Below are positions 1-64,000 of a stretch of 64,000 bases of DNA, piece after piece. A program made the position numbers and the translations under genes. The notes beneath the pieces are model-generated. The model was given only the letters and a program-made list of their open reading frames with translations. It made no database searches and was not told where the DNA came from. Origin of the DNA: Weeksellaceae bacterium (GTDB lineage: Bacteria > Bacteroidota > Bacteroidia > Flavobacteriales > Weeksellaceae); assembly GCA_022013695.1 (NCBI GenBank), contig JAKLPS010000008.1, positions 1-64,000 of the forward strand, read 5' to 3'. The stretch's first letter is position 1; the number at the start of each line of letters is the position of its first letter.

Positions 1-4
1 TAGA

Positions 5-37
5 ACACTCTTTCCCTACACGACGCTCTTCCGATCT
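5..37 (+). other. Illumina TruSeq adapter left in the assembly
   Basis: The 33 bases match the universal TruSeq read-1 adapter from its start ACACTCTTTCC to its end CTCTTCCGATCT. Bases 1-4 may belong to the same artefact. Genomic sequence starts at about 38, where the reading frame of the following TPR gene begins (Glu-Glu-Ala-Leu from 39). This is a library artefact at a contig end and has no biological role. Confidence 0.97.
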
Positions 38-1283
38 TGAAGAGGCTTTGCAGAATATTTTGAAAATGCAAAACCCAGATTCCCAAGGAGCAATTAATTT
101 TAAGCAAAAAATATTCAACAATATAGCGGCCATAAAAATTCAACAAAAAGAATTTGATAAAGCTTTGGAGTACTACCAAAATAGCCTAAAAGTAAACGCC
201 AAAATAGGCGACAAAAACATAGAATCCTCTTTAAACAATAACATAGGAATCTGTTATATGGAAAAAAAAGAGTATGAGTTGGCAAAATACTATTTAGAAA
301 AATCTTTAGACATCAGAAGATCTACAAATGACTGGATGGGTGTTGCGCAATGTTATAATAATATTGGTAAAAATAATGCGTTAATGGGGAATTTTGCTTT
401 AGCAAAAGAAAACTTATTAAAAGCTTTAGAAATTGAAAATAAACTTGGAAACAAAGAGTCTAAGTTGGTTTCTTTACAATCTTTAACACAGCTTTACAAA
501 GAAATTGGAGATTATAAAAACGCATTCCAATCTCTTGAAGATGCAGAGGTTGTTAAAGATAGTTTGTATAATATAGAAAGTGCAAAAAAAATTGCCCAGC
601 TGGAACTTCAACATAAAATTGATAAACAAAAGAAAGTTTTCAATCTTGAGCTAAAACGAAGGGAAACCGAAGAACAAAAAAGGCGGCTAATTTATCTTGT
701 GATTGCGATAACGCTGGTTCTTGTATCTGTTATTTTGGGCTTATTGGTGTATTTGCAACGCACAAAAATAAACAATACAAAACTACAAAGAGATAAACTG
801 GAGTTGGAACATCTAAACATTTCGCTCGAAAAACAAAAACTAACAGAAGAATTAGATTTTAAAAACAGAGAGTTAACAACCAATGTAATGTATTTATTGA
901 AAAAGAACGAACTCATAAATGGCATCGCAGAAAAATTAATTCAATCAAAAAACGATTTCAAATCAGAAAATAGAAAAGTAATTCAAGAAATTATTACTCA
1001 ATTGAAATCCAGCAATGATGAGAAAATTTGGTCCGAATTTGAAACTCATTTTACAAAAGTCCATTCTGATTTCTATCATAAGCTTAACGAGAAGTTTCCA
1101 AATCTTTCTACAAACGAAAAAAAACTATGTGCCTTTTTACGGCTAAATTTATCTACAAAAGATATTTCGACCATTACCTATCAATCTGTAAACAGTATCA
1201 CTGTAGCTCGTTCTCGACTAAGAAAGAAACTAAATATACAAGGAGAGGACACCAACCTAATTAACTTTCTCACAAAACTTTAG
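38..1283 (+). CDS. TPR / transmembrane / HTH regulator, 5' truncated
   Basis: Membrane-anchored transcriptional regulator of a family common in Flavobacteriia. The visible part has TPR repeats over roughly the first 170 residues (helices such as KALEYYQNSLKV and LAKYYLEKSLDI), then a Lys/Glu-rich helix, one membrane segment (LIYLVIAITLVLVSVIL), a coiled coil and a C-terminal helix-turn-helix resembling LuxR-type domains (LSTNEKKLCAFL, then TITYQSVNSITVARSRLRKK). The layout suggests an N-terminal sensor outside the membrane and a DNA-binding domain in the cytoplasm. The 5' end is missing: the frame is open to the adapter junction and the TTG at 48 is not a credible start. A signal peptide and further TPRs are presumably lost. 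It precedes the secreted T9SS protein at 1584 and may regulate it, but only adjacency supports that. Confidence 0.85.
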
Positions 1284-1321
1284 TTAGTTTAAATCATTGA
1301 TTTTAAATGTTTTATATTTTG

Positions 1322-1345
1322 TTGTATATGTAATGTAATATACAA
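1322..1345. repeat. AT-rich interrupted palindrome
   Basis: TTGTATAT, an 8-base spacer, then ATATACAA form a perfect 8-bp inverted repeat 40 bases past the regulator stop. There is no T-run after it, so it is a weak terminator candidate. It could equally be an operator for the downstream transcript. Confidence 0.4.
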
Positions 1346-1404
1346 TAAGATTCTTGTACTTTTTTTGTAAGTGCAAAAAATATGACCGCGGTGTTTTGTT
1401 CATA

Positions 1405-1412
1405 TATCTTTG
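1405..1412 (+). promoter_or_regulatory. Candidate Bacteroidetes -7 box (TATCTTTG)
   Basis: Fits the TAnnTTTG element of the Bacteroidetes primary sigma factor and lies 16 bases before the small ORF at 1429. No TTTG -33 element is seen at the usual 17-23 base spacing, so the call is tentative. It would drive the small ORF and the T9SS cargo gene. Confidence 0.45.
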
Positions 1413-1428
1413 TGAAAATATTATACTA

Positions 1429-1584
1429 ATGGATATGTTTAAAGACAGCTATGGTAGTTATTTCAAAGAACTAGAACAGTTTTATAAGCGAAAAAAAATG
1501 TAAGAGCTCGCATTGAGAAAGCTTTTAGAACAATTAGAGAAGGAACATCAAAAATCAATTATTAATCTTAAATCAAAAAAGTAA
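1429..1584 (+). other. Small ORF interrupted by in-frame TAA, abutting the T9SS gene
   Basis: An ATG at 1429 opens a 24-codon frame (MDMFKDSYGSYFKELEQF...) that stops at TAA 1501-1503. The same frame then stays open for 26 more codons (ELALRKLLEQLEKEHQ...) and ends at a TAA that overlaps the next gene's ATG (TAATG, 1582-1586), a translational-coupling arrangement. Just before the internal stop is a run of eight A (1491-1498). One extra A would instead give a continuous ~45-residue frame continuing with RARIEKAFRTIREG. Either reading is Lys/Glu-rich and helical. It may be a real 24-residue peptide, a decayed gene or a homopolymer error. No family is recognised. Confidence 0.4.
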
Positions 1585-3893
1585 TGAAACTGAAAAACTA
1601 CTTTATTTTAGCTAAAGTTGGTCTGTTACTTACAGTATTGCCAAACTTTTCTGTAGCACAATTAATTATTAAGCCTACATTTATGGAAACCACCGATGTT
1701 TCCAATCAGGGTGTAGTTGCAGGGTACGAAAATCAAGCAGGTCCTTATTTTATTTGGAATCCTGATACTGACACAACAACAAATATTGCTGGAGCTGCGC
1801 CTGGACAAGGAGTTGGTGGGCAAGCAAGATTTTCATCTGATGGAAATTATATTTCAGGGACAAACTACGTTACGGAGTCTGTTTCTACCGATTGGAACAG
1901 ATCTGTTTTGTCTAATTACAATTATATCTTTAAAGGGATTGAATTTCCAACTCAAAATGTTGGCTTTGCAGCAGGTCAATCTTTAACTTATAATGGTAAT
2001 GGAATTATTTTGAAAACCACAGATGGCGGAACCACGTGGAGTCCCGTATGGACAGATACTCAAAAGAGAGGTATTGAATCGATGAGTTTCACAGATCCTT
2101 ATAACGGCTATGTTTGTGGTTGGAATCAATATTGTGCAAAAACTGAAGATAGTGGACTTACTTGGACGGCTTTAAATCCTGGTGATGCATATGTTTATAC
2201 CGCAGTCGATTTTATAAATTCTGCCACAGGTATTGTAGGAGCACAACTAGATAGTGGTTTTGCAGCTTACGTAACGGCAGATGGAGGAGTAACTTGGACA
2301 GAAAGTACAGGTTTAGTTGGGATTCCTGCAAATATTACCCATACTCCAAACGGAACTTTTTTCTTGGTTACTCACGGAGGTGATATACAAAAATCAACAG
2401 ATGGAGGATTATCTTGGACAACAGTGGATACAATATCTGGAGCATTGCTTTTAAATATAAAGTTTTATGACGATTCTATTGGAATAGCTACTGCCGAAAA
2501 TAATATTTATGAAACAACAGATGGAGGAGCAACATGGGTCATAAATACTGTTTCTCCTATAGTTGAGGGTGTAGGAGCTCTTTGGCACGATGTAGCGTGG
2601 ATTGATCAAAATCATTTGGTTCTTGTTGCAACACCTGATTTAATTTTTGAATCTGCCGACGGTGGACTAACTTGGACATGGGCAAATCAAACTCTTTTTA
2701 ATGGAAATCCAGCACTATATGACATTGCTGTAACAGGGTCAAGCATTCATGTGTGTGGTTCTCAAGGTAATTTTTATACAAGATCGAAGCTGGATAGCCT
2801 TACTTATTCTCAAATGGCTAAATATGATACAACTGCTGGAGCTTGGACAAATTTGGGGGATTTAGGATTCGATATAGATAACGCAAAAAGTGGCGGATAT
2901 AATATATCTGCAGACGGAACCACAGTCGTAGGTAATTCTTGGGCGGATCCTTCTGCAAATGGAGGAAACGGTATCACAACTTATTCAGATGCAATCGCGT
3001 GGAATGCTATTGACGGCTTAATAGATTTAGGAACTTTATATCCAAACAAAAGTACCAGAGCTAATGCTGTCAGTGCCAATGGAGATCTAATTGTGGGATG
3101 GCAAGACATTAATGGGCCTTGGAAATCAGCTGTATGGAAAAAGAACCCGGCAGGTGGTTATTTTGCAAATGAATTTTTATTGATTGATCCAAATGGAAGT
3201 GCTACTGATGAATACAATCAACTAGGAGAATGTAGTACAATTTCAGCCGATGGAAATTGGATTGGAGGATACGGAGATTACGCTAATAATAATGAACCTT
3301 GGATATGGAGCCCATCTACAGGAGTTATAAATTTAGGCGTTTTGCCAGATGTAGGAACTGGCTACGTTTCAGGAATGAATGCTGATGGAACAGTGGTTGT
3401 AGGTTGGTTTGATGCAACTTTATGGGGAGATTCACCAATCCCATTTATTTGGACTTCCACAGGCGGGCTTCAAAACTTAAATGATTATGTAGCTTCAATC
3501 GGTATTCCTATGGGAAATATCTCCATCACCGTACCTACCAGTATGTCTAATAATGGTCAATATATCGCAGGTTTTGGATTTGATCCAACCATTGGAAACT
3601 GGGGTGAATATTTTACTTTTCGTTTACAATTACCTTCTTCTTTAGGTGTTCAATCAAATACTTTAAATACAACAACCATCTTCCCAAATCCAACAAATGG
3701 GATCTTAAATATCAGTACTACAAACAAAATTGATCAATACGAAGTATTCTCAATAGCCGGTCAGCTTGTAAAAAAAGGAACTCAAGTTGGTAATCTTTCT
3801 ACAATCGATATATCCTCACTTCCAAAAGGAGTCTATATTCTGAAATTAGCATCGAAGTCAGACTTAAAAAGCTTTAAAATTATTAAAAACTAA
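1584..3893 (+). CDS. Secreted T9SS cargo protein with HAF and Asp-box repeats
   Basis: 769 residues. A signal peptide (residues 1 to about 25, ending FSVAQ) is followed by a beta-propeller-like body. One HAF-type repeat (FIWNP...FSSDGNYISGT, about 55-93) is followed by six BNR/Asp-box motifs at about 145, 187, 231, 271, 311 and 357 (TTDGGTTW, TEDSGLTW, TADGGVTW, STDGGLSW, TTDGGATW, SADGGLTW). Further HAF repeats then run to about 680 (ISADGTTVVG, VSANGDLIVGW, ISADGNWIGGY, MNADGTVVVGW). The last ~72 residues are a type A T9SS sorting domain (IFPNPTNG ... SIAGQLVKKG ... LPKGVYILKL ... KIIKN), normally removed on export. So the protein is exported by T9SS and probably surface-attached or released. 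Asp-box domains occur in sialidases and sortilin-like photosystem assembly factors, but no catalytic signature is visible, so ligand and function are unknown. Confidence 0.9.
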   Translation: MKLKNYFILAKVGLLLTVLPNFSVAQLIIKPTFMETTDVSNQGVVAGYENQAGPYFIWNPDTDTTTNIAGAAPGQGVGGQARFSSDGNYISGTNYVTESVSTDWNRSVLSNYNYIFKGIEFPTQNVGFAAGQSLTYNGNGIILKTTDGGTTWSPVWTDTQKRGIESMSFTDPYNGYVCGWNQYCAKTEDSGLTWTALNPGDAYVYTAVDFINSATGIVGAQLDSGFAAYVTADGGVTWTESTGLVGIPANITHTPNGTFFLVTHGGDIQKSTDGGLSWTTVDTISGALLLNIKFYDDSIGIATAENNIYETTDGGATWVINTVSPIVEGVGALWHDVAWIDQNHLVLVATPDLIFESADGGLTWTWANQTLFNGNPALYDIAVTGSSIHVCGSQGNFYTRSKLDSLTYSQMAKYDTTAGAWTNLGDLGFDIDNAKSGGYNISADGTTVVGNSWADPSANGGNGITTYSDAIAWNAIDGLIDLGTLYPNKSTRANAVSANGDLIVGWQDINGPWKSAVWKKNPAGGYFANEFLLIDPNGSATDEYNQLGECSTISADGNWIGGYGDYANNNEPWIWSPSTGVINLGVLPDVGTGYVSGMNADGTVVVGWFDATLWGDSPIPFIWTSTGGLQNLNDYVASIGIPMGNISITVPTSMSNNGQYIAGFGFDPTIGNWGEYFTFRLQLPSSLGVQSNTLNTTTIFPNPTNGILNISTTNKIDQYEVFSIAGQLVKKGTQVGNLSTIDISSLPKGVYILKLASKSDLKSFKIIKN

Positions 3894-3964
3894 TTTTGAA
3901 ATCACTTTGATCTCCAACAACTCTTAACCAAAAAAGGAGACCACTGAAAGACGATCGGTAAATA

Positions 3965-3999
3965 AAAAGGCTTAAACGGATTTAAAGTTTAAGCCTTTT
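3965..3999. terminator. Bidirectional hairpin terminator
   Basis: AAAAGGCTTAAAC and GTTTAAGCCTTTT form a perfect 13-bp stem around a 9-base loop, with A-run and T-run flanks on opposite sides. It lies 70 bases past the T9SS gene and can also end the converging accA transcript. Confidence 0.85.
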
Positions 4000-4126
4000 A
4001 CTATATCTCAATCACATTAAGTGTTTTCAATAGGGTTAATTTTTTTTGTTTTTAATGCTTCGGGTTGCTTAAAGTTCTACTATTAAATCTGGTTTTGTCT
4101 TAGAATTAATTTACCATTCTTTTTAA

Positions 4127-5083
4127 TTACCCTTTGAATTCTCCCATCGCAATGAATTTCTCCTGCCGGTCGTTCACCAATTTCTCAGGCGCTTGCTTAG
4201 ACAATGTTTTAATGTCTTTTAATAACACTTTCTTCACATTTTCAAAAGTTGTTGCAGCATCGTAGTGTGCGCCGCCTAACGGCTCAGGAATAATGCCGTC
4301 GATTAATTCTTGCTTCAACATATCATCCGCTGTCAGTTTCATTGTCGTAGCAGCAGTTTCTTTATATTCCCAGCTTCTCCAAAGGATTGCGGAGCAGTTT
4401 TCCGGCGAGATCACAGAGTACCAAGTGTTTTCCAGCATATAAACTTTGTTGCCAACACCAATTCCCAATGCGCCGCCACTAGCGCCTTCGCCAACGATCA
4501 CGGTAATAATTGGCACTTTCAGAGAGCACATCTCATAAATATTTCTTGCAATGGCTTCGCCTTGTCCTCTTTCTTCGGCTTCCAAACCAGGATATGCGCC
4601 AGGCGTATCTACCAAAGTGATGACGGGAATATTGAATTTCTCCGCCAGCTTCATCAATCTCAAAGCCTTTCTGTAGCCTTCCGGGTTGGACATTCCGAAA
4701 CGTCTGTGTTGGCGTTCCTTCGTGGTTCTGCCTTTTTGAGTTCCGATTAGCATCACGCTGTTGCCGCTGATGCTTGCCAGACCGCCGATCATCGCGGGAT
4801 CGTCGCCAAAATTCCGATCACCGTGCAGCTCCACAAAACTGCCTTCGTCTGCCAAGCCGGAAATGAAATCGAGCGTGTACGGCCTGCCCGGATGTCTCGA
4901 TATCTGAACCCTCTGCCAAGGCGTCAGGTTGCCATATATTTTTTTCTTGGTCTCTTCTATTTTGGTTTTGATCTTTTTGCAGGATTCATCCACGTCAATA
5001 CCGCTTTCCGTGCCCAGTTGCACGCATTTTTCGTATTGATCTATGAGTTCCTTTACAGGTTGTTCAAATTCTAAATATTCCAT
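4127..5083 (-). CDS. accA: Acetyl-CoA carboxylase carboxyltransferase subunit alpha
   Basis: 318 residues, the family's usual length. It forms the carboxyltransferase half of acetyl-CoA carboxylase with AccD and moves CO2 from carboxybiotin to acetyl-CoA, giving malonyl-CoA for fatty acid synthesis. Typical segments are the N-terminal helices ([17 protein letters not shown]), [11 protein letters not shown], the crotonase-like core with [16 protein letters not shown] and TPGAYPG, and the oxyanion-hole region [24 protein letters not shown] -7 box at 5106-5113 suits transcription starting just upstream, but no clear -33 element is present. The gene follows gltX, while accB and accC lie 10 kb away, so the subunits are split over the genome. 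Confidence 0.96.
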
Positions 5084-5136
5084 GTTTTTGTTTGCATTAA
5101 ACCCTCAAAAATAATGTTTTTTTTATAAATCGATAA

Positions 5137-6645
5137 TTAATTGATTCCCACTGCCTTTTCGATTCTGGCAAGCGTTTCTTCTTTCCCGATAATGGTCATA
5201 ATATCTGGAACGTCAGGCCCTTTCAGCTCGCCAACCAAAGCCAAGCGCAGGGGCATCATAACTTTCCCCATTCCCAAAGAATGCTCTTCCGCAAAATGAT
5301 GAATGGCCTCTTTCAAGGTTTCAGGCTCAAAGTCTATGGTTTCTAAAATAGTGAAAAAATCTTTCAATATTGCTGAAGTGGTATCGTTCCAGGCTTTTTT
5401 CAGTGCTCTTTCATCGTAAGAAGTTGGTGCTTCGAAGAAGAATTTGCCATCATTATAAATATCAATCACGAAGCTGGCTCTTTCTTTCATTAATGAAACG
5501 ATTTTTAATAATTTTTCGTCTGAGATCTTGATTGCTTTGATTTCCTCTATTTCTTTTAATAAAATCAAAACGTCTTCGTTAGATTTAAGTTTCAAGTATT
5601 CGTGATTGAACCATTTTGCCTTCTGTGGATCGAATCTTGCTCCGGCTTTGTGCACTTTTTGAAGGTCAAATTCCGCGATCATCTCGCCCATAGAAATGAT
5701 TTCTTTGTCGTTTGCAGGCGTCCAGCCCAGCAATGCGGTCATATTGATAAATGCTTCCGCGAAGTATCCAGATTCTTTGTAGCCTTTCCACACTTCGCCG
5801 GTTTCGGGATCTTGGAAATTCAGTGGGAAAACAGGAAATCCAGATTTGGCGCCGTCTCTTTTACTCAATTTTCCTTTGCCTTCTGGTTTTAATATTAAGG
5901 ATAAATGCGCAAATTCCGGTGCTTCCCACGCCATTGCTTCATATAGTAAAATGTGCAAAGGCAGGGATGGTAACCATTCTTCGCCGCGGATGACGTGGGA
6001 GATTTTCATCTCGAAATCATCTACCACATTGGCAAAATGGTAAGTCGGCATGCCGTCGTTTTTGATCAAAACCTTGTCGTCCAAAGTGTTGGTATTCACA
6101 GAGAAACTGCCTCTGATAATGTCTTGAAGATTCAAAGTTCTGTCAATTGGCATTTTGAAGCGGATCACATAAGGGATATTAGCATCCAACAAATTCTGAA
6201 CTTCGTTTTCGGAAAGAGCAATGCTGTTTTTAAGCTGTTTCCTTGTTTGATAATTGTACGAGAAAACCTCACCTTTGGCTTCGTATTCTTTTCGGATGGC
6301 GTCCAATTCTTCAGGCGTGTCGAAGGCCAGATAAGCGTGGTCTGTTTTTAGAATTTGATTTTTGTACCGGTCGTAGATGTCTCTTCTTTCAGATTGGCGG
6401 TAGGGTGCGTAGGGCCCGCCAATTCTTGGGCTCTCATCCGGAATTATCCCGCACCATTCTAGAGAATCCTGGATGTAATCTTCCGCGCCTTCTACATATC
6501 GGGCAGTGTCTGTATCTTCAATCCGGAGTACAAATTCGCCCCCCTGATTTTTGGCAAAAAGATAGTCGTACAAAGCGGTTCGCACGCCTCCTAGATGTAA
6601 AGCGCCGGTGGGGCTGGGTGCAAAGCGCACTCTTACTTTTTTCAT
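5137..6645 (-). CDS. gltX: Glutamyl-tRNA synthetase
   Basis: 502 residues, class I aminoacyl-tRNA synthetase charging tRNA-Glu in the cytosol. The HIGH-like motif is HLGG (17-20) within PSPTGALHLGG, and the KMSKS-like loop is KLSKR (259-263). RIEDTDTARY (41-50) and HVIRGEEWLPSLP are family hallmarks, and the C-terminal part is the helical anticodon-binding domain. A -7 box (TAATTTTG, 6714-6721, minus strand) places the transcript start about 60 bases upstream, divergent from the cupin promoter. The gap to accA is 53 bases, so the two may be co-transcribed. Whether it is discriminating or also charges tRNA-Gln cannot be told from the motifs. Confidence 0.97.
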   Translation of the reverse strand: MKKVRVRFAPSPTGALHLGGVRTALYDYLFAKNQGGEFVLRIEDTDTARYVEGAEDYIQDSLEWCGIIPDESPRIGGPYAPYRQSERRDIYDRYKNQILKTDHAYLAFDTPEELDAIRKEYEAKGEVFSYNYQTRKQLKNSIALSENEVQNLLDANIPYVIRFKMPIDRTLNLQDIIRGSFSVNTNTLDDKVLIKNDGMPTYHFANVVDDFEMKISHVIRGEEWLPSLPLHILLYEAMAWEAPEFAHLSLILKPEGKGKLSKRDGAKSGFPVFPLNFQDPETGEVWKGYKESGYFAEAFINMTALLGWTPANDKEIISMGEMIAEFDLQKVHKAGARFDPQKAKWFNHEYLKLKSNEDVLILLKEIEEIKAIKISDEKLLKIVSLMKERASFVIDIYNDGKFFFEAPTSYDERALKKAWNDTTSAILKDFFTILETIDFEPETLKEAIHHFAEEHSLGMGKVMMPLRLALVGELKGPDVPDIMTIIGKEETLARIEKAVGIN

Positions 6646-6749
6646 TTGATGAGGTTAAAGGTTTTTTTAATCAAATGCAGTCGCATTGCGATTTCGTCTT
6701 AAAAATGGTGGTGCAAAATTAAGAAATTCTAGACGTTTGACCTTTGGAA

Positions 6750-6781
6750 TTTGGCTAATCTTTTCCGAAATAGTATTTTTG
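6750..6781 (+). promoter_or_regulatory. Promoter TTTG-N20-TATTTTTG
   Basis: A TTTG -33 element (6750-6753) and TATTTTTG -7 element (6774-6781) with a 20-base spacer fit the Bacteroidetes consensus. The downstream ATG is at 6800, so the leader would be about a dozen bases. It opens the plus-strand glycan operon. Confidence 0.75.
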
Positions 6782-6799
6782 TTGATTAAAATAGAAACT

Positions 6800-7144
6800 A
6801 TGTTGGAAATTGGCGAAAGACCTTGGGGAAAATATTATGTGTTGGCAGATGAGCCTCATTATAAATTAAAGAGAATCGAGGTGAATCCGGGTCAGAAATT
6901 GTCTTATCAGTTTCATTACAAAAGACAGGAACAATGGACCATCATCGAAGGCGATGCTACGATTATCTTGGATGGAGAAGAAATTCCTTTATCTTACGGG
7001 CAAAGTATTTTCATTCCATTAGGAGCGAAACACAGAATTATGAATCTTACGGATAAACCAGTTGTTTTCGTCGAAGTGCAGACGGGAACGTACTTTGGCG
7101 AGGATGATATTGTGAGGCTGGAGGATGATTATGAGAGGCTGTAA
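6800..7144 (+). CDS. Cupin mannose-6-phosphate isomerase-type protein
   Basis: 114 residues from the ATG at 6800. Longer upstream readings begin before the promoter and are rejected. It is a single cupin domain: ERPWGKYYVLAD, then SYQFHYKRQEQW, GDATIILDGEE, FIPLGAKHRIMN and QTGTYFGEDDIVRLEDDY. These are the features of the C-terminal isomerase domain of type II mannose-6-phosphate isomerase/guanylyltransferases, here standing alone. The His and Glu/Gln residues of the cupin motifs should bind a metal. It probably interconverts fructose-6-P and mannose-6-P for GDP-mannose supply to the glycan genes downstream. The gap to the methyltransferase is 18 bases. Confidence 0.85.
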   Translation: MLEIGERPWGKYYVLADEPHYKLKRIEVNPGQKLSYQFHYKRQEQWTIIEGDATIILDGEEIPLSYGQSIFIPLGAKHRIMNLTDKPVVFVEVQTGTYFGEDDIVRLEDDYERL

Positions 7145-7162
7145 TATATTAACTAAGATATC

Positions 7163-7984
7163 ATGAACTGCAAAATTTGTGAAGCCAGTTTAGAAAAAAT
7201 TTTTTCCAAGAAAATTTTGCTAAAGTACGATGTAGATTATCATCAATGCACACATTGTGGTTTTATACAAACTGATGAACCTTTTTGGCTGGATGAAGCC
7301 TATCGTAATGCTATTACCTCTTTGGATATTGGTATTTTGAAGAGGAACAATGATTTACTGCAAGTGGTTCCCAAATTTATAGATACTTTCTTCCCACAGT
7401 CAGCCATATATTTAGATTACGCTGGAGGTTATGGTATTTTTGTGCGTTTGATGCGCGATTTAGGTTATGATTTTTATAGGAAAGATATTTACTGCGAGAA
7501 CATTTTTTCCAAGCACTTTGATCTAACGGATATAGATACTCGAAAATTCGATGTTGTTACAGCTTTCGAAGTTCTCGAGCATTTGGAAAATCCTGTGGTA
7601 GAAATTGAAAAAATCCTTAGCTACTCTGATAACCTCATATTTTCAACCGACCTCGTTCCGAAGGAAGAAAATATTGAAAATTGGGTTTATATTGCTTCCG
7701 AAACGGGTCAGCATATTGCGTTTTACACGGAAAAGGCTCTTCACATCATTGCGAAAAAATTTGAAAAAAACTATTATAAAAAATCAAGCTATCATATTTT
7801 TTCTTCTAAAAAGTTCACAAAAGAACAAATAGATTATGCCATAAATGATAGGGCGACGTACAAAGAATTTTTTGGCCTTAGGAAAAAAAGACTAGATTTT
7901 CGAATCCAGAGACCGGGACTTTTAGAGGCTGATTATGTTAAAATTCAAAAAATTCTTCACTACAAAATGTTGAACCGCAAATAG
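7163..7984 (+). CDS. Zinc-ribbon class I SAM methyltransferase
   Basis: 273 residues. Cys3, Cys6, Cys29 and Cys32 form a zinc ribbon like that in sugar C-methyltransferases. A Rossmann SAM fold follows, with YLDYAGGYG as motif I and FDVVTAFEVLEHLENP as the post-motif region typical of the Methyltransf_12/23 group. The place in a glycosyltransferase operon points to methylation of a sugar or nucleotide sugar for a surface glycan. The C-terminal domain of true TylC3-type C-methyltransferases looks short here, so substrate and methylated atom are undetermined. Confidence 0.75.
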   Translation: MNCKICEASLEKIFSKKILLKYDVDYHQCTHCGFIQTDEPFWLDEAYRNAITSLDIGILKRNNDLLQVVPKFIDTFFPQSAIYLDYAGGYGIFVRLMRDLGYDFYRKDIYCENIFSKHFDLTDIDTRKFDVVTAFEVLEHLENPVVEIEKILSYSDNLIFSTDLVPKEENIENWVYIASETGQHIAFYTEKALHIIAKKFEKNYYKKSSYHIFSSKKFTKEQIDYAINDRATYKEFFGLRKKRLDFRIQRPGLLEADYVKIQKILHYKMLNRK

Positions 7985-8047
7985 CAGTTTTTCAAAATAA
8001 TAATTTGGAAATATCAGTTGGATCTCCAAGATGTACCCAAGAAATAG

Positions 8048-9175
8048 ATGAAAATACTTTTAGATCCGCAGATTTTTAATCAACAGGCTTACGGCGGCAT
8101 ATCGAGATATTATGCGGAAGTGTTTTCAATTCTGTCAAAAAAAAATGACGTCGAAGTTATATTACCGATTTATCAATCTGAAAATGCTTATCTCAAGCAG
8201 ACAGATTTGATACGTAGGAACGGAGCAATCAACGTTTTATATAATGTACTATCATTCGTCAAAATCAGTACAAGAAAGCTTCGGAAGAAGAAAACCGAGC
8301 AATTGATCAATAAATGTTTTGGAGAAAATAATTATGATCTATTTATTCCCACTTATTATAATCCCTATTTTTTAGATAAAATCAATGGTAAGCCTTTTGT
8401 GCTAACGGTTTATGATATGATTCACGAATTGATGCCGCAATATTTTGAAGATGATCCCTTTAACGTAGCCGAATTTAAATCAATCCTAATAACAAAAGCA
8501 AGTAAAATAATTGCGGTTTCCAACAATACTAAGAAAGATATACTTAGGGTGTATCCGCAAATTAATCCTGATAAAATAGCAGTCATCTATCATGGCAGCT
8601 CAATAAAAAGAGATCCCAATGCCACTGTAAATCTGCCTTTCAACTACATTTTATATGTGGGATCTCGCGCAGATTACAAAAATTTTGATTTTTTGGTCGC
8701 AGCAGCAACACCTTTGCTAAAGGCTAATCCCAACTTATTTCTCGTAGCAGCGGGTGGTGGAAAATGGGAAGATGAAGAAATAAAAAAAATCAAAAAGTTG
8801 GGTCTCGCGAAACAGATCCTACAAAAGGATTTTGAAGAAAATGAGCTCGGATATTACTATAAAAATGCACAACTATTCGTTTTTCCATCCTTGTACGAGG
8901 GTTTTGGAATCCCTGTTTTGGAGGCAATGGCGATGGGTTGCCCGATTATTCTTACAAAGCACGGTTCTTTTCCGGAAATTGCAGGCGACGCTGCTATTTA
9001 TTTTGACAGCAATTCGGAAGACGATCTGAGGGAAAAAATCCTATTGCTGTTGGAAAATAAAGCCCTAAAAACAGAATTTGTACAAAAAGGATTGGAGCAC
9101 GTAAAAAAGTATAATTGGGAAGATGCTGCTGAAAAATGTTTGAAAGTGTACCAAGCAGCGATTTCCAAAAAATAA
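8048..9175 (+). CDS. Glycosyltransferase family 4 (GT-B)
   Basis: 375 residues, retaining GT-B glycosyltransferase. The N-terminal domain opens with MKILLDPQIFNQQAYGGISRYY, the acceptor-side glycine loop. The C-terminal donor domain has LYVGSRADYKNFDFLV and the E-x7-E element in PSLYEGFGIPVLEAMAMGCP, which binds the nucleotide sugar. It ends 6 bases before the next glycosyltransferase, so the two are co-translated. It probably adds a hexose, often mannose in this family, to the glycan built by this operon on the cytoplasmic face of the membrane. Confidence 0.88.
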   Translation: MKILLDPQIFNQQAYGGISRYYAEVFSILSKKNDVEVILPIYQSENAYLKQTDLIRRNGAINVLYNVLSFVKISTRKLRKKKTEQLINKCFGENNYDLFIPTYYNPYFLDKINGKPFVLTVYDMIHELMPQYFEDDPFNVAEFKSILITKASKIIAVSNNTKKDILRVYPQINPDKIAVIYHGSSIKRDPNATVNLPFNYILYVGSRADYKNFDFLVAAATPLLKANPNLFLVAAGGGKWEDEEIKKIKKLGLAKQILQKDFEENELGYYYKNAQLFVFPSLYEGFGIPVLEAMAMGCPIILTKHGSFPEIAGDAAIYFDSNSEDDLREKILLLLENKALKTEFVQKGLEHVKKYNWEDAAEKCLKVYQAAISKK

Positions 9176-9181
9176 AATAGA

Positions 9182-10021
9182 ATGTCATCAAGATTAACCA
9201 TCATCACCATCAATTATAACAACAAAGAAGGTTTAATAAAAACCTTCGAATCACTAAGAGGTCAAACCTGGGGAGATTTCGAGTATTTGGTAATCGATGG
9301 CGGAAGTACGGACGGCTCTAAAAAAGAGATCGAGAGCAATCCGCAAATCGATTATTGGGTTAGTGAAAAAGACAACGGAGTGTACAACGCGATGAACAAA
9401 GGTGTCCGACGAGCTACCGGTGATTATATTATTTTTATGAATAGTGGCGACTTTTTTTATAATGAATCTGTTTTGGAAAAAGTGAAAAGCCAGCTCGAAC
9501 TCGATATAGACATCCTGTACGGAGACTCCATTTTTTTTAATAATACCTCCGGATACCGCAGTTTGGAAGCACCTCCCAAGAAACTGACATTCGGCTTCTT
9601 CTACGACAAAGGGATTAATCATCAGGCAGCATTTATCAAAAGAAAGTTATTCTATGACTATTTCTTTTACAATGAAGATTATAAAATTTGTGCAGATTGG
9701 GAGTTTTTCATCGTATTAATATGCCTTCACAATGTGTCGTACAAGCATCTGGACGAGATCATCTGCTATTACGATTTTTCTGGCATCTCAGCAAATTTGG
9801 AGAACTTACCAATTTATATGGAAGAAAGAGAAACGACCCTTAACAAATATTTCGCAGCCTTCAAAGATGATGCACAACTTGCAAAAGAAACCAGATTGAA
9901 AAGATTGCAACAAGTCTTGTACATCAAAAAGTTTCCGATCGCATGGCGAATTTTCAAATGGATAATCAGCATTGTTCTCATATTTCTGCCAAAAATAAAG
10001 AAGGAAGGACGCCTTTTTTAG
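9182..10021 (+). CDS. Glycosyltransferase family 2, WcaE-like
   Basis: 279 residues, GT-A fold. The N-terminal core has TIITINYNNKEGL, the nucleotide-binding IDGGSTDGS, and DNGVYNAMNKGVRRATGDYIIF followed by MNSGD, which replaces the usual DxD metal site as in WcaE/colanic-acid-type enzymes. A C-terminal hydrophobic helix (WIISIVLIFLPKI) may dock it on the inner membrane. It is last in the plus operon and converges with the GT gene at 10042 across 20 bases, with no terminator seen between them. Sugar and acceptor are unknown. Confidence 0.87.
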   Translation: MSSRLTIITINYNNKEGLIKTFESLRGQTWGDFEYLVIDGGSTDGSKKEIESNPQIDYWVSEKDNGVYNAMNKGVRRATGDYIIFMNSGDFFYNESVLEKVKSQLELDIDILYGDSIFFNNTSGYRSLEAPPKKLTFGFFYDKGINHQAAFIKRKLFYDYFFYNEDYKICADWEFFIVLICLHNVSYKHLDEIICYYDFSGISANLENLPIYMEERETTLNKYFAAFKDDAQLAKETRLKRLQQVLYIKKFPIAWRIFKWIISIVLIFLPKIKKEGRLF

Positions 10022-10041
10022 CACCTTGAATTGGCGAAAAA

Positions 10042-11226
10042 CTAAATATTCGCTAATTTGGACAGGAACATCTCTGTGGAAAATGGCTTCAGGCTGTCAA
10101 CCGAATTTTCACTCAACGTATTCCAAAGCCTAATGTCACTATTTAATTGCAAAATAGCTGCTGCGAAATCCTTTTCATCATTTTTAATGATTGCATTTTG
10201 TCCATCGACAAGGTGCATGCCTTCTGCACCGATTTCTGTAGTGACAATGGGCAAAAAATATTCCAAAGCTTGGCCAATTTTGCCTTTGACACCCGCACCA
10301 AATCTGAGCGGAGCGACCATCATTTTCGCATTTTTAAAAAGGGACTCCACATTCTCCACAAACCCTAAAAAATGAAACTTCGGATAATCTTTTTGATCAA
10401 ATTTTTCCGACACACTTCCGATAATATATACCAGTATTTCCGGATTTTTTTCCCAGACAATGGGCATTATTTTTTTATATAAAAAATCCACAGCATCCAC
10501 ATTGGGCTCGTGCACCGATCCAATAAAGATAATACCGCGGCTGTCTTCAAAGTTTTTTCTTTCCCAAGGGTCAATTTTTGGAAAGTGGATGTTGGAAATG
10601 CTTATGATTTTGCTTTGATCCACAAATTCACTCATCATATCTTTTTCCTTTTCCGAGATCGCTATAATCAAGTCCAGTTTGGGGGCAACAACGGTTTCCA
10701 GATAAAGGAAGCGCTTATATTTCTTTTTGAGCGAAATTCGGGTTGGTTCTATCTCTAATGCCCGTTGGTACCTCAAAAAATGAAGATCAACCATATCGTA
10801 CAAAAATTTAGCCTGAGGCACCTTATTTTTCAGCTTTTTGTACAGCGCTCTCAACGCTAGCGGACCATTGAACCAGATAAAATCGATTTTGACTAATGGC
10901 AAAATGTCAAGAATACTCCGGAATTTCAAGTTCTCAACAAAGATGATGACACCAAGATTTCTATAGAAGTGGACATAAACATCATCTTCAAACGCGTCAG
11001 GAGCGTATAGAATACAATTGTAATCGAGTTTTTTATAAATTAAGATAATTTCTTTTAATCGATTGGAGCCAGAATCTTTATCATGTTTTGGGAATTCCTG
11101 CGAAGCGAATAATATCGTTTTTTTGGACGGATTGTACAGATCAACATTCAAGACAGTGCATGTCTTTAGCAATCTAAGTTTATCTTGTCGGACGAAGTAT
11201 TTTTTGATCTTTTTTGATAATCCCAT
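10042..11226 (-). CDS. Glycosyltransferase family 4 (GT-B)
   Basis: 394 residues. The N-terminal half has KTILFASQEFPKHDKDSGSNR, a common opening of GT4-like enzymes that act on multi-sugar acceptors. The C-terminal Glyco_trans_1_4 domain shows IIFIGSVHEPNVDAVDFL, FHFLGFVENVESLFKNA and GAGVKGKIGQALEYFLPIV. It is third in the minus-strand glycan operon (rocD, GT2, CgeB-like, this gene), 11 bases after its upstream neighbour. It probably assembles the same surface polysaccharide or lipooligosaccharide as the converging operon. Donor specificity cannot be read. Confidence 0.85.
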   Translation of the reverse strand: MGLSKKIKKYFVRQDKLRLLKTCTVLNVDLYNPSKKTILFASQEFPKHDKDSGSNRLKEIILIYKKLDYNCILYAPDAFEDDVYVHFYRNLGVIIFVENLKFRSILDILPLVKIDFIWFNGPLALRALYKKLKNKVPQAKFLYDMVDLHFLRYQRALEIEPTRISLKKKYKRFLYLETVVAPKLDLIIAISEKEKDMMSEFVDQSKIISISNIHFPKIDPWERKNFEDSRGIIFIGSVHEPNVDAVDFLYKKIMPIVWEKNPEILVYIIGSVSEKFDQKDYPKFHFLGFVENVESLFKNAKMMVAPLRFGAGVKGKIGQALEYFLPIVTTEIGAEGMHLVDGQNAIIKNDEKDFAAAILQLNSDIRLWNTLSENSVDSLKPFSTEMFLSKLANI

Positions 11227-11237
11227 TTTGCGATTTC

Positions 11238-12203
11238 TTATTTCAATTCAAAAACAATATTCACCCAATGCTCGAGAGTGTATTTATGATAAATATCTGC
11301 CGGAACTTGATGATACGGCGTTGCGAAAAAATCTTTGGTGAGATTGTTATATTCTGCGTTTAAAACCAATATATTATTAGCATCGTAAAAATCGTAGTCT
11401 TTGATATTCCGATTGTCGGTAATGAGTTTTTTCTCCAGAGCCATCGCCTCAAAAACCCGGAAACTGAGCCCCGCCTGATCGTCCCGCACCAGATCCAAAA
11501 TGGCTTTCGCATCGCGATAGTAAACGGGAATATCCTGATGATCTACCCTTTTTATTTGATATCGGATCGAGGATTTCCCCCCGAATTTAAACAGCTTTAT
11601 TATCCACGCTCTCTTGCCCACAATGATGAATTGATAGGTCTGTTTAAGAAGACTCAAGGCAGCGGCTACTCTCCGCATCGCTATAAGCCGCTTGTCGAAA
11701 GAGGCCAGATAGCAGACATCAAATTTCGGATTCTGATCTTCCTGTTTTACATGATCCAGATAAATATAATTATTAACTTCCCTAAAATGATGTTTTTTGA
11801 TATCATCCTTGTCGAAAGAATAAATATCATCGAAAACACCCTCTATCAGGCAATCTATCGGATGTCTTGCAAGGCTGTCATAGAGATAGGCAATATATCT
11901 TTTGGTAAAGCTTTTAATTTTTAAATGGTAATCACGATTGATCAATTCCGGATTGATAACCAAAATCTGATCCTGATATCCAATTTTTTGCAGCTCGCTA
12001 ATAATGAACTTGTGACGCAGTTCTAATTTGGGATTTTTGTTGAGAAAGACTTTGGACAAAGCATTTTTCAAGCGGGACAATTTGCTAGTGTGCTTGTACT
12101 GGCCGATGTTGATGTGATAAGCCTCAATACCTTTTTTCAATAAGGCATCCACAATGTGGGCATCATATTGCCAGTGATCGAAGCTGATTAAACAAATTTT
12201 CAT
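11238..12203 (-). CDS. CgeB-like glycosyltransferase
   Basis: 321 residues. The sequence resembles the CgeB/Glyco_trans_1 group: MKICLISFDHWQYDAHIVDALLKKG, YLYDSLARHP (a DxxxR-like stretch), FDVCYLASFDKRL, and a C-terminal donor-binding region AKAILDLVRDDQAGLSFRVFEAMALEKKLIT followed by DYDFYDANNILVL. It overlaps the stop codon of the upstream GT2 gene by four bases (ATGA). It is likely a GT-B enzyme of the local glycan pathway, but the family is less well characterised than its neighbours. Confidence 0.72.
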   Translation of the reverse strand: MKICLISFDHWQYDAHIVDALLKKGIEAYHINIGQYKHTSKLSRLKNALSKVFLNKNPKLELRHKFIISELQKIGYQDQILVINPELINRDYHLKIKSFTKRYIAYLYDSLARHPIDCLIEGVFDDIYSFDKDDIKKHHFREVNNYIYLDHVKQEDQNPKFDVCYLASFDKRLIAMRRVAAALSLLKQTYQFIIVGKRAWIIKLFKFGGKSSIRYQIKRVDHQDIPVYYRDAKAILDLVRDDQAGLSFRVFEAMALEKKLITDNRNIKDYDFYDANNILVLNAEYNNLTKDFFATPYHQVPADIYHKYTLEHWVNIVFELK

Positions 12204-12964
12204 CTACTATTTTCTCTCTTCAGGCTTTCGTAGGTTTCCCAAACGCTTGCAGCCTGCAATTTATTCAAAATATAACCAAATTTACCATCCAAAAAGCCTA
12301 ATCTCAAAATATAACCTTTGAAAAATCTAAAAGCTGTTTTGGAATATTGAGTCAAAAAACTATATTTTTTTCCTTTCAGAGCCAGTTCCTTGCCTTTCAA
12401 ATCTCCGTAATGAACCATTTTTTTTCTGTAAGATTTCGCATCGGTCACAGAATAGTGAAGCAATTTATTTTTCAGTTCGCCCGTTTTTCCTTCGACTTGC
12501 AAAGTCTCGTGCACTTTTTTTTCCGGGATATACCGTGCTTTGGACTTTCGGAACAGTCTGAAATTTTTGTCGGTCTGAGTTCCTGAATAATTAATCGCTG
12601 ATCCTGCAAAAAAGAACTTTCTGTAAAAATAATAAGCCTCTTTTTTATCCGCCGTATTCAGTTCGTTAATTATTTCCATACGCAACTCGGGCGGGATTCT
12701 CTCATCTGCATCCAAAAATAATACCCAATCATTTTTTGCCGCATCCAGAGCCACATTCCGCTGTTTGGTAAAATCTTCGAACTTATTCTGAATAATTTTT
12801 ACTTTCGGGAATTCATTTGCAATTTCTAAAGTTTGATCTGTGCTGAAGGAATCCACGACAATAATTTCATCACAGAAATCGAAGCACTGCAGCACCTCCC
12901 GCATATTTTTTTCCTCGTTGTAGGTGATGATCAGGCCGCTTACTTTTTCGCGCAGTTCCAGCAT
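12200..12964 (-). CDS. Glycosyltransferase family 2, WaaE/KdtX-like
   Basis: 254 residues, GT-A fold of the LPS-core type (WaaE/KdtX, beta-glucosyltransferase-like). Motifs are GLIITYNEEKNM, VVDSFSTDQTLEIA, TKQRNVALDAAKNDW and the metal-binding FLDADERIPPEL. It sits one base after the rocD stop codon and overlaps the CgeB-like gene, so rocD and three glycosyltransferases read as one transcript. Likely role: adding a hexose to the inner core of lipooligosaccharide. That role rests on family similarity only. Confidence 0.86.
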   Translation of the reverse strand: MLELREKVSGLIITYNEEKNMREVLQCFDFCDEIIVVDSFSTDQTLEIANEFPKVKIIQNKFEDFTKQRNVALDAAKNDWVLFLDADERIPPELRMEIINELNTADKKEAYYFYRKFFFAGSAINYSGTQTDKNFRLFRKSKARYIPEKKVHETLQVEGKTGELKNKLLHYSVTDAKSYRKKMVHYGDLKGKELALKGKKYSFLTQYSKTAFRFFKGYILRLGFLDGKFGYILNKLQAASVWETYESLKRENSR

Positions 12965-12965
12965 T

Positions 12966-14216
12966 TTATTTTTCGAATTCTAAAAAGGTCTTTTCGATGA
13001 TCTGTAAACAATCCAATAGTTGCGCTTCGGTGATGACCAAAGGCGGTGCCAGGCGGATGATGTTGCCGTGTGTGGGCTTGGCGAGCAGGCTGTTTTCCTT
13101 CAGTTTCATGCAAAGATTCCAGGCCGTTTTGCTGTCTGGCGAGTCGTTTATCATAATGGCATTCAACAATCCTTTGCCCCGAACCTTCTTTATCAAATCT
13201 GTTTTTTGGATCAATATTTCAATTTCGGACCGGAAGAGCTTTCCTAATTCTTCTGATCTTTCTGCTAAGTTTTCCTCGGCAACAACATCCAGCGCGGCCA
13301 TTGCAACGGCGCAGGCAATTGGATTTCCGCCAAAAGTGGAGCCGTGCTGCCCTGGTTTGATGACATTCATAATCTCATCATTTGCCAAAACGGCAGACAC
13401 GGGATACATCCCGCCGGAAAGGGCTTTCCCCAAAATCAAAATATCGGGCTGAACATTTTCGTGATGGCAGGCAATGAGTTTTCCTGTCCTTGCAATGCCG
13501 GTTTGAACTTCATCAGCAATGAAAAGGACGTGGTATTTTTTGCAAAGTTCCCAAGCATTTTTTAAATAATTTTCATCGGGAACGTCAACGCCGGCTTCTC
13601 CTTGGATAGGCTCCACCAAAAAGGCGGCGATATTCTGCGCATCATCTTTGAGAGCTTCTTCCAGAGCCGTCAAATCATTATACGGAATTTTTACAAATCC
13701 TGGCGTAAAAGGGCCGTAATTTTGGTTCGCATCAGGATCGTTTGAGAATGAAACAATCGTTGTTGTTCTCCCATGAAAGTTATTTTCACAAACAACTATT
13801 TTCGCAGCGTTTTCAGCAATTTTTTTTACCTCGTAGCCCCATTTTCGGGCTAATTTGACAGCAGTTTCTACGGCTTCAGCGCCAGAATTCATCGGAAGCA
13901 CTTTATCAAAACCGAAAAGCGTCGTGATTTTTTTCTCGTATTCTCCAAGATCTGAATTGTAAAAAGCTCTTGAGGTTAAAGCCAATTTTTTAGCCTGGTT
14001 GACCAATGCTTCTACAATTTTTGGATGAGAATGTCCTTGATTGACAGCAGAATAAGCGGAAAGAAAGTCATAATATTTTTCGCCTTCCACATCCCAAACA
14101 AAAACGCCTTCGCCCCGATCCAGAACTACGGGAAGCGGATGATAGTTGTGCGCCCCATATTGATTTTCGAGGTCGATGAAATATTGAGAGTTCTTTTTCT
14201 GAACGGCTGTTGACAT
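12966..14216 (-). CDS. rocD: Ornithine aminotransferase
   Basis: 416 residues, PLP-dependent class III aminotransferase converting ornithine and 2-oxoglutarate to glutamate semialdehyde and glutamate in arginine and proline metabolism. Family segments: [84 protein letters not shown], the PLP-lysine segment [17 protein letters not shown], and [18 protein letters not shown] -7 box (TATTTTTG, 14233-14240, minus) lies 16 bases upstream. Its place as first gene of a glycosyltransferase operon looks incidental rather than functional. Confidence 0.93.
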
Positions 14217-14265
14217 AAGGATTTATTTTATGCAAAAATAATAAATTTGAGAGCAATGAGCGCTA

Positions 14266-14295
14266 ATAAAAAGTGCCTAACTGTAAAGTCAGGCA
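14266..14295 (-). terminator. Hairpin terminator after accC
   Basis: On the minus strand TGCCTGACT, a short loop and AGTTAGGCA form a 9-bp stem with one mismatch, followed by CTTTTTATT. It sits 26-55 bases past the accC stop and separates the acc operon from rocD. Confidence 0.7.
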
Positions 14296-14320
14296 ATAGG
14301 TCTTTCAGTACTGAATATTT

Positions 14321-15679
14321 TTAGATATGATTGTCAAAACTTCTGTCCATCACGAAGTCTTCCATAAACTTGGTGGTGTAATTTCCAGCTAGAAAGTCTT
14401 CATTTTCTAAAAGTTGTCTGTGGAAAGGAATCGTCGTTTTTACTCCTTCGATGTAAAACTCTTCCAGAGCCCGTCTCATTTTCGCAATCGCTTCGTCTCT
14501 CGTTTGTGCAGTCACGATGAGTTTTGCAATCATAGAGTCGTAGTTGGATGGAATGGTGTACCCGGAATAAACATGCGTATCCACGCGCACGCCGTGCCCG
14601 CCGGGAATATTGAGTTCTGTGATCTTTCCTGGAGATGGCCGGAAGTCTGCGTATGGATCCTCTGCATTGATTCTGCATTCGATGGCGTGCATTTTGGGAT
14701 AATAGTTTTTTCCGCTCAGTGGTGTTCCTGCAGCTAGCAAAATCTGCTCCCTAATCAAATCAAAATCAACTACTTGCTCCGTAATGGGATGTTCCACCTG
14801 GATTCTTGTATTCATTTCCATGAAATAAAAATTTCGGTGTTTATCGACCAAAAATTCAATCGTTCCAACGCCTTCGTAAGAAATATATTCTGCCGCTTTG
14901 ACCGCTGCAGCGCCCATTCTTTCCCGAAGATCGTCTGTCATAAAAGGAGAAGGCGTTTCTTCTATAAGTTTTTGATTTCTTCTTTGGATAGAGCAGTCTC
15001 TTTCCGAGAGGTGACAGGCTTTGCCAAATTGATCTCCGGCCACCTGAATCTCGATATGTCTTGGCTCTTCGATGAGTTTTTCCATGTACATTCCGCCGTT
15101 TCCAAATGCTGCAAGAGCTTCCTGGATGGCAGAATCCCAATGTTCTTTTAAGTCTTCCTCTTTCCAAACGGCTCTCATTCCTTTTCCGCCGCCGCCTGCC
15201 GTAGCTTTGATCATCACCGGATAACCCGTTTCCTTGGCTATTTTTTTTGCATCTTCGTAAGAATCGATCAGGCCGTCGGAACCGGGAACGCAAGGGATTC
15301 CAGCTGCTTTCATCGTAGCCTTCGCAGTTGCTTTGTCACCCATTTTTTCGATCTGTTCTGGCGTTGCACCGATGAATTTGAGTCCATTTTTGGCACAAAT
15401 TCGAGAGAAATTAGCATTCTCCGAAAGGAAACCGTAACCCGGATGGATGGCATCTGCATTGGTAATCTCCGCCGCGGCAATAATATTTGGGATTTTAAGA
15501 TAAGAGTCTTTGCTCATTGGAGGTCCGATGCACACCGCTTCATCTGCAAAACGCACGTGGAGGCTGTCTTTGTCCGCAGTGGAATACACTGCAACGGTTT
15601 TGATTCCCATCTCCTTCGCCGTACGCAAAATTCGCATTGCGATTTCACCGCGGTTTGCGATCAATATTTTTTTGAACAT
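14321..15679 (-). CDS. accC: Biotin carboxylase subunit of acetyl-CoA carboxylase
   Basis: 452 residues, the usual length. ATP-dependent carboxylation of the biotin on AccB using bicarbonate. The N-terminal domain begins [20 protein letters not shown]. The ATP-grasp domain has the glycine-rich loop [13 protein letters not shown] (about 160-172), [22 protein letters not shown] and [14 protein letters not shown] (catalytic Arg and Glu). The C-terminal domain has [22 protein letters not shown]. It lies 96 bases downstream of accB on the same strand, the standard accB-accC arrangement. Together with accA (4.1 kb) it supplies malonyl-CoA. Confidence 0.97.
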
Positions 15680-15775
15680 CTTTTTAGAAATTTTGAATTA
15701 GAAATTTTGAATTTTCAATTAATTTTAAACGAATCGATTTTCATCTAAAATTTATAATTTTTCATCTAAAATTCC

Positions 15776-16252
15776 TTAAGAAGGATCTACTAAAAATAAA
15801 GGCTGATCATATTCTACAGGAGAAGAGTCTTCTACCAATATTTTCACGATTTTTCCGCTCACTTCTGATTCAATTTGGTTGAAGAGCTTCATAGCTTCTA
15901 TCACGCAGACCACTTTTCCTTCTGTCACAGAATCGCCCACATTAGCAAAAACCTCCTTGTCTGGAGATGGTTTTCTGTAGAAAGTTCCGATCATCGGAGA
16001 TTTGATGGTGATATATTTACTTTCGTCCGCAGAAGTGGCTGCGTCAGAATTTTCAGCCGGAGCAGAGACTGGGTTTGCCGTGGATGCAGCGTACGGAGTC
16101 TGATAAGAAACTTGCGGTGTTACATAGCTTACTGGCTCGCCTCCAAGTGGCGTTTTGATGTAGATTTCGAAGTCTTTATTTTTATATTTCACTTCGGAAA
16201 CTCCTGCTTTTGCTACAAATCTTACAAGATTCTGAATGTCTTTTATATCCAT
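15776..16252 (-). CDS. accB: Biotin carboxyl carrier protein of acetyl-CoA carboxylase
   Basis: 158 residues. The N-terminal helix region (MDIKDIQNLVRFVAKAGVSEVKYK) leads into a Pro/Ala/Ser-rich flexible linker (about 40-80) and a C-terminal biotinyl domain with EAMKLFNQIESE, where Lys122 carries biotin. The thumb-like insertion before the biotin site (FYRKPSPDKEVFANVGDSV) is standard. A -7 box (TATATTTG, 16276-16283, minus) lies 24 bases upstream, just inside the rpmF terminator, so accBC can have its own promoter although rpmF lies directly upstream on the same strand. Confidence 0.96.
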   Translation of the reverse strand: MDIKDIQNLVRFVAKAGVSEVKYKNKDFEIYIKTPLGGEPVSYVTPQVSYQTPYAASTANPVSAPAENSDAATSADESKYITIKSPMIGTFYRKPSPDKEVFANVGDSVTEGKVVCVIEAMKLFNQIESEVSGKIVKILVEDSSPVEYDQPLFLVDPS

Positions 16253-16283
16253 AAAATTTTAAATGTTTTGAACGCCAAATATA

Positions 16284-16326
16284 ATAAAAAACCACCCAAA
16301 TTAATAAAATCCGAGTGGTTTTTTAT
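16284..16326. terminator. Hairpin terminator between rpmF and accB
   Basis: AAAAACCACCC and GAGTGGTTTTTT pair over about 9 bp with one mismatch. On the minus strand the hairpin is followed by a T-run, ending the DUF177-rpmF transcript. The accB -7 box starts right beside it. Confidence 0.75.
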
Positions 16327-16355
16327 GCTAAGTATAAGATTATCAAAGATAATTC

Positions 16356-16559
16356 TTAGTTTTCTTCTATTGTTTCTGCGATTTTCTCTACCACAACTTT
16401 TCCTCTGTAGTACAGTTTTCCTTCGTGCCAGTGCGCTCTGTGGTACAAGTGCATTTCGCCAGATGTTGCGTCTTTTGCCAATTGAGGAACTACAGCTTTG
16501 TAGTGTGTTCTTCTTTTATCTCTTCTTGTAGAAGACTGTCTTCTTTTAGGATGTGCCAT
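16356..16559 (-). CDS. rpmF: 50S ribosomal protein L32
   Basis: 67 residues, basic N terminus [22 protein letters not shown], the L32 signature. The C-terminal extension [13 protein letters not shown] is acidic, as in Bacteroidota L32. The zinc-binding Cys pairs found in some L32 proteins are absent (Zn-independent form). It follows DUF177 by 45 bases. The DUF177/YceD-rpmF pair is conserved widely in bacteria. Confidence 0.96.
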
Positions 16560-16604
16560 TGCTAATACGTTTTAAAAATTCTTACCGAATTATATTGTTA
16601 TTTC

Positions 16605-17132
16605 TTAATTATTATCTTTTAATTTCTTCAAAGCTTCCCATCTTGGGTCGGTTTGTTCCTCTTCTTCCTCGATTATTTTTGGACTGTATTTGTCTAAAAG
16701 ATTCTGATATTCTTCATTGCCTTTTACAGAAGGTGCTACTTTTTTCATTGGGATTGATAAAACCACCGTTTCGTAGATCAGATTCGCAATGTTGAAATCG
16801 CTGTCTTTTCTGTTGATGGTGATCACATCCTCGTTGCTGTCATCGTATTCCTCTCCAAATTTTACAAGAACTTTCAAATCATTTTCTATGTTTTCGGAAA
16901 ATTCATCATTGCTAATATCACATATCAATTGAACTGTTCCCGAAACTTCGAATATGAATTCCAAAAACGTCGTGTGCTTGTCCAAAAGAACATTCACATT
17001 AATATTGGGATTGAAAAACTCCAGTTCAGTCTCAAATAAATCAAAGAACGGCTGATTGATTTCAAAATTGAAATCGTGCTTTCCTGGTTTTAGGCCTACA
17101 AAAGCAATGTCATAGTTTCTAAATCTGTCCAT
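16605..17132 (-). CDS. DUF177 (YceD-like) protein
   Basis: 175 residues from the ATG at 17132 (MDRFRNYDIAFVGLKPGKHDFNF). A longer reading from 17174 crosses the promoter and is rejected. DUF177 proteins accompany rpmF. The E. coli member YceD is linked to 23S rRNA/50S maturation. Visible features are LICDISNDEFSENIENDLKVLVKFGEEYDDSNED, a mid-protein hydrophobic stretch NLIYETVVLSIPMKKV, and an acidic tail with a DPRWEALKKLK ending that is typical for the family. A likely role in ribosome assembly is inferred from the family and its partner. Confidence 0.87.
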   Translation of the reverse strand: MDRFRNYDIAFVGLKPGKHDFNFEINQPFFDLFETELEFFNPNINVNVLLDKHTTFLEFIFEVSGTVQLICDISNDEFSENIENDLKVLVKFGEEYDDSNEDVITINRKDSDFNIANLIYETVVLSIPMKKVAPSVKGNEEYQNLLDKYSPKIIEEEEEQTDPRWEALKKLKDNN

Positions 17133-17144
17133 AAAAATGGTTTG

Positions 17145-17175
17145 CAAAAATAATTTAATTTTTTCAAATATCAAA
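17145..17175 (-). promoter_or_regulatory. Promoter TTTG-N19-TATTTTTG for DUF177-rpmF
   Basis: On the minus strand a TTTG -33 element (17172-17175) and TATTTTTG -7 element (17145-17152) are separated by 19 bases. The -7 box ends 12 bases before the ATG at 17132, so the leader is very short. This also fixes the start codon of the DUF177 gene. Confidence 0.75.
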
Positions 17176-17254
17176 ATATTTTTTGGAAATACTTGAATGG
17201 CAAAAAATCAGTCCTCCAAAACTTATTTTATTATCATGATTCTGCAGAAAGTCT

Positions 17255-18340
17255 TTATCTTTCTTTTGGCAAATCTTCGTCCACGCCGTGGCTGGCGTGC
17301 GCTGCTTTCGGCCGCAGTCGATGCGCCCGCAATTCCTGATATTCGTCTCTGTTTTTAAAAATATCTATGGCCGTGAAAATGGCTTCGGAAAATGAAGTTT
17401 CATCAGCGATATTTTGCCCCGCAATATCGTAAGCAACGCCGTGATCTGGCGAAGTTCTGATAAAAGGTAAGCCTGCAGTATAGTTCACGCCATGTTCATA
17501 AGCAATCGTTTTGAACGGTGCCAAACCTTGATCGTGGTACATGGCCAAAACAGCATCGAAAGCGGCATATTTTTCCGGTTGGAAAAAACTGTCCGCTGGA
17601 TAAGGGCCGAAAGCCATAATGCCCTCACTAAACAAATCCTGAATGGCAGGCTGAATGATTTCGATTTCTTCTTTGCCGATAACCCCGCCATCGCCCGCGT
17701 GAGGATTGAGTCCGAGCACTGCAATCTTTGGTTTTTCTACGCAGAAATCTTCTTTCAGCGTTGCAACCAATTGCTTGATTTGGGTTTTGATATTTTCTTT
17801 GGTAATGTTGCTCGCAATCTCGGCAACCGGAATGTGGTGCGTGGAAACAGCGACTTTCAAACCTTCGCTTACCATAAACATGATGGCTTTTTTGCCTGCT
17901 TTTTCTTCGAAATAACCGGTGTGACCCGTGTGAGCAAAGCCATATTTCATCATTTCGTCTTTGTTGATGGGTGCGGTTACGAGGACATCGATGTCTTTGT
18001 TTAACAGGGCTTCTGTAGCAGTATTCAAGGAGTCGATGGCCATTTTTGTGGATTCTTCCGTTGGGACACCAAATTCTATATTGCTGTTCTCCTTGCTGAG
18101 ATTTACCATATTGATTTTCCCGGCCTGCGCTTCTTTTGCATCGTTGATGTAATTGAAATTGGTCTGCAGCTTAAAAACATTTTTTTGATAAGTGAAAAGT
18201 TTTCCAGAACCAAAGATGATGGGCGTAAAAAAGTCGGTGATGGTTTTGTCTTTCAGAGATTTCAGGATGATCTCGGGACCGATACCGTTGAAATCGCCAA
18301 TCGAAATTCCCACTCTGATTTTATGGTGTTTGGAGCTCAT
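17255..18340 (-). CDS. pdxA: 4-hydroxythreonine-4-phosphate dehydrogenase
   Basis: 361 residues. NAD-dependent oxidation of 4-phosphohydroxy-threonine in the DXP-dependent pyridoxal phosphate pathway. Family signatures are GISIGDFNGIGPEIILK, TAPINKDEM, GHTGYFEE, THHIPVAEI (metal-binding His), GLNPHAGDGGVIG, GPYPADSFF, AMYHDQGLAPFK (metal-binding His) and TAGLPFIRTSPDHGVAYDIAG. The tail after the core (HRLRPKAAHASHGVDEDLPKER) is about 20 residues longer and more polar than I expect for the family. It is divergent from ribE, with an intergenic repeat between them. Confidence 0.94.
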   Translation of the reverse strand: MSSKHHKIRVGISIGDFNGIGPEIILKSLKDKTITDFFTPIIFGSGKLFTYQKNVFKLQTNFNYINDAKEAQAGKINMVNLSKENSNIEFGVPTEESTKMAIDSLNTATEALLNKDIDVLVTAPINKDEMMKYGFAHTGHTGYFEEKAGKKAIMFMVSEGLKVAVSTHHIPVAEIASNITKENIKTQIKQLVATLKEDFCVEKPKIAVLGLNPHAGDGGVIGKEEIEIIQPAIQDLFSEGIMAFGPYPADSFFQPEKYAAFDAVLAMYHDQGLAPFKTIAYEHGVNYTAGLPFIRTSPDHGVAYDIAGQNIADETSFSEAIFTAIDIFKNRDEYQELRAHRLRPKAAHASHGVDEDLPKER

Positions 18341-18456
18341 TTGTTTATCTTTGATGTTTATAAAGAGTTTACAAAATTACAATTTTTTAGGTAGTTTTTC
18401 TTATGAAACGGATGCTAATTTTGATGTGCCAAGTTTCTGCGGATGACCAAGCCCAT

Positions 18457-18542
18457 AGCCCCGATTGCAGTGGAAATCCTTTTTCTTTTTTTTCTGAAAA
18501 AGAAAAAGATTGCAACGGAAAGCGGGATTAAGCTCCTAAAAA
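18457..18542 (+). repeat. Hairpin-centred intergenic repeat, copy A
   Basis: Layout: AGCCCCGATTGCAGTGGA at the left, a perfect 12-bp stem CTTTTTCTTTTT / AAAAAGAAAAAG around loop TTTCTG, then CAACGGAAAGCGGGATTAAG and CTCC-A5 at the right. A second copy with the same order of blocks is at 25938-26025. It resembles intergenic repeats I know from Flavobacterium and Chryseobacterium genomes. It lies between divergent pdxA and ribE, so it is unlikely to act as a terminator for either gene. Confidence 0.75.
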
Positions 18543-18562
18543 TTTAAAAATATTATTGAAGA

Positions 18563-19162
18563 ATGTTTACAGGAATCATAGAAGCGACGGGGAAAGTTGA
18601 GAAAATTGAGAGTAGGGAAAGCAACATCGATTTTACGTTGAGCAGCCCCTTCACAGAGGAGCTGAAAATAGATCAAAGCGTGGCGCACAACGGCTGTTGC
18701 CTGACGGTGGTCGCAATGACTGGGAATGCTTACAAAGTGACGGCGATCAACGAAACGCTGGAGAAAACGAATCTTAATTTTTGGAAAATCGGGACGGAAG
18801 TGAATTTGGAACGTTGTTTGCGCTTCGAAGGACGTTTGGATGGGCACATCGTGCAAGGCCACGTGGACAAAACGGGTGTGGTTGATAGCATCGAAAATAG
18901 GAACGGGAGTTATTCCATTACCATCAAGTATGATGAATCGGCTGAGTTTACAACTGTTCCGCAAGGCTCCATTACGGTGAACGGAATCAGCTTAACGGTT
19001 GCTGAGAGCGGCGTTGGCGGGTTTTCTGTGGCCATAATTCCGTACACCTGGGCGTTTACGAATATGAAAAACTTGCAGAAAGGCGATGTGGTCAATTTGG
19101 AGTTTGATATTATCGGAAAGTACGTTGCCAAATTATTAAAAAGTCAGAATGCCATTAAGTGA
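18563..19162 (+). CDS. ribE: Riboflavin synthase, alpha subunit
   Basis: 199 residues with the two lumazine-binding repeats of the family. The first opens MFTGIIEATGKV and contains AHNGCCLTVVAM, the second follows FEGRLDGHIVQGHVDKTGVV and contains GSITVNGISLTVAE. It dismutates two 6,7-dimethyl-8-ribityllumazine molecules into riboflavin. Its last 14 bases overlap the start of the histidine kinase at 19149. No FMN riboswitch is visible upstream; that space holds the repeat. Confidence 0.95.
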   Translation: MFTGIIEATGKVEKIESRESNIDFTLSSPFTEELKIDQSVAHNGCCLTVVAMTGNAYKVTAINETLEKTNLNFWKIGTEVNLERCLRFEGRLDGHIVQGHVDKTGVVDSIENRNGSYSITIKYDESAEFTTVPQGSITVNGISLTVAESGVGGFSVAIIPYTWAFTNMKNLQKGDVVNLEFDIIGKYVAKLLKSQNAIK

Positions 19163-20603
19163 TTATAAAGGTTATCGATTAAGAAACCGAGTTTTCATCG
19201 GCTTTCTTACGATTTGTATCCTGAGTGTGGTCACTTCGGCTGCATTATCTTTTATTATTTTGCGAGACAATGCCAAGATGCAGAGCAAAACCGATATGCA
19301 GAATAAATCCGAAGCGCTGATGGCGTCTTTGGACTATGCGCTGAGCCATTCTCAGGTTCATACCTACGATATTCCGAAGGTTTTGGAAAATAAGATCTAC
19401 GAAATTGCCGATATCAACAAGCACGACATCATTATTTACGATCTGCAAGGAAATTATCTCCTATCCAACAAAGATCCCAATCTCGTAGAGCAGAAGAAAA
19501 TGCCATCCCAGGTGCTGAAGGAAATCCGAAACAACGGAAAACAGTACGATGACAAGTCCTACGACGAAAAATTGGGTGCCAGCATCGTCTCCTCTTATAT
19601 GGTTCTGAAAAATAATATGCTGGAGGATATTGCGTATATCTACTTTCCGTATTATCATAACGAAAGTGCGTATATGGATGTTTTCAAGCATTATTTTGCT
19701 TATATTATTGGGGTTAATATTTTGATTACTCTCTTAAGCATTTGGCTCAGCTGGATTATTTCGAACAACCTTACCGAGGCCATTATCCGCTTTACATCGA
19801 TGATTAGCAGAATCAATCTGTTTGATAAAAACCTGCGCCCCATCAAGTATTATAAGAATGACGAGCTCAATGCGCTGGTGAAATCCTACAACAAAATGAT
19901 CGCAGAAATCGCCGATCAGAGGGAGCGATTGAGCTATATCGAGAAGCAATCTGCCTGGCAAGAAATGGCCAAACAAGTGGCACACGAAGTCAAAAATCCG
20001 CTGACGCCGATGAAGCTGATGATGCAGAATTTTGAACGAAAATTTGACGCCAACGATCCCAACATCGCCAACAAAGTTAAAAACCTGAGCGAGATCGTCA
20101 TTGGTCAAATCGAAGTGATCAGCAGAGTTGCCAATGCCTTTTCCGAATTTGCCCAGCTGCCGCAGAAAAATGACGTTGAAATTTCTTTGAAGACAGAGGT
20201 GATAAACGCGCTTTTAATCTTCAGCGACGAGAATATCTTTGTGCATGCCAGCCAGGACGATATTCCGATGAAAATCGACAAGGATTATTTGACCAGAATC
20301 ATTACCAATCTGGTGACCAACGCCAGCCAAGCAAAATCTGATCAGCGGAAATCTATCATCAATGTTGATCTGGAAAAGATTGAAAAACGAATCAAAATCA
20401 CCGTTCAAGACAATGGCGTTGGGATTCCCGCCGATAAGCTGGATAAAATATTCGATCCCAATTTCACTTCCAAAAACAGCGGAATGGGAATCGGCCTCAC
20501 GATGGTAAAACGGATGGTGGAGGATTACAACGGCACGATCACGGTGGTTTCTGAAGTGGACAAAGGCGCAACCTTCACGATTTCTATGCCTTCGAATTTA
20601 TAG
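19149..20603 (+). CDS. NtrY-like membrane sensor histidine kinase
   Basis: 484 residues. TM1 is about 15-38, a periplasmic sensor region about 40-180 contains IIIYDLQGNYLLSNKDP, TM2 about 182-204, and a HAMP-like stretch follows to about 255. HisKA carries phospho-acceptor His279 (EMAKQVAHEVKNPLTPMK). The HATPase domain shows NLVTNASQAK (N box), DNGVGIPADKLDKIF (G1) and SGMGIGLTMVKRM (G2). The ENPLTP-like H box is typical of NtrY/AtoS-type kinases that act on sigma-54 activators. No response regulator is next to it. The start overlaps ribE by 14 bases, and an ATG slightly downstream would lose little. Confidence 0.88.
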   Translation: MPLSDYKGYRLRNRVFIGFLTICILSVVTSAALSFIILRDNAKMQSKTDMQNKSEALMASLDYALSHSQVHTYDIPKVLENKIYEIADINKHDIIIYDLQGNYLLSNKDPNLVEQKKMPSQVLKEIRNNGKQYDDKSYDEKLGASIVSSYMVLKNNMLEDIAYIYFPYYHNESAYMDVFKHYFAYIIGVNILITLLSIWLSWIISNNLTEAIIRFTSMISRINLFDKNLRPIKYYKNDELNALVKSYNKMIAEIADQRERLSYIEKQSAWQEMAKQVAHEVKNPLTPMKLMMQNFERKFDANDPNIANKVKNLSEIVIGQIEVISRVANAFSEFAQLPQKNDVEISLKTEVINALLIFSDENIFVHASQDDIPMKIDKDYLTRIITNLVTNASQAKSDQRKSIINVDLEKIEKRIKITVQDNGVGIPADKLDKIFDPNFTSKNSGMGIGLTMVKRMVEDYNGTITVVSEVDKGATFTISMPSNL

Positions 20604-20606
20604 TAA

Positions 20607-21311
20607 ATGAAAGCTTTCCGTTTTCAACAATTTGATATTCAACAAAATACTGATGTTTTCCGAGTGGGAACGGATGCGGTTTTGCTTGGCGCTTTAGCCG
20701 ATGTTTCCGAAGCGAAAAATGTTTTAGAAGTGGGAACGGGAACAGGAATTATAGCATTAATGATTGCTCAGAGAGATCGCAAAGCGCAGATTTTGGCCAT
20801 CGATATCAATCCAGAAGCCGTCAACATTTCTCAAACTAATTTTTCCAATTCGCCTTTTGCAGAGAGGATCAAAAGTCAATTTCAGGATTTGAAAACTTTT
20901 GAAACCGAAGAAAAATTTGATGTAATCCTTTCCAATCCGCCTTATTTCGAAATTAATGCTTCCGGGAAAGATATTCTTGCAAGACAACAACTTGAACTGG
21001 ATTTTTCCGTTTTGATTCAGAAATCCAGTCAGTTGCTTTCTGAAAAAGGACTTTTCGCAGTCATCATTCCAGTGGAATCTGAAAAAGAATTCACTCAGAT
21101 TTGTTCAAAAAATAATCTATTTCTCCAAAGAAAAGTCAGCATCAAAGGCGTCAAAACCGCGAGACCGAAACGGCTTGTTTTAGAATATTCATCGGCGAAA
21201 TCGCAACCAAAAATCGAGAACTTTGTGATAGAAAAATCACCCAGAATCTACTCAGACGAATACTTTGAATTGACAAAAGACTTCCATCTTTTCCACAAAA
21301 AATCTCTCTGA
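20607..21311 (+). CDS. trmN6: tRNA1(Val) (adenine(37)-N6)-methyltransferase
   Basis: 234 residues, class I SAM methyltransferase of the YfiC/TrmN6 family, which methylates N6 of A37 in tRNA-Val. The N terminus MKAFRFQQFDIQQ and VFRVGTDAVLLGALA are the substrate-recognition segment. Motif I is LEVGTGTGIIAL (40-51), the catalytic motif is NPPY (110-113), and KGVKTARPKRLVLEY is the usual C-terminal strand. It starts three bases after the kinase stop codon, so the three genes ribE, kinase and trmN6 form one unit. It converges with the FtsE-like gene. Confidence 0.88.
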   Translation: MKAFRFQQFDIQQNTDVFRVGTDAVLLGALADVSEAKNVLEVGTGTGIIALMIAQRDRKAQILAIDINPEAVNISQTNFSNSPFAERIKSQFQDLKTFETEEKFDVILSNPPYFEINASGKDILARQQLELDFSVLIQKSSQLLSEKGLFAVIIPVESEKEFTQICSKNNLFLQRKVSIKGVKTARPKRLVLEYSSAKSQPKIENFVIEKSPRIYSDEYFELTKDFHLFHKKSL

Positions 21312-21343
21312 GATTTTCAGAAAGATTCTATAGTTTAAAAACA

Positions 21344-21373
21344 TTAGAATTTAATCTAACATCTAAATTCTAA
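21344..21373. terminator. Weak hairpin between converging genes
   Basis: TTAGAATTT and AAATTCTAA form a perfect 9-bp stem with a 12-base loop, placed between the stops of trmN6 and the FtsE-like gene. It is AT-only apart from one pair and lacks a strong T-run, so termination is uncertain. Confidence 0.4.
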
Positions 21374-21383
21374 TCTCTAACTT

Positions 21384-22094
21384 CTACTCAAAAAGTTCCG
21401 CTGTATCTAAAACCGAAACTTGCCCATTCTCGCAACGGATCGCCTCGCCAGGATAATTCTGAATCATGTGATAATCGTGCGTCGCCATCACAACAGCGCA
21501 ATGGTTTTCTTCTGCCAGATTTTTTAGAAGCGTCATAATATCGTTTGAGGTCTCCGGATCCAGATTTCCCGTCGGCTCATCCGCAAGGATCAGTTCCGGA
21601 TGGTTTAGCAAGGCTCTTGCGATGGCAGCCCGCTGCTGTTCCCCACCGGAAAGTTGATGAGGCATTTTGTGTTTTTTGGTTTTCATCCCAACGCTCGACA
21701 GAACTTCGTCTATTCGCTCTTCCATTTTCACTTTGTCTGTCCAGCCGGTGGCTTGCAAAACAAAAAGAAGATTTTTTTCGATGTTTCTGTCTGGCAGAAG
21801 TTGAAAGTCTTGGAAAACGATTCCCAATTTTCGTCTCAGGTTGGGAACGTCAGATTGTTTTAATTTTTTCAAATCGAAGCCCGCCACTTGTCCGTTTCCG
21901 CCTTGCAGAGGAAGTTGTCCGTAGAGAACTTTCAGAAGAGAACTCTTCCCAGAGCCTGTTTTCCCGATCAGGTAGCAGAATTTTCCTTTTTTGATATGCA
22001 GATCTACATCATTAAGAACGGTGAAGTTTTTCTGAACAATTTTTGCGCTACTAAGATCTATAATACTAACGCCCGGGTCATTTCTGTGCGGCAT
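21384..22094 (-). CDS. FtsE-like ABC transporter ATP-binding protein
   Basis: 236 residues, a single nucleotide-binding domain. Walker A is GKTGSGKSS (44-52), the Q loop is [13 protein letters not shown], the signature is [10 protein letters not shown], Walker B is [14 protein letters not shown] and the switch His is in VMATHDYHM. The strong LPDRNIEKN segment and gene size match FtsE, which with FtsX regulates septal peptidoglycan hydrolases. No ftsX or other permease gene adjoins it, so a LolD-like or other assignment stays open. It is separated from rpmH by a terminator. Confidence 0.8.
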
Positions 22095-22235
22095 AATTAC
22101 GATGATTGATGGTGAGATGACTGATAAGTGATTAAATCCGCTGTTTACTTCTCGGCGTAATCATCAGATAGCTTTTAATCCATCCAAAAATAATAAAAAC
22201 ATCTTGGAGGGACTTAATTTTTGGCAAATTTTAAC

Positions 22236-22275
22236 AACAAAAAATGTCTGAACATTGGTCCAGACATTCTTTTTA
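22236..22275 (-). terminator. Hairpin terminator after rpmH
   Basis: On the minus strand AATGTCTG, a 10-base loop and CAGACATT followed by TTTT form an 8-bp stem with a T-run, about 18 bases past the rpmH stop. Confidence 0.8.
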
Positions 22276-22293
22276 TATGATAATTTTTCGAAA

Positions 22294-22452
22294 TTATCTC
22301 TTAGCGCGCTGTGCGCTAACAGTTAAACTCTTTCTGCCTTTTGCTCTTCTGGCGGCCAACACTCGTCTGCCGTTTGGGGTGGACATTCTTTCGCGGAAAC
22401 CGTGTTTGTTTCTTCTTTTTCTCTCAGATGGTTGGAACGTTCTTTTGCTCAT
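22294..22452 (-). CDS. rpmH: 50S ribosomal protein L34
   Basis: 52 residues, below the cut-off of many ORF callers. The translation starts [20 protein letters not shown] and continues [19 protein letters not shown], the L34 signature, with a Bacteroidota-type extension [11 protein letters not shown]. It has its own promoter (22497-22526) and terminator. rnpA, its usual partner in many bacteria, is not next to it, and nothing around suggests the replication origin. Confidence 0.96.
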
Positions 22453-22496
22453 CGCCGATATATTTAGTTCGTAATTACTGTTAAATTTTCAGATTG

Positions 22497-22526
22497 CAAA
22501 TATACAGCTTTTATTTTGTGCTACAA
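22497..22526 (-). promoter_or_regulatory. Promoter TTG-N19-TATATTTG for rpmH
   Basis: On the minus strand TTG (22524-22526) and TATATTTG (22497-22504) lie 19 bases apart. The leader before the rpmH ATG is about 40 bases. Confidence 0.7.
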
Positions 22527-22656
22527 CTTTTTTATAATAATTTTCAGTTATCATCTTTAAAAATAATTTAGCGGATCGATTAAATAAATATTTTCCCTAT
22601 TTTCTTAAAGTCTATCATTATCCTTAGATTTGTGTCAGAAAAATGAAGCTAAACTA

Positions 22657-23139
22657 ATGAAAAGCATTTCTATTTCTTTGAATATCATTTCCGGTTTGAT
22701 CTTGATTTTTGTTTGGATTTTTACCATCTTGAATTTTCAAAAGTTGCCGGAAATCATTCCAACTCATTTTAACTTTAGTGGCAAACCCGATGGTTTTGGA
22801 AGCAAAAATTCACTTTGGTTTTTGCTTGCGGTTGCAACGGCGTGTTGTGCATTGATGTTGTATCTTTCCAAAAATCCAAATTCTCCGTTACTCAATATCC
22901 CTACAAACCTAAAGGAAAATCCAAAAATCGGAAGATTGGTTGTCAATATTTTGAATTTTATTTTGATGCTGATGTTTGCAGATATCAACTACGAAAGTAT
23001 TGCGATCGCATTAGGCAAATCGAAAGAATCAAGTTCGGCAATTGGTTATTTGGGAGGCTCACTTTTGATTTTTATCATTGGAATGATGATTTATTCCGTC
23101 TCAATTTCTAATTCTCAAACCCGCAAGGATTCGCGATGA
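22657..23139 (+). CDS. DUF1648 membrane protein
   Basis: 160 residues from the ATG at 22657. A reading from 22630 would start inside the -7 box TAGATTTG (22625-22632) and is rejected. Four hydrophobic segments: about 5-25, 50-66, 90-108 and 129-147. The first is followed by the DUF1648 motif PEIIPTHFNFSGKPDGFGSK, with conserved His and Gly. Homologues include SdpI-type immunity proteins, but the SdpI C-terminal domain is missing here, so immunity is only a remote possibility. Its stop overlaps the waaA start by four bases (ATGA). Confidence 0.8.
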   Translation: MKSISISLNIISGLILIFVWIFTILNFQKLPEIIPTHFNFSGKPDGFGSKNSLWFLLAVATACCALMLYLSKNPNSPLLNIPTNLKENPKIGRLVVNILNFILMLMFADINYESIAIALGKSKESSSAIGYLGGSLLIFIIGMMIYSVSISNSQTRKDSR

Positions 23140-24395
23140 AATCTCTATACAATCTTTTCGTCCGGCTGATGATTTTCGGAATGAAGGTCTATTCAATCTT
23201 CGATTCCAAAACCAAAAAAGGAATCCAAGGTAGAAGGCTATCTCTGGAAATTGTCAAAAATGCTTTTTCACCAGAAGATAAAGTCCTGTGGATGCACGCT
23301 TCCAGCTTAGGCGAGTACGAGCAAGGTTTACCAGTTCTCGAAAAATTAAAAGAACAATTCCAAGATTATAAGGTTCTAATCACATTTTTCTCGCCATCAG
23401 GTTATGAAAATGTGAAGAAGAAAAAGCATATCGCCGATGCGATTTGTTATCTGCCTTTCGATAAAAAGAAAGATATTCAGGAATTTGTTTTTAGCTTCGA
23501 CTGCGAAATTTTCTTCACGGTAAAATATGATTATTGGTACAATCTTCTGAGCGAACTAAAAAATCGAGGAACAAAGATTTATGTGATTTCTGCCTTGTTT
23601 TATGAGCATCAGATTTTCTTTGAGAGCTACGGCAAATGGTTTGTGAAGCAACTGAAAAATAACGTCGATTGGTTTTTTCATCAAACCATCAAGTCTTCTG
23701 CTTTGGCAAAAAATATTGGATTGATAAATTCCTCCGTTTCCGGCGACACGAGATACGACCGCGTGAAACAATTTCTACAAAGAGACAATCACCTCGATTT
23801 TATAGAAGAGTTTAAAGGCGATCAGAAACTAATCGTTTTCGGAAGTTCTTGGCAAAGCGAGGAAGATATCGCCCAGCTTTTGGTCAAAAAACTTCCCGAA
23901 ACCAAATTTGCCATTGCGCCGCACGATTTGCACCGCGTTGCGCATCTACAGAAATTATTTCCAAACGCCATTTTGTACAGTTCGCTTTCCGATTCTGAAG
24001 CACTTCAAACTTCCAATTGTCAAATTTTGATCATCGACAGCATCGGAAAGCTTTCCAAATTATATTCTTACGCAGATCTGGCGGTTGTCGGCGGCGGTTT
24101 TCATTCGGCTGGGTTGCACAATATTCTGGAAGCGGCCGTTTACTCGGTTCCGGTCATTTTCGGAAGTCATTACAAGCAAAATCCCGAAGCCGAAGATTTG
24201 ATTGCGGCAAAGGGCGGCAAATGTTTCGACGATTTTGTGACGGCGGCAACCTTCATCGAGGAAATGATGAAGCAAGATCTGGCCCCGCAAGATGGCGAAG
24301 TTTCTTATCTGAAAGAAATGGCGAACAATGCGGGCGAATTCGTGCGTTCTCAGCCGAATGCCACAGAAATTATTTTGAAGAAAATCTTATCGTAA
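23136..24395 (+). CDS. waaA: 3-deoxy-D-manno-octulosonic acid transferase
   Basis: 419 residues, GT30 family, transfers Kdo from CMP-Kdo to lipid IVA at the inner membrane. Markers: an N-terminal hydrophobic/anchor stretch (SLYNLFVRLMIFGMKV), WMHASSLGEYEQGLPVLEKL with the catalytic Glu, FFSPSGYE, KYDYWYNLLSEL, VFGSSWQSEED, APHDLHRV and VGGGFHSAGLHNILEAAVYSVPVIFG. Its 3' end overlaps the 3' end of the converging gene at 24387 by nine bases. It makes the core-lipid A base on which the glycan operons at 7-13 kb may act. Confidence 0.93.
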   Translation: MKSLYNLFVRLMIFGMKVYSIFDSKTKKGIQGRRLSLEIVKNAFSPEDKVLWMHASSLGEYEQGLPVLEKLKEQFQDYKVLITFFSPSGYENVKKKKHIADAICYLPFDKKKDIQEFVFSFDCEIFFTVKYDYWYNLLSELKNRGTKIYVISALFYEHQIFFESYGKWFVKQLKNNVDWFFHQTIKSSALAKNIGLINSSVSGDTRYDRVKQFLQRDNHLDFIEEFKGDQKLIVFGSSWQSEEDIAQLLVKKLPETKFAIAPHDLHRVAHLQKLFPNAILYSSLSDSEALQTSNCQILIIDSIGKLSKLYSYADLAVVGGGFHSAGLHNILEAAVYSVPVIFGSHYKQNPEAEDLIAAKGGKCFDDFVTAATFIEEMMKQDLAPQDGEVSYLKEMANNAGEFVRSQPNATEIILKKILS

Positions 24396-25013
24396 AAAAC
24401 CTTGGCTTTTAATTTTTTTCACGATGAGTTCCATATCAGCGGGAATGTTTTCGCATTTCAACCAGTTGAAATCCAATCCGTTATTGATGCAGGTTTTTTC
24501 AAGATATAGATTTTCGTGGATTTGGAAATCGATATCAGTCAACAGTTCGTCGAATTCCATCCAATAATCTTCGTCCAGTTTTTTGATAGAAATCAAGGCT
24601 TTGAAGATTTTATTGATGAGATAGATGTAGAGTTTGTAAACGGTGTCGAATCTTTCAAATGATAATTGATAGTTATGCTCCAAAATTTTGTTGATCAAAA
24701 ATAAGTTCAAATAAACGTCACCGAATTTATCGGTTGTAACCTTCACGTGCTCTGTTATTTCGCCGCTGCTGCTCCTTATGAGCATTAGAAAATATTTTTG
24801 ATTGGCAATATATTTGCAAGCATAGGCGACATTTTTAATGATGTTTTCTTCCATTGCATTTCGTTTTTCGTCGACGGTTTCCGGATCGATGAGTTCGAAA
24901 TAAAGTTTCTTAGAGAGCAATCTGTCTTTTTTCAGCAATCGGAAGATCAATTTATCTTTTTCCGCGGGAGAAAACTCGCTCAGAGCCCGCTTGAATTCTT
25001 TTGAATATTCCAT
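24387..25013 (-). CDS. Uncharacterised 208-residue protein
   Basis: I do not recognise a named domain with confidence. The protein is soluble and helical, rich in Lys, Glu, Leu and Ile, with MEYSKEFKRALSEFSPAEKDKLIFRLLKKD at the start and no signal peptide or membrane segment. The shape (repeated Leu/Ile-rich helices, DYWMEFDELLTDIDF near the end) fits the small cytosolic helical proteins seen in flavobacteria. Its ATG shares one base with the stop codon of the GT2 gene upstream (TAATG), so it is translated with that glycosyltransferase. Confidence 0.7.
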   Translation of the reverse strand: MEYSKEFKRALSEFSPAEKDKLIFRLLKKDRLLSKKLYFELIDPETVDEKRNAMEENIIKNVAYACKYIANQKYFLMLIRSSSGEITEHVKVTTDKFGDVYLNLFLINKILEHNYQLSFERFDTVYKLYIYLINKIFKALISIKKLDEDYWMEFDELLTDIDFQIHENLYLEKTCINNGLDFNWLKCENIPADMELIVKKIKSQGFLR

Positions 25014-25765
25014 TAATTAAAGATTTTTGAATATTTGATAAAACCGTTCAATGCCCAATTCGCCGTGTAATACAGAGATTTGAGTGTAGAAAATTTCATA
25101 TAATCTTTGTAAACCAAATATTGGTCTTTCATTACATCTGACTTTTTTCGGGAGACGCTGTTGGGCAGCATTCTGTATCTGGACAAAGTTTTTTTCAAGG
25201 GTTTTCCTTGCGGGATTTTCTTCAAAAGTTCCAGCCACATCACGTGGTCTTCGCGTTTGGTACCTTCGGGGAAGTAGAATTTTCCAACTCTTTGGGAGTC
25301 ATACATCGAGGCTAAGAGTGATAATCTGCAGGTTTTCAGAAGATTATTAAAATCCACAATCGTATCTGCTTCGAAATCGCCTAAAATCGGATTTAGATTT
25401 TCATCACAGCGGGAATAAGTTGAGTAAGCCAATTCTGCATTTTCAGATTTCATAAAAGCGATCATTTCTTCGAGGAAATTGGGTTCCCAAAAATCGTCGG
25501 CATCCAGAAAAGTGATGAATCTTCCGGTTGCATTTTCGAGAGAAATGTTCCTAGCGTGTCCTGCGCCGCCATTTTTTTTAGTTTTAAATACCTTGAGTCT
25601 TGGGTCGTTTTGCTGTCTCAGAATTTCTACGGAATTATCTGTTGAGCAATCATCGGTAATCAGCCATTCCCAATCCTGGAAAGTTTGGTTGAGGACAGAA
25701 GCGATCGTTTCTTTCAAATATTTTGAAGAATTGTAGCTTGGTGTGATGATTGAAACTTCTGGCAA
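25013..25765 (-). CDS. Glycosyltransferase family 2
   Basis: 250 residues, GT-A fold. PEVSIITPSYNSSKYL, TDDCSTDNSVEIL, GGAGHARNISLENATGRFITF and the DxD-containing FLDADDFWEPNFLEEM are canonical, followed by REDHVMWLELLKK (the ED of the catalytic base) and SRYRMLPNSVSRKKS. It adds a sugar to an envelope glycan. It is the first gene of a two-gene unit with the unknown protein at 24387 and lies next to waaA, so a lipooligosaccharide role is plausible. Confidence 0.88.
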   Translation of the reverse strand: MPEVSIITPSYNSSKYLKETIASVLNQTFQDWEWLITDDCSTDNSVEILRQQNDPRLKVFKTKKNGGAGHARNISLENATGRFITFLDADDFWEPNFLEEMIAFMKSENAELAYSTYSRCDENLNPILGDFEADTIVDFNNLLKTCRLSLLASMYDSQRVGKFYFPEGTKREDHVMWLELLKKIPQGKPLKKTLSRYRMLPNSVSRKKSDVMKDQYLVYKDYMKFSTLKSLYYTANWALNGFIKYSKIFN

Positions 25766-25834
25766 CGGGATTTTTTACAAAGATAAAGATATAGACTTTA
25801 AGATAATAGATGAAAGATAAAAGACTTTGTGATG

Positions 25835-25862
25835 ATGACTTCGACTCCGCTCTGTGTTACAA
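25835..25862. repeat. Fragment of the GAGCGGAGTCGAAG intergenic repeat
   Basis: The stretch ATGACTTCGACTCCGCTCTGTG is, read on the other strand, a form of the short repeat (AGAGCGGAGTCGAAGTCAT) found between genes in many Bacteroidota. Only one copy is in the window. The rest of the 25766-26134 gap holds the second hairpin repeat and the leuS promoter, and I see no gene in it. Confidence 0.55.
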
Positions 25863-25937
25863 GTCTAATATGGACTGCTCTTTTATGATTTCAAATATTG
25901 TCGTTGATGGCAAATATTGCTTCGAAGCTCGGAATAT

Positions 25938-26025
25938 GCGCCCCGGCCTGAGTGGAGCTCTTTTTATTTTTTCTTTGGAAAAATAAAAAAGCGGGAACGG
26001 AGGACGGAAAAAGGCGCCCAAATAA
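25938..26025 (+). repeat. Hairpin-centred intergenic repeat, copy B
   Basis: Same block order as copy A at 18457: GCGCCCCGG...GAGTGGAGCTC on the left, an 11-bp stem TTTTTATTTTT / AAAAATAAAAA in the centre, then GCGGGAACGGAGGACGGAAAAAGG and GCGCCCAAA on the right. The outer blocks are conserved, while the stem sequence differs but still pairs, so base pairing looks selected or copied as a unit. Confidence 0.7.
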
Positions 26026-26061
26026 TTGTTATTGTTGAAAAGTGAATGCGAAAATTTAAAA

Positions 26062-26091
26062 TTGTCCATTTCTTTCAAAATCTTAACTTTG
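26062..26091 (+). promoter_or_regulatory. Promoter TTG-N19-TAACTTTG for leuS
   Basis: TTG at 26062-26064 and TAACTTTG at 26084-26091 with a 19-base spacer. This leaves a leader of about 35 bases before the leuS ATG at 26135. Confidence 0.65.
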
Positions 26092-26134
26092 TGACTCTTA
26101 AAAAATTATTCATTATTAATTCTTAGTTCATAGA

Positions 26135-29100
26135 ATGTTTTACGACCATCAGCAGATAGAAAAAAAGTGGCAGAAATACTGGGAAGACAACCAAATTTAC
26201 AAGACTTCCGACTCAACCGACAGACCGAAATTCTATGTCCTCGATATGTTTCCGTATCCTTCCGGAGCCGGGCTTCACGTGGGACATCCGCTGGGATACA
26301 TCGCGTCGGACATCTATGCGAGATTCAAAAGGCATCAGGGTTTTAACGTTCTTCATCCGATTGGGTATGATAGTTTTGGACTTCCTGCCGAGCAATATGC
26401 GATCCAAACAGGAACCCATCCGGCAATCACCACCGAACAAAATATCAGGCGATACGAAGAGCAATTAAGGAAAATTGGTTTTTCGTTTGACTGGAGCAGG
26501 GAAGTGAGAACTTCGGATCCTTCTTATTATAAATGGACGCAATGGATTTTCATCCAGTTGTTTCATTCCTGGTACAACAAAGATTCGGACAAGGCAGAAT
26601 CTATCAAAACCTTAGTCCAGTATTTTGAAGAAAAGGGAACAGAAGGACTGAATGCCAATCAAAATGAGGAATTAAATTTTACTTCTGATGAATGGAAAAA
26701 TGCTTCTGATATTAAGAAAGAAGAAATATTGCTAAACTATCGGCTGGCTTACAGAGCAGAAACGACGGTGAATTGGTGCCCGGCTCTGGGAACTGTTTTG
26801 GCCAATGATGAAGTCAAAGATGGGAAATCCGAAAGAGGCGGTTATCCGGTTTTTCAAAAGAAAATGATGCAGTGGAGCATGAGAATTTCGGCATATTCCG
26901 AACGATTGTTGCAAGGTCTGGAAACTTTGGACTGGCCTCAGCCTTTGAAAGATGCTCAGGAATATTGGATTGGGAAATCTCAGGGTGCGGAGGTGCAGTT
27001 TGAGGTTTTCACCCCAGCCCTCTCAAAAGGAGAGGGGTTGGGGGTGAGGATCTCAGTATTCACAACACGTCCCGACACAATTTTCGGAGCAACGTTTATG
27101 GTTTTGGCGCCAGAACATCCGCTGGTCCAAAATATAACAACTCCGGAGCAGAAATATGAAGTCCAAAATTACATCGAAGAAACTTCCAAAAAAACAGAAC
27201 GTGATAGAATGGCGGATGTTAAAAATGTTTCTGGTGCCTTCACGGGAAGCTACGCCATCAATCCTTTTACCGGAAAAGAAATGCCGGTTTACATTTCGGA
27301 TTACGTCTTGATGGGTTACGGAACGGGCGCCGTGATGGCGGTTCCTGCGCACGATGAGCGCGACCATAGATTTGCAAAGAAGTTTGGGTTAGAAATTATC
27401 AAAGTTGTAGAATCTGATGTGGATGTTCAGGAAGAAGCTTATGATTCCAAAGATTCATTTTGCATCAATTCTGATTTTTTGAACGGACTTAATTATAAGG
27501 ATGCGAAATCCAAAATCATTACCGAAATCGAAAACCGAGGCATCGGTCACGGAACTACGAATTACAGACAGCGTGATGCGATTTTCTCCAGACAAAGATA
27601 TTGGGGCGAACCCGTTCCTATCTATTATAAGGATGGAATGCCGTACACTTTGCCAAGTTCCGTTTTGCCTTTGGAACTTCCGGAAGTTGAAAAATATCTA
27701 CCGACAGAAGACGGCGATCCGCCATTAGGAAATGCGAAAACGTTTGCCTGGGACGAAGCAAATCAGAAAGTGGTGGACACAGATTTGATTGATGATGAAA
27801 CCGTTTTCCCACTGGAATTATCAACGATGCCCGGCTGGGCTGGAAGTTCCTGGTATTTCCTAAGATATATGGACCCGAATGATGAAGAGGTTTTTGCTAA
27901 AAAAGAATTGACCGATTATTGGGGACAAGTGGATTTGTACATCGGAGGAAGCGAGCACGCCACCGGACATTTGTTATATTCCCGTTTTTGGAATATGTTT
28001 TTGAAAGACAGAGGTTATATTGAACAAAATGAGCCTTTCCAAAAGTTGATTAATCAAGGGATGATTTTGGGGATGAGTGCGTTTGTTAATATTTCTAGAT
28101 TATCTTTTATCGATGCTGATGGACAAGGAACGAGTTCAAATAGTAATAGAAAATACGTATTGTTGTCCAAGGATGATATCGAGTTTATATATGATAACTA
28201 TTTAAGAATGGCTCAATTAAAACTTAATAAAGTTACTCCTGAATCTGAACTTGACTTATCCATAAAAAAATACATTGATAGATTTGATGAAATTGCAAAA
28301 AATTATGGTTACAGAGGTGTTGATTATAATTTTGGATATAATACTTTTGAGTTAAGCTTTCAAACAGATAAACATATTGATATTAAATATTTGAAGGGAA
28401 CCTCCAACGAATTAGATTTTGAAAAATTAAAGAATAAAGGAAATCCTGAATTTCGTGATGCCGCTTTACTTTGGAGTGATAAAGAATACATCTGTGACCG
28501 TGAAGTAGAAAAAATGTCTAAGTCTAAGTACAATGTTGTAAATCCTGATGATATCTGTAATGAGTATGGAGCAGATGGTTTAAGATTGTACGAAATGTTC
28601 CTTGAACCATTAGAACAATCCAAGCCCTGGAACACGCAAGGTCTTAGTGGTGTTTACGGGTTTTTGAAGAAATTCTGGAACCTGTATTTTCACGGCGACA
28701 CTTTTGAAGTTTCTGATGAAGCGCCAACAAAAGAAGAATTTAAAATTCTCCACACCTTAATCAAAAAAGTACTCTTTGATATTGAGAATTTTTCTTTCAA
28801 TACTTCGGTTTCGTCTTTTATGATAGCTGTCAACGAGTTACAGAAATTAAAATGCAATAAAAGAGAAATTTTGGAACCTCTGGCCATCATTATTTCACCA
28901 TACGCGCCCCACATCTGCGAAGAGGTATGGAATTTGCTCGGGAACAATAGGTCTATTGAATTCGAGAAATTTCCGGTTCTCAATGCAGGTTATCTCGTTG
29001 AAGATGAGATAGATTACCCCGTAAGTTTTAACGGTAAGATGAAATTCAAGATCAAGCTGTCTTCAGATTTGGGTAAGGCAGAGGTTCAGCCTATTATTTT

Positions 29101-29191
29101 GGAAAATGAAGATGTCAAAAAATACTTGGACGGAAAAACAGTTAAAAATTTCATCTTTGTTCCAAAGAAAATCATTAATATTGTCTCCTAA
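26135..29191 (+). CDS. leuS: Leucyl-tRNA synthetase with enlarged insertions
   Basis: 1018 residues, versus roughly 800-880 in most bacteria and somewhat more in Bacteroidota. The HIGH motif is HVGH (48-51) in PSGAGLHVGHPLGY, and KMSKS is at 793-797. The CP1 editing domain contains TTRPDTIFGATFMVLAPEHPLV and GYGTGAVMAVPAHDERDHRFA (the editing Thr and Asp region). Two oddities. Residues 292-306 (FTPALSKGEGLGVRI) are translated from a palindromic repeat inserted in frame at 27010-27046. The segment between GMILG (642) and KMSKS is about 145 residues, long even for the phylum, and noticeably more AT-rich than its flanks. The C-terminal anticodon-binding domain and tail are intact. It charges tRNA-Leu in the cytosol. 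Confidence 0.96.
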   Translation: MFYDHQQIEKKWQKYWEDNQIYKTSDSTDRPKFYVLDMFPYPSGAGLHVGHPLGYIASDIYARFKRHQGFNVLHPIGYDSFGLPAEQYAIQTGTHPAITTEQNIRRYEEQLRKIGFSFDWSREVRTSDPSYYKWTQWIFIQLFHSWYNKDSDKAESIKTLVQYFEEKGTEGLNANQNEELNFTSDEWKNASDIKKEEILLNYRLAYRAETTVNWCPALGTVLANDEVKDGKSERGGYPVFQKKMMQWSMRISAYSERLLQGLETLDWPQPLKDAQEYWIGKSQGAEVQFEVFTPALSKGEGLGVRISVFTTRPDTIFGATFMVLAPEHPLVQNITTPEQKYEVQNYIEETSKKTERDRMADVKNVSGAFTGSYAINPFTGKEMPVYISDYVLMGYGTGAVMAVPAHDERDHRFAKKFGLEIIKVVESDVDVQEEAYDSKDSFCINSDFLNGLNYKDAKSKIITEIENRGIGHGTTNYRQRDAIFSRQRYWGEPVPIYYKDGMPYTLPSSVLPLELPEVEKYLPTEDGDPPLGNAKTFAWDEANQKVVDTDLIDDETVFPLELSTMPGWAGSSWYFLRYMDPNDEEVFAKKELTDYWGQVDLYIGGSEHATGHLLYSRFWNMFLKDRGYIEQNEPFQKLINQGMILGMSAFVNISRLSFIDADGQGTSSNSNRKYVLLSKDDIEFIYDNYLRMAQLKLNKVTPESELDLSIKKYIDRFDEIAKNYGYRGVDYNFGYNTFELSFQTDKHIDIKYLKGTSNELDFEKLKNKGNPEFRDAALLWSDKEYICDREVEKMSKSKYNVVNPDDICNEYGADGLRLYEMFLEPLEQSKPWNTQGLSGVYGFLKKFWNLYFHGDTFEVSDEAPTKEEFKILHTLIKKVLFDIENFSFNTSVSSFMIAVNELQKLKCNKREILEPLAIIISPYAPHICEEVWNLLGNNRSIEFEKFPVLNAGYLVEDEIDYPVSFNGKMKFKIKLSSDLGKAEVQPIILENEDVKKYLDGKTVKNFIFVPKKIINIVS
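27010..27046. repeat. Palindromic repeat inserted in frame in leuS
   Basis: CCCTCTC (27018-27024) and GAGAGGG (27030-27036) pair perfectly around AAAAG. The flanks CACCCCAG and TTGGGGGTG extend the palindrome imperfectly. It resembles the CCCTCTCC...GGAGAGGG intergenic repeats common in Bacteroidota. Here it encodes FTPALSKGEGLGV between the conserved QFEV and SVFTTRPDT strands of the LeuRS editing domain, without breaking the frame. Confidence 0.8.
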
Positions 29192-29486
29192 TTCTACAAA
29201 TAAAACGTAGTTTCCAAAATGTTAACAAAAATTTATTATTGATATTTGAGGATGCTAGCCCGATTGGTAAGTATAAAAATAAGACTTTTTTTTACTTTTA
29301 TTTTACATCTTGGAGACTTATAGATAATAAATTAATAAAAAATAAGTTTAATTTTAATAATGCTTCAAAAAGAGGCATTTTCTAAGGAAGAAAAAAATAA
29401 AAAGTAAGATTATTTAGTTTGCATTTTTAAATAATTTGACTTTATTTTACAAAATAAAAATTTAACAATTATAATTTAGTTTTAAT
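29192..29486. other. AT-rich gap between leuS and exbB
   Basis: 295 bases, very AT-rich, containing long T and A runs around 29280-29460. It should hold the promoter of the exbB operon, but I find no convincing TTTG/TAnnTTTG pair at standard spacing. No ORF or RNA gene is evident. Confidence 0.5.
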
Positions 29487-30353
29487 ATGGAAATGAATGT
29501 TTCAAACACAGACGAGCAAGTAGTTGCTAGAAAAAAAGGAGGTCTTAATCCTGCTGTAATTATCCCAATTTTATTAGTGATTGGTGTATTAATCTTTTGG
29601 TTTGTATTGGGTAATCCGTCCAATTTTCAGGAAGATGCGCGGCTTTCCGGCAAATCCTCGGTAGCATTTGCAAATGATATCAAAACGACGGAGTTGCATC
29701 CTCACGGATTAGGCGTTATTTATATGGGAGGAGTTCTTGTTCCTGTTTTGATCACTTTTATGATTATCGTTATCGTATTTGCAATTGAGAGAGCAATTGT
29801 ATTAAACAAAGCTCAAGGAAACGGCAATGTGGATAGCTTTGTTCTAAAAGTTAGAAATTTGCTTAACCACAACAAAGTAGAAGAAGCTTTAGAAGAATGC
29901 GACAGACAGCAAGGTTCGATCGGGAATGTTGTGAAAGAAGGTTTGACAACTTACAAAGCATTGGCAGTAGATACAACGCTGGATAAAGAACAAAAAATGG
30001 CAGGTCTTAACAAAGCCATTGAAGAAGCTACCACTTTGGAAATGCCAATGTTGGAGAAAAATATGAACATCCTTTCCACCTTAGGAACCGTTGCTACCTT
30101 GGTTGCCTTGCTTGGAACCGTATTGGGGATGATCCGTTCATTCCAAGCCTTAGGCCAAGCGGGCGGAACACCGGATGCTGCTGCACTATCTATCGGTATC
30201 TCCGAAGCCTTGATGAACACCGCTTTGGGTATTAGTACCTCTGCAGTTGCAATCATCCTTTATAACTATTTTACTTCCAAAATTGATGGATTGACGTACA
30301 AGATCGATGAGATCTCTATGAGCATCCAACAGTCTTTTGCTCAATTTCATTAA
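29487..30353 (+). CDS. exbB: ExbB/TolQ/MotA proton channel family protein
   Basis: 288 residues. Inner-membrane proton channel that, with ExbD, energises TonB. A TM segment near 23-42 is followed by a periplasmic loop, a TM with MGGVLVPVLITFMIIVIVFAIERAI (about 79-105), a cytoplasmic domain, and the family's hallmark pair of helices: LEKNMNILSTLGTVATLVALLGTVLGMI and ALSIGISEALMNTALGISTSAVAIILYNYF. An N-terminal extension with an extra TM is normal in Bacteroidota ExbB. It is first in an operon with two exbD genes and tonB. Confidence 0.93.
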   Translation: MEMNVSNTDEQVVARKKGGLNPAVIIPILLVIGVLIFWFVLGNPSNFQEDARLSGKSSVAFANDIKTTELHPHGLGVIYMGGVLVPVLITFMIIVIVFAIERAIVLNKAQGNGNVDSFVLKVRNLLNHNKVEEALEECDRQQGSIGNVVKEGLTTYKALAVDTTLDKEQKMAGLNKAIEEATTLEMPMLEKNMNILSTLGTVATLVALLGTVLGMIRSFQALGQAGGTPDAAALSIGISEALMNTALGISTSAVAIILYNYFTSKIDGLTYKIDEISMSIQQSFAQFH

Positions 30354-30424
30354 GAAATTGAGCTTTTTATAAAATGTATTTCTTACATTTTAAATTTTTA
30401 TCAAATAGTTAAATAGACAAAACA

Positions 30425-31030
30425 ATGGCGAGAATTAAACCAAAAAGACACGGGGTAGCGCTGGATATGACAGCAATGTGTGATGTAACTTTCTTACTTC
30501 TTACATTCTTCATTACAACTACCCAGTTCAAAAAGCCCGATGTGGCACAGATAAAACCGCCTTCTTCTATATCAGAAAAATTACTTCCTGATGCCAGTTT
30601 GATGACTGTAAGTGTTACTCAGGATGGTGTTTTCTATTTCCAACCAGTGGAAAACGGCACAGAAAGGATTCAACTTCTGGAAAAAATGGGAGCAAAGTAC
30701 AAAATGACCTTTACAAACCCAGAAAAAGTTGCATTTGTAAAATTAGAAGCCGTAGGCGTGCCGATGGGGCAGTTGAAAAGTTTTTTGAATCTGCCCGAAG
30801 CGCAGCGAAAAACATACAAATCAAAAGAAGGTATTCCGTTGGACAGTACGAACAAACAAGTTATCGATTGGGTACAGCAGAGCCTTGCCGTAAATCCTAA
30901 TTACAAGTTGGCAATCAAAGGTGATGTTACCACTAAGTATCCAAAAGTCAAAACGTTGTTTGAAGGTTTGAGAGATATCGATTTTCTTAAATTTTGGTTG
31001 ATCACATCACAAGAAAGTAAAACAAATTAA
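30425..31030 (+). CDS. exbD: ExbD/TolR family protein, first copy
   Basis: 201 residues. A short cytoplasmic N terminus is followed by one TM helix with LDMTAMCDVTFLLLTFF, whose Asp in MCDV is the conserved proton-carrying residue. A periplasmic domain follows. It is larger than the second ExbD and has an insertion (LNLPEAQRKTYKSKEGIPLDSTNK) in the periplasmic part, as in other flavobacteria where two distinct ExbD paralogues occur together. It is separated from exbB by 71 bases and from the next gene by 11. Confidence 0.92.
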   Translation: MARIKPKRHGVALDMTAMCDVTFLLLTFFITTTQFKKPDVAQIKPPSSISEKLLPDASLMTVSVTQDGVFYFQPVENGTERIQLLEKMGAKYKMTFTNPEKVAFVKLEAVGVPMGQLKSFLNLPEAQRKTYKSKEGIPLDSTNKQVIDWVQQSLAVNPNYKLAIKGDVTTKYPKVKTLFEGLRDIDFLKFWLITSQESKTN

Positions 31031-31041
31031 TTCAACGAGAA

Positions 31042-31584
31042 ATGGCAGAAGTAGCAGTAAAAGAGGATAGTGGCAAAGGCGGCAAGGTTCGCTCGAAGAA
31101 GCACAATCCCCGTGTAGATATGACACCGATGGTTGACTTGAATTTCTTGATGTTGATGTTCTTTATGTTCACCACAACATTCAGCAAACCCAATGTGATG
31201 GATCTCGGTCTTCCGGCAAAGCCGCACGATGAAAAACAAAAACCACAGGATATAGATATAAAATTGAGCAATTCAATTTCTATCATCATAGGTAAAGACA
31301 ACAAAGTTTTTTATCACCAGCAAGATCAGGAAGGACTTAATGATGAAAATTTTTTTGAAACCAGTTTTGACAGAGAAGGAATCAGACAAGTAATCGAGAA
31401 GGCAAAAGCCGCCGCAGTTGATAAAGACAAATTTACAGTAATTATAAAGCCAACGGATGATGCAGTATATAAGAATTTTGTAGATATTTTGGACGAAATG
31501 GAGATTACCAAAAACAAAAGATATGGGGTGACCGATATCAAACCATGGGAGTTGGCTATTTACAAAAGGAAAGTGGGAGAATAG
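31042..31584 (+). CDS. exbD: ExbD/TolR family protein, second copy
   Basis: 180 residues. A basic N terminus is followed by a TM helix with VDMTPMVDLNFLMLMFFMF containing the conserved Asp. The periplasmic domain has IIIGKDNKVFYHQ and FTVIIKPTDDAVYKNFVDILDEM, the TolR/ExbD fold. The short distance to the first exbD (11 bases) indicates coupling. The two paralogues may form a heteromeric ExbD dimer in the channel; that is inferred. Confidence 0.93.
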   Translation: MAEVAVKEDSGKGGKVRSKKHNPRVDMTPMVDLNFLMLMFFMFTTTFSKPNVMDLGLPAKPHDEKQKPQDIDIKLSNSISIIIGKDNKVFYHQQDQEGLNDENFFETSFDREGIRQVIEKAKAAAVDKDKFTVIIKPTDDAVYKNFVDILDEMEITKNKRYGVTDIKPWELAIYKRKVGE

Positions 31585-31624
31585 TAAAGTCTCACTACAA
31601 ATATCATATTTTAAAATATCAAAA

Positions 31625-32443
31625 ATGGCAGACGAAAATTTGAATTACGATCAAACTCTTGATGAGATCGTATTTGAACATAGAAATAAAGCTTACGGAG
31701 CGTATGACCTTAGGAAATCGTATCCCAAGTTGCTCACAAGATCTTTCATCATTGGGACTGTTCTCTTTATTATCCTTGCAGTTTCTCCTCTTATATATCT
31801 CAAGATTCAAGAGATGAATGCTAAAGACAAAGTAGAAGTGGATGCAAAATTGGTCGATATCTTGGAAGAAAAACCCATCATAGAAGAGCCAAAAGAAGAG
31901 GAACCACCGCCGCCACCTCCAAAAGTGGAGCAAAAACAAGAAGTCATACAAAATGTCGTTCCAGAACCTAAGAGAGCTCCGAAGATTGAGACGCCACCAC
32001 CAACAATTACAGAACAATTGAAAACAACAACGGGGCTTAATAATCAGGAAGGCGTTAAGACACCTGCCTATACACCGCCACCACCGCCACCCGGAACTGG
32101 CAAAGTTGTAACTGCAGAAGTAAAGGTGACCAACGAAGTGTACGAATCTGTAGATCAAAATGCAGAATTCCAAGGGGGTATTAACGCCTTTAGAACGAAA
32201 TTCCAGAATAATTTTGATCAAGGAAGCTTGGAAGGTGAAGGAGCTCTTAAAACGGAAATTACTTTTGTTGTAGAAAAAGATGGATCTTTAACTCAAGTAA
32301 AGGCGACAGGATCTAATGCTGATTTCAACAGAGCAGCAGAAGAAACAGTACGGTCGATAAAAACAAAATGGACTCCCGGCAAAGTCAATGGACAACCTGT
32401 AAGATCCAGATTTAGATTCCCTGTTACAATGAATTTCCAATAA
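31625..32443 (+). CDS. tonB: TonB energy transducer
   Basis: 272 residues. The cytoplasmic start with VFEHRNKAYGAYDLRKSYPK is the Bacteroidota TonB signature, followed by one TM (FIIGTVLFIILAVSPLIYL). A Pro/Glu-rich periplasm-spanning linker (EEPPPPPPKVEQ, TPPPPPPGTG) leads to a C-terminal TonB domain (FQGGINAFRTKFQNNF ... EITFVVEKDGSLTQVKATG ... TKWTPGKVNGQPVRSRFRFPVTMNF). It transmits the proton-motive force to outer-membrane TonB-dependent transporters. A terminator follows 30 bases later. Confidence 0.95.
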   Translation: MADENLNYDQTLDEIVFEHRNKAYGAYDLRKSYPKLLTRSFIIGTVLFIILAVSPLIYLKIQEMNAKDKVEVDAKLVDILEEKPIIEEPKEEEPPPPPPKVEQKQEVIQNVVPEPKRAPKIETPPPTITEQLKTTTGLNNQEGVKTPAYTPPPPPPGTGKVVTAEVKVTNEVYESVDQNAEFQGGINAFRTKFQNNFDQGSLEGEGALKTEITFVVEKDGSLTQVKATGSNADFNRAAEETVRSIKTKWTPGKVNGQPVRSRFRFPVTMNFQ

Positions 32444-32473
32444 GGAAAAGACATTGTAAATACATTCATATAA

Positions 32474-32504
32474 AAGAGAAGTTTTCACAACTTCTCTTTT
32501 TTTT
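32474..32504 (+). terminator. Hairpin terminator after tonB
   Basis: AAGAGAAGTT, a short loop and AACTTCTCTT followed by eight T form a 10-bp stem with a T-run, ending the exbB-tonB transcript before the 60-residue membrane protein. Confidence 0.85.
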
Positions 32505-32506
32505 AT

Positions 32507-32514
32507 TAAATTTG
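32507..32514 (+). promoter_or_regulatory. -7 box TAAATTTG beside a start codon
   Basis: A TAnnTTTG box ends four bases before the ATG at 32519, right after the tonB terminator. A transcript from it would be leaderless or nearly so. No -33 TTTG is seen. Confidence 0.4.
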
Positions 32515-32518
32515 CCCT

Positions 32519-32701
32519 ATGTATAAATGGCTTTCTTTAATTGTCGGATTTCTCTACATCGCATTCGGAATCTTTGTGGTAGCTTACCGATACTCGCGTA
32601 TCATAGAATCAAATATTGCATATCCGTTAGGCGGTTTGCTAGTGGTTTATGGTGTTTTCAGATTTGTAAGAGCTATTATAGCGCTACGAAATGATGATTA
32701 A
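32519..32701 (+). CDS. Small membrane protein of the TonB locus
   Basis: 60 residues with two hydrophobic helices (WLSLIVGFLYIAFGIFVVAY and LGGLLVVYGVFRFVRAII) separated by a polar turn. There is no known domain. The stop overlaps the start region of the PstS-like lipoprotein gene by eleven bases, so the two are translated together. It may help anchor or regulate its neighbours; function unknown. Confidence 0.7.
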   Translation: MYKWLSLIVGFLYIAFGIFVVAYRYSRIIESNIAYPLGGLLVVYGVFRFVRAIIALRNDD

Positions 32702-33569
32702 AATGCATAAGCTAATCTTAATTGGCCTGCTTAGCTTCCTTCTTTTTGGTTCTTGTTCCAAGGATATGGCGATCGACAATCCCAACAAAGGCGAAATCAC
32801 CATAGAGGCAGACGAGTCCTTCAAAAGTGTTTCCGAAGCTTTGGTAGAAAGTTATACCACTCTTAATCCACAGACCAAAATTAAGCTGGTTATCAAAAAA
32901 GAGGACCTTGGATTGCTGGATCTTTTGAATAAGAAAGTGCGCGTTATCGTGATGTCCAGAGAGCTTTCCAAAAAAGAAAAAGAAGCCTACGACAAAAAAA
33001 TTGATCTGCCTTGGCTGCCTGCGAAATTTGCAGCAGATGCCGTTCTCTTTGTGGTTCCCAAGGATTCTCCATTAGAAGCCATCGCGATGGAGGAGATTTA
33101 TAGTGAATTGAATTCTGATAAAAAAAGGATGATATTCGATGGTGTCAACTCGAGCAACCTCAACTTTGTGGCTCAGAAATTCAAAAAGAATCCTGCCGAT
33201 TTGAAATTCTCTATCATCAACGGAAACGAAAATGTAGCAGAACAATTGAAAAATTATCCCGACAAAATTGGTGTCATCAGTTATAATACGATCAGCAGAC
33301 CTTTCGGCAAAGACGCTCAAAAACTGAGGAATGAGTTAAAAGTTTTAAACATAATAAAAAATGGTAAAACGTACAATCCCTCCAATGATAATTTGAAAAA
33401 TATGAGTTATCCCTTTACCAGAGTTCTGTATCTCCTGACAAACGAGTCTTATTATGGCCTGGGAAACGGCTTTATTAGGTTCTCTTGCCAGCAAATCGGT
33501 CAGATTATCGTAGAAAAAGAAGGTCTTCAGCCTTATAATATCTTTAACAGAGAAGTTCAGATGCGATAG
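32691..33569 (+). CDS. PstS-like phosphate-binding lipoprotein
   Basis: 292 residues. An N-terminal lipoprotein signal ends LLFGSCSKD, with Cys22 as the probable lipidation site. It is a PstS-family substrate-binding protein: GEITIEADESFKSVSEALVESY, KVRVIVMSRELSKKEKEAYD, ADAVLFVVPKDSPLEAI and SNLNFVAQKF. The STSGGSG-type phosphate loop of a true PstS is not obvious, unlike in the pstS at 51431. It sits downstream of tonB with no ABC permease or ATPase near it, so a transport role through Pst is unlikely; surface or periplasmic sensing in the TonB context is possible. Confidence 0.8.
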   Translation: MMIKMHKLILIGLLSFLLFGSCSKDMAIDNPNKGEITIEADESFKSVSEALVESYTTLNPQTKIKLVIKKEDLGLLDLLNKKVRVIVMSRELSKKEKEAYDKKIDLPWLPAKFAADAVLFVVPKDSPLEAIAMEEIYSELNSDKKRMIFDGVNSSNLNFVAQKFKKNPADLKFSIINGNENVAEQLKNYPDKIGVISYNTISRPFGKDAQKLRNELKVLNIIKNGKTYNPSNDNLKNMSYPFTRVLYLLTNESYYGLGNGFIRFSCQQIGQIIVEKEGLQPYNIFNREVQMR

Positions 33570-33682
33570 GTAATTTTAATATTTATTTAACAGCTTAATT
33601 GAATTTTATTATCTATTTTGGTCTAAATATTGTCAGAAAAACCAAAATTTATAGTTTGGAAATCGTAAAAACAGAGAAAATA

Positions 33683-35326
33683 ATGAATTTATCAAAGAAA
33701 ATTGTTGTTACAGCAGCGGTAGGCTTTTTTACCAGTTTAAGTTTTGCACAGTCGGTGCAAGATGGTATCAACTTGGTGGATAGCCAAAAATATGCAAAAG
33801 CAAAACAAAATTACTCAGACCTTATCACTCAAAATCCTAAAGAAGCAAGCAACTATTTTTATTTAGGAAACACCTATTTGACGCAATTTGTGCCTAATTT
33901 TGCAATGGCTCAGGAAAGTTTCAACAAAGGTCTTGCTGCAGATCCAAAAAGTTATTTGAACCAAATAGGTTTAGCTTCTATCAAATTAGGAAAAGGAGAC
34001 AAATCGGCGATCACAGAAATTCAGCAAATTGTAAAAGATTCCAGAGAAAAAGACGCCGAAGTCCTATTCAGAGCAGGCGAAGCACTCACATTATTCGAGA
34101 AAAATAGTTCCCCAGATCTTGCCATCGTCTATTTGAATAAAGCCATTGAAAAAGCTCAGAAAGCAGGCGTTCCTGCCAATTATTATTATTCGCTGGGCGA
34201 TGCTTACAGGATCAAAAAAGACCCTGGAAATGCAATGACAGCTTACGATAAGGCAGAAGCGGTAGCAAAAAATAAGGCGTCCGTCTTCACAAGAAAAGCA
34301 ACGCTTTGGATTGCGGCACAACAATGGCAACAAGCGAAAACCAATATTGATAAAGCAATAGCCGTGGATCCAACTTATGCGCCAGCTTACAAAGCTTTAG
34401 CAAGTTTTAATATCAAATATCAGAAAAATTCAGCGGCCACTCAGAATTTGTTAGACTATACAAAGTATGCCGATGAGGATCCTTACACGCAGTTAGAAAT
34501 TGCAAAACTGTATTTTACAAATGAAGACTATGCAAATGCAAAAGCCACTTTAGATTCCGTTGAAGGCAAGATTACAGATCCTATCAAAGACAAACTAAGA
34601 GCTTACATCTTGTACAGCGAGGGAAAATATGCGGACGCTCAACAAAGTATGAACTCTTTTTTATCTCAGGCAGACAAATCCAGAGTGCAAGCTTCGGATG
34701 AAGGATTGCAAGGTTTAATCGCAGCGGGACTAGCCAATACTGAGAAAGATGCGGCCAAGAAAGCACAGCTTGAAGCCTTATCCCAACAAAAAATAACCAT
34801 TGCAAAAAATGCAAAAGACGAAACTTTGAATTGGGACGGTGAATTAGCTAAAATTAAAGGCGGCTTGGTAGGAATGTCCACAGATGCAGGCGCTACATCG
34901 CCAGAAATCGAAGCGCTAAAGACAAAATTAGGAGCAAATCCGAAGGATACAGATGCGATTTATAAATTAGCGCAAGCCTATCAGGACGTTAAAAATTGGA
35001 ATGGCGCCATTGCAACCTGGCAGAAGATGATTACCCTGCTTCCAGATTGGGAACCGGCGTATTACAGCCAAGCTTATGCCTATCAGCAGGCTGGCAAGCA
35101 GGATTTAGCATCCGCAGCCTATCAGAAATATGTCGATACCTTGATGGCAAAACCAGTAGCAGATCAGGAAGCGAACAAAGAGACGCTATCCTACGCCTAT
35201 TTTGCGATCGCTTTCATTGCAAAAGATAGTGATAAAGAAAAAGCTAAAGCAATGGTTGCAAAATCTTTGTCGCTGAATCCGACGTACGCAGACGCATTAA
35301 ATTTGCAGAAAAGCCTGAATCAGTAA
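33683..35326 (+). CDS. Secreted TPR-repeat protein
   Basis: 547 residues from the ATG at 33683, where a signal peptide begins (MNLSKKIVVTAAVGFFTSLSFAQ); the longer reading is rejected. The rest is almost wholly tetratricopeptide repeats (ASNYFYLGNTYL, AIVYLNKAIEKAQ, PANYYYSLGDAYRI, APAYKALASFN, DAIYKLAQAYQD, EPAYYSQAYAYQQAG and others). It is periplasmic, and a scaffold role for protein-protein contact is likely. It follows the PstS-like gene by about 110 bases in the TonB locus. A hairpin terminator lies after it. Confidence 0.87.
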   Translation: MNLSKKIVVTAAVGFFTSLSFAQSVQDGINLVDSQKYAKAKQNYSDLITQNPKEASNYFYLGNTYLTQFVPNFAMAQESFNKGLAADPKSYLNQIGLASIKLGKGDKSAITEIQQIVKDSREKDAEVLFRAGEALTLFEKNSSPDLAIVYLNKAIEKAQKAGVPANYYYSLGDAYRIKKDPGNAMTAYDKAEAVAKNKASVFTRKATLWIAAQQWQQAKTNIDKAIAVDPTYAPAYKALASFNIKYQKNSAATQNLLDYTKYADEDPYTQLEIAKLYFTNEDYANAKATLDSVEGKITDPIKDKLRAYILYSEGKYADAQQSMNSFLSQADKSRVQASDEGLQGLIAAGLANTEKDAAKKAQLEALSQQKITIAKNAKDETLNWDGELAKIKGGLVGMSTDAGATSPEIEALKTKLGANPKDTDAIYKLAQAYQDVKNWNGAIATWQKMITLLPDWEPAYYSQAYAYQQAGKQDLASAAYQKYVDTLMAKPVADQEANKETLSYAYFAIAFIAKDSDKEKAKAMVAKSLSLNPTYADALNLQKSLNQ

Positions 35327-35349
35327 TTCGTAAAAAAATCAATCACGAG

Positions 35350-35378
35350 CTTCCCAATTTTTACAATTGGGAAGTTTT
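35350..35378 (+). terminator. Hairpin terminator after the TPR gene
   Basis: CTTCCCAATT and AATTGGGAAG form a perfect 10-bp stem with a five-base loop, followed by TTTT. The right arm overlaps the -33 element of the bshB1 promoter. Confidence 0.8.
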
Positions 35379-35394
35379 GATTTTTATACATTTG
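35367..35394 (+). promoter_or_regulatory. Promoter TTG-N17-TACATTTG for bshB1
   Basis: TTG at 35367-35369 lies in the right arm of the preceding terminator, and TACATTTG is at 35387-35394. A start about 7 bases on leaves a leader of roughly ten bases before the ATG at 35412. Confidence 0.6.
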
Positions 35395-35411
35395 TTGTAA
35401 ATAATTTGACT

Positions 35412-36134
35412 ATGAAATGTGATATTTTAGCAATCGGAGCTCATCCAGATGATGTAGAATTAGGCTGCGGAGGTACAATTGTAAAGTTGGTCTCTGAGGG
35501 CAAAAGGGTCAGCATCATAGATTTGACAGAAGGCGAACTGGGAACGCGCGGAACCGCCGAAACCAGAGCGACAGAAGCGAGGGTCGCTGCAAAAATATTA
35601 GGAATCTCTGCCCGAGAGAATCTAAAAATGAAAGATGGTTTCATTGCTAATTCCGAAGAATATCAGCTTAAAATTGTACAAATGATCCGAAAGTACAGAC
35701 CCGAAATCGTTTTGGCAAATGCAATCGACGATCGACATCCCGACCATGCCAAAGCGGCAAAGCTCGTCTCCGATGCCTGTTTTTTGTCTGGTCTGAAGAA
35801 GATAGAAACCTTTGATAGTGAGAGTTTACAAGATGTGTGGCGTCCGAAACATATCTTCCACTACATCCAATGGCGAAATGTGGTGCCGGATTTTGTGATC
35901 GACATCACTGGATTTTTGAATCAAAAGATTGAAGCTTGCCTGGCGTACAAAACACAGTTTTACAATCCCCAATCAAATGAGCCTCTAACGCCCATCGCTA
36001 CTAAGGATTTTTTAGAAAGCTTGACGTACAGAGCTCAGGATTTGGGCAGGCTCTCTGGCGTAGAATTTGCTGAAGGATTCACGACCGAAAAGCTCGTTGC
36101 CCTCAAAAATTTCGATGGAATTGTTTGTGATTAA
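35412..36134 (+). CDS. bshB1: Bacillithiol biosynthesis deacetylase BshB1
   Basis: 240 residues from the ATG at 35412, just downstream of a promoter. PIG-L/LmbE-type zinc deacetylase: DILAIGAHPDDVELGCGGT (zinc ligands His, Asp), SIIDLTEGELGTRGTAETRATEA and NAIDDRHPDHAKAAKLV (third ligand region). It deacetylates GlcNAc-malate to GlcN-malate in bacillithiol synthesis, the low-molecular-weight thiol used by many Bacteroidota. bshA and bshC are not nearby. The 3' end carries the promoter of the following tRNA-His. Confidence 0.9.
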   Translation: MKCDILAIGAHPDDVELGCGGTIVKLVSEGKRVSIIDLTEGELGTRGTAETRATEARVAAKILGISARENLKMKDGFIANSEEYQLKIVQMIRKYRPEIVLANAIDDRHPDHAKAAKLVSDACFLSGLKKIETFDSESLQDVWRPKHIFHYIQWRNVVPDFVIDITGFLNQKIEACLAYKTQFYNPQSNEPLTPIATKDFLESLTYRAQDLGRLSGVEFAEGFTTEKLVALKNFDGIVCD

Positions 36135-36154
36135 ACGATAAAAAGTTATATTTG
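36124..36154 (+). promoter_or_regulatory. Promoter TTTG-N19-TATATTTG for tRNA-His
   Basis: TTTG at 36124-36127 lies inside the last codons of bshB1, and TATATTTG is at 36147-36154, 19 bases on. The tRNA begins about 14 bases later. Confidence 0.75.
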
Positions 36155-36168
36155 CACACGCAAAAATG

Positions 36169-36242
36169 GTGATTGTAGCTCAGTTGGTTAGAGCGCCGGA
36201 TTGTGGTTCCGGAGGTCGGGGGTTCGAGACCCCTCATTCACC
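36169..36242 (+). tRNA. tRNA-His (anticodon GTG)
   Basis: Cloverleaf readable by eye: acceptor GTGATTG / CATTCAC with one mismatch, D arm with GCTCAGTTGGTTAGAGC, anticodon stem CCGGA / TCCGG with loop TTGTGGT (anticodon GTG at 36203-36205), and T arm GGGGGTTCGAGACCCCT. A G at 36168 can serve as the G-1 typical of tRNA-His, opposite C at the discriminator position. CCA is not encoded. Confidence 0.95.
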
Positions 36243-36252
36243 CTAAACTTCA

Positions 36253-36286
36253 AAAGCGCATTCTTTTTTAGGATGCGTTTTTTTTT
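36253..36286 (+). terminator. Hairpin terminator after tRNA-His
   Basis: AAGCGCATTC, a T-rich loop and GGATGCG with nine T following form a stem of about 7 bp with a mismatch and a strong T-run. Confidence 0.7.
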
Positions 36287-36322
36287 ATTATCCGGAAAAT
36301 ATTTTTAATTTACATTTTCTAA

Positions 36323-37579
36323 ATGTGTCTGATGCCCTCAAAACTAGATTTTTTTTTATCATACTTCAATCTTTTGGTAGCCACCGCTGTTGTTACAGGA
36401 CTCAAGGTCTTATACATCGTTTTTGTACAGAAGGAGTTCGTCGGTATAGAAGATTTTACAATTGCCAAAAATATTGTAACCTTCCATCAGTATTCAGAGT
36501 TTATCAATCTGGGTGGGACGGCTTTTAAATTGCCCGTTTATCCTATTTTTATAAGTCTTTTTATTGCGTTTTTTGGCAGCAAAGCCTTATTTGGTGTTGC
36601 TCTTTTTCAGGCCTTTTTGAGTTTCTCGGTTCCTATGCTGCTCTATAAGATTTTAAAGCTATTTGGTAGCGAGAAAGTGGGCGTCCTGTCGGGATTTCTT
36701 TACCTTATGTCACCTGCCTATTTTTTGTACAGCGGCATCATCGAGGCTACGAATGTTTTTGTTCCGCTTCTTCTGCTTTGGTTTTTTCTCTATTTTAAAA
36801 TTTGGTTTTCCAAAGAAAACAAACCTTTTTCGCTCGTATTTTTTGGATTGGCAACCTCATTTTTATTCCTGACGCAAGTGGTAATAGTGCCATTAGCTTG
36901 CTTACTGATCGCCGGTCTTTTAATATTCAAAAGGGTAAATTTTAAAAATCTGATGCTCATCATCTGTACTGCATCCCTATTTTATGCGCCGTGGGTCGTT
37001 CGCAATTATTACGTTTTCGATCAGGTTGTCCTTTCCAAAACGCCCACTTGGCAGAATATTTATTTCGGTTTTACGCCCAAAGGGCAGTTGCTGCACGATC
37101 TCCAATTGATTTCTGCAGCGCGAGACAACAGTTTGTACCAGATGAGAGATCAGAACGATGAGCTTGTGATGGAGCAAGTTTATAAAAAAGAAACGCTAAA
37201 AGCTACGCACGGCGAACCCTATTTTTTCATCAGAAAAGCAGCTAGCAACCTGCTTTGTCTTTGGTTTGTGCCCCCGAAATATTTTGAAGACCATAGTTTG
37301 CAAGTGCTGCTTGGTCGGAAAATATATGTTTTGATTCTTGATTTGCTGACCGCGTTTTCGCTATTTTACCTGTACCGAAGGTCAAAAATAGTCTTTTGGT
37401 TTTCGCTCTTGTTTTTCGCCAATTTTTCTTTTCCTTATATGATTGGTCACGCCGCCAATATGCGATTCAAATTAGACTTCGAATGGTATCAGCTCGTGTT
37501 AGCTGCATTTCTTTTGCTGGAAGTTTTCGGAGATTTACAGTCAGCAAAAAAGCGCCACTGTGTGAGTGCGCTTTCATAG
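36323..37579 (+). CDS. GT39-like membrane glycosyltransferase
   Basis: 418 residues with about ten to eleven hydrophobic helices. The first lies near the N terminus (YFNLLVATAVVTGLKVLYIVF), followed by a periplasmic-loop-sized polar stretch (VGIEDFTIAKNIV...). The general shape is that of PMT/ArnT-type enzymes that use lipid-linked sugars on the outer face of the inner membrane: LPVYPIFISLFIAFFGS, YLMSPAYFLYSG and APWVVRNYYVFDQVV. The RNY-type segment after a helix is typical for the clan. The second ATG (36332) is an equally good start. Donor and target are unknown. It converges on the DUF3276 gene with only four bases between. Confidence 0.75.
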   Translation: MCLMPSKLDFFLSYFNLLVATAVVTGLKVLYIVFVQKEFVGIEDFTIAKNIVTFHQYSEFINLGGTAFKLPVYPIFISLFIAFFGSKALFGVALFQAFLSFSVPMLLYKILKLFGSEKVGVLSGFLYLMSPAYFLYSGIIEATNVFVPLLLLWFFLYFKIWFSKENKPFSLVFFGLATSFLFLTQVVIVPLACLLIAGLLIFKRVNFKNLMLIICTASLFYAPWVVRNYYVFDQVVLSKTPTWQNIYFGFTPKGQLLHDLQLISAARDNSLYQMRDQNDELVMEQVYKKETLKATHGEPYFFIRKAASNLLCLWFVPPKYFEDHSLQVLLGRKIYVLILDLLTAFSLFYLYRRSKIVFWFSLLFFANFSFPYMIGHAANMRFKLDFEWYQLVLAAFLLLEVFGDLQSAKKRHCVSALS

Positions 37580-37583
37580 CTAG

Positions 37584-37919
37584 CTAGACTTCATCATCCG
37601 ATTCTATCGTAAAGGATTTTGATTTGAAATCCTTTTCGTGCCTTTCTGAGATCACATCTTCGCCTTTTTGCTGGATAATGAAGTCTGTGGACTCATTAAA
37701 TAATTCGTGAAAACTTTTGAAATCCTCTTTATAAAGATAGATCTTGTGCTTTTCAAAAGTTGCTTCGCCATTCTCCGTAAAGTTTTTTTTGCTTTCGGTA
37801 ATGGTGAGATAGTAGTCACCTGCCTTGGTTTCCCGCACATCAAAGAAATACGTTCTTCTGCCTGCTTTCAACACTTTAGTGAAAATCTCATTCTCATGTC
37901 GTTCCTTAAATTCCCTCAT
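37584..37919 (-). CDS. DUF3276, PUR-like nucleic-acid-binding protein
   Basis: 111 residues. DUF3276 proteins are a PUR-alpha-like nucleic-acid-binding family typical of Bacteroidota and spirochaetes. Visible features are FTKVLKAGRRTYFFDVRETKAGDYYLTITESKK (one PUR repeat: four beta strands then helix) with HKIYLYKEDFKSFHELFNESTDFI, and an acidic/basic tail with FTIESDDEV. It probably binds single-stranded DNA or RNA as a dimer. The role in the cell is unknown. Upstream 130 bases are AT-rich without a clear promoter. Confidence 0.85.
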   Translation of the reverse strand: MREFKERHENEIFTKVLKAGRRTYFFDVRETKAGDYYLTITESKKNFTENGEATFEKHKIYLYKEDFKSFHELFNESTDFIIQQKGEDVISERHEKDFKSKSFTIESDDEV

Positions 37920-38055
37920 CGCTTTATTTTTTTTTAAATCTGTATAAACAAATATAACAGAATTCTCGGAAATTCAAAATGTTTTGTTAAAAAAACCTCA
38001 AAATAGAATAAATTTCTTAAAAAAGTGGTAAAATCGTTAACGATTTTCTGAATGG

Positions 38056-39744
38056 TTAATTGAGATATAAGATTTCGTCTGCCATTTTTGCGCTTGATTC
38101 TCTGTGAGTTATGATGATGGAGGTGGTGGTTTTGAGGTCTTTTTCGATGTTCTGCAGAATGTTTTCCTCGGTCTCGGTGTCCAGGGCAGATAGGCAGTCA
38201 TCAAAGATCAATATATTGGGTTGTTTTATCATCGCACGGGCAATGCAGATCCTTTGTTTTTGCCCTCCAGAGAGCATTACACCGCGTTCGCCAACCATCG
38301 TTTCATATTGTTCTTTGAACTCTTCGATGTTCTTGTGCACGTCCGCTTTTTTCGCCATTTCCACCACCAAGTCGTGATTTGGATGGTCTATCGCAAATCC
38401 GATATTATTTTCAATCGTATCAGAAAACAGGTAACTTTCCTGCGGCGTGTAGCCCAATTGATCTCGGTACAGTTTCAAATTATGGGTTTTGAGATTTTTC
38501 CCGTCCACCAGTATTTCACCTTCGTCTGGGTCTATTAGTCGGCAGATCAGTTGAGCGATGGTAGATTTTCCGCTCCCTGTTTTTCCCATGATTGCCAAGG
38601 ATTTGCCAGGTTCTATTTTGAAACTAAGATTATCAACCGCTTTAATTCCAGTATTGGGATAAGTGTAGCTCACATTTCGGAACTCTATTGCGCCCTCGAT
38701 GGGGTATGTTTCGGTATTGGTATTGACGATTTCGGATTCCATATCCATAAACTCATTCACACGCTGCATACTTGCTTCCGCTCTCTGATTCAAAGAAGTG
38801 ACCCAGCCCAGCATCGAGAAAGGGAAGATGAGCATATTGATGTACATAAAGAAGTCGGCAATCGTCCCAACGCTCGTTTCGCCAGCAATATATTTTTGGC
38901 CGCCAATGTACAGAATAACAACATTGAGCAGACCCACCACGAAGAGGATAATGGTGAAAAAGTAAGCTTCCGTGCGTGCCAGATCTAATGCTTTGTCTTG
39001 ATAATCCTTAACTTTGATTCCGTAATTTTTTTCGATATACCGCTCCTTGCTGAAGAACTTTACCACGCGGATTCCTGAGAAGCTATCCTGCACAAAAGTG
39101 GAAATTCCGGACTGGCTTTTCTGCATCACCTTTGATTTTTTGTTGATGATGTCACTCACTTTGTAGATGACGAAAGAGAGAATGGGCAACGGCAGCAGCG
39201 TCCATAGCGTCATTTGCACATCTGTCATAAACATATAAACACTCGTGATAATGAGCAAAATGACAAGATTAAAAAGATACATCACCCCGGGCCCAAGGTA
39301 CATCCTGATAGCGACTACATCTTCGCTTAGGCGGTTCATCAGATCGCCGATCGTCGTTTTTTTGTAGTCGGTGACAGACAGTTCCTGGTAATGTGCGTAA
39401 ATCTTATTCTTCAGTTCATACTCAATTCTCCTGGATGCAACAATGATGGTTTGTCTCATCATAAACGTGAAAAACCCCGACAATAGCGAGCAGACAATCA
39501 AAATGCCGGAATTGATGAAGATGATCCGGAAATAAGTCCAATTGTTTTGGATATTGGTGATAAGTCCCACTTGGCTGGATAATTTGAGCGTCGAATAGCT
39601 TTTCTCTATGACATTAACCGTTTGCCCGATATATTGGATCTTATAAATCGCAAAGAAGTTGCTCAAAATAATGAATAGAAATCCCCAAAACAGCAAGCCG
39701 CGGTGTTTCCAGAAATAGGGATTAAGTGTTTTTAATGATTTCAT
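38056..39744 (-). CDS. ABC exporter (fused membrane and ATPase domains)
   Basis: 562 residues from the ATG at 39744 (MKSLKTLNPYFWKHRGLLFWG). A type I exporter half-transporter: six TM helices over about 20-310, then an ATPase domain with [14 protein letters not shown] (Walker A), GYTPQESYLFSDTI (Q loop), VMLSGGQKQRICIARAM (signature), ILIFDDCLSALDTE (Walker B) and IITHRESS (switch His). It resembles MdlB/multidrug-type exporters and MsbA, so a lipid or drug export role is possible. A -7 box (TAATTTTG, 39775-39782, minus) precedes it. It probably acts as a homodimer. Confidence 0.9.
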   Translation of the reverse strand: MKSLKTLNPYFWKHRGLLFWGFLFIILSNFFAIYKIQYIGQTVNVIEKSYSTLKLSSQVGLITNIQNNWTYFRIIFINSGILIVCSLLSGFFTFMMRQTIIVASRRIEYELKNKIYAHYQELSVTDYKKTTIGDLMNRLSEDVVAIRMYLGPGVMYLFNLVILLIITSVYMFMTDVQMTLWTLLPLPILSFVIYKVSDIINKKSKVMQKSQSGISTFVQDSFSGIRVVKFFSKERYIEKNYGIKVKDYQDKALDLARTEAYFFTIILFVVGLLNVVILYIGGQKYIAGETSVGTIADFFMYINMLIFPFSMLGWVTSLNQRAEASMQRVNEFMDMESEIVNTNTETYPIEGAIEFRNVSYTYPNTGIKAVDNLSFKIEPGKSLAIMGKTGSGKSTIAQLICRLIDPDEGEILVDGKNLKTHNLKLYRDQLGYTPQESYLFSDTIENNIGFAIDHPNHDLVVEMAKKADVHKNIEEFKEQYETMVGERGVMLSGGQKQRICIARAMIKQPNILIFDDCLSALDTETEENILQNIEKDLKTTTSIIITHRESSAKMADEILYLN

Positions 39745-39918
39745 TCTAATTGCTTTGATGTTCGAAAAGCAGTGCAAAATTAATGATTTAAAATTTCAGA
39801 AAAGATTTCAGACCAGGATTTGATTTTTCTTAACAATTGGTAAGGGATTTGAATAGTCATCCTATCAAAAAAAACGTACACTAATCAATATTTTTGTAGT
39901 CAAAATTTTAAATAAAAA

Positions 39919-41400
39919 ATGAATCCGAAACCTAAATACGATGTTGTGCTGATCGGTGGTGGAATAATGAGTGCAACGCTGGCAACAATGCTGCACGAGC
40001 TTGACCCCAAACTGGAAATCGCAATTTTCGAAAGACTGGAGAAAGTCGCTAAAGAAAGTTCCTCGGCTTGGAACAATGCAGGAACAGGACATTCCGCATT
40101 TTGCGAGCTGAATTACACGCCTGAAAAAGATGGAAAGATCGATATCAAAAAAGCAGAATATATCGCCGAGCAGTTCGAAGTTTCCAAGCAGTTCTGGTCA
40201 TATCTCATCAGCAAAGGCATCATAAAAAATCCTAAAGAATTCATCAATTCTTGTCCACACATGAGTTTTGTTTTTGGCGAGAAAGATGTAAAATTCCTTA
40301 AAAAAAGACACGAAGCTCTTGAAAAGTCCCCTTTGTTCTGCGGGATGGAATTTTCCGACGATCATCAAAAATTGAAAGAATGGGTTCCCTTGATGATGCA
40401 CAAAAGAATGGCTTCTGACCAGTTAGCTGCTACCAAAATGGATCTTGGGACGGATGTAGATTTTGGAAAATTAACGGTTAAATTGATAGAACATCTTCAG
40501 AAGACAGACTCCGTAGAAGTGTTTACCTATCACGAGGTCAAGGATATAGATGCAGATGGAAAAGGCAGCTGGAATATGGAAGTGAAAGATCGGAAAAATC
40601 TTCACAAGCAGACCGTAAACGCAGATTTTATTTTCATAGGAGCTGGCGGTTATGCATTGCCGCTGTTGGAGAGTTCCGGCGTAGAGGAAAGCCAAGGTTA
40701 CGGCGGATTCCCAATAAGCGGACAGTGGCTCGTGAGTTCAAATCCGGAATTGGTGGAGCAGCACCACGCCAAAGTTTACACTCAAGCAACCGTTGGCGCA
40801 CCGCCAATGTCTGTGCCACATCTGGATCTCAGAATTATCGATGGAAAAAAAGCGCTTCTTTTTGGTCCGTTTGCAGGATTCTCGACAAAGTTTCTGCGGG
40901 AAGGAAGTTATCTTGATCTTCCGGAAAGTGTTAATATCAAAAACATAAAATCATTATTTGGCGTTTGGTGGCACAATATGCCTTTGACACGATATCTCAT
41001 CCAACAAGTTACGATGAGCAAATCCCAAAGAATGTCGCATTTGAGAGATTTTGTTGCCGATGCTCAGGAAAAAGACTGGGAATTGAAACAAGCCGGACAA
41101 AGAGTTCAAATCATCAAGAAAGACCGTTTTGAAGGTGGAAGATTGGAGTTTGGGACAGAAGTGGTGGTGAACAAAGACAAAAATATCGCTTCACTTTTGG
41201 GTGCCTCTCCTGGTGCCAGTACTTCCGCTTTTGCGATGATAATGGTTTTGGAAAATTGTTTTGGCGAAAGATTGAAAACCGAATGGAAGGAGAAATTGGT
41301 GGAAATGGTGCCCAGCTACGGCAAAAAGCTGGCGGAATATCCTGATTTGATCACGGAAATAAGAAATTATTCCAAAGAAAAACTGGAGCTGGAATATTAA
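39919..41400 (+). CDS. mqo: Malate:quinone oxidoreductase
   Basis: 493 residues, FAD-dependent peripheral membrane enzyme that oxidises malate to oxaloacetate and reduces the quinone pool. The N-terminal dinucleotide fold is YDVVLIGGGIMSATLATML, followed by SSAWNNAGTGHSAFCELNYTP, a strong family signature, then FIFIGAGGYALPLLESSGV, GGFPISGQWL, GPFAGFSTKFLREGSYLD and LLGASPGASTSAFAMI. A -7 box (TATTTTTG, 39889-39896) lies 22 bases upstream. It shares a bidirectional terminator with dapA. Confidence 0.96.
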   Translation: MNPKPKYDVVLIGGGIMSATLATMLHELDPKLEIAIFERLEKVAKESSSAWNNAGTGHSAFCELNYTPEKDGKIDIKKAEYIAEQFEVSKQFWSYLISKGIIKNPKEFINSCPHMSFVFGEKDVKFLKKRHEALEKSPLFCGMEFSDDHQKLKEWVPLMMHKRMASDQLAATKMDLGTDVDFGKLTVKLIEHLQKTDSVEVFTYHEVKDIDADGKGSWNMEVKDRKNLHKQTVNADFIFIGAGGYALPLLESSGVEESQGYGGFPISGQWLVSSNPELVEQHHAKVYTQATVGAPPMSVPHLDLRIIDGKKALLFGPFAGFSTKFLREGSYLDLPESVNIKNIKSLFGVWWHNMPLTRYLIQQVTMSKSQRMSHLRDFVADAQEKDWELKQAGQRVQIIKKDRFEGGRLEFGTEVVVNKDKNIASLLGASPGASTSAFAMIMVLENCFGERLKTEWKEKLVEMVPSYGKKLAEYPDLITEIRNYSKEKLELEY

Positions 41401-41427
41401 CTTCTCCTTCTCTATAGCAACATAATT

Positions 41428-41460
41428 AAAAAAAGGTTCAGAAATCTCTAAACCTTTTTT
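41428..41460. terminator. Bidirectional terminator between mqo and dapA
   Basis: AAAAAAAGGTT and AACCTTTTTT form a stem of about 10 bp with a 13-base loop and A/T-runs on both sides, between two converging genes. Confidence 0.8.
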
Positions 41461-41466
41461 ATGGTC

Positions 41467-42342
41467 TCAAGAAATATTTTCCATTTCTTTTCTGATGCGC
41501 TCCCGCAGGCCTTCGGATGCCTTTACCAGTGGCAGTCTCAGATGGTTTTTAATCAGTCCTTTTTCTGCCAAGATAGTTTTCACGCCGCACGGATTTCCTT
41601 CGGCAAAGATCAGCCTGGTGATTTCTACCAGCGAGTTATGAATCTTGTAAGCCTCGTCCACTTCGCGGCTCAGCGCCAGTTTTACCATTGTAGAAAATTC
41701 TTTTGGATAGGCTTGCCCGATTACGGATATCACACCATCGCCGCCGGCTAAAGTCACAGGCAAAGTGAACTCGTCATCGCCGGACATCAGCGAAAAATCC
41801 TTTGGCTTTTGTCTCAGAATGTCAAAATATTGCAGGATATTCGGTGAGGCTTCTTTCACCATAATCAGATTTGGGAAATCGTTTGCCAATCGCAAAGTTG
41901 TGGCGGCTTCCACGTTTTGACCCGTTCTTCCGGGAACATTGTAAATGATAATTTTTGCGCCGGTCTCCGCCAAGGCTTTGAAATGCTGATAAAGCCCTTC
42001 CTGATTGGGTTTGTTGTAGTACGGCGAAACAGACAAAACGGCCTCAAAATCGGAAAGATCGGTATCCAGGATCTGCTGCTTCACTTCTGCCGTATTGTTC
42101 CCGCCAATTCCTAAAACCAAGGGCAATCTGTTGTTGTTGATCTTGATGACGTGCGCGATGACCTTCTCCTTTTCTTCCCTAGAAAGCGTTGCAGCCTCGG
42201 CTGTCGTTCCCAAAACCACCAGAAAGTTGATTCCGTTGTCTATATTAAAATCGATTAGCTTGGTAAGAGCATCAAAATCTACGGAGAGATCTTCGTTGAA
42301 AGGTGTTACCAAAGCGACACCAACGCCTTTTAAATGACCCAT
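41467..42342 (-). CDS. dapA: 4-hydroxy-tetrahydrodipicolinate synthase
   Basis: 291 residues, class I aldolase barrel condensing pyruvate and aspartate semialdehyde, first step of the lysine/diaminopimelate branch. Family features: GVALVTPFNEDLSVDFDALTKLIDF, LVVLGTTAEAATLSREEKEKV, VSPYYNKPNQEGLYQHF, IIIYNVPGRTGQNVEAAT (catalytic Tyr), NLIMVKEASPN (Schiff-base Lys) and SGDDEFTLPVTLAGGDGVISV. It has its own promoter (42367-42397) and the bidirectional terminator. Confidence 0.96.
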   Translation of the reverse strand: MGHLKGVGVALVTPFNEDLSVDFDALTKLIDFNIDNGINFLVVLGTTAEAATLSREEKEKVIAHVIKINNNRLPLVLGIGGNNTAEVKQQILDTDLSDFEAVLSVSPYYNKPNQEGLYQHFKALAETGAKIIIYNVPGRTGQNVEAATTLRLANDFPNLIMVKEASPNILQYFDILRQKPKDFSLMSGDDEFTLPVTLAGGDGVISVIGQAYPKEFSTMVKLALSREVDEAYKIHNSLVEITRLIFAEGNPCGVKTILAEKGLIKNHLRLPLVKASEGLRERIRKEMENIS

Positions 42343-42366
42343 TTTTTATCAGAACTTTAATTTTCT

Positions 42367-42397
42367 CAAATTTAATCTATTTTCGTAAAAGGACAAA
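42367..42397 (-). promoter_or_regulatory. Promoter TTTG-N19-TAAATTTG for dapA
   Basis: On the minus strand TTTG (42394-42397) and TAAATTTG (42367-42374) are 19 bases apart. On the plus strand TATATTTG at 42401-42408, a -7 box for the methyltransferase gene, lies right beside it, so the two divergent promoters almost touch. Confidence 0.75.
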
Positions 42398-42447
42398 CAT
42401 TATATTTGTGTTTATCTAAAACTAATTTCCATCCTGAAAATCTAAAA

Positions 42448-43176
42448 ATGCCCTATAACACGCTGAAAAAATTAGTCCCGAAAAATTTTTTAATCAAAAA
42501 TGAACAATTCTTCAGGAGATTTATTTATATTTTTTACCGAGGCAACAGCCATCAATGCCCCATTTGCGAAAAGAAATTTCGGAAATTTTTGATGAATCAG
42601 CGTGGCGAACAGCTGTGTCCAAGTTGCGGAAGTATGCCCAGAGACCGGCGCTTGTTTATCGAATTTCAAAAGGAATTTTCGAGAAAAGAGAAAGTCAGCT
42701 TGTTGGATTTTTCGCCGTCCAGATCTTTGTACAGAAAATTAAAATCGATCAAGAACCTAGAATATTATCCCACCGATTTGTCCACCGATTTCATATCTGA
42801 ATATCAATATGACATAACCGAGCTTGCCGTCGATGACCGGTTTTTTGATTTCATCTTTTGCTATCATATTTTGGAACATATTGACGACGATGCCAAAGCC
42901 ATGAAAGAATTGTACAGAGTTTTGAAATCTGGAGGAAAAATATTTGTGCAAACGCCGTTCAAAGACGGCGAAATCTATGAAGATCCGGAAGTGAAAACCG
43001 ATGAAGAACGGCTGAAATACTTTGGACAGAAGGATCACGTGAGAATCTATTCGGTAAATGGATTGGCAAAACGGCTCGCGAATGCGGGATTCCAAGTTCA
43101 AATCAACACCTTCCAAGAAGATCTCTATTTTGGACTTCGCAAAAATGAAACAGTGCTCTTGCTCTCCAAGAGTTAA
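42448..43176 (+). CDS. Zinc-finger class I SAM methyltransferase
   Basis: 242 residues from the ATG at 42448 (a longer reading starts inside the -7 box and is rejected). An N-terminal Cys4 knuckle is visible (CPICEKKF and CPSCGSMPRDR), followed by a Methyltransf_11 fold with SLLDFSPSRSLYRKLK as a degenerate motif I, FDFIFCYHILEHIDDDAKAMKELYRVLKSGGKIF and HVRIYSVNGLAKRLANAGF. Such proteins often modify surface glycans or quinone-like molecules. The target is unknown. Confidence 0.8.
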   Translation: MPYNTLKKLVPKNFLIKNEQFFRRFIYIFYRGNSHQCPICEKKFRKFLMNQRGEQLCPSCGSMPRDRRLFIEFQKEFSRKEKVSLLDFSPSRSLYRKLKSIKNLEYYPTDLSTDFISEYQYDITELAVDDRFFDFIFCYHILEHIDDDAKAMKELYRVLKSGGKIFVQTPFKDGEIYEDPEVKTDEERLKYFGQKDHVRIYSVNGLAKRLANAGFQVQINTFQEDLYFGLRKNETVLLLSKS

Positions 43177-43257
43177 TAATTCTGTAACAGCACTATGTAT
43201 TAAATCGTTAGTTTTCAAAAGCTAAATTCATTAGATTTGTAGTCATATATTTTCTTG

Positions 43258-44019
43258 ATGAAACATAGACTTTTGGGATTCGGAATCATAGGATTGCTGA
43301 TGATAAGCTGCAAAACGCCGCTTAATGTCGCAAAAATCCATACCGAAAAGAATATTTACATTACCGATCAGCTAAAGGACAATAAGGCGATGGATTCGAT
43401 CATCCAACCCTACAAGCAGCAACTACAAGGTAAAATGAATACCGTCATCTCCCACACCAATGTGGAACTTACAAAAGCCGGAGACAACAGCAATCTCGGA
43501 AATCTGTTGGCAGATTACACCTTTGAAGGTGCCGATGATTGGGCCAAGAAAAACAATCTGCCACCGATAGATGCGGCCGTCATCAACATCGGTGGCATCC
43601 GGACGATTATCCCGAAAGGAGACATCCAAACCAAACAGATTTACGAAGTAATGCCTTTTGAAAACGAAATCGTGATCGTGAAAATGAGCGGAAAAGATAT
43701 GGAAGGACTGTTTGATTATTATTTGAAAACCCAAAAGAATAATCCGGTATCGCACCTCATCATCGAAACGGAAAACGGAAAACTTTCTCAGAAGCTAATC
43801 AACGGAGAGACCATAGATTACAACAAAACATACTACATTGCTACTTCGGATTATCTGGCCTTGGGCGGTGATAATATGTTTTTCTTCGGAAAAGGTGAGA
43901 TGATCTCTACGGGTCTCAAAATGCGCGATCTTTTTTTGGAAAAGTTCAAGCAAAATCCCGAAATTTCTGCGCCCAATGATGTGCGATTGATTTTCAAAAA
44001 TAAAAAATCCGAAGAATAA
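43258..44019 (+). CDS. 5'-nucleotidase C-terminal domain lipoprotein
   Basis: 253 residues from the ATG at 43258, after a -7 box (TAGATTTG, 43232-43239). A lipoprotein signal ends LLMISCKTP. The rest is a 5_nucleotid_C domain (substrate-binding half of UshA-type enzymes): SNLGNLLADYTFEGADDWA, PPIDAAVINIGGIRT, GDIQTKQIYEVMPFENEIVIVKMSG, and TYYIATSDYLALGGDNMFFF with the substrate-stacking aromatic. It lacks the metallophosphatase half, which is encoded by the next gene. The ATG of that gene overlaps its stop codon (TAATG). Confidence 0.88.
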   Translation: MKHRLLGFGIIGLLMISCKTPLNVAKIHTEKNIYITDQLKDNKAMDSIIQPYKQQLQGKMNTVISHTNVELTKAGDNSNLGNLLADYTFEGADDWAKKNNLPPIDAAVINIGGIRTIIPKGDIQTKQIYEVMPFENEIVIVKMSGKDMEGLFDYYLKTQKNNPVSHLIIETENGKLSQKLINGETIDYNKTYYIATSDYLALGGDNMFFFGKGEMISTGLKMRDLFLEKFKQNPEISAPNDVRLIFKNKKSEE

Positions 44020-44969
44020 TGCAACGAAAGGAATTTCTAAAATATGTTGGCGCCGGAAGCCTTGCTTTAACATTGACTCCCAATCTTCTGTTGGCCGATC
44101 AACTGGATTCTATCAATAAAAAATCGGCTTACAAATTGACCATCTTGCATACCAACGACCAGCACAGCAGGATTGAGCCGTTTGACTCGTCTTACACCAA
44201 GAATCCCAACCAAGGCGGATTTGCAAGACGCGCCTCATTAATACAACAGATCCGCTCCGAGGAAAAAAATGTTTTGTTGCTGGACTCGGGTGATATTTTC
44301 CAAGGAACGCCTTATTTCAATTTTTTCGGTGGCGAGCTGGAATTCAAGCTGATGAGTATGATGAAGTACGACGCTTCTACAATGGGAAACCACGATTTCG
44401 ACAACGGCTTGGAAGGCTTTTTTAAGGTCTTGCCCAATGCCAAGTTCCCTTTCGTCTGCTCCAATTATGATTTTAAAAATACCCTATTAGACGGCAAAAC
44501 CCAGGCTTACAAAATCTTCTGCAAAGACGGGATCAAAGTGGGCGTTTTTGCGGTGGGGATTGAGCTGAACGGCTTGGTGAGTAAGAAGAATTATGCCGAA
44601 ACGATTTATCAAAACCCGATAGAGATTGCGCAGCACTATGCAGATTTTCTGCGCAAGGAAAAGAAGTGTGATCTCGTGATCTGTTTGTCGCACATTGGAT
44701 TTGATTATAAAGATGATCCGGCGAAAATATCGGACAAGCATCTGGCTGCAAAAACCTCGGGGATAGATTTGATTTTAGGCGGTCATACCCATACTTTTTT
44801 GAAGGAGCCTTTGACTTTTCAAAATAAAACGGGGAAGAATGTGATTGTCAATCAGGTAGGTTGGGCTGGGATCTTACTAGGAAGACTGGACTTTTATTTC
44901 GATAATCATAAGGATTTGAAAAATATTTCGTGGAATAATCAGTTAATAGATGAAAACATCATTGCTTAG
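44019..44969 (+). CDS. Metallophosphatase half of a 5'-nucleotidase
   Basis: 316 residues. N terminus MQRKEFLKYVGAGSLALTL resembles a Tat or Sec export signal (one Arg-Lys pair). The catalytic metallophosphatase domain shows LTILHTNDQHSRIEPF (metal ligands), LLLDSGDIFQGTPYF, STMGNHDFDNGLEGF, CDLVICLSHIGFDYKDD and IDLILGGHTHTFLKEP (His ligands). It probably hydrolyses extracytoplasmic nucleotides together with the C-terminal-domain lipoprotein upstream, which supplies the substrate-binding half. Coupled by TAATG. porZ starts two bases after its stop codon. Confidence 0.9.
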   Translation: MQRKEFLKYVGAGSLALTLTPNLLLADQLDSINKKSAYKLTILHTNDQHSRIEPFDSSYTKNPNQGGFARRASLIQQIRSEEKNVLLLDSGDIFQGTPYFNFFGGELEFKLMSMMKYDASTMGNHDFDNGLEGFFKVLPNAKFPFVCSNYDFKNTLLDGKTQAYKIFCKDGIKVGVFAVGIELNGLVSKKNYAETIYQNPIEIAQHYADFLRKEKKCDLVICLSHIGFDYKDDPAKISDKHLAAKTSGIDLILGGHTHTFLKEPLTFQNKTGKNVIVNQVGWAGILLGRLDFYFDNHKDLKNISWNNQLIDENIIA

Positions 44970-44970
44970 A

Positions 44971-47253
44971 ATGAAGAAAATTTTATTATTGATATCGTTT
45001 GGCATCACCTTGCTCTGCCCGGCGCAGACTTCCACCAAATGGAGCGATCTCTTCTCTTACAACAACATTTTGGCCATTCGGGAAGATAGCGACAGATTGA
45101 TCGTGGCTACCGAGAACGGTATTTTCTACTATTATCCATCGACTGGCGAGATCAAAAAACTCTCGAAAGCCAATGGTCTCCACGATGTGAAAATTTCCGC
45201 CTTTGATTACAATTCGGCCACGCAGACGGGAATCGTAGGCTATCAAAACGGTTCGATGGATGTGATCACGTCCAACGGTATTTTCCTGATCGTCGATATT
45301 CCTTTGGCCACCGGCTACAACGGCAGCAAGAGAATCAATCACATCTCCATTAATGGCGACCGGGCGGTGGTCTCAGCGGGCTATGGCGTTTCTATTTTCA
45401 ACATTAGCAGAAGAGAATTTGGAGACACCGCCTTTTTTGCAAACGGAGGAACTTACGTGGCAGCGAACGCCTCTGTGCTGAAAGACAATACAATCTACGT
45501 GGCAACCAATTCGGGTATCAAATCCCACGAAGTCAATGCTACTTTTCCCGTATTTTCCAGCTGGACAACGCCTCTTGCAGGTAGCTTCAAAAAAGTAGAT
45601 GCCACCAGCACAATCGCTTTTGCAACAAGCACGCAAGTAAGCTATGGAACGGGTCCCGCTTATTCTAACCTTAGCAAAACCTTTACAAATATTCAGGATT
45701 TGAGAGTGACGGACAGTCAAATAATCGTGACAGATCAAACTCTGGTTTATATCTACAGCACCACGGGCGCTCTTCAGAAAACCTTCGATGCAGGAGAAAT
45801 TATCAATACAGCGCTGCTCTACAACAATACATTATTTACCGGAACAAGATTTTCGGGGATGTACAACGAGCAAAAAAGCAGTTTCAAACCAGACGGCCCT
45901 TATAATAACAGAGCATACAAATTAAGCTTGCTCAATAACCAGATCTGGGTAGCTTCGGGCAACAGAAATCTGGATCCGCAAGCCACAGCCAACAATCCCA
46001 ATGAAGATAAAATTGGCTATTACCATTATGATGGTGCCAAATGGAATTATCCACTCTATTTTTTAAACAATACCTCCATTAAGTACAATATTTTGGATGT
46101 GATTCCAGATCCATCGAATCCTACAGATGTTTATTTTACCAATTTTTACTCCAATGGATTTTCGCCAACGGACAAAGGCGTTTATAAAATGCGGAATAAT
46201 GAATTTGTCAAAAGATATTCTTTCAATAGTGATGAGCGAGCGTATTGGTACAAGCCAGTAGGTCTTATTTTTGACGGTCAAAATAATCTTTTTTGCACTG
46301 TGCAATCCACTTGTCCCGCGTTCAACGATCCTTGTCCAACGTCTAGTTTTTTTCTATTTAATAAGTCGAGCGACGCCTTTGGAACCACGCCATTTACAAC
46401 TTTTAATATAGGAGGCATTCAAAAACCGACGACCAAAGAAGGTGTTTTATATATTCCCGCGCCTTACACGAGTGACGGTGGATTGATGATTTATGATTAC
46501 AACAACACCGCGAGTTCCGCTTCGGATGATAAATTCAAAGTGTTGAAAAAGGGCAATAATTTACCCATCGACGGCACCACTTCTGTGAGCATAGACAACA
46601 ATGATGATGTCTGGATTGGCAACAACGAAGGGCTGAGAATACTCTCCAATCCGCAATCCGCCATTTTGGAAGATAATCCTCAGACGGATCCCATTATCAT
46701 AGAAGAAAATGGCCTGGCAGAAGAACTTTTCCGAGATGCCAAGCTTTTGCAAATCACGACAGACTCTGGCAATCAAAAATGGGTCTCCATCGATGGTGGC
46801 GGTGTTTTCTACATCAGTTCCAATGGCGACCAAACCATCTATAAGTTTACAAAATCAAATTCTCCACTGCCGAATGATAGCGTTACCGATATCGAAATCG
46901 ACAGCAAAACGGGAAAAGTCTATTTCGTAACCTTAGATGGCATCGTGGTTTACCAAGGCGATGTTGCTGAAGTGACTTCCAACTTTGGCGACGTTTTGGT
47001 CTATCCCAATCCGGTAGTCTATGCCCAATACAAAGGCAATGTGAGAATACGCGGGCTGGCTGCAAAAACCAATATCCGGATCACCGATGCGGCTGGAAAT
47101 CTGGTACATTCTGCAGTGGCAACGGGCGGCTATTTTGAATGGAATCTGGCGAATCAGCGTGGCGTGCGAGTGGCATCGGGCATTTATTTTGTGCTGATGA
47201 CCAACGAAGACGGAACCGATACGGCCACGGCAAAGATTGCGGTTGTGAATTAA
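44971..47253 (+). CDS. porZ: PorZ, T9SS attachment-complex component
   Basis: 760 residues from the ATG at 44971 (signal peptide MKKILLLISFGITLLCPAQ); an ATG 21 bases earlier would merely extend it. The body is the PorZ beta-propeller pair: WSDLFSYNNILAIREDSDRLIVATENGIFYY, SKANGLHDVKISAFDYN, NGSMDVITSNGI, TSVSIDNNDDVWIGNNEGLRIL and KWVSIDGGGVFYISSNGD. A T9SS-like C-terminal domain follows (VLVYPNPVVYAQYKG ... GVRVASGIYFVLM). PorZ belongs to the PorU-V-Q-Z attachment complex that links cargo to A-LPS on the cell surface. Its linkage to recO is conserved in Bacteroidota. The T9SS cargo protein at 1584 would be a client. Confidence 0.88.
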   Translation: MKKILLLISFGITLLCPAQTSTKWSDLFSYNNILAIREDSDRLIVATENGIFYYYPSTGEIKKLSKANGLHDVKISAFDYNSATQTGIVGYQNGSMDVITSNGIFLIVDIPLATGYNGSKRINHISINGDRAVVSAGYGVSIFNISRREFGDTAFFANGGTYVAANASVLKDNTIYVATNSGIKSHEVNATFPVFSSWTTPLAGSFKKVDATSTIAFATSTQVSYGTGPAYSNLSKTFTNIQDLRVTDSQIIVTDQTLVYIYSTTGALQKTFDAGEIINTALLYNNTLFTGTRFSGMYNEQKSSFKPDGPYNNRAYKLSLLNNQIWVASGNRNLDPQATANNPNEDKIGYYHYDGAKWNYPLYFLNNTSIKYNILDVIPDPSNPTDVYFTNFYSNGFSPTDKGVYKMRNNEFVKRYSFNSDERAYWYKPVGLIFDGQNNLFCTVQSTCPAFNDPCPTSSFFLFNKSSDAFGTTPFTTFNIGGIQKPTTKEGVLYIPAPYTSDGGLMIYDYNNTASSASDDKFKVLKKGNNLPIDGTTSVSIDNNDDVWIGNNEGLRILSNPQSAILEDNPQTDPIIIEENGLAEELFRDAKLLQITTDSGNQKWVSIDGGGVFYISSNGDQTIYKFTKSNSPLPNDSVTDIEIDSKTGKVYFVTLDGIVVYQGDVAEVTSNFGDVLVYPNPVVYAQYKGNVRIRGLAAKTNIRITDAAGNLVHSAVATGGYFEWNLANQRGVRVASGIYFVLMTNEDGTDTATAKIAVVN

Positions 47254-47256
47254 CCA

Positions 47257-47934
47257 ATGACGCAGGAAGTTTTTTTACTGTCTTATACCAAATATGGAGA
47301 TCACGACGCTGTTCTCCATTGTTTTTGCAAAGAAAACGGCTTCGAGAGTTTCTTTGCCAAAGGGATTTATGCTCCAAAAAATAAAAGAAAAGCCTTCCTT
47401 TTTCCTTTGAATGAACTCCTGCTTTACACCTCGGACAAGAAAAAAAATATCCCGAACGTCCTGAAAATGGAGCAGAAAAATGTTGATTTTTTCAGTTCTG
47501 ATATTCGGAAAAGTTCGATTTTGTTTTTTATATCAGATTTGCTCAATCAGGTTTTGAGGAACGAACATCAAAATGTGGGCATCTATTCCGAAATTTCAAT
47601 TTTCTTAAGTCAGTTGCAGATCAATAATTTCCAGTCGCATCTGATTTTTATTTTCAGACTTCTGAAGCAACAAGGTTTGCAGCCTTTATTTTCTCAGAAA
47701 ATCTATCTCAATCCTGAGACAGGACATTTCGAAGATGCAGAGGTGCACCCGATTTTCAGCAAAGAAGTTTCGGCGGTTTGGAAGAATCTTAGTACTTCCC
47801 CCGATCCTTATTCTATAAAACTGAGCAGAGCCGAAAAACAGAATTTCCTCGATTCTATTTTGGTCTATTTTCATTATCATTTTACCGAGTTCCGAGAGCC
47901 AAAATCTTTGGAAATTATTAAGGAAATATTTTAG
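47257..47934 (+). CDS. recO: DNA repair protein RecO
   Basis: 225 residues, slightly shorter than the usual ~240. RecO anneals ssDNA and loads RecA with RecF/RecR. The N-terminal OB domain contains VFLLSYTKYGDHDAVLHCFCKENGFESFFAKGIYAPKNKRKAFLFPLNELLLYTS, and the C-terminal part has the helical domain with IYSEISIFLSQLQ and FLDSILVYFHYHFTEFREPKSLEI, the last being the family's typical C-terminal helix. No zinc-binding Cys cluster is visible. It starts three bases after the porZ stop codon. Confidence 0.88.
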   Translation: MTQEVFLLSYTKYGDHDAVLHCFCKENGFESFFAKGIYAPKNKRKAFLFPLNELLLYTSDKKKNIPNVLKMEQKNVDFFSSDIRKSSILFFISDLLNQVLRNEHQNVGIYSEISIFLSQLQINNFQSHLIFIFRLLKQQGLQPLFSQKIYLNPETGHFEDAEVHPIFSKEVSAVWKNLSTSPDPYSIKLSRAEKQNFLDSILVYFHYHFTEFREPKSLEIIKEIF

Positions 47935-47955
47935 TAGAAAGTTCGATCGAAGATG

Positions 47956-48612
47956 TCACATGTTCCTAGGATTTTTCCAGCCTTTAGCTAATCTTTCAAT
48001 AGTTCCAATAACTCTCTGTTTTCTTGTTTCGTCTCGTTTGGCAGTGATGATCCATTCTATGTATTCCTTTTTATTGGTAAAAGATAGACTGTTGAAAAAA
48101 GTCGCTTCTAATGTGGTTTTTCCCAATGCAGTTGAAATATCATCGGGCAGATGAACTTCTTTTTTTTCTGCGTTGACATAATTAAAAATTTCTCTCACTT
48201 TTGATGTCGTTTCCTTTTTTTTATCAGCCTCGGTTTTTATTCTAAAACCAAAGGCTGACCAAGTTTTATCAAAAGCGATTAAACTGATCCATTGCAATTC
48301 TTTATGTTCAAGTATAGCTTCCCAGCCTTTATCACGAGTAAGGTCTGTTTGAATGTTAGAAGTTCCTTTGGGATAATATATCCAGCACAATACATCGCCT
48401 GTAACAAGTGTTAATACGTTGTCAAGCTCATTCTCTAATTGAGCTTTGTTAACAACAAACCAATGCACTTGCTGAAAATGCCTTGCCTTTTGAAGGATTT
48501 TTACACCTATTGGAAGAGGCTGCAACTGCCTTTCAAAGTTTTCAGGAGCATGTAAAGTAAGCAAAGTGAATTGTTCTTTTATTTTTAGTTTTTGTGCAAT
48601 TGTATTTGGCAT
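47956..48612 (-). CDS. OmdA/YdeI-family protein
   Basis: 218 residues from the ATG at 48612 (a longer reading from 48699 runs through a repetitive intergenic stretch and is rejected). The C-terminal ~65 residues match the bacteriocin-resistance YdeI/OmpD-associated domain: LPDDISTALGKTTLEATFFNSL, KKEYIEWIITAKRDETRKQRV and TIERLAKGWKNP. The N-terminal half is a DUF3052-like fold (LLTLHAPENF, VHWFVVNKAQLENELD, DVLCWIYYPKGTSN). YdeI in E. coli is linked to polymyxin and bacteriocin resistance. A role in envelope stress is possible, but no such partner is here. Confidence 0.75.
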   Translation of the reverse strand: MPNTIAQKLKIKEQFTLLTLHAPENFERQLQPLPIGVKILQKARHFQQVHWFVVNKAQLENELDNVLTLVTGDVLCWIYYPKGTSNIQTDLTRDKGWEAILEHKELQWISLIAFDKTWSAFGFRIKTEADKKKETTSKVREIFNYVNAEKKEVHLPDDISTALGKTTLEATFFNSLSFTNKKEYIEWIITAKRDETRKQRVIGTIERLAKGWKNPRNM

Positions 48613-48951
48613 AACTTCAAAAGTATAATTTATAAAATTAAAAGAGGCATCCGAGAAAATGGCGGCCCATAGGCGCATAGGCGAAGTTGCCTCTCGCAAT
48701 CTTGCTTCTGTGGAGATGTTTCTTTACTCCATGTGGGTTTCTCGTAGTATTTTTACAGCTATATATTTCAGTTGCTGTCAAAACCTAATTTTTTGATATT
48801 CTGTTCGATCCACCGGGCTGATTTGATCTAAAACTATCCAACCATTTGTTTTAGCTTGCGAATTTCCTAACTTTTTACGTTAGCAGAAGTTATTTGGCCA
48901 AGTTACAATGAAATGCTGCAAAATATTTTGGTAATCCACCTTTGATTAATT
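48613..48951. other. 339-base gap with short repeats, no gene seen
   Basis: It contains a direct repeat CATAGGCG CATAGGCG (48668-48683) and an inverted pair AGAGGCA / TGCCTCT (48643-48649 and 48688-48694) within a locally GC-rich patch. The remainder (48720-48951) is AT-rich and featureless. No promoter with both elements was found for the OmdA-like gene. Confidence 0.5.
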
Positions 48952-49698
48952 CTATCCGAAATGCCCACCAATGTAGCCTTTTGTGGTTTCCATCTTAGGA
49001 TTATTGAAGATCTGGCTGGTTTCGCCTTCCTCTATAATTTCGCCGAGATACATAAACACCGTTTTGTCTGCTACGCGCTGCGCTTGCTGCATATTGTGGG
49101 TGACGATTACAATCGTATATTGCTCTTTCAGTTTATGAATTAGATTTTCGATTTTGGAGGTACTTATGGGGTCTAACGCAGAGCACGGCTCGTCCATCAG
49201 GATTACTTCCGGGCGCAGCGCCACGGTTCTGGCAATGCAAAGCCGCTGTTGCTGCCCTCCCGAGAGTCTGGTAGCCGGTTTTTTCAGGTCGTCTTTTACT
49301 TCGTCCCAAAGATAGGCTTCTTCCAAGGCTTTCTGTACCGTAGCCGCATCGGCTGGCAAGTTGTTGATTTTTAATCCATAAGCGATGTTTTCGTAAATGC
49401 TTTTGGGAAAAGGATTAGCTTTTTGAAACACCATTCCTATTCTCCTGCGGACACTGGTCACCTCGATTCCTTTCTGATAAAGATCTTGCCCTTCCAAAGC
49501 AATTTTTCCATCGATTTTGGCATCGGGGTACAAATCGTGCATCCTGTTGAAACAGCGGAGCAGCGTGCTTTTCCCACAGCCCGAAGGCCCTATCAATGCC
49601 GTGACTTGCTTTTCCGGAAATTCAACAGAGATATTTTTTAAAATAAGTTTGTCCCCGAAAGATAGATTCAGGTTTTCCGCAGTTAATTTACTTTTCAT
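48952..49698 (-). CDS. pstB: Phosphate ABC transporter ATP-binding protein
   Basis: 248 residues. Walker A LIGPSGCGKSTLLRCFNRMHDLYP is the PstB form, with VFQKANPFPKSIYENIAYG, the signature RLSGGQQQRLCIARTVA, Walker B VILMDEPCSALDPIST and the switch in VTHNMQQAQRVADKTVFMYLGE. It powers the PstCA permease. Its start overlaps pstA's end by eleven bases (48952-49698 against 49688). phoU, which often follows pstB, is absent here. Confidence 0.97.
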   Translation of the reverse strand: MKSKLTAENLNLSFGDKLILKNISVEFPEKQVTALIGPSGCGKSTLLRCFNRMHDLYPDAKIDGKIALEGQDLYQKGIEVTSVRRRIGMVFQKANPFPKSIYENIAYGLKINNLPADAATVQKALEEAYLWDEVKDDLKKPATRLSGGQQQRLCIARTVALRPEVILMDEPCSALDPISTSKIENLIHKLKEQYTIVIVTHNMQQAQRVADKTVFMYLGEIIEEGETSQIFNNPKMETTKGYIGGHFG

Positions 49699-50545
49699 CT
49701 TTTCTGTATTTATATCGGATATAAAATGCGGTCAAATTCATCAGAAATACCACCACTATCAGCACAAGAGCAGTCCCGTAAGCAATAGGACGAACCTCCT
49801 CGATGGATTGATGCTGGGTGGACAGCATATATAAATGATAAGGCAAAGCCATAAATTCCTGATTGGGCGTACCCAAAGCCGTGGTAATGTAAAATGCGGC
49901 GCCGGTAAAGAGAATGGGTGCCGTTTCTCCGGCAGCCCGAGATAAGGTTAAAACAACACCCGTTAAAATTCCGGACATTGACGAGGGCAGCACCACATCT
50001 CTGATGGACTCGTATTTGGTGGCGCCAACTCCCAAAGCGGCCTCGCGCATACTGGCGGGAATTCTCAGCAAAGCTTCTTCGGTAGTAGTGATGATGTAGG
50101 GGAGCGACAACAAACCAAGGGTTAAACCTGCCGACAAAATAGATGTTCCAAAATGCAAAGCCTGAACGAACAATGCCAATCCAAAAAGCCCGTAAATAAT
50201 GGAAGGAACTCCCGAAAGATTTCGGATAGAAGCACGAATCGTCCTCGTAAGCCAAGTATTTTCGGCATATTCATTGAGGTAAATGGCGCAGCATATTCCA
50301 AAAGGAATGGAAAAAAGTGCCGCGATGAAGGTTAAAACCACCGTTCCGATTATCGGCGTCAGGATCCCGCCTTTCGTCATTCCGTCTGTGGGAAATTGGG
50401 AAATAAAGTCCCAAGAAATCACCGAAATTCCTTTGCTGAAAATGTCGTACAAAATGACGATGAGGAACACACACACCGAGATGGTGCAGAACAGCAAGGT
50501 TCCCCATTCGATTATCGGGGTTATTTTTTTAAGTTTAAGCGGCAT
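49688..50545 (-). CDS. pstA: Phosphate ABC transporter permease PstA
   Basis: 285 residues, start chosen at 50545 (MPLKLKKITPIIEWG) because it gives the smaller overlap with pstC. Six hydrophobic helices. The cytoplasmic coupling loop is EALLRIPASMREAALGVGATKYESIRDVVLPSSMSGILTGVVLTLSRAAGETAPILFTGAAF, which is diagnostic for PstA. With PstC it forms the inner-membrane channel for phosphate. Confidence 0.96.
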   Translation of the reverse strand: MPLKLKKITPIIEWGTLLFCTISVCVFLIVILYDIFSKGISVISWDFISQFPTDGMTKGGILTPIIGTVVLTFIAALFSIPFGICCAIYLNEYAENTWLTRTIRASIRNLSGVPSIIYGLFGLALFVQALHFGTSILSAGLTLGLLSLPYIITTTEEALLRIPASMREAALGVGATKYESIRDVVLPSSMSGILTGVVLTLSRAAGETAPILFTGAAFYITTALGTPNQEFMALPYHLYMLSTQHQSIEEVRPIAYGTALVLIVVVFLMNLTAFYIRYKYRKDEK

Positions 50546-51425
50546 GGAATTTTCTGAATTTGTTAATAAAATATTCACCCATCAAATTGGCAATCAAGGT
50601 CATAAAAAACAGAACGATGGCAATGGCGAACAGCGCGTAGTAATGGGTGGTTTGATAAGGAACTTCGCCCATCTCGATGGCAATTGTGGCAGTAATCGTT
50701 TTTACAGAATCAAAAAATCCTTTCGGAAAAATGGCGGCATTACCCGTTGCCATCAGGACAGTCATCGTTTCGCCAATAGCCCTGCCCAGTCCCAGCATAA
50801 TGGCCGCGATAATCCCTGGACTTGCTGCCGGAATGGTGACTTTTCTCAAAGTCTGCCACCTGGAAGCTCCCAAAGCATAACTCGCTTCGCGATAGGTTTG
50901 CGGTACCGAATTGATGGCATCTTCCGAAATGGTAATAATCGTAGGCAAAGCCATAATTGCCAAAAGAATCGCGCCGTTCAGCGCATTTAAACCGTTGGGC
51001 AAATTGCTCATTTGGGCAATGTGCGGTCCCAAAAGAACTATTCCCAAAAATCCGATGACCACCGATGGCACGGCAGCCAGCATCTCGATGGCAGGTTTCA
51101 AAAATGCCTTCAATTTCGGACTGGCATATTCTGATATAAAAGCGGCAGTTCCTATTCCCAAAGGAATGGCAATTAGCATCGCACCGAAGGAAACCAAGGT
51201 GGTGCTAGCAATGAGGGGCAACAAGCCGTAAACGGGTGTCGGAGCTGTGGGATTCCATTCCATTCCCGTGATAAAGTCCAAAGGAGACACTTTGAAAAAG
51301 AATGAAAGTGAGTTGTACAAAAGCATAAAAAAAATGCCTCCCAGCAAAGCCAAAACCAGCAAACCCGTAGATTTGAAGAGGATTTTGGCCACCTTATCGA
51401 TGACGATTCTTTTTTTGTATTGCAT
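50535..51425 (-). CDS. pstC: Phosphate ABC transporter permease PstC
   Basis: 296 residues. TM helices run from about 20 onwards. The coupling loop is NSVPQTYREASYALGASRWQTLRKVTIPAASPGIIAAIMLGLGRAIGETMTVLMATGN, typical of PstC, and GIGTAAFISEYASPKLKAFLKPAIEMLAAVPSVVIGF is the other conserved block. It overlaps pstA by eleven bases and follows pstS by five, so the four pst genes form one operon. Confidence 0.96.
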   Translation of the reverse strand: MQYKKRIVIDKVAKILFKSTGLLVLALLGGIFFMLLYNSLSFFFKVSPLDFITGMEWNPTAPTPVYGLLPLIASTTLVSFGAMLIAIPLGIGTAAFISEYASPKLKAFLKPAIEMLAAVPSVVIGFLGIVLLGPHIAQMSNLPNGLNALNGAILLAIMALPTIITISEDAINSVPQTYREASYALGASRWQTLRKVTIPAASPGIIAAIMLGLGRAIGETMTVLMATGNAAIFPKGFFDSVKTITATIAIEMGEVPYQTTHYYALFAIAIVLFFMTLIANLMGEYFINKFRKFHAA

Positions 51426-51430
51426 ACGAT

Positions 51431-52288
51431 TTAATTGATGAGATAATATCCTGAATTTTCAATAATATGCCGCCCCATTCCTTTGGTTTCAAAATCGATA
51501 AAGGGTTTTACCTTTTCCCAAGATTCAAAGGGAATAAACTGATACAAAGGCCGTTGGAAAAAGTATTTTCTATTTTTTATAGACTCCGGATTCAGAGGAG
51601 AAACTGCGACAGCGCTGGAGTTGGCTTTGATTTTCAACACTTTTATGCCTTTATTTTGGTGCGGATTTTTGGAAATATATCCGGCGCCCACATATCCGAT
51701 GCCCGATTTATCAATCTTAATCCCTTCCAGAATTTGAGCATTTCCCGTCATTTCTTTGGCTTTCGGGCTGTATTCAATTCCTAATTTTTTCTTGATGAAT
51801 GAGTGCGTGCCAGAGCTGCTTTGCCTGCCGTATATATTAATCGGCAAATCCAATCCTGAAACCGATTTCCACGTCTGGATCTTCCCACTCATAATTTCGC
51901 TCAAAGTCTGTACATCTATTTCCTCCATCGGGTTGTCTTCGTGAACCACGAATGCCGTGGCATCCTCAGCAAAAACCACGGTTTTCAGTTCGATTTTTTT
52001 ATCCTTAAACATCCTTTCTTCCTCATCGGTCAATGGTCGAGATGAGTTGGCAATGTCGGCTTGTCCGTTCAAAAGAGAAGTGATTCCCAAGCCAGAGCCG
52101 CCGCCTGAAACGGAAATGCTGTAGTGTTGATTGGTTTTATAAAACTGTTCGGCCAAGTTGACCGCCAAGTTCACTTCCGTATCCGAGCCTTTTATTTTAA
52201 TCGTTTTATCACCCTGATTACAAGCGTACAAAAGGACAAAACTGACCAGCAGTAAGAGCAAATTAATTTGATTTCTATGGAATTTCAT
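51431..52288 (-). CDS. pstS: Phosphate-binding lipoprotein PstS
   Basis: 285 residues from the ATG at 52288, a lipoprotein signal ending LLYACNQGD with Cys23 for lipidation. Phosphate-binding motifs are IKGSDTEVNLAVNLAEQF, SVSGGGSGLGITSLLNGQADIANSSRPL (the Ser/Gly-rich phosphate loop) and GRQSSSGTHSFIKKKLG. It binds phosphate in the periplasm for PstCAB. On the minus strand TACATTTG at 52295-52302 is a -7 box that ends six bases before the ATG, so the transcript could be almost leaderless. No Pho-box-like pair was identified. Confidence 0.94.
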   Translation of the reverse strand: MKFHRNQINLLLLLVSFVLLYACNQGDKTIKIKGSDTEVNLAVNLAEQFYKTNQHYSISVSGGGSGLGITSLLNGQADIANSSRPLTDEEERMFKDKKIELKTVVFAEDATAFVVHEDNPMEEIDVQTLSEIMSGKIQTWKSVSGLDLPINIYGRQSSSGTHSFIKKKLGIEYSPKAKEMTGNAQILEGIKIDKSGIGYVGAGYISKNPHQNKGIKVLKIKANSSAVAVSPLNPESIKNRKYFFQRPLYQFIPFESWEKVKPFIDFETKGMGRHIIENSGYYLIN

Positions 52289-52464
52289 CTCTTTCAAATG
52301 TAATCTCTTCAAGTGAATTTTTTTTAAAATACACATTAAGATTCAGTTAATTATATTGGCCTATCCTATAAATTAGATAACCAAGATATTTTGATAAGAT
52401 AGCAAAGTAATTTGTTCTTTATTGATTTAGGTGTTTTTTACAAGAATAATATAGGCGGATACTC

Positions 52465-52500
52465 TACGAAAATATGGTTTACGAAAAGCGCAATACGAAA
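52465..52500. repeat. Three spaced TACGAAA repeats
   Basis: TACGAAA occurs at 52465-52471, 52480-52486 and 52494-52500, start-to-start spacing 15 and 14. It lies between the pstS promoter and the FG-GAP gene's 3' end. It could be a protein-binding array, but could also be chance in 200 bases of noncoding DNA. Confidence 0.4.
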
Positions 52501-52539
52501 GGATCGAGGTAAGAGGAGGCGTTTTGTGGCGCGCTTTCT

Positions 52540-53667
52540 TTATTTTTTACTTTGAAAAGTGTTTAGGTAGTAAAGATTGAAATCATCAGAATTAGCGACT
52601 GCTATATCGATCCAGCCGTCGGAATTTATATCTCCTACCGTCACATTATAAGTTCGCGAAGACCTATCTGTTAAATTGATTTCCTCAAAATTTTTCCCAT
52701 CAACGTTTAAAAATACCGTGTTTGGCTTTTGGTAATTACCGGTCACAATATCCATAAAACCATCTTTATTAAAATCCGCTAAGGCAATGCTATAGGTGTC
52801 TATGTCCTTACTACCAAATAGGACAGTTTCAGTGAAAGTGAAATTTTTATCCCCCAAATATATGACGTTAGCAGCATTGATATTGCCTGTAACAATATCC
52901 AGGTATCCATCATTGTTGATGTCCGCTATTGCCACAGAGCGGGTCTCAAAAGTTCCAGTTCCGAAATCAAGTTTTTTTTCAAATTGTCGATGGCCTTTAC
53001 TAATGAGAATTTCGTTCGGAACATGGTCTCTGTTGGCAAGAATCAAATCGGGTAGGCTATCACCGTCCAAATCCTGAATCGCAATGTCGATGGTGGAGTT
53101 CTGTTTGGTTTGTAATTTTACACAATCAAAATTCAGTTTTCCATTATTGTAGCAAATCATATTTTGTTGCCCTCTGTTGGTAATAATGAAATCAATAAAT
53201 CCGTTATGATCTAGGTCTCCCAACGAAACGTTTCTTGCATTAGATACTTCCCCCACTTCTGCAAGAAATTGGAAGTTTCCTAAACCATCATTTGTGTAAA
53301 TTCGGTGAGGGGCATTATCATTTATTTCGATGATATCTAAATCTTTGTCATTATCCAAATCGACTAATTTGGCTGCATAGCTGCTTGAGCTCACATTATC
53401 TAGCGGTTTCATCACATTGAAACCTTTGCCAGAATTATAGAAGATGTAATTGGTTTCGGGCCAGTGTCGTCCATTAGCCACAACAGCATCCATCTTGCCG
53501 TCATTGTTGATGTCGGCCAAACTAATTGAAGCGCTTCTTTGTTTTGTGGCGCCAAAGCTAAAGCGTGGTTCGTCAGCGTTCATGTCATTCATAGACCGAA
53601 AACCGCGTTGCTGAGCAGATGCCACAAATGGAATCAAAAGAAAATAGAGATCAATATATTTTTTCAT
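52540..53667 (-). CDS. Secreted FG-GAP/VCBS repeat protein
   Basis: 375 residues with a signal peptide (MKKYIDLYFLLIPFVASAQQ). Tandem repeats, each with a calcium-binding DxNxDGxxD loop: ADINNDGKMDAVV, DLDNDKDLDIIEI, DLDHNGFIDFII, DLDGDSLPDLIL, DINNDGYLDIVT, DFNKDGFMDIVT and DINSDGWIDIAV. These should fold as a seven-bladed integrin-like beta propeller. No T9SS sorting domain or catalytic motif is present, so it probably stays periplasmic or is released by another route. Function unknown. Confidence 0.87.
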   Translation of the reverse strand: MKKYIDLYFLLIPFVASAQQRGFRSMNDMNADEPRFSFGATKQRSASISLADINNDGKMDAVVANGRHWPETNYIFYNSGKGFNVMKPLDNVSSSSYAAKLVDLDNDKDLDIIEINDNAPHRIYTNDGLGNFQFLAEVGEVSNARNVSLGDLDHNGFIDFIITNRGQQNMICYNNGKLNFDCVKLQTKQNSTIDIAIQDLDGDSLPDLILANRDHVPNEILISKGHRQFEKKLDFGTGTFETRSVAIADINNDGYLDIVTGNINAANVIYLGDKNFTFTETVLFGSKDIDTYSIALADFNKDGFMDIVTGNYQKPNTVFLNVDGKNFEEINLTDRSSRTYNVTVGDINSDGWIDIAVANSDDFNLYYLNTFQSKK

Positions 53668-53720
53668 AAATTCTGACTAATGTGTCTTATTGTTCTAAAG
53701 ACGAGAGATTGATATTTTAC

Positions 53721-53822
53721 AGAGGAAATCCGTGCGACAATTTGCGTAAGGAAACCTGCGGAATTTTTGTGCGTCGTGCGTTCCGCGACCTGGAGAAGTA
53801 GCAGCAATTTTCCGCTTCGTTG
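53721..53822. other. GC-rich structured intergenic stretch
   Basis: Within an AT-rich gap this ~100-base patch is GC-rich and can fold: CGTAAGG-AAA-CCTGCG (53745-53760) makes one hairpin and GTCG...CGAC (53773-53789) another, with further GC-rich pairing at its end (GCAATTTTCCGC). I see no ORF that explains it. It could be a small structured RNA or a repeat element. Confidence 0.5.
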
Positions 53823-53904
53823 TAAAAATATATAAAAATTCCGGCTAAAAAAGAATTTAACCTGCGATTTTCAGAATTGCTGTTAGTCGTAGTTATTTTC
53901 TAAT

Positions 53905-54324
53905 TTAATTTTCTTCTATACTTAATGTGTTACCATTTTCATCATACTTAGCTACAAGATTTTTTTGAATATATGCGCCAAAAGAATTAGTCGCTCTATA
54001 TGTGAGACTAACCTCAATTTTTCCATCTGCCGCTCGTTCATAACTATGATCTACTTCTACAAAACTCTCCGGATCTTTACAATTTTTCCGGACTACATCT
54101 TTTAAGTTCAAATAACAAGTTACTGGTAAATTTTTTGCTGCGTCTAAACTGTCTTGTTTCCTAACATTGATTGAGTTTTGTATGCTATCATTTTTATTTT
54201 TTAAAATCTCTTCTTTAGTTAATTTTGGAGTAAGTAGATTTATAATAATTGTTAATGCACAAACGCTTCCCAAAATAATTAGGACTTATACAGAATAGGC
54301 AATCGCCGAAAGTCGCAACTTCAT
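53905..54324 (-). pseudogene. Small protein gene broken by an in-frame TAA
   Basis: From ATG at 54324 the frame reads MKLRLSAIAYSV, hits TAA at 54288-54286 and continues in the same frame as VLIILGSVCALTIIINLL..., a clear membrane helix, to the stop at 53905. Together they form a 139-residue protein with one N-terminal TM and a charged soluble domain (YLNLKDVVRKNCKDPESF, RATNSFGAYIQKN). No upstream ATG follows the stop; only TTG or GTG could restart, inside the helix. So the gene is either inactivated or the TAA is a sequencing error. Family unknown. Confidence 0.65.
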
Positions 54325-54369
54325 TTAAAATAATGTGCTAATTTTGATGAAAAGAGAAACATCGCTGTT

Positions 54370-54861
54370 ATGATCCTCAAAGCCACAGAAAAAGATATTC
54401 CAACCATTCAGAATCTTGCAAAAAAATCCTGGCAATCGGCTTATGAAACTATTTTGGAGCAAGAGCAAATCGCTTATATGTTAGATTTGATGTATTCTGA
54501 ATCGGCTTTGAAAACCCATTTCGACAATCCAAATTATCAGTATCATTTGATTAAAGAAGGTGAGGATTTATTAGGTTTTATCGGTTTTGAATATCATAAT
54601 GAGCCAGAAACGACCAAGCTCCACAGAATCTATCTCCTAAAGGAATCCCAAGGGAAAGGCTGGGGCAAAAAAGCGCTGGACTTTGTAAAATCGGAAGCCA
54701 AAAAATCGGGTGATAACCGATTGACATTGACGGTCAATAAAAACAACAAGGCCAGAAATTTCTACGAATCGCAAGGTTTCAAGGTCTATGGCGAGGCTGT
54801 TTTCGACATCGGAAAAGGCTATGTGATGGATGATTTTCTCATGGAGCTTTTTCTAGATTAG
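54370..54861 (+). CDS. GNAT family N-acetyltransferase
   Basis: 163 residues. GNAT fold: ILKATEKDIPTIQNLAKKSW at the start, LLGFIGFEYHN (beta 4), acetyl-CoA-binding motif A HRIYLLKESQGKGWGKKALDFV, and LTLTVNKNNKARNFYESQGFKVYGEAVFDIGKGYVMDDFLM. A -7 box TAATTTTG lies at 54339-54346. The target could be an amine-bearing small molecule or an N-terminus. It ends one base before the converging gene's stop. Confidence 0.85.
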   Translation: MILKATEKDIPTIQNLAKKSWQSAYETILEQEQIAYMLDLMYSESALKTHFDNPNYQYHLIKEGEDLLGFIGFEYHNEPETTKLHRIYLLKESQGKGWGKKALDFVKSEAKKSGDNRLTLTVNKNNKARNFYESQGFKVYGEAVFDIGKGYVMDDFLMELFLD

Positions 54862-54862
54862 C

Positions 54863-55843
54863 CTATTTCTTTTTTGCAGATGTTTTTGCCGCTGGTTTGG
54901 TAGTTAGAGGCTGTTCTATTTTTGTAATTGTACCATTATTGTATTGGTAGTTACCCACCGTTTCTTTGGAAGATTTTATAAGTTTCCCTTTTGTGTAATG
55001 TTGATTGACGGTAACCAGTTTAATCAATTTGTTGATTTTATCAATTTCCATTTTAGTTTCACTGGTGTCATAATTGTCCGGATCAAATCCTCCGTTGTCC
55101 GAATCCCAATATCCCAAGACCGATTTCCCGCTGAAATCATAATAACTATAACCCGTATCCGAAACACCTTGATGCATTTGCGAATCTGTTACTTCATAAA
55201 ACATGTTGTTATCATCAATTTTTAATAGACCCACTTCACCGCTATTGCCAAAACTGCCAGAATACAGCATTAATTTATCAATAGATATCGGCATTAGAGT
55301 TTTTTCCTCTGTTATTTGCATTTGTATAAAGCCGGTATATGCGCCAGCTGCATGATAGTCTGCAATGCCGCCATTTTCATTGAGTTCGTGCGAAGCGGTT
55401 GCGATGACCATTTTGTTAGTTCCATTTTGTTGGAAAGTCATCACGGTATCTACTTCGGTGGCAAGAATTAGATTTGGATCCATGTCTGTCCAAGTTCCAT
55501 TGCTGTTTTGCTTCATTTTGCCAAAATCTTGTGGGGTAGGTTTCCACACGCAATAATTTTTGTCCCCAATGTTTTTATAAGAACATTTATAAATGCTCCT
55601 CACGATGTCTTCTGGTCTGGCTTTTTCGGGAAATGACCCATCTGAATTATTATTTTTAGATGTCTTATCATCGGTTTTCGGTGTTTCTGTTTTATCCTTA
55701 TTTTTATTTTTTTTGAAAAGTCCGATCACATTGTTTGCAACATTGACCGCCGCATTGGCCTGATCCACCACTTGATTCGTCTTCGTATTTTGTGAGAAAC
55801 AAAGTAATGGAAGTAGGAGTATTAGATAAATCGTTTTTTTCAT
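54863..55843 (-). CDS. Uncharacterised secreted protein
   Basis: 326 residues. Signal peptide MKKTIYLILLLPLLCFSQ, a low-complexity Lys/Asn/Asp-rich stretch (KNKNKDKTETPKTDDKTSKNNNSDG, about 45-70), then a globular domain with many Gly, Asp and aromatic residues (ESASHELNENGGIADYH-like segment, YYDFSGKSVLGYWDSDNGGFDPDNYD). I do not recognise the domain. The tail is Lys/Ala-rich (KPAAKTSAKKK). A -7 box TAATTTTG (55888-55895, minus) precedes it. Confidence 0.75.
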   Translation of the reverse strand: MKKTIYLILLLPLLCFSQNTKTNQVVDQANAAVNVANNVIGLFKKNKNKDKTETPKTDDKTSKNNNSDGSFPEKARPEDIVRSIYKCSYKNIGDKNYCVWKPTPQDFGKMKQNSNGTWTDMDPNLILATEVDTVMTFQQNGTNKMVIATASHELNENGGIADYHAAGAYTGFIQMQITEEKTLMPISIDKLMLYSGSFGNSGEVGLLKIDDNNMFYEVTDSQMHQGVSDTGYSYYDFSGKSVLGYWDSDNGGFDPDNYDTSETKMEIDKINKLIKLVTVNQHYTKGKLIKSSKETVGNYQYNNGTITKIEQPLTTKPAAKTSAKKK

Positions 55844-56077
55844 AGCGTGTGTGAATTATTCTTTTTCCGAAGTTGCCATTATAATAACAAAATTACCGTT
55901 TTCATCCAAATATCGTCTATAAATTACAAAAAAAGTATGATTAAGGCTTTTTTGAACATTTTTTTGCCTCCTACCATCTTCATTGGCGATGCGCAATCTT
56001 GAATATATCAAAAACTATAAAATAGAGATTTTGCAAGAGTGGAACATCGAAGTTTTGCAAACATTAAGAAGGTTTAA

Positions 56078-58165
56078 TCAGCTTATCTTCCCCCACTTAT
56101 TCTTCCCCTTATATTGTTTGATGTAATATTGCTTCATCAGCTGATTTTCCGGATGTACGAGAAGCGCATCTTGTTCCAATATCTTTTCCACAGCCAGTTT
56201 CGAGGCTTTGATAATGGCAGAATCTTCTATCAAACTCAATTTTTTGAAATCGACAACACCGCTTTGCTGAGTCCCGAGAATGTCGCCCGGCCCGCGCAGT
56301 TGCATATCCACTTCCGAGATCTTGAATCCATCATTGGTCTCGACCATCGTTTTGATTCTCGTGCGGCTTTCTTTGCTCAGTTTGTCGCCGGTCATCAGGA
56401 TGCAATAACTCTGTTCCGCGCCTCTGCCAACGCGTCCTCGCAACTGGTGAAGCTGGGACAGTCCAAATCTCTCCGCGCTTTCGATCACCATTACAGAAGC
56501 GTTTGGAACGTTCACACCGACTTCTATCACCGTAGTCGCGACCATAATCTGCGCTTTTCCCGAGGCAAAATATTGCATATTGAGGTCTTTCTCTGCGGGT
56601 TTCATCCTGCCGTGCACCATCGTTACATTGTAGTTCTTGAAGAAATTCATCACCTGATCCAAACCTTCCATTAGATTTTTCAAATCCAAGGTTTCCGATT
56701 CTTCAATCAATGGATAAACGAAATAGATTTGTCGGCCTTTTTCGATCTCATCCCGACAGAAATTATAGACTGAAACGCGATCTCTTTCGCGCCGATGCGC
56801 TGTAATAATTGGTTTCCGACCAACGGGCATTTCATCTATCACCGAAACATCCAGATCGGAATAAAAACTCATCGCCAAAGTCCGTGGAATAGGTGTGGCG
56901 GTCATTACCAAGATGTGCGGCGGAATGTTATTCTTTGCCCAAAGTTTAGCCCGTTGCGCTACTCCGAAGCGATGTTGTTCATCAATAATCGCCAAGCCCA
57001 GATTTTGGAATTTCACTTTGTCTTCCAACAAGGCGTGCGTTCCTATCAGGATAGAAAGTTGCCCGTTTTCCAGCGCTTCGTGAATGATTTTTCTTTCGGA
57101 AATTTTGGAAGATCCCGTCAGCAATCGCACATTGATAGTCGTATTTTGAAGTAATTCTTTGATGGAATTAAAATGTTGCTGAGCCAGGATTTCCGTCGGA
57201 GCCATCAAGCAAGATTGAAAACCGTTATCCATCGCAATCAGCATTGTCAAGAGTGCCACCATCGTTTTTCCCGATCCCACATCACCTTGAAGCAATCGGT
57301 TCATTTGGGTCGAGCGTTTCATATCCAGTCGTATTTCTTTCAGAACCCGTTTTTGCGCATTCGTTAATTCAAACGGGAGATTATTTTCATAAAAATCAGT
57401 GAAATAGTCGCCAACGATGGGGAAAGGATTGCCGAATGATTTTGTTTTCTGATGAAGTTTTTTCAGGCCATAGCCGAGTTGGAAAAAGAAAGATTCTTCA
57501 AACTTCAAGCGCCGGTTGGCTTCGTGCAATTGTTTTAAATCTTTAGGAAAATGAATATAATAATAAGAATTAAGCCGCCCAATCAACTTCATCGATTTCA
57601 TCAGATAATCCGGCAGATTTTCTTGAATCAAAGCAGGCAGATCTTTCAGAAGATTGAAGATGTAGGTCTGGAAAAATTTATTGGTAATGCCTCGTTTCGT
57701 GAGCTTTTCGCTTCCGGGATATACCGGCAGAAGCGTGCCATACAAGGCTTTTTTCTCATCAGCTTCAATTTCCGGATGAGGCATTGAGAAATTGCCATTA
57801 AAGAAATTAACCTTTCCGAAAATAAAAAGCTCCTGATTCAGGGGAATGGCATTCTGCATCCATTTTGAATATCGGAACCAGACGAGATCCATCGTTCCCG
57901 TCTCATCGCGGAATTTTGCAGTCAGCCGTTTTCCTTTTTCGTAAACCACTTCCTGGATGTCCGTTATTTTTCCTCTCAGCTGAATATCTGTCTCAGAATC
58001 TTTCGTTAGATTTCCAATTTTGTGAACTTTACTTTTATCTATGTATCGGATTGGGTAGAATGTGAGCAAATCTTCCACACTCGAGATCCCCAACACGTTT
58101 TTGATAAGTTTTGCGCGTTCGGTGCCGATGCCTTTGAGAAATTCTATGGAAGTTTCTAATGTCAA
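56078..58165 (-). CDS. recG: ATP-dependent DNA helicase RecG
   Basis: 695 residues, typical length. An N-terminal wedge (OB) domain binds the branched DNA (about 1-150). Helicase core: LLQGDVGSGKTMVALLTML (Walker A), APTEILAQQH, IGTHALLEDKVKF, LAIIDEQHRFGV (DEAH-type box), VMTATPIPRTLAM, and HQLRGRVGRGAEQSYCILM (motif VI). The TRG-like end is QLRGPGDILGTQQSG. It reverses stalled forks and resolves Holliday-like junctions. It ends about 230 bases before the unknown secreted gene. Confidence 0.96.
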   Translation of the reverse strand: MTLETSIEFLKGIGTERAKLIKNVLGISSVEDLLTFYPIRYIDKSKVHKIGNLTKDSETDIQLRGKITDIQEVVYEKGKRLTAKFRDETGTMDLVWFRYSKWMQNAIPLNQELFIFGKVNFFNGNFSMPHPEIEADEKKALYGTLLPVYPGSEKLTKRGITNKFFQTYIFNLLKDLPALIQENLPDYLMKSMKLIGRLNSYYYIHFPKDLKQLHEANRRLKFEESFFFQLGYGLKKLHQKTKSFGNPFPIVGDYFTDFYENNLPFELTNAQKRVLKEIRLDMKRSTQMNRLLQGDVGSGKTMVALLTMLIAMDNGFQSCLMAPTEILAQQHFNSIKELLQNTTINVRLLTGSSKISERKIIHEALENGQLSILIGTHALLEDKVKFQNLGLAIIDEQHRFGVAQRAKLWAKNNIPPHILVMTATPIPRTLAMSFYSDLDVSVIDEMPVGRKPIITAHRRERDRVSVYNFCRDEIEKGRQIYFVYPLIEESETLDLKNLMEGLDQVMNFFKNYNVTMVHGRMKPAEKDLNMQYFASGKAQIMVATTVIEVGVNVPNASVMVIESAERFGLSQLHQLRGRVGRGAEQSYCILMTGDKLSKESRTRIKTMVETNDGFKISEVDMQLRGPGDILGTQQSGVVDFKKLSLIEDSAIIKASKLAVEKILEQDALLVHPENQLMKQYYIKQYKGKNKWGKIS

Positions 58166-58234
58166 GAAAGGAAAATTTGTTCCGACGAATTTCGGGAAAT
58201 TTTATTGATTTTTCAATGAACAATCAGTAGGTAA

Positions 58235-59194
58235 TTATTCAAAATTGATATTGTTATTTTTCAATATTTTCAAAAAATCATCTTTTTTTCCATCTTTTGA
58301 CATAATTTGATAAATGTTGCGAATAATCGATTCGGCGTCAGTCCTGTATGGAGACTTCATTTCAATATACTTATTATATGCTTTACACATATAATCTAAT
58401 GCTTTTTGATAGTCTTTTAAGTGGTCATAATAAATAACACCAATTCCATAATCAACTTCTGGGTCGTCGAGATAGATTTTTTTCAAATCCATATAAGCAT
58501 CAACTGCTTTTTGATATTCCTTTTTATAAATATAAACGATTGGAATATTCTGAAGTGGCATTCTGCCTGTCGGGTCAATTTGTAACGAAGTTTGATAAGC
58601 CTTCAAGGCATCATCGTAATTTCCTAAAGCTCTGTTTGTTAATCCAATATTGTCCCAAGCGAATGGGAAATCGTGATCTTCTTTTACCGCTTTTTGAAAA
58701 TAATCTAAAGCTTTTTTATGATTTTTAGATTCATTTTCTTTGATTCCCAAATTATAAAATTCCAGTGCTTTGTCATTTTCAGAAATAGAATGGTGAGATT
58801 TTTTTTCGTTGGAATTTATTTTATCGTTCAGGCTGGCACAATTACTTCTCAATTCTCTTTCCAATTCATAATAATATTTCTTGAATTCGTTTGAGTTTTC
58901 ATTGGTGTTGATTTCGATGTTTACCTTTTTGTTGCCAGTTTTCTCTACTTCTTTCTGAGATTTCAAAATCTTGATTGTCATCTGGTACGCTGTGGTTTGC
59001 TTATCAATACATTTACTAATATCTGTAGAAACCTGTAAGCTTGTTTTGTTATTGATATTAATTGAATCAATACAAAGACAAGCTTGATTTGATGCTGATT
59101 TTAATAAATCTTTTTCTGAGGGAAGAAGTTCCGAGATTTGTGAAAATGCGGATAAACTGAAAAACAAAAGAATAAGTGGTAGAATTGATTTCAT
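58235..59194 (-). CDS. Secreted TPR-repeat protein
   Basis: 319 residues from the ATG at 59194 (signal peptide MKSILPLILLFFSLSAFSQ; the longer reading is rejected). The N-terminal half is Lys/Ser-rich and partly coiled coil with Cys pair ACLCIDSININ. The C-terminal half has TPRs (KALEFYNLGIKENESKNHKKALDYFQKAV, PFAWDNIGLTNRALGNYDDALKAYQTSLQIDP). Likely periplasmic. It follows the thioredoxin gene by 22 bases on the same strand. Confidence 0.78.
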   Translation of the reverse strand: MKSILPLILLFFSLSAFSQISELLPSEKDLLKSASNQACLCIDSININNKTSLQVSTDISKCIDKQTTAYQMTIKILKSQKEVEKTGNKKVNIEINTNENSNEFKKYYYELERELRSNCASLNDKINSNEKKSHHSISENDKALEFYNLGIKENESKNHKKALDYFQKAVKEDHDFPFAWDNIGLTNRALGNYDDALKAYQTSLQIDPTGRMPLQNIPIVYIYKKEYQKAVDAYMDLKKIYLDDPEVDYGIGVIYYDHLKDYQKALDYMCKAYNKYIEMKSPYRTDAESIIRNIYQIMSKDGKKDDFLKILKNNNINFE

Positions 59195-59216
59195 ATTTTG
59201 CTTATTAGTTTTTATA

Positions 59217-59753
59217 TCATTCCTTAATCTTCGACCGGAATTTCTTCTGATAGCCTTCCCATTCCCGTCGGGATTTGATTTTTTTGTATTCGTTGGTAGC
59301 AATCATCGTAAAATAGGGTTCCACTTCTTTCGCTTTAAGAAATCCGGACAGACTGGTAATAGGATTGGCGCCTTCATCCAGAAAAACCATCGTTGGGATC
59401 ATATTGATATTCATATATTTGGTGAACTGATGCAGGCTGTTTTTGCTTTTAGAAGCTTTGTAATCGGGGTTTGTAAAAGTGTGACCTGCGTATGTAACGG
59501 GCGAGTCGCCATCGCTTTCAAATTTGACGGCGTAGAAACTTTCGTTGATGATCCGGGCAATCTCGGGATGGTTATAGGTTTGTTTTTCCATTTCTTTGCA
59601 CGGCGCACACCAATTTGCATAGAAATCGATGAGAATTTTGCGGGGTTCTTTTTTTTGGGCTTCCAGTGCCTGCGCCAAACTCATCCAATGAACTTGGGCG
59701 AAGGCGGAAATGGAAATGAGAATGAGCAATGTAACTGAGAATATTTTTTTCAT
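59217..59753 (-). CDS. Exported thioredoxin-like protein
   Basis: 178 residues with a signal peptide (MKKIFSVTLLILISISAFAQ). The thioredoxin fold carries IDFYANWCAPCKEMEKQTY with the active-site WCAPC (Cys49, Cys52), and IPTMVFLDEGANP supplies the cis-Pro. Such DsbD-gamma-like or Thioredoxin_7 proteins act as periplasmic reductants for client disulfides. It is followed by the TPR protein in the same unit, which could be its substrate; this is inferred from adjacency only. Confidence 0.86.
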   Translation of the reverse strand: MKKIFSVTLLILISISAFAQVHWMSLAQALEAQKKEPRKILIDFYANWCAPCKEMEKQTYNHPEIARIINESFYAVKFESDGDSPVTYAGHTFTNPDYKASKSKNSLHQFTKYMNINMIPTMVFLDEGANPITSLSGFLKAKEVEPYFTMIATNEYKKIKSRREWEGYQKKFRSKIKE

Positions 59754-59792
59754 CTGTACTTATGAGCGCCCAAAAGGACTTAAGTTAAATCA

Positions 59793-61328
59793 TTACCTCA
59801 CCCCGTGCATTAGTTTTTTTACAAGTGGCGAGATCAAAATTAGCACAATGCCGGCGATGAGGGCGTACAATCCCAATTGTTTATATCCATCGGTGTAAGT
59901 GATTAAGGCTTCTAAATTGGAAGCGCCTTTTTTAGGTTCGGTCAAATGCGCGCCCAGAATTCCTGCCACGTACTGGCCATAGGCCGACGCAAGAAACCAC
60001 ATTCCCATCATCATCCCCTGAAGATTTTTCGTAGAAAGTTTTGTCATAATAGACAGTCCAATGGGCGAGAGGCACATCTCTCCTATCGTGATGATAAATA
60101 GTGCGATGGTGAAAACGCTCAAAGAGGTAATTCCCGCTGCATTTGCAAAAAATTGGGTTGCAAAGATGGCATAATATCCCAGTCCCAGAAACAGAAATCC
60201 GAGCCCAAATTTAATAATGGTATTGGGCTCGGCTTTTCTTTTGCTAAGCCAAATCCAAAGCAAACCTATGGGAATAGCAAGCAACAAAACGAAAAATGAT
60301 CCGCCCGAATTATTGATGCCGTTGGCGTTTAATCCTAGTAAATCTCTGTTCAAATTTTTCTCGGCGAAGACGCTTAATGAGCCGCCACTTTGTTCATAAA
60401 TCCCCCAAAACAGAATAGAAAAAATAATAAACACCAGAGCCGCCCATAGTTTTTGACGTTCTACGGAGGTAACTTTGGACATCTCGACGAATAGATAAAT
60501 AAGCGTGAGAGGTCCGACGGTCCACATAAAATAATTGGTATATTCTGTTTTGGAAACCATCATCATAATGAGCGGCACGATCAAAACGGTACCAAGATAA
60601 ACCAGATATTCCTGCCATTTTTTTATTTTTTTATCGGGCTCGTCCGACAGTGGATGGCCCGGCTGGAAACCGATGGGACCAAGGCTTTTCTGCGTGAAAA
60701 TAAAATTGATTAAACTGATCAACATCACGACTGCCGCCAATCCAAAAGCCACATTCCAGCGGTAATGTTCCGGAATCAGCAGCGAAAACATATCGCCTTG
60801 TCCGATGGCGACACAAAGATAGCCGCCGATCAAGGCGCCCAGATTAATGCCGGCATAAAAAAGGGAAAAACCGGCATCGGTTCTATTGTCATCCGGTTTA
60901 TAAAGTTTGCCAACAATCGTAGAGATATTGGGTTTGAAAAATCCGGTTCCAATGATTGTAAAAGATAATCCCAAAAAGAAATTGAATTTTGAAATGCCGG
61001 GCGCGAAAGAAAACGCATCGGTAGCCAAGATCAAACTCCCGACGATCATCAAAAAACCGCCCCAAAAGAGGGACTTTCGAAAGCCCAAAAGCCGGTCTGC
61101 AAAAAATCCCCCGACAAAAGTAAAAGCATAGACAAATGCTTGGGTTGCGGCATACTGCAGTTTGGCATCTTTCTCAATAAACTGCAGCTGGGAAATCATA
61201 AAAACCACCAGCATACCGCGCATCCCGTAGAAGCAGAAGCGTTCCCACATTTCTGAAAAGAAAAGGGACCAGATTTGTTTGGGGTATTTTCCTTTGAAAT
61301 TTTGTATTTCTTCGAGGGTAAGGTTCAT
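59793..61328 (-). CDS. POT-family proton-peptide symporter
   Basis: 511 residues from the ATG at 61328 (a longer reading continues into the terminator region and is rejected). About twelve or more TM helices. The POT signatures are SEMWERFCFYGMRGML (ExxERFxYYG type), GGFFADRLLGFRKS, FFKPNISTIVGKLY and FSLFYAGINLGALIGGY. It carries di/tripeptides with protons across the inner membrane. It is one of three POT genes in a row, 40 bases after the thioredoxin gene's start and downstream of the larger POT gene with a terminator between. Confidence 0.92.
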   Translation of the reverse strand: MNLTLEEIQNFKGKYPKQIWSLFFSEMWERFCFYGMRGMLVVFMISQLQFIEKDAKLQYAATQAFVYAFTFVGGFFADRLLGFRKSLFWGGFLMIVGSLILATDAFSFAPGISKFNFFLGLSFTIIGTGFFKPNISTIVGKLYKPDDNRTDAGFSLFYAGINLGALIGGYLCVAIGQGDMFSLLIPEHYRWNVAFGLAAVVMLISLINFIFTQKSLGPIGFQPGHPLSDEPDKKIKKWQEYLVYLGTVLIVPLIMMMVSKTEYTNYFMWTVGPLTLIYLFVEMSKVTSVERQKLWAALVFIIFSILFWGIYEQSGGSLSVFAEKNLNRDLLGLNANGINNSGGSFFVLLLAIPIGLLWIWLSKRKAEPNTIIKFGLGFLFLGLGYYAIFATQFFANAAGITSLSVFTIALFIITIGEMCLSPIGLSIMTKLSTKNLQGMMMGMWFLASAYGQYVAGILGAHLTEPKKGASNLEALITYTDGYKQLGLYALIAGIVLILISPLVKKLMHGVR

Positions 61329-61356
61329 TCTATGATTTTTTTGACAAACGAATTTA

Positions 61357-61384
61357 ACAAAAAACCACCGGATATTTGGTGGTT
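61357..61384 (-). terminator. Hairpin terminator between POT genes
   Basis: On the minus strand AACCACC, a loop and GGTGGTT followed by TTTTTT form a 7-bp stem with a T-run, 25-50 bases past the upstream POT gene. Confidence 0.8.
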
Positions 61385-61408
61385 CTGCGTTATTATATTT
61401 GTGAGCAG

Positions 61409-63127
61409 TTAGTTCAATCCGTGCATCATTTTTTTCAGTCTCGGTGATAAAATTGCCAAAATTATTGCAGCAACGCCACAAAGCACCACAAATACCATAA
61501 AGAATTCGAATAAGTTATTAATCTCCACCCCCGCAAATGTGGTGTTGGCCACAGGTAATTGTTCTTTTTCAAATAATGCCACTTGCTCGGGAGTCAATGT
61601 CACTTTTTTGTCCAAAACATCTTGAAGATTGACACCCAGTTTTTCGGCTTTTACAAATTTGTCGCCCGTTGCCGGAATGATGGATCCCAGCGAGCCTGCT
61701 AAAGCATAACCTGCAGCATTAGAAATAAAGAATACACCGTATAACAGGGATGCAAATCTTTTGGGAGCCAGTTTTCCTACTAAAGATAAGCCAATTGGCG
61801 ACAGGCAAAGTTCGCCCATTGTTTGGATGAGGTATAGTAACATCAGCCATTTGATGGCCAATAATCCGGTATTTCCCAAGTCTTTGACGTTGTACGCAAT
61901 AATCAAGTAGCTTAGGGCAATCAGACCCAAACCAATTGCTTGTTTCATCGGAGAAACAGGTTCCTTGCCTTTGGCGCGCAATTTATCCCAGAGCAAACTG
62001 AAGGGCAAAGCCAGCAGTACCACGAACAATCCATTGAAAATCTGAACCATCGACGGTGGCATATTCCATCCAAAAATATTTCTATCGGTTTGATTATCAG
62101 CTATAAATGTTAATGAGGAACCAGCCTGCTCAAAAGCCGCCCAGAAGAAAATGATAAAGAATGAAACGATATAGATGACCCAAATTCTGTCTCTTTCCAC
62201 TTTGGTCTCGGCAGAACTCATAATCAAAAATGCCAATGAAATGCCGGCGGCGTAGATGAACGGATAGATAATTCCCTTGATCAGTTGCCCCATTTCAACA
62301 GAGCTAAAACCAAATTCGCTCACCAAAATATAACGGAACACGAAGAATAAGGCTACGAATAGCACGCTCGCGATTCCCATATTCTTACCCGAAAATTTAG
62401 CCGTTTGTGTTTCCCCTTCTTCGAAATCTTCGCTCGTATTATTTTTTGGCAATCCACCGATAGGCCTGCCTTCGGGCGTGACCACGTATTTGTTTTTAAG
62501 AATAAGAAACGTGGTTGTTCCTATCAACATTGCAATAGAAGCGGCCAAAAATCCCCATTTGAAAGCAAAAACATCGCGAACGCCGGAAGCATCTTTGACA
62601 TCGCCTAAATAGGGGCAGATAAACTGGCCTAAGAATGCACCAATGTTGATGCCCATATAGAAAATGGTAAATGCCGAATCTAGTTTAGACTTTTCCTGTT
62701 TTGGATAAAGACTTCCCACCATCGAAGAAATATTGGGTTTGAAGAATCCATTTCCGAAAATAATAACAAACAGTCCCAGCCACATCAACGTTTTGGCACC
62801 ACCCAGATTTGTAGAAAATGTAGAAGCACTGAAGAACAGGAATAATTGCCCAATGGCCATCAAAGTGCCGCCCGTCAAGATGGCATTTCTGTTTCCAATA
62901 TATTTGTCTGCTATGAAACCGCCCAAGAGCGGTGTCAAATAACAGAGCGCCAAAAAGCCGCCGTAAATAATGGCCGCATCTGCTTCTTTGATTAGGAGAG
63001 CATTTACGAGAAAGAGGGTCAGCAATGCTCTCATTCCGTAAAAGTTAAACCGCTCCCACATTTCGGTGCCGAATAATACCCAAAGACCCTTGGGATGCTT
63101 TTGCTTAGCCTGTACTGCTGTATCCAT
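61409..63127 (-). CDS. POT-family proton-peptide symporter
   Basis: 572 residues. POT signatures: LFGTEMWERFNFYGMRALLTLFLV, GGFIADKYIGNRNAILTGG, GFFKPNISSMVGSLYP and FTIFYMGINIGAFLGQF. It is longer than its neighbour because of a cytoplasmic/loop insertion near 235-265 (KNNTSEDFEEGETQTAKFSGKN) and a ~50-residue C-terminal loop (LGVNLQDVLDKKVTLTPEQVALFEKEQLPVANTTF) before the last helices. A -7 box TATATTTG (63159-63166, minus) precedes it. Peptide uptake suits a proteolytic flavobacterium. Confidence 0.92.
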   Translation of the reverse strand: MDTAVQAKQKHPKGLWVLFGTEMWERFNFYGMRALLTLFLVNALLIKEADAAIIYGGFLALCYLTPLLGGFIADKYIGNRNAILTGGTLMAIGQLFLFFSASTFSTNLGGAKTLMWLGLFVIIFGNGFFKPNISSMVGSLYPKQEKSKLDSAFTIFYMGINIGAFLGQFICPYLGDVKDASGVRDVFAFKWGFLAASIAMLIGTTTFLILKNKYVVTPEGRPIGGLPKNNTSEDFEEGETQTAKFSGKNMGIASVLFVALFFVFRYILVSEFGFSSVEMGQLIKGIIYPFIYAAGISLAFLIMSSAETKVERDRIWVIYIVSFFIIFFWAAFEQAGSSLTFIADNQTDRNIFGWNMPPSMVQIFNGLFVVLLALPFSLLWDKLRAKGKEPVSPMKQAIGLGLIALSYLIIAYNVKDLGNTGLLAIKWLMLLYLIQTMGELCLSPIGLSLVGKLAPKRFASLLYGVFFISNAAGYALAGSLGSIIPATGDKFVKAEKLGVNLQDVLDKKVTLTPEQVALFEKEQLPVANTTFAGVEINNLFEFFMVFVVLCGVAAIILAILSPRLKKMMHGLN

Positions 63128-63236
63128 ATTTCTGATTGTTAAATTTTCTTAAAGGTAACAAATATAGTTTTTTTTCATAAACGGGAAAGCTAAATTGCAA
63201 GCGATTAACAAAATCCAACCGATTTATCAAGCAATA

Positions 63237-63725
63237 ATGGAAATTAGAAAGTCGAATTCCGAAGATATCAACGAAATAATGAACTGCATCGACTTCGCCA
63301 GAAAGCTGATGCGCGCCAGCGGAAATTCTGTGCAATGGACCAATGGATACCCTTCCAAAGAATTGATGTTGGAAAGTATCGTAAATGGTTTTAATTTTTT
63401 GATTTTGGAAAATGGGGAAGTTGTGGCCACTTTTGATTTTATTATCGGCGATGATCCCAATTATTCAGTAATTGAAAATGGAGCTTGGCTGAATGACGAT
63501 CCATACGGCGTCATCCACAGATTGGCATCCAACGGAAAAGCAAAAGGCGTTGCGAAATTCTGCTTCGAATGGTGTTTTTCCCAATTCCCAAACATCAGAA
63601 TCGATACGCACGAAACCAATATCGCAATGCAAAAAGTGTTGGAAAAACTTGGCTACGAAAAATGCGGCATCATCTATGTGGCCGATGGAACGCCGAGGTT
63701 GGCCTATCAATTGGTCAATAGTTGA
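63237..63725 (+). CDS. GNAT-like N-acetyltransferase
   Basis: 162 residues from the ATG at 63237. Structural features of GNAT: MEIRKSNSEDINEIMNCIDFARKLM, FLILENGEVVATFDFIIGDDPNY (beta 4), VIHRLASNGKAKGVAKFCFEWCF in place of the classic QxxGxG/A loop, and IDTHETNIAMQKVLEKLGYEKCGIIYV. Substrate unknown. It lies between two POT genes on the opposite strand and converges on the third one. Confidence 0.78.
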   Translation: MEIRKSNSEDINEIMNCIDFARKLMRASGNSVQWTNGYPSKELMLESIVNGFNFLILENGEVVATFDFIIGDDPNYSVIENGAWLNDDPYGVIHRLASNGKAKGVAKFCFEWCFSQFPNIRIDTHETNIAMQKVLEKLGYEKCGIIYVADGTPRLAYQLVNS

Positions 63726-63787
63726 TGGTTTTTGGTTAATAGATTTAATAATTTTTGAAACCAACAACCAGCAACCAGCAACCCTCT

Positions 63788-64000
63788 TTAATCAACCCCT
63801 TTCTCCTTCATCACCTGATTCAAAAATTTCAGCATAAACAGGCCAAGTACAAAAGCAAAAATCAACAAGGCAAAATTTACAAGGAAGTAATATTCCTTAT
63901 GTTCGTAACTGTACCAAGTGCTGGCCAAGATTCCCGAAAGCTTGTTCCCAATAGAGTTGGCAAGGAAAAATCCACCCATCATCAAAGCAGTCAATCTCAC
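63788..64000 (-). CDS. POT-family transporter, C-terminal fragment (contig edge)
   Basis: 70 residues of a third POT gene whose 5' end lies beyond the window. MMGGFFLANSIGNKLSGIL matches the family segment before the last helices, and EYYFLVNFALLIFAFVLGLFMLKFL is a final TM pair. It is cut by the end of the sequence and not by a mutation. Confidence 0.85.
   Translation of the reverse strand: MRLTALMMGGFFLANSIGNKLSGILASTWYSYEHKEYYFLVNFALLIFAFVLGLFMLKFLNQVMKEKGVD

Follow-up and report, generated by a model that had tools for sequence, protein, structure and literature searches.

The ExbB-ExbD-ExbD-TonB genes of many Bacteroidota are accompanied by genes for a small membrane protein, a TPR protein and a PstS-fold lipoprotein lacking the PstS phosphate loops

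The window, i.e. the whole stretch of 64,000 nucleotides analysed here, is part of contig JAKLPS010000008.1 from a Weeksellaceae bacterium (GCA_022013695.1), and all features given with coordinates below are located on its forward strand. Downstream of leuS, it encodes ExbB, the proton channel of the Ton motor (29487..30353, 288 aa; PF01618, 102 bits), two copies of ExbD (30425..31030, 201 aa, and 31042..31584, 180 aa; PF02472, 57.3 and 75.4 bits, respectively) and TonB (31625..32443, 272 aa; PF03544, 35.3 bits). All four genes of this operon scored above the Pfam cut-offs, as expected for a Ton system, and judged by gene content and Pfam no further motor gene lies between leuS and bshB1. The gap behind tonB contains a terminator-like hairpin with a 12-pair stem and a T-run (32472..32500). 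It is followed by three genes, hereafter called the module. The first codes for a small membrane protein of 60 aa (32519..32701), which has two hydrophobic stretches and detectable relatives but no Pfam family above the cut-off. Its gene overlaps by 11 bp with that of a lipoprotein (32691..33569, 292 aa; lipobox Cys22), which was assigned to PBP_like_2 (PF12849, 80.7 bits, E 2e-22). The last gene encodes a secreted protein of about 547 aa with TPR families in Pfam (33683..35326); its start was chosen at the ATG 5' of the signal peptide, at 33683. A second terminator-like hairpin, recognized in the sequence, follows at 35347..35377, and bshB1 lies downstream. The initial annotation had listed the same succession of motor genes, terminator and module genes, which Pfam, the open reading frames and the first hairpin confirm, as well as a complete pstSCAB elsewhere in the window, which was also recovered (PstS by its Pfam family; PstC, PstA and PstB through matches to ABC-transporter families in Pfam).

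The structural relation of the lipoprotein to PstS is clear. Its AlphaFold2 model (pLDDT 91.3) retrieved the PstS-type fold with a Foldseek E value of 1.7e-18 and aligned to 1twy with a Z score of 24.2 across 226 residues; length and the C-terminal motif YP..R...GQ....G..P are shared as well. However, the lipoprotein reached only 49.6 bits on TIGR02136, the NCBI model for PstS, against a cut-off of 206.6, which the pst-linked PstS of the window likewise missed with 179.8 bits. We compared the phosphate loops, which we take to be GSxT, GGGSG, SR and R..SGT, in an alignment of 24 PstS sequences, six of them from loci without a Pst partner in the stretch, with 88 module proteins (the window, 40 loci, 20 lipoprotein-side loci and 27 taken as every third of 80). 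Three of the four loops are altered, with D41 in place of S, S43 in place of T, YK.E71 in place of GGGS and D150 in place of R, and the residues now found there (D41-E42-S43, E71 and F149-D150) are conserved in the class. Of the loop residues only the SR arginine survives, in 85 of the 88 module proteins. Outside the class the acidic set is not universal, because E71 and D150 are kept in just 3 of 16 module loci from other classes; the PstS arginine at site 150 occurs in none of these 16. Moreover, the lipoproteins form a clade separate from PstS (support 0.998). The suspicion in the initial annotation that the phosphate loop is not evident is hence borne out, and the cleft as read from the alignment differs from that of PstS. 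Because three of four loops are altered and the protein groups apart from PstS, it is probably no phosphate receptor, and its naming in databases as part of a phosphate transporter points to a misleading annotation. An acidic pair directly after the lipidated cysteine is a motif for surface export; only 5 of 87 proteins carry it, so that surface export is not supported.

In the window, the lipoprotein gene adjoins TonB genes and has no pstCAB alongside. This absence of the usual Pst partners, already stated in the initial annotation, recurred in other genomes: 34 of 40 loci picked by lipoprotein matches, a choice that gives no measure of how frequent the module is among motors, have all seven genes in order. 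Of 80 further loci, 59 showed the run from ExbB to the TPR gene, and among 20 loci taken from elsewhere in the phylum, outside the class, the complete order occurred in 13. For the order sample, lipoproteins were sought with one protein and ExbB with a profile; starts of open reading frames in the fetched loci were set mechanically, and the tallies count related genomes rather than independent events. The association of ExbB-ExbD-ExbD-TonB with the three genes reaches other classes of the phylum, i.e. it extends beyond the Flavobacteriia for which the initial annotation had proposed to check it. The outer neighbours vary while the module stays in place: leuS is found upstream in 9 and bshB1 downstream in 7 of the 40 loci, all from the family of the window. 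In 4 of the 80 loci the small-lipoprotein-TPR block was relocated to the opposite side of ExbB, and at one locus (L221) PstC- and PstB-like genes stand upstream of TonB. The parts are not equally tied to each other, because at four loci (L154, L163, L167 and L070) the lipoprotein gene has no TPR gene next to it; L166 and L171, where the sequence ends soon after the lipoprotein, were not scored in this way.

Lipoprotein and this ExbB subclass also occur together across genomes, a tally that does measure how often the motor comes with the module. Among 198 genomes of the class, both were present in 118 and neither in 75, while one alone was found in 1 and 4 genomes, which corresponds to a phi of 0.947 compared to 0.147 for the control, the next gene bshB1. 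The cut-offs for presence (E<=1e-45 for the lipoprotein, E<=1e-60 for ExbB) were set after a gap between at least 165 and at most 135 bits had been seen in the class; no comparable break exists in other classes, where scores fall continuously from 217 to 144 bits. Of the 118 genomes with both, 41 have the halves on different contigs or more than 10 kb apart, and the split was genuine in all 12 such genomes for which both sides were fetched. In nine families, some genomes have both and others have neither. Two families speak against a module: f6, where the four motor genes are present but no lipoprotein reaches the cut-off (three genomes; also loci L176-L178), and f71, where this ExbB occurs in four genomes with no lipoprotein match. 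Altogether, order tallies and co-occurrence show that the neighbours do not vary freely and rule out a chance neighbourhood. bshB1 itself was dropped as a module member, since its phi is low and, in the 40 loci, it adjoins the module in the window's family alone.

From the genomic data, recruitment of the lipoprotein to the Ton system, as suggested initially, is well supported. With somewhat better than even confidence, we regard the three proteins encoded behind tonB as an ancient accessory module of the ExbB-ExbD-ExbD-TonB motor in Bacteroidota. The lipoprotein would face the periplasm, where its altered acidic cleft may bind something other than phosphate, with a cation, part of a partner protein or a group resembling a peptide or amino acid as candidates. 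The TPR protein, modelled with 30 helices (pLDDT 89.7), could form a solenoid that bridges the lipoprotein and either the motor or clients in the outer membrane; structure searches returned general TPR matches without a pointer to partners. A TPR gene from a hemolysis screen, Riean_0317, could not be linked to the present operon. The small protein may provide the inner-membrane contact, and the three proteins together would promote or gate access of TonB to its many transporters. Going further, one may tentatively picture the Bacteroidota Ton motor as a seven-part machine, in which a binding protein with a rebuilt phosphate site, a solenoid of TPRs and a membrane protein of two helices form an ancestral unit coupling TonB to the outer membrane, perhaps combining tasks that are divided between Ton and Tol-Pal in other bacteria; we hold this wider version to be rather doubtful. 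All nine loci fetched from the window's own family have a hairpin with a T-run in the gap between tonB and the module. Motor and module halves look to be transcribed at least partly apart there, and this hairpin is a point against reading the genes as an accessory module.

Alternatively, the lipoprotein could bind a small molecule in the periplasm and tune the Ton motor to match. Its PstS-type fold, the changed cleft conserved in the class and the coupling to the motor by co-occurrence are in line with such a sensor, but a segment of protein would suit this fold just as well, Pfam found no regulator domain in the module and conservation of E71 and D150 does not extend to other classes, so that we consider this unlikely. 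Far less probable still is a true receptor for phosphate or a similar oxyanion that has lost its permease. The fold, the database family and the retained SR arginine fit, but the three altered loops, the missing arginine at site 150 in other classes, the separate clade and the full pstSCAB in the window make phosphate binding hard to maintain. It is also improbable, though not to the same degree, that common descent or shared expression keeps the genes side by side although their products do not work together. Related genomes share a common history for which the tallies are uncorrected, and the two halves are apparently transcribed partly apart in the window's family; however, the module stayed when leuS and bshB1 changed, both halves were kept in 41 of 118 genomes despite being unlinked or distant, nine families contain genomes with both and with neither, and the bshB1 control has a low phi.

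A role like that of Tol-Pal, with the seven genes serving envelope tethering and division like tolQ-tolR-tolA-tolB-pal-cpoB, the lipoprotein standing for TolB or Pal and the TPR protein for CpoB, appears unlikely to us. The plan is similar, since motor, transducer, lipoprotein and a final TPR protein are found in one gene run in both (PMC7391070, in its available text), and Bacteroidetes are reported to have no identifiable tol-pal loci, as far as the accessible text of PMC12204202 goes. The window ExbB obtained 89.5 bits on the TolQ and 61.6 on the ExbB model, and its TonB 23.1 on TolA and 19.8 on TonB_Cterm, all under the respective cut-offs. Nevertheless, neither the TolB propeller nor the OmpA-like domain of Pal was matched in the three module proteins by Pfam at E 0.1, CpoB, described with three TPRs, is much smaller than the TPR protein found here, and in Riemerella anatipestifer tonB2 is, according to the available account, deletable and acts in hemin and iron uptake.

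The closest described locus comes from that species. Its exbB2-exbD21-exbD22-tonB2 genes have the order and flanks of the window, since leuS lies upstream and the gene that follows is named "phosphate ABC transporter substrate-binding" (PMC4446302), and judged by published gene order and flanks they are probably the equivalent of our locus. Disruption of tonB2 strongly decreased hemin uptake (PMC4446302), a precedent in favour of the accessory module, while the accessible text reports no strong growth defect of single tonB mutants on hemin or iron-depleted plates, an observation which is a point against an accessory module. In its available part, the paper covers only the four motor genes and gives the downstream genes no function; within the literature searched, it alone mentions the downstream gene, and we found no account there of a function of the three-gene module, without claiming its absence from print. 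ExbBDD-TonB2 was reported to be non-functional in E. coli, which the authors ascribed to low TonB identity; a conserved extra unit could help to explain this failure. Glycans, heme and vitamin B12 enter Bacteroidota by way of TonB, yet the Ton system of these bacteria is handled like the E. coli set. According to a review, B. fragilis has six TonB proteins, of which TonB3 alone serves many of these imports. The module gives a handle on how a single TonB serves many receptors.

Extra proteins in a tonB operon, with a TPR protein as the last one, are also described for the Vibrio TonB2 system (TtpB2-TtpC2-ExbB2-ExbD2-TonB2-TtpD2), where TonB2 transport requires TtpD2 (PMC6957404), a second precedent in favour of the accessory module. 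The likeness of the TPR proteins, TtpD2 having 425 aa in the accessible description, is one of plan only. Judged by gene content, the window operon has no TtpB or TtpC gene; it contains instead a second ExbD, the 60-aa membrane protein and the PstS-fold lipoprotein, and it shares with the Vibrio system the TPR protein at its end.

The ExbB-ExbD-ExbD-TonB motor of the window is encoded on the forward strand by exbB (29487-30353), two copies of exbD (30425-31030 and 31042-31584) and tonB (31625-32443), all of them recognised by Pfam above cut-off. The terminator that the initial annotation had placed behind tonB is indeed seen there as a terminator-like hairpin (32472-32500). It is followed on the same strand by three genes, here called the module: a small protein of 60 residues with two hydrophobic stretches (32519-32701), a PBP_like_2 lipoprotein with lipobox Cys22 (32691-33569, sharing 11 bp with the small gene) and a TPR protein (33683-35326, with the ATG before the signal peptide chosen as start). 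A second hairpin closes the gene run, and the next gene is bshB1 (TIGR04001, 301.5 bits). The complete pstSCAB operon announced for another part of the window was also found, at 48952-52336 on the strand opposite to motor and module. The source genome (2.6 Mb in 33 contigs) harbours two PBP_like_2 proteins, both inside the window, as well as two ExbB-family proteins and two proteins with TonB_C matches. Its second ExbB locus (G000:C23:24313-33675) contains no such module within its 9.4 kb; the ExbB-family gene there is flanked by two TonB-type-looking ORFs without Pfam match.

The seven-gene order is widely conserved. Searches with the lipoprotein yielded matches in 120 of 198 class genomes (E<=1e-5) and in 30 of 148 genomes of the order. 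Among 40 loci picked by lipoprotein matches, from which profiles were built, 34 showed ExbB-ExbD-ExbD-TonB-small-lipoprotein-TPR in that order, two lacked only a recognised small gene and four had no ExbB within reach. Upstream leuS (9/40) and downstream bshB1 (7/40) were restricted to the window's family, hence the outer neighbours have changed. A contig scan queried with relatives from elsewhere in the class gave 378 loci, of which the best 80 were kept, mostly MAGs, with Pontibacter, Solitalea and Botryobacter among the named ones. In these best 80, the run from ExbB through TPR was found in order in 59 and from ExbD or TonB onward in 10; seven displayed no more than parts of small-lipoprotein-TPR, several of them reaching the contig end, and in four small-lipoprotein-TPR lies upstream of ExbB and not downstream of TonB. 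At least 16 of the 80, including Pontibacter loci, have two consecutive ORFs matching the TonB profile in the operon. Furthermore, 64 of 247 genomes in a phylum sample that includes class members gave a lipoprotein match at E<=1e-40, 29 of them from other classes. Twenty loci were fetched from these 29 genomes: 13 contain all seven genes in order, one TonB-small-lipoprotein-TPR, two small-lipoprotein-TPR, and four are not module-like. In three of the latter (L222, L224, L229) two adjoining lipoprotein-like genes of the same superfamily occur with no ExbB close by, and they fall outside the module clade in the tree. One other-class locus (L221, 769-5700) carries two PstC-like genes and a PstB-like gene just upstream of TonB-small-lipoprotein-TPR.

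The strongest sign that module and motor work together is their coupled presence without linkage. We searched the 198 class genomes with profiles of the lipoprotein and of the window operon's ExbB; the lipoprotein scores form two groups (165 bits and more versus 135 and less), and the presence cut-offs were set inside this gap. Both proteins were present in 118 genomes and neither in 75 (phi 0.947), compared with a phi of 0.147 for the control bshB1 against the same ExbB, tallies that count genomes and not independent events. Only one genome, a fragmented assembly (G089), had the lipoprotein alone, and four had ExbB alone: three of family f6 and G057, whose assembly has fragmented exbD genes. 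Genomes with both occur in 41 of 66 families, 24 families consist of neither-only genomes, and nine mix genomes with both and with neither. In the order sample, 29 genomes had both, four ExbB only (family f71) and one the lipoprotein only. The two genes lie at most 10 kb apart in 77 of the 118 genomes and are unlinked in 41, on different contigs in 37 cases, some of which broken assemblies may explain, and distant on a single contig in four (G035, G110, G082, G027). In all 12 unlinked genomes fetched on both sides, ExbB-ExbD-ExbD-TonB occurs without an adjoining lipoprotein gene and the lipoprotein is elsewhere; TPR adjoins the lipoprotein in 11 of them, and a TonB gene remains with the module in two (G047, G110).

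Nevertheless, the module cannot be a strict requirement, and the ties among its parts are unequal, since family f6 (four motor genes) gave no lipoprotein match at the cut-off, family f71 (ExbB present, order sample) gave no match, and four loci from families f42, f44 and f66 have a lipoprotein without adjoining TPR gene. One f71 locus (L180) retains a small-like gene. In an f6 locus (L178), a lipoprotein-like ORF of 176 aa follows TonB (7799-8329; 23 bits with the lipoprotein profile) and is perhaps a remnant or diverged copy. A hairpin with T-run separates tonB from the small gene in all nine loci fetched from the window's family, and the genes on either side nonetheless remain neighbours; tonB shares a single base with the small gene in six of seven loci of another group (f2 g3).

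The lipoprotein model (AlphaFold2, 46 sequences, pLDDT 91.3) groups with PstS structures (Foldseek, E 1.7e-18 to 4omb; VIA-align against 1twy, 226 residues aligned at rmsd 2.0 with Z 24.2). As PstS comparison, 20 loci of lower-scoring relatives were fetched: PstC- and PstB-like genes lie beside PstS in 13, PstC and PstA in one, and no Pst partner was found within the fetched stretch in six. A maximum-likelihood tree of 135 sequences separates 24 PstS from all others by one branch (support 0.998) and 104 module members from all others by another (0.923). In PstS, the GS[D]T, GGGSG, SR and R..SSGT loops bind phosphate. The suspicion that this site is not evident in the lipoprotein was borne out when 88 module lipoproteins were compared with 24 PstS: GS[D]T (S in 24/24, T in 23/24 PstS) has D-E-S as counterpart (D41 86/88, E42 72/88, S43 64/88), GGGSG is replaced by YK.E (E71 85/88) and R..SSGT by FD...S (F149 81/88, D150 83/88, S154 84/88), and only R90 of the SR loop is retained (85/88). 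The 16 other-class members share D41 (12), E42 (13), R90 (15) and S154 (13), E71 and D150 occur in only three apiece, and none of them shows the arginine that PstS has at site 150. Judged from these alignments, the phosphate loops are absent throughout the module lipoproteins, and the full acidic set is limited to the class and nearest relatives, where it has been held constant and has not decayed. Acidic residues alongside a single arginine might accommodate an amino-acid-like moiety, a peptide group or a cation. The linker from Cys to D41 spans 15 to 48 residues (median 22). Three genomes of family f40 show an expansion, with eight lipoprotein-profile matches each at E<=1e-8, mostly in the PstS range among the matches listed.

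For the small protein, no Pfam family scored above cut-off in the window copy and four relatives, and a G(x5)Y(x3)R pattern is nearly invariant across 22 aligned copies. The TPR protein model is an all-helical solenoid of 30 helices (pLDDT 89.7) with general TPR matches only.

With somewhat better than even confidence, we regard the three proteins as accessory parts of the Ton machine, which would act as a link or gate between TonB and its clients. The initial annotation had suggested a ligand sensor, which we consider unlikely. A Tol-Pal-like role is similarly improbable. In its favour, the gene plan described in PMC7391070 resembles motor plus module, and Bacteroidetes have no identifiable tol-pal locus according to PMC12204202, though the TolB and Pal domains of that system are absent from the module.

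What is new under the accessory reading is a Ton system carrying three unstudied parts; full-text searches of open-licence papers found no account of the module's function. In R. anatipestifer, as PMC4446302 reports, the tonB2 locus is flanked upstream by leuS and downstream by a gene labelled 'phosphate ABC transporter substrate-binding'. According to the same paper, tonB2 disruption strongly affects hemin uptake, growth of single tonB mutants on hemin or iron-depleted plates is not strongly impaired, and the ExbBDD-TonB2 set failed to restore function in E. coli. The growth result, like the residue counts from other classes, leaves our weighing of the readings as it was. The tonB2 operon of Vibrio vulnificus ends with the gene of a TPR protein, TtpD2, which PMC6957404 describes as essential for TonB2 transport.
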